From Akkermansiaceae bacterium (GTDB lineage: Bacteria; Verrucomicrobiota; Verrucomicrobiia; Verrucomicrobiales; Akkermansiaceae), in assembly GCA_028293225.1 (NCBI GenBank), contig JAQGPE010000480.1:1-13772 (forward strand): a stretch of 13,772 bases of DNA, written 5' to 3'. The notes beneath the pieces are model-generated. The model did not search any database, had not been told where the DNA came from, and was given only the letters and a program-made list of their open reading frames with translations. This document shows positions 1-13,772 of the stretch, piece by piece. Position 1 is the first letter of the stretch, and every line of letters starts with the position of its first letter. The translations under genes were made by a program, and so were the position numbers.

Positions 1-184
1 TACCCCCGACTCAACCCGGAACTTCCGCCCCGGCTGATCCTCGCCGCTCGGAAGTGTTCACTTCCGTCGGTAAAGAAGATTCCCCGGTGAGCAACTGACA
101 TTCCTTAAGGCTGGTTCCACAGCGAGAACGAGTCCTTGTGCATTCGGCAGTGCCGCGACACCTTCGTTTTTCAAAGCTCCCATC
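1..184. promoter_or_regulatory. Upstream region of the CDF transporter gene, with inverted repeats
   Basis: No convincing coding region is seen. Two related inverted repeats lie close together: CGGAA-C-TTCCG at 17-27 and the stronger CGGAAGTG-TT-CACTTCCG at 49-66 (8-bp arms, 2-nt centre). Both share the CGGAA/TTCCG half-site, so they could be an operator for the downstream transporter gene. No clear -35/-10 pair was found. Regulatory role is inference only. Confidence 0.25.
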
Positions 185-1078
185 ATGTCCGATCATGCCG
201 CTACCGCCGTTCGCACCACGATCAAAAGCATCGTGGTCAATGCCTGCCTTGCCGGTGTCAAAATCGGCGCGGGCATCATCGGACACTCCTATGCGCTGAT
301 CGCGGACGGGATTGAATCGCTCAACGACATCGTCGCGTCGCTGGTGGTGCTTTTCTCACTGAAGGTTTCGAGCAAACCGGCGGATGATGATCATCCCTAC
401 GGCCACGGCAAAGCGGAGCAACTTGGAGCCCTCTTTTCCTCGCTTTCGCTGTTGGCAGCCGGCGGGGCGATTGCCTACCAAAGCACCCAGAATCTCTTCC
501 ACCGGCGTCACTCCCCGGCCTGGTTTACCCTTCCGGTGCTGCTGGTGGTGATCGTAACGAAGGAAATCCTTTCGCGCTACGCCCTGAAGAAAAGCGACGA
601 AACCTCAAGCTCTGCCCTCAAGGGCGATGCGTGGCACCATCGATCGGACGCGATCACTTCCGCCGCCGCTTTCCTCGGTATCTCCGTGGCGCTCGTGGGC
701 GGCAGCGGCTACGAAAAGGCCGACGATATAGCGGCGTTAATCGGCTGCCTGGTGATTGGATTCAATGGGATCACCCTGCTGAAAAGCGCGATTCACGAGA
801 ACATGGACGGCGCACCACCCTCTGAGTTTCTTCTGGAAACGCGCAGGGTCGCCAGCACGGTGCCCGAAGTGCTGTATGTCGAAAAGCTGCGAATGAAGAA
901 AAGCGGGCTCGGCTACTTCATGGATGTGCACGTGCAGGTAGATCCGGAAATGACGGTTGAGGTCGGCCACCGCGTGGCGCATGAGGTCGCCGACGCGATC
1001 CGGGCGGCGATGCCCCAAGTAAACGACGTGGTGACCCATATCGAACCTTTTTATCCACCGGAGACTTTTCGAAACTGA
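185..1078 (+). CDS. Cation diffusion facilitator (CDF) family metal transporter
   Basis: A 297-aa inner-membrane protein of the CDF family, which usually exports divalent metals (Zn, Fe, Co, Mn or Cd) in exchange for protons. Residues about 12-60 form the first two membrane segments and carry the metal-site region around IADGIESLND (E44 and D48 fit the two TM2 site positions). The loop DDDHPYGHGKAEQ (67-79) is a family hallmark. WHHRSD (150-155) supplies the HxxxD pair (H151, D155) of TM5. Residues about 220-290 form the ferredoxin-like cytoplasmic metal-binding domain. Length is normal. E44 stands where many members have D or H, so the metal specificity cannot be read. The start is the first ATG of the frame; it has no evident ribosome binding site. 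The gene stands alone, with inverted repeats upstream that may regulate it. Confidence 0.95.
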   Translation: MSDHAATAVRTTIKSIVVNACLAGVKIGAGIIGHSYALIADGIESLNDIVASLVVLFSLKVSSKPADDDHPYGHGKAEQLGALFSSLSLLAAGGAIAYQSTQNLFHRRHSPAWFTLPVLLVVIVTKEILSRYALKKSDETSSSALKGDAWHHRSDAITSAAAFLGISVALVGGSGYEKADDIAALIGCLVIGFNGITLLKSAIHENMDGAPPSEFLLETRRVASTVPEVLYVEKLRMKKSGLGYFMDVHVQVDPEMTVEVGHRVAHEVADAIRAAMPQVNDVVTHIEPFYPPETFRN

Positions 1079-1322
1079 CAGATGCGTCCGTGTGCGTGCT
1101 TTCGCACCAGCGATTTTCAAAGGGTTTCGCCTCTGCCTCTCTCATTTCGCATCTGCGGCGCTCTTTGAAATGAAGGGTGGCCTTTGGCCCGCGGGCGTTT
1201 TCAGAGCAGCCACGGGCGGTGTCAGTTGCTTGATGGGCGTGGTCGCGGGAGAGGATGGGTGGGATTTTTGTTTTCCCTGCGCGGCCGAGCAATTCGCCAT
1301 CAAGCACCCGGTGGTGATTCCA

Positions 1323-1340
1323 TTGTATCGTTCGATACAA
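1323..1340. promoter_or_regulatory. Palindromic operator candidate, copy 1
   Basis: TTGTATCG-TT-CGATACAA is a perfect inverted repeat with 8-bp arms and a 2-nt centre. An identical 18-nt copy lies 54 bp downstream, about five helical turns, so a dimeric repressor could bind both on the same DNA face. The geometry resembles TetR- or MarR-class operators. No regulator gene is visible in the window. Confidence 0.6.
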
Positions 1341-1372
1341 TCTGTATTGGAATTCAAGCATGTCCACCTTGC

Positions 1373-1398
1373 AAGTTTGTATCGTTCGATACAAACTT
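1373..1398. promoter_or_regulatory. Palindromic operator candidate, copy 2 (extended)
   Basis: This second copy of the 18-nt palindrome (core 1377-1394) is extended to 12-bp perfect arms, AAGTTTGTATCG-TT-CGATACAAACTT. It ends 4 bp before the ATG of the SprT-like gene, where a bound protein would block the promoter or the translation start region. Binding is inferred. Confidence 0.65.
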
Positions 1399-1402
1399 AC
1401 GC

Positions 1403-2188
1403 ATGGCTCTGGAACATGTGCGGGACTACGTGACGCTGTCCGACTGCTATGACGAGTTCAACGCTCGGCTGTTCGGCGGAGAGCTGCGGGGCTGCGTGCT
1501 CACCTTCGAGGATCGCGGCCAGCATTGCGGTTACTACCGGCAAGGTGGTTTCGTCGGTAGGGAGGCTGATGAGCGGCGGGATGAAATCTGTCTTAATCCG
1601 CGACATTTCCTCGCCAACGCGGGCGATTTGGAACTGCTCCAAACGCTGGTCCATGAGCAAGTGCACCAGTGGCAGGCTCAATTCGGGGAGCCATCGCGCC
1701 GGACTTATCACAACCGCGAGTGGGCGGACAAGATGCTGGAGGTCGGGCTGGTTCCCAGCCACACCGGCCGACCTGGCGGGCGGATGACCGGCCAACAAAT
1801 GGCGGACTACCCGGAGGAAGGAGGCCAATTTCTTGTGATCGCTAACGAGATTCTCGGCCGGAGCCGGCTCATCAAATGGTACAAGGAAGGCGTGGCGATT
1901 CGGCGTGCCCAGGAATATGCGACCATGCCGGATGGGGAGGAAATGCCGGCCATGTTCGCCGCCTTGGCGGCGGCGCTGCCACCAGCCGGGGAACTGGAAG
2001 ATAAACCGGCAGTTGCGCCTACAAAAGTGGGTTACCGGTGTCCGGGATGCAAAGCCCGGGTGTGGGGAAAGCCGAACCTCTCGCTGATTTGCGGGAAGTG
2101 CTATGAAGGAGGTGATGTAGTCTATCTGGTCCTGGTGTCGACGTACCTGCAGGCGACGGGATCCTGGGTTTCAGCCCGCCCGGCTTGA
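1403..2188 (+). CDS. SprT-like zinc metalloprotein with C-terminal zinc ribbon
   Basis: A 261-aa protein of the SprT-like family, related to the protease domain of Spartan, which cleaves DNA-protein crosslinks in eukaryotes; the bacterial role is not established. The catalytic HEQVH motif is at H84-E85-H88, and H103 (in HNREW) fits the third zinc ligand. Residues about 10-35 (YDEFNARLFGGEL) match the family's N-terminal helix. A linker (about 175-208) leads to a C4 zinc ribbon with C213, C216, C230 and C233. The ATG at 1403 was chosen because it directly precedes the family homology and follows the palindromic operator; longer in-frame versions would translate the palindromes. No Shine-Dalgarno sequence is seen. 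The zinc ribbon is closely repeated as a stand-alone gene at 10054-10263. Confidence 0.9.
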   Translation: MALEHVRDYVTLSDCYDEFNARLFGGELRGCVLTFEDRGQHCGYYRQGGFVGREADERRDEICLNPRHFLANAGDLELLQTLVHEQVHQWQAQFGEPSRRTYHNREWADKMLEVGLVPSHTGRPGGRMTGQQMADYPEEGGQFLVIANEILGRSRLIKWYKEGVAIRRAQEYATMPDGEEMPAMFAALAAALPPAGELEDKPAVAPTKVGYRCPGCKARVWGKPNLSLICGKCYEGGDVVYLVLVSTYLQATGSWVSARPA

Positions 2189-2286
2189 AGCGTGGCTGTA
2201 GGGCCAGGGGAAACACGCGGCACGGCAGGCTTTTGTCATCAAAACGATTTTGCACGGAGAGAGATATCGCTGGCGCTTTCAACAGG

Positions 2287-2655
2287 ATGAAATCTGACAA
2301 TTCTTCCTGGTTCTCAAAATTAGCGAAAGCGGCATCGAGGGATGCCGGTCGACCCATGACCTTTGCAATTGCCGTACTGCTGATCCTCGTTTGGGGTGCC
2401 TGTGGTCCGATCTTCAAATACAGCGACACGTGGCAGCTCGTGATCAATACGAGCACTACGATTATCACTTTCTTGATGGTCTTCCTCATTCAGAATTCAC
2501 AGAACCGCGATTCTGCGGCCCTTCACATCAAACTTGATGAGCTGATCCGTGTGCAGACCGAAGCAAAGAATTCCATGATGGGTCTTGAGGATAAGGAAGA
2601 GAGGGAACTCGACGAGATCAAAAAGGAGTTCGACAAGCTCGCCGCAGACGGCTGA
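2287..2655 (+). CDS. Low-affinity iron permease family small membrane protein
   Basis: A 122-aa protein matching the bacterial low-affinity iron permease family (PF04120 type), related in sequence to fungal Fet4. The pattern is typical: an N-terminal FSKLAKAASRDAGRP stretch, a first membrane helix at about 24-41 (FAIAVLLILVWGACGPIF), then SDTWQLVINTSTTIITFLMVFLIQNSQNRD containing the second helix, then a charged cytoplasmic helix (LHIKLDELIRVQTEAKN). Iron transport by the bacterial proteins is a family annotation, not proven. The ATG at 2287 follows a short AACAGG and starts just before the homology; a TTG-initiated version from 2185 would add 34 unrelated residues. It lies 98 bp downstream of the SprT-like gene on the same strand. 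Confidence 0.88.
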   Translation: MKSDNSSWFSKLAKAASRDAGRPMTFAIAVLLILVWGACGPIFKYSDTWQLVINTSTTIITFLMVFLIQNSQNRDSAALHIKLDELIRVQTEAKNSMMGLEDKEERELDEIKKEFDKLAADG

Positions 2656-2708
2656 TTAAAATTGGAATCCCGCATGCCCGATTTGACGAATTGCGGGCGG
2701 TGCTTATC

Positions 2709-3100
2709 TCAAAACAGGGTCAGGAGAAACATGGCTCCAAGGATCGCTGCGAAGGCCAGTCCAACAATGATCCGCGGGCGCCTCGTCACGGGAGGGAGGA
2801 GCCCCATGAGGGGAAAAGCGGCAGTGTCAGTGTTCCCGAATACACCCACCAGTAAGGTCCGCCGAAACGCATTTTGAGCATCTGCGGATCAACTGTCATT
2901 CTGTTGTGAAAAAGCCAGTGGAGTGAAGCCGTCCCAACTGTAAGGATTCCGGTGATCGCAGCGGCGATCAGAACCGGAAGCAACGAGGGGAAGATACTCT
3001 GATCGGAGCGGATGGCACGATGGAAAGCCACGCTCAAAAGAATAATGCTGACAGCCAGGTGGGCCAAACAGGCGGGAACAACGAATTCCTTGGCTTGCAT
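2709..3100 (-). pseudogene. Small multi-pass membrane protein gene interrupted by a frameshift
   Basis: Reading from 3100 leftwards, an ATG-initiated frame encodes hydrophobic segments (LAHLAVSIILLSVAF; LLPVLIAAAITGILTV; YWWVYSGTLTLPLF) and stops early at about 2786, after SWGSSLP. In the -1 frame the same strand continues LMGLLPPVTRRPRIIVGLAFAAILGAMFLLTLF to a stop at 2709-2711, which is an obvious last membrane helix. The joined product would be about 130 aa with four membrane segments. The break falls at a TTTTCCCC run (2810-2817 on the plus strand reads GGGGAAAA). It could be a real mutation, a sequencing error, or a -1 slip at T-TTC-CCC. No family was recognised. It is divergent from the AbiE operon. 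Confidence 0.6.
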
Positions 3101-3270
3101 CGATTTCTGAAAATTGCGATCGGCATCCCTTATAAAGAAACCCTGGCTCTTGCACCGTCGCAAACGGCGGGAGAAGGAAGCTCAGGGCTTACGGGATTGA
3201 TAATTGGCTTTCTCCTCTCCTTCACAAGGCGCAAATCCAGGCCGCGAACGGACGGGTGGATTTGCTGGAA

Positions 3271-3303
3271 TTACAAAAACATGCCACTTGCCATAAAGTG
3301 GCA
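3271..3303 (+). promoter_or_regulatory. Putative abiE promoter and operator
   Basis: A weak promoter can be proposed: TTACAA (3271-3276), a 17-bp spacer and TAAAGT (3294-3299). A perfect inverted repeat, TGCCACTT (3282-3289) and AAGTGGCA (3296-3303) with a 6-bp spacer, covers the spacer and -10 box. AbiEi antitoxins studied elsewhere repress their own operon through inverted repeats in the promoter, so this repeat is a natural operator candidate. The promoter boxes are weak matches. Confidence 0.5.
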
Positions 3304-3323
3304 CACTCTTGTATGGTCCCGTC

Positions 3324-3923
3324 ATGAAGCCTTCCCCCAGCGGAAGAATCGTCAACCTCGCCAACAAGAAGGTCGTGCGTTCGCGCGACGTGAAAGACAT
3401 CGCCGCGCCGCGCGTGAAGATCTCGCAGCTGGTGGGCGAGGGAAAGCTTCACCGGGTGGCCCGGGGCCTCTACGTGTCCAGCAACTATCCGATCACCGAG
3501 AACCATTCGCTGGTGCTTGCCGCCAGGCTGCACCCGAGGGGGGTGGTTTGCCTGCTCTCCGCCGCCCAGTTCCACGGGATCACGCTTGAAATGCCGCCCG
3601 CGGTTTGGATCGCATTTCCACGCGGCAAGAGCGTTCCGGGGCCTGGCGACATCCCCATCAAGCCAATCAAGGTTTCAATACCGGCCTTCGCCTACGGGAT
3701 CGAGACACACCGGCTGGAAGGCATAGACGTGCAGATATACTCGGTCGCCAAAACCGTGGCGGATGGGTTCAAATTCCGCAGCCAGATTGGCGTCTCCGTG
3801 GCGGTTGAACTTCTCAAGGAGGCTTGGAAGCAGCGCAAGGCATCTGCGGATGAACTCTGGGATGCCGCCAGATCCTGCCGCATGCTCAACGTCATGCGAC
3901 CCTACTTCGACAGCCTCCTGTGA
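3324..3923 (+). CDS. abiEi: AbiEi family type IV antitoxin / transcriptional repressor
   Basis: Antitoxin of an AbiE-type type IV toxin-antitoxin system, about 199 aa. The N-terminal third is a winged helix (NLANKKVVRSRDV...KISQLVGEGKLHRVARGLYV), which in characterised relatives binds the operon's own promoter. The remainder is the antitoxin domain, with family signatures SAAQFHGIT and IYSVAKTVADGFKFR near the middle and end. Two ATG starts are possible, 3309 and 3324. The later one was preferred because the predicted operator ends at 3303 and it leaves a normal leader, but neither has a Shine-Dalgarno sequence and the longer form adds only five residues. Its stop overlaps the toxin start by 4 bp, so translation is probably coupled. 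Confidence 0.9.
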   Translation: MKPSPSGRIVNLANKKVVRSRDVKDIAAPRVKISQLVGEGKLHRVARGLYVSSNYPITENHSLVLAARLHPRGVVCLLSAAQFHGITLEMPPAVWIAFPRGKSVPGPGDIPIKPIKVSIPAFAYGIETHRLEGIDVQIYSVAKTVADGFKFRSQIGVSVAVELLKEAWKQRKASADELWDAARSCRMLNVMRPYFDSLL

Positions 3924-4846
3924 AGAAAATCCGGCCAGTCACCAACGTTGCAGCTTCGATCCGGGATCGTCTTCTGAACCTGCATCGGAGCTCGGGCACG
4001 GAGTATCAGCGGCTGATGAATCAGTATGCGCTGGAGCGTCTGCTTTACCGGCTTTCCGTTTCGGAACACCGGGACGGATTTTTGCTCAAGGGGGCCATGC
4101 TCTTCACCGTTTGGGAGGGGGCGCCGCACCGGATGACCAAGGATCTCGATCTGCTTGGTTTCGGGGATCCAGGTGTGGCCGGCATCACTGAAAAATTCCG
4201 CGATCTATCTGTTTTGGCCGTCGCTGACGATGGCCTGTCCTTCGATGCCGGGTCTGTACAAGGCGGGGAAATCCGCGAGGGCGCCAGCTATCCGGGCGTC
4301 CGGATCACGATGAAAGCGATGATGGGCGCGGCGCGAATCAACCTTCAGATCGATATCGGGTTCGGAGACAGTTGCCGCGATCCGGAGGAAGTGGTGGTGC
4401 CGTCCTTGCTCGGCATGCCGGCACCGCAGCTGCGGGCTTACCGCCGGGAAACCGTCGTCGCCGAAAAGCTGGAGGCGATCAACCTGCTCGGGCTTCAGAA
4501 CACCCGTCTCAAGGATTACTTCGACCTTTGGTTTCTTGGCAGCCGCTTCGATTTCGATGGCAAGGTCCTTGCCGCTGCGATCGCTGCCACCTTCGCGAGA
4601 CGCGGATCGAAATTCCCTGACGGCAAGCCCCGTGGATTGAGCGAGGAATTTTGGACCGACGTCCGGCAGATCACGGCTTGGAAAGGCTTCTGGAACAAAA
4701 GCAATGTCGATGGCCCAATGCCGTCTCTGGAAGAAGTGACGCGGTTCATCGCGGAATTTGTCGGTCAACCGCTGCGGGAGGCCGCTGTCCCAAAGGGGTG
4801 GGCGGGAAAATGGACAACAGGCGGGCCATGGTCCGCCTGTTCCTAA
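3920..4846 (+). CDS. abiEii: AbiEii/AbiGii family nucleotidyltransferase toxin
   Basis: A 308-aa toxin partner of the upstream AbiEi. AbiEii proteins are nucleotidyltransferase-fold enzymes that arrest growth and can abort phage infection. Visible motifs are LLKGAMLFTVW (K57, G58), the metal-binding pair D75 and D77 in KDLDLLG, a third acidic residue at D145 (LQIDIGFGD), the lysine of VVAEKLEA (K183), and LKDYFDLWFL (198-206). All key residues appear present, so the toxin looks intact. The start is GTG at 3920, inside the GTGA overlap with the antitoxin stop; it is needed because the conserved AASIRDRLLNLH lies before the first internal ATG. The last roughly ten residues (TTGGPWSACS) are encoded by the terminator hairpin. 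Confidence 0.92.
   Translation: MKKIRPVTNVAASIRDRLLNLHRSSGTEYQRLMNQYALERLLYRLSVSEHRDGFLLKGAMLFTVWEGAPHRMTKDLDLLGFGDPGVAGITEKFRDLSVLAVADDGLSFDAGSVQGGEIREGASYPGVRITMKAMMGAARINLQIDIGFGDSCRDPEEVVVPSLLGMPAPQLRAYRRETVVAEKLEAINLLGLQNTRLKDYFDLWFLGSRFDFDGKVLAAAIAATFARRGSKFPDGKPRGLSEEFWTDVRQITAWKGFWNKSNVDGPMPSLEEVTRFIAEFVGQPLREAAVPKGWAGKWTTGGPWSACS
4816..4841. terminator. Bidirectional terminator hairpin between convergent genes
   Basis: AACAGGCGG (4816-4824) pairs perfectly with CCGCCTGTT (4833-4841), and the 8-nt centre GCCATGGT is itself nearly self-complementary. On the minus strand it is followed by GTCCATTTT, a fair U-tract. It lies inside the last codons of abiEii and just past the stop of the minus-strand gene at 4843, so it can serve both. 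Confidence 0.65.
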
Positions 4847-5070
4847 CTGCTGCCGTCGTTCTTCGGCCCCCCTGTGACTCTGCTCAAGAGGCTTCGCAAG
4901 GGTGTGGCGGAAACCGCCATCCGAGCCACCTCAGCCTGAGCCTTCAGTTCCGCTGGTGTCTTTGCGGTCCGAATCGCCCAGATCCCCATGGCGTATTTCA
5001 GCATCCCGATCACTGAGGGGATCAGGACGAGAATCAGAGCAGGGGACCGAACAAGGGATTTGAGATTCAT
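4843..5070 (-). CDS. Small hypothetical membrane protein
   Basis: A 75-aa frame with one clear hydrophobic segment at about residues 11-33 (ALILVLIPSVIGMLKYAMGIWAI), then a basic, Ala-rich tail (KTPAELKAQAEVARMAVSATPLRSLLSRV) that could form a cytoplasmic amphipathic helix. No family was recognised. Support comes from the membrane segment, the hairpin terminator directly after its stop, and a C-rich leader without Shine-Dalgarno (ACCACCCCACCGCT-ATG) like those of neighbouring minus-strand genes. It converges on abiEii, overlapping it by 4 bp. Confidence 0.5.
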   Translation of the reverse strand: MNLKSLVRSPALILVLIPSVIGMLKYAMGIWAIRTAKTPAELKAQAEVARMAVSATPLRSLLSRVTGGPKNDGSS

Positions 5071-5085
5071 AGCGGTGGGGTGGTG

Positions 5086-5271
5086 TCAAAAATAGAAAGA
5101 GGGGCTGGAGAGACCACCCGTTCGAGTGGTCCCATTCCAGAGGCGGATGACGTCATCGTACGTTTCGCTGCTCATTTTCATAACGGGAGCAGTCGCAGCA
5201 TTCGCCCGTTCACCGCAACGGACGGTGTCAACCATATCGAGTGGTCCCGCTTTCTCTTCCTTCCATGCCAC
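5086..5271 (-). CDS. Short frame, possibly a GNAT acetyltransferase remnant
   Basis: A 61-aa frame. Its C-terminal half, MSSETYDDVIRLWNGTTRTGGLSS, resembles the very N-terminus of GNAT acetyltransferases (YDxVxxLWxxTxGxGLS), after which the protein would be truncated. It ends 15 bp before the start of the 75-aa membrane protein on the same strand. It may be a decayed fragment or chance. No Shine-Dalgarno sequence is seen. Confidence 0.2.
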   Translation of the reverse strand: MAWKEEKAGPLDMVDTVRCGERANAATAPVMKMSSETYDDVIRLWNGTTRTGGLSSPSFYF

Positions 5272-5304
5272 CCCCGCGTTTGCTGCGTTTGTTGCTTCGC
5301 AACG

Positions 5305-5334
5305 AAAAGCCGGAAGCTCGTGAGAGCTTCCGGC
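5305..5334 (-). terminator. Rho-independent terminator after the 92-aa gene
   Basis: An 11-bp perfect stem, GCCGGAAGCTC (5309-5319) and GAGCTTCCGGC (5324-5334), with a GTGA loop. On the minus strand it is followed by TTTTCGTTGC. It starts 8 bp past the stop of the 5343-5621 gene. Confidence 0.8.
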
Positions 5335-5342
5335 GTTGCCGC

Positions 5343-5621
5343 TCAGTATTCCGAGGGCAGTGTCAGCGTGGTCGCGGAGCGATCCGCCTCGGTGATGATC
5401 CAGAATCTCACCTGGTTGCGGTCGCGGTAGGTGGACCAGATCCGGAGGCCGCCGACCTCCAGGGCGATTTCATTTTCCCGCCGGTCTTCCGCAGGAAGTT
5501 CGTCCCAGTCGCCGGCGGCATGCCTGGCAAGGCATTCCAGCGCGTCCTCGGGATTGACGGTTTCCATAACGCCGGGGGTCGTGACCAGTTGGCCGAGTGG
5601 GAATTTGGGTGATTGGTTCAT
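5343..5621 (-). CDS. Conserved accessory-region hypothetical protein (92 aa)
   Basis: A 92-aa protein with a pattern I associate with small plasmid and integrative-element proteins: N-terminal KFPLGQLVTTPGVMETV, central LARHAAGDWDELPAEDRRENEIAL, and the tail FWIITEADRSATTLTLPSEY. The function of that family is not known to me. The ATG at 5621 was chosen because the conserved FPLGQ block starts five residues later; a TTG start at 5639 would add six residues. There is no Shine-Dalgarno sequence (AAAAACTACC-ATG). A perfect terminator follows the stop and a near-palindrome (5644-5687) precedes the gene. A degenerate copy lies in opposite orientation at 5815-6001. Confidence 0.8.
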   Translation of the reverse strand: MNQSPKFPLGQLVTTPGVMETVNPEDALECLARHAAGDWDELPAEDRRENEIALEVGGLRIWSTYRDRNQVRFWIITEADRSATTLTLPSEY

Positions 5622-5643
5622 GGTAGTTTTTCGGTTCAAAAGG

Positions 5644-5687
5644 AGGGGTCATTCCCTCTCTTCACCCGGGCTGAGAGAGGGTGATCC
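5644..5687 (-). terminator. Near-palindromic hairpin upstream of the 92-aa gene
   Basis: The core stem CCCTCTCT (5654-5661) / AGAGAGGG (5674-5681) extends outward with a few mismatches to AGGGGTCA and TGATCCCCT. There is no long U-tract. It could terminate transcription entering from the right on the minus strand, act as an attenuator in the leader of the 92-aa gene, or be an RNA processing site. Confidence 0.45.
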
Positions 5688-5717
5688 CCTCCGCCGAAAA
5701 ACCGCCGCGAGGCCGGA

Positions 5718-6032
5718 TCAGGCGAACCGGGGCGGCATGAAAGCTTGCGTGAGTGACAGCTCCGCTGGCGCGAGGGTAGCCATGCCGTTCGGGGCGCCCC
5801 GGCCGATAGGTGCGATGAACCGGTCCCCAAATTCCGGCCGACCACGACCCACCGGCTTACCGTCCATTCTGAAGACGCGCGGCGGATCCGACTGGGACGA
5901 TTTATCCACCGGGAAATGAAACCGCAGGCGGCCAGGTGAACCGTGGGCGACCGCATGATTCTGGTCATCGCCAGCTGATTCTTCTGCCCTCGGAATACTG
6001 ACGGCAGTCATCCCGGCCAATGAGGCCCACAT
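5718..6032 (-). CDS. Doubtful hypothetical ORF (104 aa)
   Basis: An ATG-initiated frame with no recognised family. In favour: it is followed by the 5644-5687 hairpin, as other genes in this cluster are followed by hairpins, and a 6-bp hairpin (6048-6064) precedes it. Against: most of it is antisense to the degenerate copy of the 92-aa gene at 5815-6001, which explains that sequence better. Probably not a functional gene. Confidence 0.2.
   Translation of the reverse strand: MWASLAGMTAVSIPRAEESAGDDQNHAVAHGSPGRLRFHFPVDKSSQSDPPRVFRMDGKPVGRGRPEFGDRFIAPIGRGAPNGMATLAPAELSLTQAFMPPRFA
5815..6001 (+). pseudogene. Decayed, inverted copy of the 92-aa accessory gene
   Basis: This plus-strand segment aligns collinearly with the coding strand of the gene at 5343-5621. 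Shared blocks, in order, are ATGAACC at the start, CCCAAATTCC, CACGACCC, GACTGGGACGA, GCGACCGCA, GATTCTGG, TCATC and an 18-nt identical end CTGCCCTCGGAATACTGA. It is 187 bp against 279 bp, so it has lost roughly 90 bp through several deletions. The first frame reads MNRSPN...SDWDDLSTGK and then stops, recalling MNQSPK...GDWDEL of the intact gene. It cannot encode a full product. Confidence 0.7.
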
Positions 6033-6488
6033 GACCGCGCATGCGGCCGCCGGCCTCGCCGGCGATCAACGGGATGGCATGGTGTGACGACACGCCGGAG
6101 GCGGAGCCGGAACAGAGCGATAGCGGATGAAGGCTCGCCGACGGGTGGGGCGGCTCACGATGCAACGGGCGGAGCCATCGGAAAAGATCGGCCGCTTCTT
6201 CCGGATCGGCGTGGTGGCGAAAGCATCGCGTGCCACGTCGCCGATCGCGGCCGCCGTTCAGGAACTCTTGATCCATCAGGGCTGATTATTCGCTTTGCGG
6301 GAAAATCCATCCCATCGGCGGGGTGACTATCGAGCCAGGCGAGACGCCGGCAGGCGGTGTGTGGCGCGGCGAGACGGCATCGCTTCACGGGATGTCCAAA
6401 GCGCCGCGCCACACCGGAAAAGGGGGATGGAGCGCGTAGGAAGGAGGAACCGCCTTCCTCGCCACGCGGCAAGGTACGCCGACGCGTG
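6033..6488. other. Hairpin-rich stretch without a convincing gene
   Basis: Frames run through this segment on both strands, but none has recognisable motifs or a credible start. Structures seen are CGCCGG-CCTCG-CCGGCG (6048-6064) and a long inverted repeat with 13-bp perfect arms, GTGTGGCGCGGCG (6359-6371) and CGCCGCGCCACAC (6402-6414), separated by 30 nt. It may be decayed accessory DNA. Confidence 0.4.
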
Positions 6489-6528
6489 AAAGCCGTGGCC
6501 GCACCTGCTTGCCAGGTGTGGCCACGGC
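6489..6528 (-). terminator. Hairpin terminator after the 138-aa gene
   Basis: A 16-bp stem with one mismatch: GCCGTGGCCGCACCTG (6492-6507) and CAGGTGTGGCCACGGC (6513-6528), loop CTTGC. On the minus strand it is followed by TTTCACG, so the U-tract is short. It lies 8 bp past the stop of the 6537-6953 gene. Confidence 0.6.
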
Positions 6529-6536
6529 GGGCCGGT

Positions 6537-6953
6537 TCAAAGAAGCGGCGGGAGTTCCACCTCTGCAACCGGGGCCGGGATCACCAGCCCGCTCCAGCCG
6601 ATGTGCGGCGGGCCAGTGGGCCGGTAGGTCCACGCCCGGTGACACACCGGGCATTGATACTGGCCCGGTGGGAGGTCGCCGGAAACCGGCCTGCGGCAGA
6701 AGTCCATGAAGTCGCCTTCATGGCCGCACCTGCAGCGGATGTTGCACAGCGATTCACCCAAGGGGTTCATGGTCGCGGTGCCATTCCCGGATTTCCCCGG
6801 CGAGCCGTGTCCCCACTGCGCGTATTCATCGCAGATGGCGGCGGCGTGCTCGGGATCTCCGGCGGCGGCTGTAAGGGTTTCGAGAATCGCCCGATACTCG
6901 GCGGAGCCGATGGCATCGGGAGAAGGAAGGGCTTCGAAAAAGTCTTCGGACAT
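6537..6953 (-). CDS. Hypothetical Cys-rich (zinc-ribbon-like) protein
   Basis: A 138-aa protein, family not recognised. Residues 1-50 are acidic and helical (MSEDFFEALPSPDAIGSAEYRAILETL...). The second half holds a Cys cluster typical of structural zinc sites: C70, C74, C76 and H78 (CNIRCRCGH), C86, then the CPVCH knuckle C101/C104 with H105 after a Pro/Gly-rich turn. This suggests a small nucleic-acid or protein-binding ribbon. It starts 18 bp downstream of the 148-aa gene on the same strand with no hairpin between, so the two are probably co-transcribed. The leader CTCTCTCCCGCC-ATG has no Shine-Dalgarno sequence. Confidence 0.75.
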   Translation of the reverse strand: MSEDFFEALPSPDAIGSAEYRAILETLTAAAGDPEHAAAICDEYAQWGHGSPGKSGNGTATMNPLGESLCNIRCRCGHEGDFMDFCRRPVSGDLPPGQYQCPVCHRAWTYRPTGPPHIGWSGLVIPAPVAEVELPPLL

Positions 6954-6971
6954 GGCGGGAGAGAGCGGGTG

Positions 6972-7418
6972 TTAGAAAAGACTCATTTGCGCGGTCTGCG
7001 GGAACATCCCCCGGATGAACGTCTCCGGCGTCATGCCGTCCTTGAACGTGGCGATGGGCGCGAAGATCGAGCGATAGCCGGTTTCGGTGATGTCGGGCAG
7101 CGGGCCGTCATGATGAATGGCGATGTGGACTTGTTCGGAGCCGAGCCAGAAAGGCCGGAGGACCACGCGGAAAGTCCACGGGGAAACAGTCAAGTCCGCC
7201 ACGCTCCAGCCCTCCAAGGTCAAGCGGCCTTGGATGTGGGGGACCACGGCGGCGAAGCAATCCGCCATGCAGGAAAAGCCGTGCGCGGCGTAGTTCCGCC
7301 AGCACAATTGCCGGAGCTCCTGCAAGGGCTTGTTCTTCTCGCCCGGAGCGGCGAGGGCGCGGGCGGCGGCCTCTTGGAAAAGCGTTTCCGCCTCCTTCTT
7401 CAAATCTACTAGTTCCAT
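6972..7418 (-). CDS. Hypothetical protein with C-terminal sliding-clamp-like motif
   Basis: A 148-aa protein of no recognised family. The N-terminus is helical (MELVDLKKEAETLFQEAAARALAA), followed by a mixed alpha/beta region (about 60-125: GRLTLEGWSVADLTVSPWTFRVVLRPFWLGSEQVHIAIHHD). The last five residues are QMSLF. Bacterial proteins that dock on the DnaN sliding clamp carry QL(S/D)LF-type pentapeptides, often at a terminus, and E. coli MutS has QMSLL. A link to the replication fork fits a cluster headed by ssb but is inference. The ATG follows a C-rich, Shine-Dalgarno-less leader. Confidence 0.75.
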   Translation of the reverse strand: MELVDLKKEAETLFQEAAARALAAPGEKNKPLQELRQLCWRNYAAHGFSCMADCFAAVVPHIQGRLTLEGWSVADLTVSPWTFRVVLRPFWLGSEQVHIAIHHDGPLPDITETGYRSIFAPIATFKDGMTPETFIRGMFPQTAQMSLF

Positions 7419-7434
7419 CGTAGGAAAGGGGAAG

Positions 7435-7462
7435 GGGAGAGGCGGATCACTCCGCCCCTCCC
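7435..7462 (-). terminator. Intergenic hairpin between the 322-aa and 148-aa genes
   Basis: GGGAGAGGCGGA (7435-7446) and TCCGCCCCTCCC (7451-7462) form a 12-bp stem with one position that is a G-U wobble in minus-strand RNA; the loop is 4 nt. There is no strong U-tract. It lies 10 bp past the stop of the 7473-8441 gene. Confidence 0.5.
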
Positions 7463-7472
7463 GGTTGACGGT

Positions 7473-8441
7473 TCAGCCTTCCAGGCCCGCGAGATGGCGG
7501 GCCATTGGCAGGGTCCGGTTGTTGCGGTATGCCTGCCAGCAACCGATTGATGGTGCCCAGCGGAAGCCGGAGCTTTTGAGCGTGGCGCGGGTGTCCGCGT
7601 CCGGTTTCCCCGGATAGAACAAGCGAACGCGGTTCTCAGCGGGGCAATCCTCAAGCCGTGCTTTCGTGCCTTCCTGCTCCGTGGCGGGCGTCGAGTGCGC
7701 CCTTTCCACGGTGACCAGCCGGTCCTTCAGGCGGCGGATGTTCGCGTTGTTGTTGGTCAGCTCGAACGATTCAAAGCCCGAACGCCCGAAGCAATTCGGC
7801 TCCAAAATCAACGTGGCGTGTGCCTCGGAAATCCCAAAGTCTTTGAGTGCCGCCAACTGTGCGGCGGCTCCTGCCTTCGAGTTTTTTCTGATAGCGGCGT
7901 TCACCGCTTTCATTTTGGTCTGCTTTGCCTCGGCTTTCTCGATCTCGGCTTTCAGCCTTTCCACCGCATCGGCATCGCCGGACATGATGGGTCCGTCCGT
8001 ATTCGGAACGATCGCCTTTAGAATCCGCTTCCGCCAGAGAGTGCGGCAATTCAGAAGCTCTCCAAGCCTGCGGTGTTCGGTGGAGTTCGCCTTCTCAGCA
8101 CGGCGAACCGGGAAGTTGCTGCCGCCCGTGATCAGCGTGGAAATGCAGCGGGACTTTGCTGAGAGGTGCTCAAGCGTGCTCCTGCGGAAAGCGTCCCGGT
8201 ATTTCGGGAAAAGTTCGGCAAGTTGTTCGGTGGTGCTGTGCTTCTCCACAAGGGCGGTGAACTCGGCAAGATCGGCAGCAAGGGTTTGCGCGTAGCAGCT
8301 CACCTCTGATTCCCCCCGTCGCTCCGGGGAATGGCTGGTGCCCGCGTGAGCGCGGATCGCCAGCTCAAGGGGAATGTCCGCGCTGAAATCCGGGGTTGCC
8401 GGGGCCGGGGTTCCGGCATTAGGTTCGGTCTGGAAAGTCAT
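7473..8441 (-). CDS. Mobile-element protein with polyvalent-protein-type C-terminal motif
   Basis: A 322-aa protein resembling proteins found on plasmids, phages and integrative elements. Residues 50-145 are helical and contain ITGGSNFPVRRAEKAN (104-119), a block I recall from that group. Residues 150-190 look coiled-coil (AVERLKAEIEKAEAKQTKMKAVNAAI). CFGRSGFESFELTNNNANIRRLKDRL (217-242) and the C-terminal LKSSGFRWAPSIGCWQAYRNN (288-308) complete the pattern; the latter resembles the FRWSPxxGAWQR motif of large polyvalent element proteins. Biochemical function is unknown. The ATG at 8441 was chosen; extending the frame to 8633 gives an Arg/Pro-rich segment that overlaps the hairpin and the end of ssb. 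Confidence 0.8.
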   Translation of the reverse strand: MTFQTEPNAGTPAPATPDFSADIPLELAIRAHAGTSHSPERRGESEVSCYAQTLAADLAEFTALVEKHSTTEQLAELFPKYRDAFRRSTLEHLSAKSRCISTLITGGSNFPVRRAEKANSTEHRRLGELLNCRTLWRKRILKAIVPNTDGPIMSGDADAVERLKAEIEKAEAKQTKMKAVNAAIRKNSKAGAAAQLAALKDFGISEAHATLILEPNCFGRSGFESFELTNNNANIRRLKDRLVTVERAHSTPATEQEGTKARLEDCPAENRVRLFYPGKPDADTRATLKSSGFRWAPSIGCWQAYRNNRTLPMARHLAGLEG

Positions 8442-8475
8442 CGTACTGCTAAGTGGGGTGTTCAATCCGTAAGGG

Positions 8476-8503
8476 GGCCGGAAGCGTTGACGCGCTCCCG
8501 GCC
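8476..8503 (-). terminator. Intergenic hairpin after ssb
   Basis: GGCCGGAAGCG (8476-8486) and CGCTCCCGGCC (8493-8503) form an 11-bp stem with one position that becomes a G-U wobble in minus-strand RNA. There is no U-tract. It lies between ssb and the 322-aa gene. Confidence 0.5.
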
Positions 8504-8517
8504 TCCGCTCTTTACCA

Positions 8518-8922
8518 TTAGCCGTTGTTGGGGGCGGTGTTCTCCCGGCGGGTCCGGGCTTGCTTCTTCGCGGCGGGCCGTGTTCCCGGCTTCGCCACGA
8601 TCTGCCAGCGGTCAACCCGCACGCGGTAGCCAAAGACGGTCACGCCGTCTTCCTTCCGCTCGTAGTTGTTAGGACGCAGCTTGCCTTCGATGAGAACGGC
8701 GGTGCCCTTCTTGGTAGCGTTGGCGAACGCTTCGCCGTAGCCATTCCAGATTTCAAAATCCACGCTCATCGGGTCGCCCTTCTTCCACTCCCCGCTTTCG
8801 CGGTCCTTGAAGGATTCGGTATGGATAAGACGGGCACGGGTCACGGTAGCTTCCCCCGCCTGCTGGGTTTCAGGGTCGGCAACGAGGTTCCCGGTGAGGA
8901 TCAGTTGGTTCATGTCAATCAT
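8518..8922 (-). CDS. ssb: Single-stranded DNA-binding protein, accessory type
   Basis: A 134-aa OB-fold protein. MNQLILTGNLVADPETQQ..ATVTRARLIHTESFKDRESGEWKKGDPMSVDFEIWNGYGEAFANATKKGTAVLIEGKL is the standard SSB core, followed by the last strand YRVRVDRWQIVAK. It would coat single-stranded DNA during element replication, transfer or repair. Unusually, the tail is short and basic (KPGTRPAAKKQARTRRENTAPNNG) and lacks the acidic DDDIPF-like tip with which chromosomal SSBs recruit partners. The start is ATG at 8922 (MIDMNQ) or ATG at 8913 (MNQ); longer frames add unrelated residues. It is the first gene of the minus-strand cluster, with AT-rich promoter DNA upstream. Confidence 0.92.
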   Translation of the reverse strand: MIDMNQLILTGNLVADPETQQAGEATVTRARLIHTESFKDRESGEWKKGDPMSVDFEIWNGYGEAFANATKKGTAVLIEGKLRPNNYERKEDGVTVFGYRVRVDRWQIVAKPGTRPAAKKQARTRRENTAPNNG

Positions 8923-9090
8923 GGTCGTATTAGGTTTCGGTTTGTGTTGAGGGTCAGGGCTTTGTGCTCCCAACCGATGAGAATAAGATACCCCCAAAGG
9001 GCACCAACGGCAAGGGGTAAAAACTCATAAGTCATTGATTTATAACGAACAACAAAAGAGAAACGAATTTTTTGTTTGGAAGAAATCTAT
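8923..9090 (-). promoter_or_regulatory. AT-rich promoter region of the ssb cluster
   Basis: This is the only AT-rich stretch near the cluster. On the minus strand one candidate promoter is TTGTTC, a 17-bp spacer and TATGAG; a TATAAA box (complement of TTTATA at 9039-9044) lies within that spacer. Matches are partial and the exact start of transcription cannot be decided. Confidence 0.35.
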
Positions 9091-9187
9091 GACGACCAGA
9101 CAACGCCGCCGCCCATCGGAGCAGGCGTCAAAGGGTGACGGCGGAGCCACGCGCATCCTGCACAAGCGAGGGAAGGGGACCGGCGAA

Positions 9188-9229
9188 TCCGTCAAGGTGG
9201 AGGCGACAGCGGAGCACTACCTTGACGGA
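9188..9229. repeat. Inverted repeat upstream of RNA-like element A
   Basis: TCCGTCAAGGT (9188-9198) and ACCTTGACGGA (9219-9229) are perfect 11-bp arms separated by 20 nt. The equivalent position upstream of copy B has no such repeat, so it is probably not part of the duplicated element. It could be a hairpin or a binding site in the otherwise gene-poor stretch 9091-9310. Confidence 0.4.
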
Positions 9230-9310
9230 ACCCGCAAGGGGAGCCGGGGCGCGATCCGAGCGCGGAAGGGAGCATGGCGATGGCCGGAACGACCGGAACG
9301 TAGTGGAGGG

Positions 9311-9657
9311 AACTTGCCCTTGATGAATGCGGGGCGGTGGCAATCACCACGTCGCCGGCGACGTGCACGCTCATGGTGGGGAGAGGAGGAAAGGCGGGGA
9401 TCACCGGGACGAACGGAATAAAGTCCCCGGCGGCTTCGCCACCCTGGGGACTGCGAGCATGGAAAGCATGCCGCCGGTTTATGCCGGATCGGGCCGGTGA
9501 TGGGGTGGGCCGGATGTGCGGCAGGGGTGGGGCGGAGCGAAGACAGGACCGGGCGAAGCCGTGTCCACGAAACGGGGTCTTAGGGGCGGAGTCCCTAGGC
9601 GAAAGGGTAGGACCGCAAGCAGTAGGTCCGGAGGGAAACACCTTTCCCACGACAGAA
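9311..9657 (+). ncRNA. Candidate structured RNA element, copy A
   Basis: A 347-nt segment without a credible gene that shares ordered conserved blocks with copy B (10361-10858). Blocks: CTTGCCCTTGAT (9313-9324), CGGGGCGGTGGC, a 25-nt identity at 9412-9436, a 19-nt identity at 9471-9489, and the tail ACGACAGAA (9649-9657). Hairpins: a perfect palindrome at 9348-9365; AGTCCCC/GGGGACT (9422-9428/9446-9452) enclosing GGCG/CGCC; TAGGG/CCCTA (9581-9585/9593-9597); GGACC/GGTCC (9610-9614/9625-9629) with loop GCAAGCAGTA; GGGAAA/TTTCCC (9633-9638/9643-9648). In copy B the stems differ in sequence but still pair. The strand is tentative. Class unknown; ORF-less HEARO/omega-RNA-like or intron-like RNAs are possibilities not established here. 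Confidence 0.65.
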
Positions 9658-9760
9658 GTTCTTCCTCTTGGTGAAGAAAGCAGGGTAAATGGAAGGCAAG
9701 CAATTCGCCCCACCCTTCCCATTGAAACTAGGTTTCCCGTAATTCATCGCCGCTGAGTTC

Positions 9761-10057
9761 GTGCTTTTCCAAAGTGCCCGGAAATTCACGCTCTCTCATC
9801 TGACGGTGGGAATCACATTCGCCCGTGTGAGTACGCTGGCATTCCTGTTTGTGAATCGACTGCCCCTCTGGGCCTCGGTTCTTCTGAGGCTGGTCTTCGG
9901 GATCTTAACCGCGTGGCTGGTGTTCCGTCTCTTCCGGCTGGTCTTGCCATGCCTGGGCAAGTTGGTCGCGTGGGGAGTTCTGGCGCCCACGGATCAAGCA
10001 CGGCTTAACCAAAAGGTGGCATCCTACCTCGGCCGCAGCGGGACGGTTGGAAGGTGA
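9761..10057 (+). CDS. Small hypothetical membrane protein upstream of the zinc ribbon
   Basis: A 98-aa frame from GTG with a hydrophobic region likely to cross the membrane once or twice (about 37-76: LWASVLLRLVFGILTAWLVFRLFRLVLPCLGKLVAWGVLA), preceded by an N-terminal segment with Arg and Lys. No family was recognised. Its stop overlaps the GTG of the next gene by 4 bp (GTGA), the same coupling as in the abiE pair, which favours a real two-gene unit. It lies about 100 bp downstream of RNA-like copy A. There is no Shine-Dalgarno sequence and the start is uncertain. Confidence 0.45.
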   Translation: MLFQSARKFTLSHLTVGITFARVSTLAFLFVNRLPLWASVLLRLVFGILTAWLVFRLFRLVLPCLGKLVAWGVLAPTDQARLNQKVASYLGRSGTVGR

Positions 10058-10263
10058 AACGGGCGACGGTCTCCGCGAAACCGGCGGCGACCCCTAGCAA
10101 AGTCAGCTACCAATGTCCGGAATGCAAAGCGCGGGCTTGGGGCAAGCCCGGATTGTCGCTGATCTGCGGGAAGTGCTTCGACACCCGCGGCGAGGTCGTC
10201 CGTCTTGAAATCAACGCCATCTATCTTAAGGAAAAGGACCGCTGGGTTTCCGCCCACTCGTAG
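10054..10263 (+). CDS. Stand-alone zinc ribbon, homologous to the SprT-like protein's tail
   Basis: A 69-aa protein consisting almost wholly of a C4 zinc ribbon (C21, C24, C38, C41; YQCPECKARAWGKPGLSLICGKC). It matches the C-terminus of the SprT-like protein at 1403-2188 closely over the ribbon and more loosely to the end (IYLKEKDRWVSAHS against TYLQATGSWVSARPA). DNA similarity begins at AAACCGGC, shortly before the ribbon. The metalloprotease domain is absent; the upstream DNA encodes a membrane protein instead. It is either the remnant of a second SprT-like gene or a separately maintained ribbon. The GTG start lies in a 4-bp overlap with the previous gene. Confidence 0.7.
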   Translation: MKRATVSAKPAATPSKVSYQCPECKARAWGKPGLSLICGKCFDTRGEVVRLEINAIYLKEKDRWVSAHS

Positions 10264-10282
10264 CGGGCAGCCTGAGCCCGCT
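10262..10282 (+). terminator. Hairpin after the zinc-ribbon gene
   Basis: AGCGGGC (10262-10268) and GCCCGCT (10276-10282) form a 7-bp perfect stem with loop AGCCTGA. It overlaps the TAG stop. There is no U-tract, so termination is uncertain. Confidence 0.4.
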
Positions 10283-10360
10283 CTAGAAATTGCGGGTTTC
10301 ACTTTCATTAATCGGAATGGATGTGGGTCGGATGAACCGCCCCTTTGGCCGGATCCGTCA

Positions 10361-10858
10361 GGCTTGCCCTTGATCGGAAACGGGGCGGTGGCTTTCCCAC
10401 GCGCGATGCGCGTGCTGGCTGTGAATGGGTGAGGGGAGGTGTGGGGGGCCGAGACGCCAACGGAATAAAGTCCCCGGCGGCTTGCCGCCATGGGGACGGC
10501 GAATCCAACGAAGTGGTGACCGCCGGTTTATGCCGGATGGCGTTTTGGCTGCGGCAGGGTGGTAATGCGGTGTGCCGTGCGGAGCCTGGCTAAAAATCCA
10601 ACCGGGCATGGTGATGGGTGGACGCGGCTCCGGGAGCGAGAAACCGAGTGCCGGGGGCGCGGCGGGCCCTTCACGTTGCGGGGGTGCGGAGCATTTGAAA
10701 CGACCCGGCCGACTTTTTCCGGAGCCGGGGTGGTGGAGACCACGCCCCCGGCCGTCGGCCGGATTTCCCGGCTATTCGGGGAGTTGCGGGGTGTCCCCGC
10801 TGAGAAGGGAGAGCCGCACGCAGTAGGCTCGGGGGGAGAGACTTCTCCCACGACAGAA
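10361..10858 (+). ncRNA. Candidate structured RNA element, copy B
   Basis: Second copy of the element at 9311-9657, about 150 nt longer because of a variable insertion around 10590-10770. Conserved blocks in the same order: CTTGCCCTTGAT (10363-10374), CGGGGCGGTGGC, a 25-nt identity at 10459-10483, a 19-nt identity at 10520-10538, and the tail ACGACAGAA (10850-10858). Equivalent hairpins with changed bases: CACGCGC/GCGCGTG (10398-10404/10408-10414); GTCCCC/GGGGAC (10470-10475/10492-10497) enclosing GGCGG/CCGCC; GCGGGG/CCCCGC (10786-10791/10795-10800); GAGCC/GGCTC (10811-10815/10826-10830) with loop GCACGCAGTA; GGGAGA/TCTCCC (10834-10839/10844-10849). Frames crossing it have no protein features. 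The strand is tentative. Confidence 0.65.
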
Positions 10859-11177
10859 TTCAACTATTGCCCAGCAGTTACGATGAGGGGCTTGTAGTAA
10901 GCGACATCGATTTCAGGATGGTACAGATCCATTGATTCAGTGAATCTAGAATGACACATACAAAAATAAATTCAATCATTTGAAGTCTCAAATCCGGCCA
11001 TAGCAAGAATGCGATGCTGTTGGAATAAGGGTTTGCCAGGCATGCATTCTAACAGTTCCGATTTGGTACATTGACGATTTGTGTTGTGTGCCAGATCCCG
11101 AATAAATATATAGCTGCCTAGCAGGCATTAGACGAATCTTATCCTGCCACCTGTCTGGTTATTCTAGTTTAGCTGCC
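10859..11177. other. AT-richer spacer before the secreted protein gene
   Basis: No gene seen. Composition changes abruptly to AT-rich after the end of copy B. It contains a hairpin, CTGTTGGAAT (11017-11026) and ATTCTAACAG (11046-11055), with one non-Watson-Crick pair and a 19-nt loop, and an AT-rich AATAAATATATAG at about 11100-11112, which may hold the -10 box of the downstream gene. No well-spaced -35 box could be assigned. Confidence 0.4.
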
Positions 11178-13772
11178 ATGGAACCCTTATCTGATTTTCG
11201 TTGGTTGATGACGCCCCTGAACCGCTTCCTGATAATGGTGGCCACCGGGATCGTAATCGCATCCCCCAAGGCTTCAGCCGTCGATTCGAACGGTAACGGC
11301 GTTCCCGACGATTGGGAACTCGCGCATCCGGGAATTCTATCGGTCTGGCCACCTGCGCTGAACCAGACGCTGCTACCTTACAACACGGCTCCCGGCTCGT
11401 TCCTGTTGAACAACGACACCTCTTCGGCAGTCACCTACACCGCCACGCTGTCGAACAACACCGTGCCGCTCTACAGCGCCTTGGATTCCATCACCGGCGG
11501 GGTGACCTACGCGTGGGACGAAATCTCCGCCACCGGCACGCTGCTTGCAACCATTTCAAATGCGGACGACGAGTCGGAGCCGGTGGCGATCACCGGCTTC
11601 ACCTTTCCCTTCTACGGCGCCAACTACAGCCAGGTTTACGTAAGTTCGAATGGCTTGCTCAGTTTCGTCTCTGGAGAGAATTCGGGCGGCAATGACCAAA
11701 TTCCGGGACCGGGTGCTCCGCAAAATACGATCGCGGCCTTCTGGGACGATCTCGACACACGAAGCACCGGTACCGTTTACTACAAACAGGAAGCGACACG
11801 CTTGATCGTCCAGTTCCAGAGTGTCGGTCGTTACGGCGGCGGCACAGGCAACTATACCTTTCAAGCGGTGCTCCATTCCACCGGCCAGATCGAGCTGCGC
11901 TACAAGACCATGACCGGACTCCTTAATTCCGCATCGATCGGTGTTGAGGGGGCAGACCAGTCACAGGGCTTCGGCGTCGTGAATAACACCGCTTATGTGG
12001 CGAACAGCGTGGCGTTGCGGTTCGATACAACCTCGAAGTTCTTCAACATTCCGACGCTGGCCGGATCGGTGTCGGCTCACACGGTCGGCAGCCTCAGCGG
12101 TCTCTTCGATTCGCTTAGCCTCCCACCGGGAGTCTACACCGCGAACGTTTCTATCAGTCACGCGGGTGCGGGTCCGTCGCCTTTGGCGCTGACGGCGAAA
12201 CTAACGGTTCCGGACCAGCCGGGTACGATCAGCATCACTTCCCCGGCGACGGGTTCGACGGGCATGCAGGGAACTTCGGTCTGGATCGAGGCGATGGCCG
12301 CGGATCCTGATGGCCTTGAGAAACTGGAGTTTTACGACGGGACGACGAAGCTGGGTGAAACCCCTGCTTATCCCGGCAACGATTACTACGGTTTCTATTG
12401 GTACGTGACCGAAAATGGATCGCGCTCTATCACCGCGAAGGCCATCGACTTTTTCGGCGGCGTGACGCCCTCCGCACCAATCCTTTTCAACGCGGTCGCC
12501 AACAACGACTTCGACGGCATGCCGGATAGCTGGGAAATTGCCAACTATCTGGACCCTAACGACCCCAATGACGGAGAGATCGACGCCGATACCGACGGCT
12601 ACACGAACCTGGAGGAATACCTCTTTGGAACCGATCCGCAGGTCGCTGAGGATTCGGACTTCGACGGGATGCCGGACGGATGGGAGTACCACAACGGCAC
12701 TGACATTCATGTTGCGGACAGCGGGGTGGATACGGACAACGATGGCCTCACCAATATCGAGGAATACTGGTATGGCACTAATCCACGGAACTTCGACACC
12801 GATGGCGACCTTTTGCCGGATCTTTACGAGATCGAGAACTGGCTCGATCCCTTGGTGGCCTCCGGCGAAGACGACGTGGATTTTGACGGCCTGACCAATC
12901 TCGAGGAATACCTCAACCAAACCAATCCGAACGATCCGGACAGCGACGGCGACGGAGTGACGGATGGTGTCGAGGTGGGTCAGGGCAGTGATCCCAACAA
13001 TCCAGCCGATGGCGGCAATCCACCACCCGATCCGGTGGAGAGTGTCGAGTTCAAGGTCGGCGGCGACTACGCCTCGTGGCGGATGGAGATCAAGTCCCTG
13101 GGGCCCCGCGACACCCGCACGCTGCTGGTGGTTAGCCCGGCTCCCGGCACCTGGGAAACGAAGAGCCACAAACTGTGGAAGAACAACAAATACGAGATCA
13201 CGATGCATCACACCGGCTCACGGCCGCAGGATGATCCGCCGTGGTATTGCTGGGAAGGCCAGATCGACGGCAAGCCGGGTGTCGGTACCTTCCCTTCGAT
13301 GGGAGACTATCAGCTAGGCGCTCGTAATAATGATGGAAAATATTTCACCGTTAAAGACCATTGGATTGTGGACAATGTCGATGGTTTGCTCACCTCGCAT
13401 CTGCACTCCAAAGGAGTGAATCATGTTTCGGGCAAAAAGTCATACCTTCTCCCAATAGAGGTTGTCGATAAAGATAAGAACCATGTCTCCAAACTGAAGA
13501 TTGGAAAGATGTCCGAGTCGGGAGTGCTAAGTGGCACAGGGGCAGGCACGATCCTCGACATCGATAAGGACTCGGACCGCTTCTTTGTTCGCGTGAAAGG
13601 AGGTGCTGCTGTAGGTGGGATTTCGGTGAAAGTCTCTACAACCGATAATCCTGATGCCACCTACAACGACAACGCCACGCAGATTGATCTTGTTGCTGAT
13701 GGAGCTGATGCCATTTCGAAATCGATGCTGCTAGTTTCGGACAGTGTGGATGACGGGCATCCGGTTGGTGGC
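11178..13772 (+). CDS. Large secreted multidomain protein with TSP3-like repeats (partial, runs off the window)
   Basis: An uninterrupted 865-codon frame from ATG, continuing past the window. Residues 1-34 look like a signal peptide (hydrophobic FLIMVATGIVIAS, cleavage expected after ASA), with ATG at 11208 as an alternative start. VDSNGNGVPDDWE (35-47) is a Ca-binding TSP3/dockerin-like motif. About 125-285 is a nidogen-like beta domain (FPFYGANYSQVYVSSNGLLSF...IAAFWDDLD). About 290-345 and 349-441 look like Ig-type domains, the second with DPDGLEKLEFYDGTTKLGE. About 443-610 has at least four TSP3-like units (DFDGMPDSWE, DFDGMPDGWE, DTDNDGLTNIEEY, DSDGDGVTDGVE). From 612 on is an unidentified region including DIDKDSDRFFVRVKGGAAVGG. 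It is probably exported and Ca-stabilised; the C-terminal function lies beyond the window. Confidence 0.88.
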   Translation, partial: MEPLSDFRWLMTPLNRFLIMVATGIVIASPKASAVDSNGNGVPDDWELAHPGILSVWPPALNQTLLPYNTAPGSFLLNNDTSSAVTYTATLSNNTVPLYSALDSITGGVTYAWDEISATGTLLATISNADDESEPVAITGFTFPFYGANYSQVYVSSNGLLSFVSGENSGGNDQIPGPGAPQNTIAAFWDDLDTRSTGTVYYKQEATRLIVQFQSVGRYGGGTGNYTFQAVLHSTGQIELRYKTMTGLLNSASIGVEGADQSQGFGVVNNTAYVANSVALRFDTTSKFFNIPTLAGSVSAHTVGSLSGLFDSLSLPPGVYTANVSISHAGAGPSPLALTAKLTVPDQPGTISITSPATGSTGMQGTSVWIEAMAADPDGLEKLEFYDGTTKLGETPAYPGNDYYGFYWYVTENGSRSITAKAIDFFGGVTPSAPILFNAVANNDFDGMPDSWEIANYLDPNDPNDGEIDADTDGYTNLEEYLFGTDPQVAEDSDFDGMPDGWEYHNGTDIHVADSGVDTDNDGLTNIEEYWYGTNPRNFDTDGDLLPDLYEIENWLDPLVASGEDDVDFDGLTNLEEYLNQTNPNDPDSDGDGVTDGVEVGQGSDPNNPADGGNPPPDPVESVEFKVGGDYASWRMEIKSLGPRDTRTLLVVSPAPGTWETKSHKLWKNNKYEITMHHTGSRPQDDPPWYCWEGQIDGKPGVGTFPSMGDYQLGARNNDGKYFTVKDHWIVDNVDGLLTSHLHSKGVNHVSGKKSYLLPIEVVDKDKNHVSKLKIGKMSESGVLSGTGAGTILDIDKDSDRFFVRVKGGAAVGGISVKVSTTDNPDATYNDNATQIDLVADGADAISKSMLLVSDSVDDGHPVGG

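Follow-up and report, generated by a model that had tools for sequence, protein, structure and literature searches.

The window, meaning the whole 13,772-nt stretch of DNA analysed here, carries two related sequences which a first-pass annotation had described as diverged copies of one element, and the question it raises is what kind of element this is and on which strand it acts. The two copies (Table 1) are indeed homologous: in a DNA search of their own assembly (4.5 Mb, 61.8% complete), copy 2 matches copy 1 with E = 3.2e-18 over 177 nt in the 5' part and with E = 9.3e-6 over 55 nt in the 3' part, values which in a whole-genome search set their likeness apart from chance. Both begin with CTTGCCC, as does the copy in genome G106, while a middle part of about 150 nt, missing from copy 1, is present in copy 2 and in the G106 copy. 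A counterpart of the stretch upstream of copy 1 is recognisable by eye upstream of the G106 copy.

Table 1. Features of the two-copy locus, in window coordinates.
Feature	Position	Strand	Remarks
Element copy 1, short form, 336 nt	9313..9648	+	start CTTGCCC; third hairpin sets the 3' end
Element copy 2, long form, 487 nt	10363..10849	+	DNA search, alignment and model matches
Copy 1, 5' part	9313..9494	+	GC-rich palindrome and branched GGAATAAAGTCC...GGAC / TTTATGCCGG block
Copy 2, 5' part	10363..10544	+	
Copy 1, 3' domain	9581..9648	+	three hairpins; second loop GCAAGCAGTA
Copy 2, 3' domain	10786..10849	+	three hairpins; second loop GCACGCAGTA
Stretch upstream of copy 1	9090..9312	+	short basic reading frame, then GACCGGAACG.AGTGGAGGGAACTTGCCC; by eye
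ssb gene	8518..8922	-	Pfam SSB 7.1e-16; divergent from copy 1

All stem pairs and loops quoted in the first-pass annotation were found in the sequence at the positions given for them, and its central observation, that stems are altered on both sides and still pair, holds stem by stem in the 3' domain. Hairpin 1 reads TAGGG/CCCTA in copy 1 (9581-9585/9593-9597) and GCGGGG/CCCCGC in copy 2 (10786-10791/10795-10800), hairpin 2 GGACC/GGTCC (9610-9614/9625-9629) and GAGCC/GGCTC (10811-10815/10826-10830), and hairpin 3 GGGAAA/TTTCCC (9633-9638/9643-9648) and GGGAGA/TCTCCC (10834-10839/10844-10849). With the covariance models R2 and R3, both of which include the copies themselves, the 3' domain scores 86.2 and 74.9 bits in copy 1 and 73.5 and 71.8 bits in copy 2. 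The tail ACGACAGAA, with which both copies had been said to end, is common to these two but does not extend to the family, where no common sequence follows hairpin 3 in 26 copies and the 3' boundary is sharp after that hairpin.

Relatives become visible mainly through structure. A DNA search reached 3 of 260 genomes of the window's family, its own included; the covariance-model search that had been proposed brought further homologues, in at least 28 of the 260 (R2, E ≤ 0.1), while R3 matched at least 24 of 254 family genomes and at least 12 of 387 genomes drawn from the phylum, other families of the order and class included (both at E ≤ 0.01). R2 was built from the four 3' domains then known and R3 from 26 copies; the model covers the last ~68 nt of the element, and these counts are lower bounds at their thresholds, the best 13-20 candidates per genome having been scored. 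The R3 matches number 41 in 36 sources, the weakest at 35-42 bits and some with an altered second hairpin, and a few may be remnants. A 5' model (R1), with a poor automatic structure, found only G000 and G106 among 386 genomes, and a pattern scan of genome contigs gave six matches, five of them chance-like on inspection. Viral contigs yielded 0 and 1 match in two scans; a single IMG/VR contig (L125, 3823-3852) matches the strict 3'-domain pattern. Where a Verrucomicrobiota locus holds two copies, both run in the same direction in 5 of 5 cases (the window, L052, L054, L092 and L094, the second L094 match being weak).

The 3' domain consists of a G/C-rich stem with a short loop (hairpin 1), a GGNCC-type stem enclosing GCACGNAGTA (hairpin 2) and GGGGAA/TTCCCC (hairpin 3). 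In alignment A9, with 26 distinct rows, 93.5% of 401 stem cells pair, as against 33-65% in slid controls, and two-sided changes occur in 12 of the 16 pairs; each of these two measures was reached by 0 of 500 shuffles, and the number of further pair types by 20 of 500. Two pairs of hairpin 2 are C-G, not G-C, in 11 of 26 copies each. A9 is a model-fitted alignment and hence leans towards its own structure. The 5' modules were aligned with MAFFT (A11, 12 rows: nine plasmid and three Verrucomicrobiota modules), 12 of the 18 being used, since six of the sphingomonad/Caulobacter form align less well. Here 96.3% of 349 cells pair (slid controls 37-53%) and 16 of 30 pairs show two-sided changes (0 of 500 shuffles), under a structure predicted from the same rows and therefore favoured over its slid versions; the number of further pair types does not exceed that in shuffles, 295 of 500 of which reach it. 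A9 and A11 were relied on because four-sequence MAFFT alignments misplaced some stem columns. Full-length copies span 332-524 nt (20 measured) and are predicted to hold further long helices.

No protein frame is kept across the element: over the 210 nt adjoining the 3' end, none of the six frames is free of stops in more than 8 of 20 full-length copies. Together with the homologues and their covarying stems, this supports the earlier proposal that selection acts on RNA or single-stranded DNA structure. Comparison with Rfam, as had been suggested for HEARO, group I/II introns and RNase P in particular, was run over all families. None of the Rfam 15 families (HEARO RF02033, group I/II introns, RNase P and others) matched the window at gathering score, and at E up to 10 window positions 9001-11100 gave two chance-level matches. 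Four plasmid loci gave no match, the surroundings of one plasmid module two chance-level matches (E up to 1), and seven Verrucomicrobiota loci only tRNAs.

The genes around the element include those with which conjugative elements establish themselves, namely ssb, ardA, ardC, SprT-like and DUF2958 genes, and also relaxases. The gene link is looser in the window than in relatives: 391 nt separate the ssb start from the 5' end of copy 1, and the small frames on the 5' side of copy 2 are codirectional with it. Among the Verrucomicrobiota matches, 33 of 41 could be assigned, the 5'-side gene being divergent in 25 and codirectional in 8 (binomial P = 0.005), with loci that are partly non-independent and were assigned by hand from ORF maps; L054 13, L055, L052 19065, L065, L098, L102, L094 8522 and L101 were omitted. 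Divergent calls were made from translations by eye in L059, L060, L068 and L097 and from mutual similarity in L052 7430, and L100 was counted by its ArdA gene despite an IS110-like codirectional frame (by eye) in between. Codirectional calls were made by eye in L066, L096, L099 and window copy 2, and by Pfam in L054, L057, L062 and L063. A Pfam-confirmed ArdA (L058, L061) or ArdC (L092 (9279), L093, L095) diverges from the 5' end, and gene-side searches added L067/L106, L104/L107, L071/L122 and L117. DUF2958 adjoins the L064 element and DUF6876 is also found among Verrucomicrobiota neighbours; relaxases are of MobA/VirD2 type near L052, L056, L071 and L104 and of TrwC type near L055, L061 and L064. 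Some divergent 5' neighbours are not establishment genes (the IS110 transposase of L056, a sigma factor, a ComM-type gene), and some copies stand beside defence genes (Cas3 HD/helicase, SNF2 helicase, HsdM, Shedu) or ordinary ones (GMC oxidoreductase, sigma factor, ComM-type). No gene cluster is common to more than four of the first 26 loci.

Searches from the gene side, in 195 family genomes, found 6 ardA genes in 5 of them and 14 ardC genes in 9. Six of these 20 loci have an element at E ≤ 4.3e-4 in the flank that was fetched, up to 1.5 kb, and always upstream and divergent (4 of 6 ardA, 2 of 14 ardC). Seven further matches had E ≥ 0.029 and were mostly the same hairpins on the other strand. 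Of the 13 genomes with ardA or ardC, 10 belong to the 28 that carry the element (P about 9e-9), or 6 if carriers are restricted to E ≤ 1e-3 (P = 8e-5); both P values are approximate, since the background was 260 genomes and the genes were searched for in 195 of them. In part, the co-occurrence reflects only that the genes and the element both travel on conjugative DNA.

The copies belong to a family of structured elements without an Rfam match that occurs in two bacterial phyla, Verrucomicrobiota and Pseudomonadota (Alphaproteobacteria). The window element (9305-10860) as a DNA query matched none of 72,556 plasmid records, nor any phage, and the L093 relative did not bridge to plasmids in DNA searches either; the L064 relative (G084) did, matching 76 of the 72,556 records (E ≤ 0.01), mainly of Sphingobium, Sphingomonas, Paracoccus and other Alphaproteobacteria, with 38 typed conjugative and 15 mobilizable. 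The sphingomonad form (pUT1) matches 76 records (E ≤ 0.001), 41 of them conjugative; the two sets overlap and were counted separately. In no plasmid record is 80% of the L064 query covered at one place. The places listed match either a 5' module of ~130 nt, or part of it, or the 3' domain of ~75 nt, from which the element is taken to be modular, and the two modules also occur apart on alphaproteobacterial plasmids, with up to three places on one plasmid. One Magnetospira plasmid (L134) has two 5' modules on the + strand (1466-1600, 20300-20433) and a lone 3' module on the - strand (23977-24047).

On plasmids the 5'-side gene is divergent in 17 and otherwise placed in 6 of the 23 assignable modules out of 25 (P = 0.03), a count taken from a chosen part of the matching records and omitting Novosphingobium for a gap in its annotation and the Magnetospira 3' module because its divergent gene is 470 nt distant. 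The 17 divergent neighbours include five SprT-like, five ArdC/zincin and one DUF2958 gene. SprT-like genes flank the element on five fetched plasmids. In the window, a SprT-like gene lies at 1403-2188, its C-terminal zinc ribbon repeated, by eye, as a fragment at 10081-10260 between the copies; the inverted repeat TTGTATCGTTCGATACAA stands twice upstream of this gene, at about 1323-1340 and 1377-1394.

An improbable alternative, the least likely of those weighed here, is that the element is a DNA mobility site, be it an oriT, a hotspot for recombination or insertion, or a transposable element that is not autonomous. The sharp 3' boundary past hairpin 3, the nearby relaxases and the cargo of defence or toxin-antitoxin genes that, in at least five loci, starts on the 3' side (Shedu in L055; AbiE, restriction or SIR2 genes) would agree with such a site. 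Two copies per locus, up to three places per plasmid and unrelated relaxase families (MobA/VirD2-type, TrwC) are unlike a single oriT, and no common transposase emerged from the gene clusters of the first 26 loci. The window holds an AbiEi/AbiEii-type toxin-antitoxin pair at 3309-4846 (Pfam AbiEi_4 1.4e-5, AbiEii 8.8e-41), and on plasmids of Leisingera, Caulobacter and Haematobacter genes of AbiEii type come after the element. L060 and L062 have a common 3' flank, CCCCTAATTTCCATAAGA..ATTATCACATC, downstream of the element, which in L062 is preceded by an integrase, and this may mark an integration end. L067 and L103 have sequence in common just past hairpin 3, with ArsR-type neighbours by eye, and differ on the 5' side, where one has ArdA and the other a ComM-type gene.

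Which strand carries the function can be approached through mispaired stem cells, with helices defined by Watson-Crick pairs only. On the element's strand the ratio of G.U to A.C is 42:19 across three full-length Verrucomicrobiota groups and the 3' domain, the cells being non-independent; it is 6:4 in three window-type copies and 5:5, without strand bias, in the 5' modules of the plasmid-rich A11. Raw folding energy is lower on the + strand in 20 of 20 copies, this strand being strongly G-rich; as a strand test it was discounted, because z-scores do not separate the strands and the difference follows base composition. The element's own strand is thus only weakly favoured. An unlikely possibility makes the element a leader, or a regulatory region, for the divergent gene, the complementary strand forming an mRNA 5' leader that folds and controls translation or termination. 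On several plasmids about 85-100 nt separate the gene start from the matched part, which would suit such a leader, as would the many different genes that have the element in common; against it stand the strand bias, which where seen favours the other strand, and the assignable 5'-side genes that do not diverge (8 of 33 and 6 of 23).

The main rival explanation, possible if doubtful and nearly as likely as the one preferred below, invokes a structured non-coding RNA of conjugative elements, which would be read from the element's own strand and act in trans, for instance to counter host defence or to control the plasmid. Several folded domains, the conserved hairpin loops (GCACGNAGTA), covariation and the G.U excess on that strand all agree with such an RNA, and the strand is G-rich with the lower RNA energy in 20 of 20, a difference which again follows composition. 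It fits less well that plasmids can carry the 5' and 3' modules separately, in one case on opposite strands, that the ardC start in L093 lies about 20 nt from the first hairpin, leaving little room for a promoter, and that scores for rightward promoters inside the element are no better than in shuffles (7.4 vs 7.5). Pairs of -35 and -10 hexamers within stems are likewise not beyond shuffles (mean 5.95 vs 6.05 in 20 full-length copies); the scoring assumed the E. coli sigma-70 consensus.

The direction of transfer gives a further point of reference. In nine loci (L052, L056, L061, L064, L071, L104, Leisingera, Rhizobium, Sphingobium amiense) the relaxase or mobC genes point against the direction of the element, and in five (L055, Salipiger, Alloyangia, Paracoccus tegillarcae, and Magnetospira by its two 5' modules) they point along it; judged by the binomial, this ratio does not differ from chance. 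The element's strand can therefore not be equated with the transferred strand. In the usual geometry relaxase genes run away from oriT, so that only the nine opposite loci could place the element on that strand.

Tentatively, and with rather less than even confidence, we prefer the explanation that the family consists of cis-acting structures of conjugative or mobilizable DNA that serve the incoming single strand as a promoter or for priming. On entry into the recipient, the element's strand would fold and recruit RNA polymerase or primase, which would start early mRNA of the neighbouring establishment genes, prime the complementary strand, or both, by a route like that at the Frpo/ssi sites of the F plasmid and via a different sequence. 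Homology, covariation, the mobile-element setting and the mostly divergent 5'-side gene are established; action on the transferred single strand is inferred. In favour of this explanation are the homologues, the covariation, the divergent ardA/ardC genes and the share of ardA/ardC genomes among the carriers, the divergent SprT-like, ArdC/zincin and DUF2958 genes on plasmids, the G.U ratio of 42:19, the double copies in the same direction and the Frpo precedent. It is weakened by stems without -35/-10 pairs beyond shuffles, the mixed relaxase polarity, the opposite-strand Magnetospira modules, the 5:5 ratio in A11 and z-scores that do not separate the strands, and also by the 2 of 14 ardC genes near an element, the non-divergent neighbours (8 of 33 and 6 of 23) and the divergent ones that are not establishment genes. 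A more specific and more doubtful version is a start-up element of both phyla, with 5' (~130 nt) and 3' (~75 nt) modules joined or apart, which would turn on genes for anti-restriction, SSB and SprT-like proteins ahead of second-strand synthesis, its partner being recruited via hairpin loops and not via promoter hexamers.

Single-stranded DNA promoters are known in detail mainly from F-like plasmids of enterobacteria, and a family with covarying stems, next to genes for SSB and anti-restriction in two further bacterial groups, makes it possible to test whether conjugation in general relies on early expression from incoming single-stranded DNA. The element also offers a tag by which establishment regions can be recognised in the sequence of unannotated mobile DNA. 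The Frpo/ssi promoters of F-like plasmids were reportedly described by Masai and Arai in 1997. Frpo-like promoters are reported to lie upstream of ssb and to drive leading-region genes (PMC11541004); that text does not mention Alphaproteobacteria, Verrucomicrobi, Sphingo, SprT, ArdC or DUF2958. Among open-access papers listed for leading-region single-stranded DNA promoters, structured Verrucomicrobiota RNAs, sso of integrative and conjugative elements and conserved elements of Sphingobium or alphaproteobacterial plasmids, a description of the element was not found, which is weak evidence of its absence from the literature.

Like Frpo/ssi, the element forms imperfect hairpins in conjugative elements, with several copies per element, and in many copies, not all, it lies upstream of ssb or anti-defence genes that would be templated by the folding strand. 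Unlike them, its stems are without recognisable -35/-10 hexamers (E. coli sigma-70 consensus), its polarity to the relaxase is not constant, the window element has no sequence match among the plasmid records, and it belongs to other bacterial groups. At best, then, it may work like Frpo; it is not a demonstrated homologue and is not filed as Frpo, since promoter hexamers were looked for and not found beyond chance. With the sso of rolling-circle plasmids and ICEBs1 (PMC4595007) it would have in common a strand-specific site of value in the single-stranded state, and it differs in its association with establishment genes. Known sso consensus motifs include RSB and CS-6. An oriT is one nic-bearing site beside a relaxase operon, unlike an element with two copies per locus, three places per plasmid and unrelated relaxases. 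HEARO, GOLLD and ROOL are large mobile-element RNAs of unknown function; the element differs from them in having no Rfam match at gathering threshold in the window and resembles them in its large, multi-domain, covarying structure on mobile DNA without a protein frame; if it proves to be an RNA, it would be a new large structured RNA of mobile elements.
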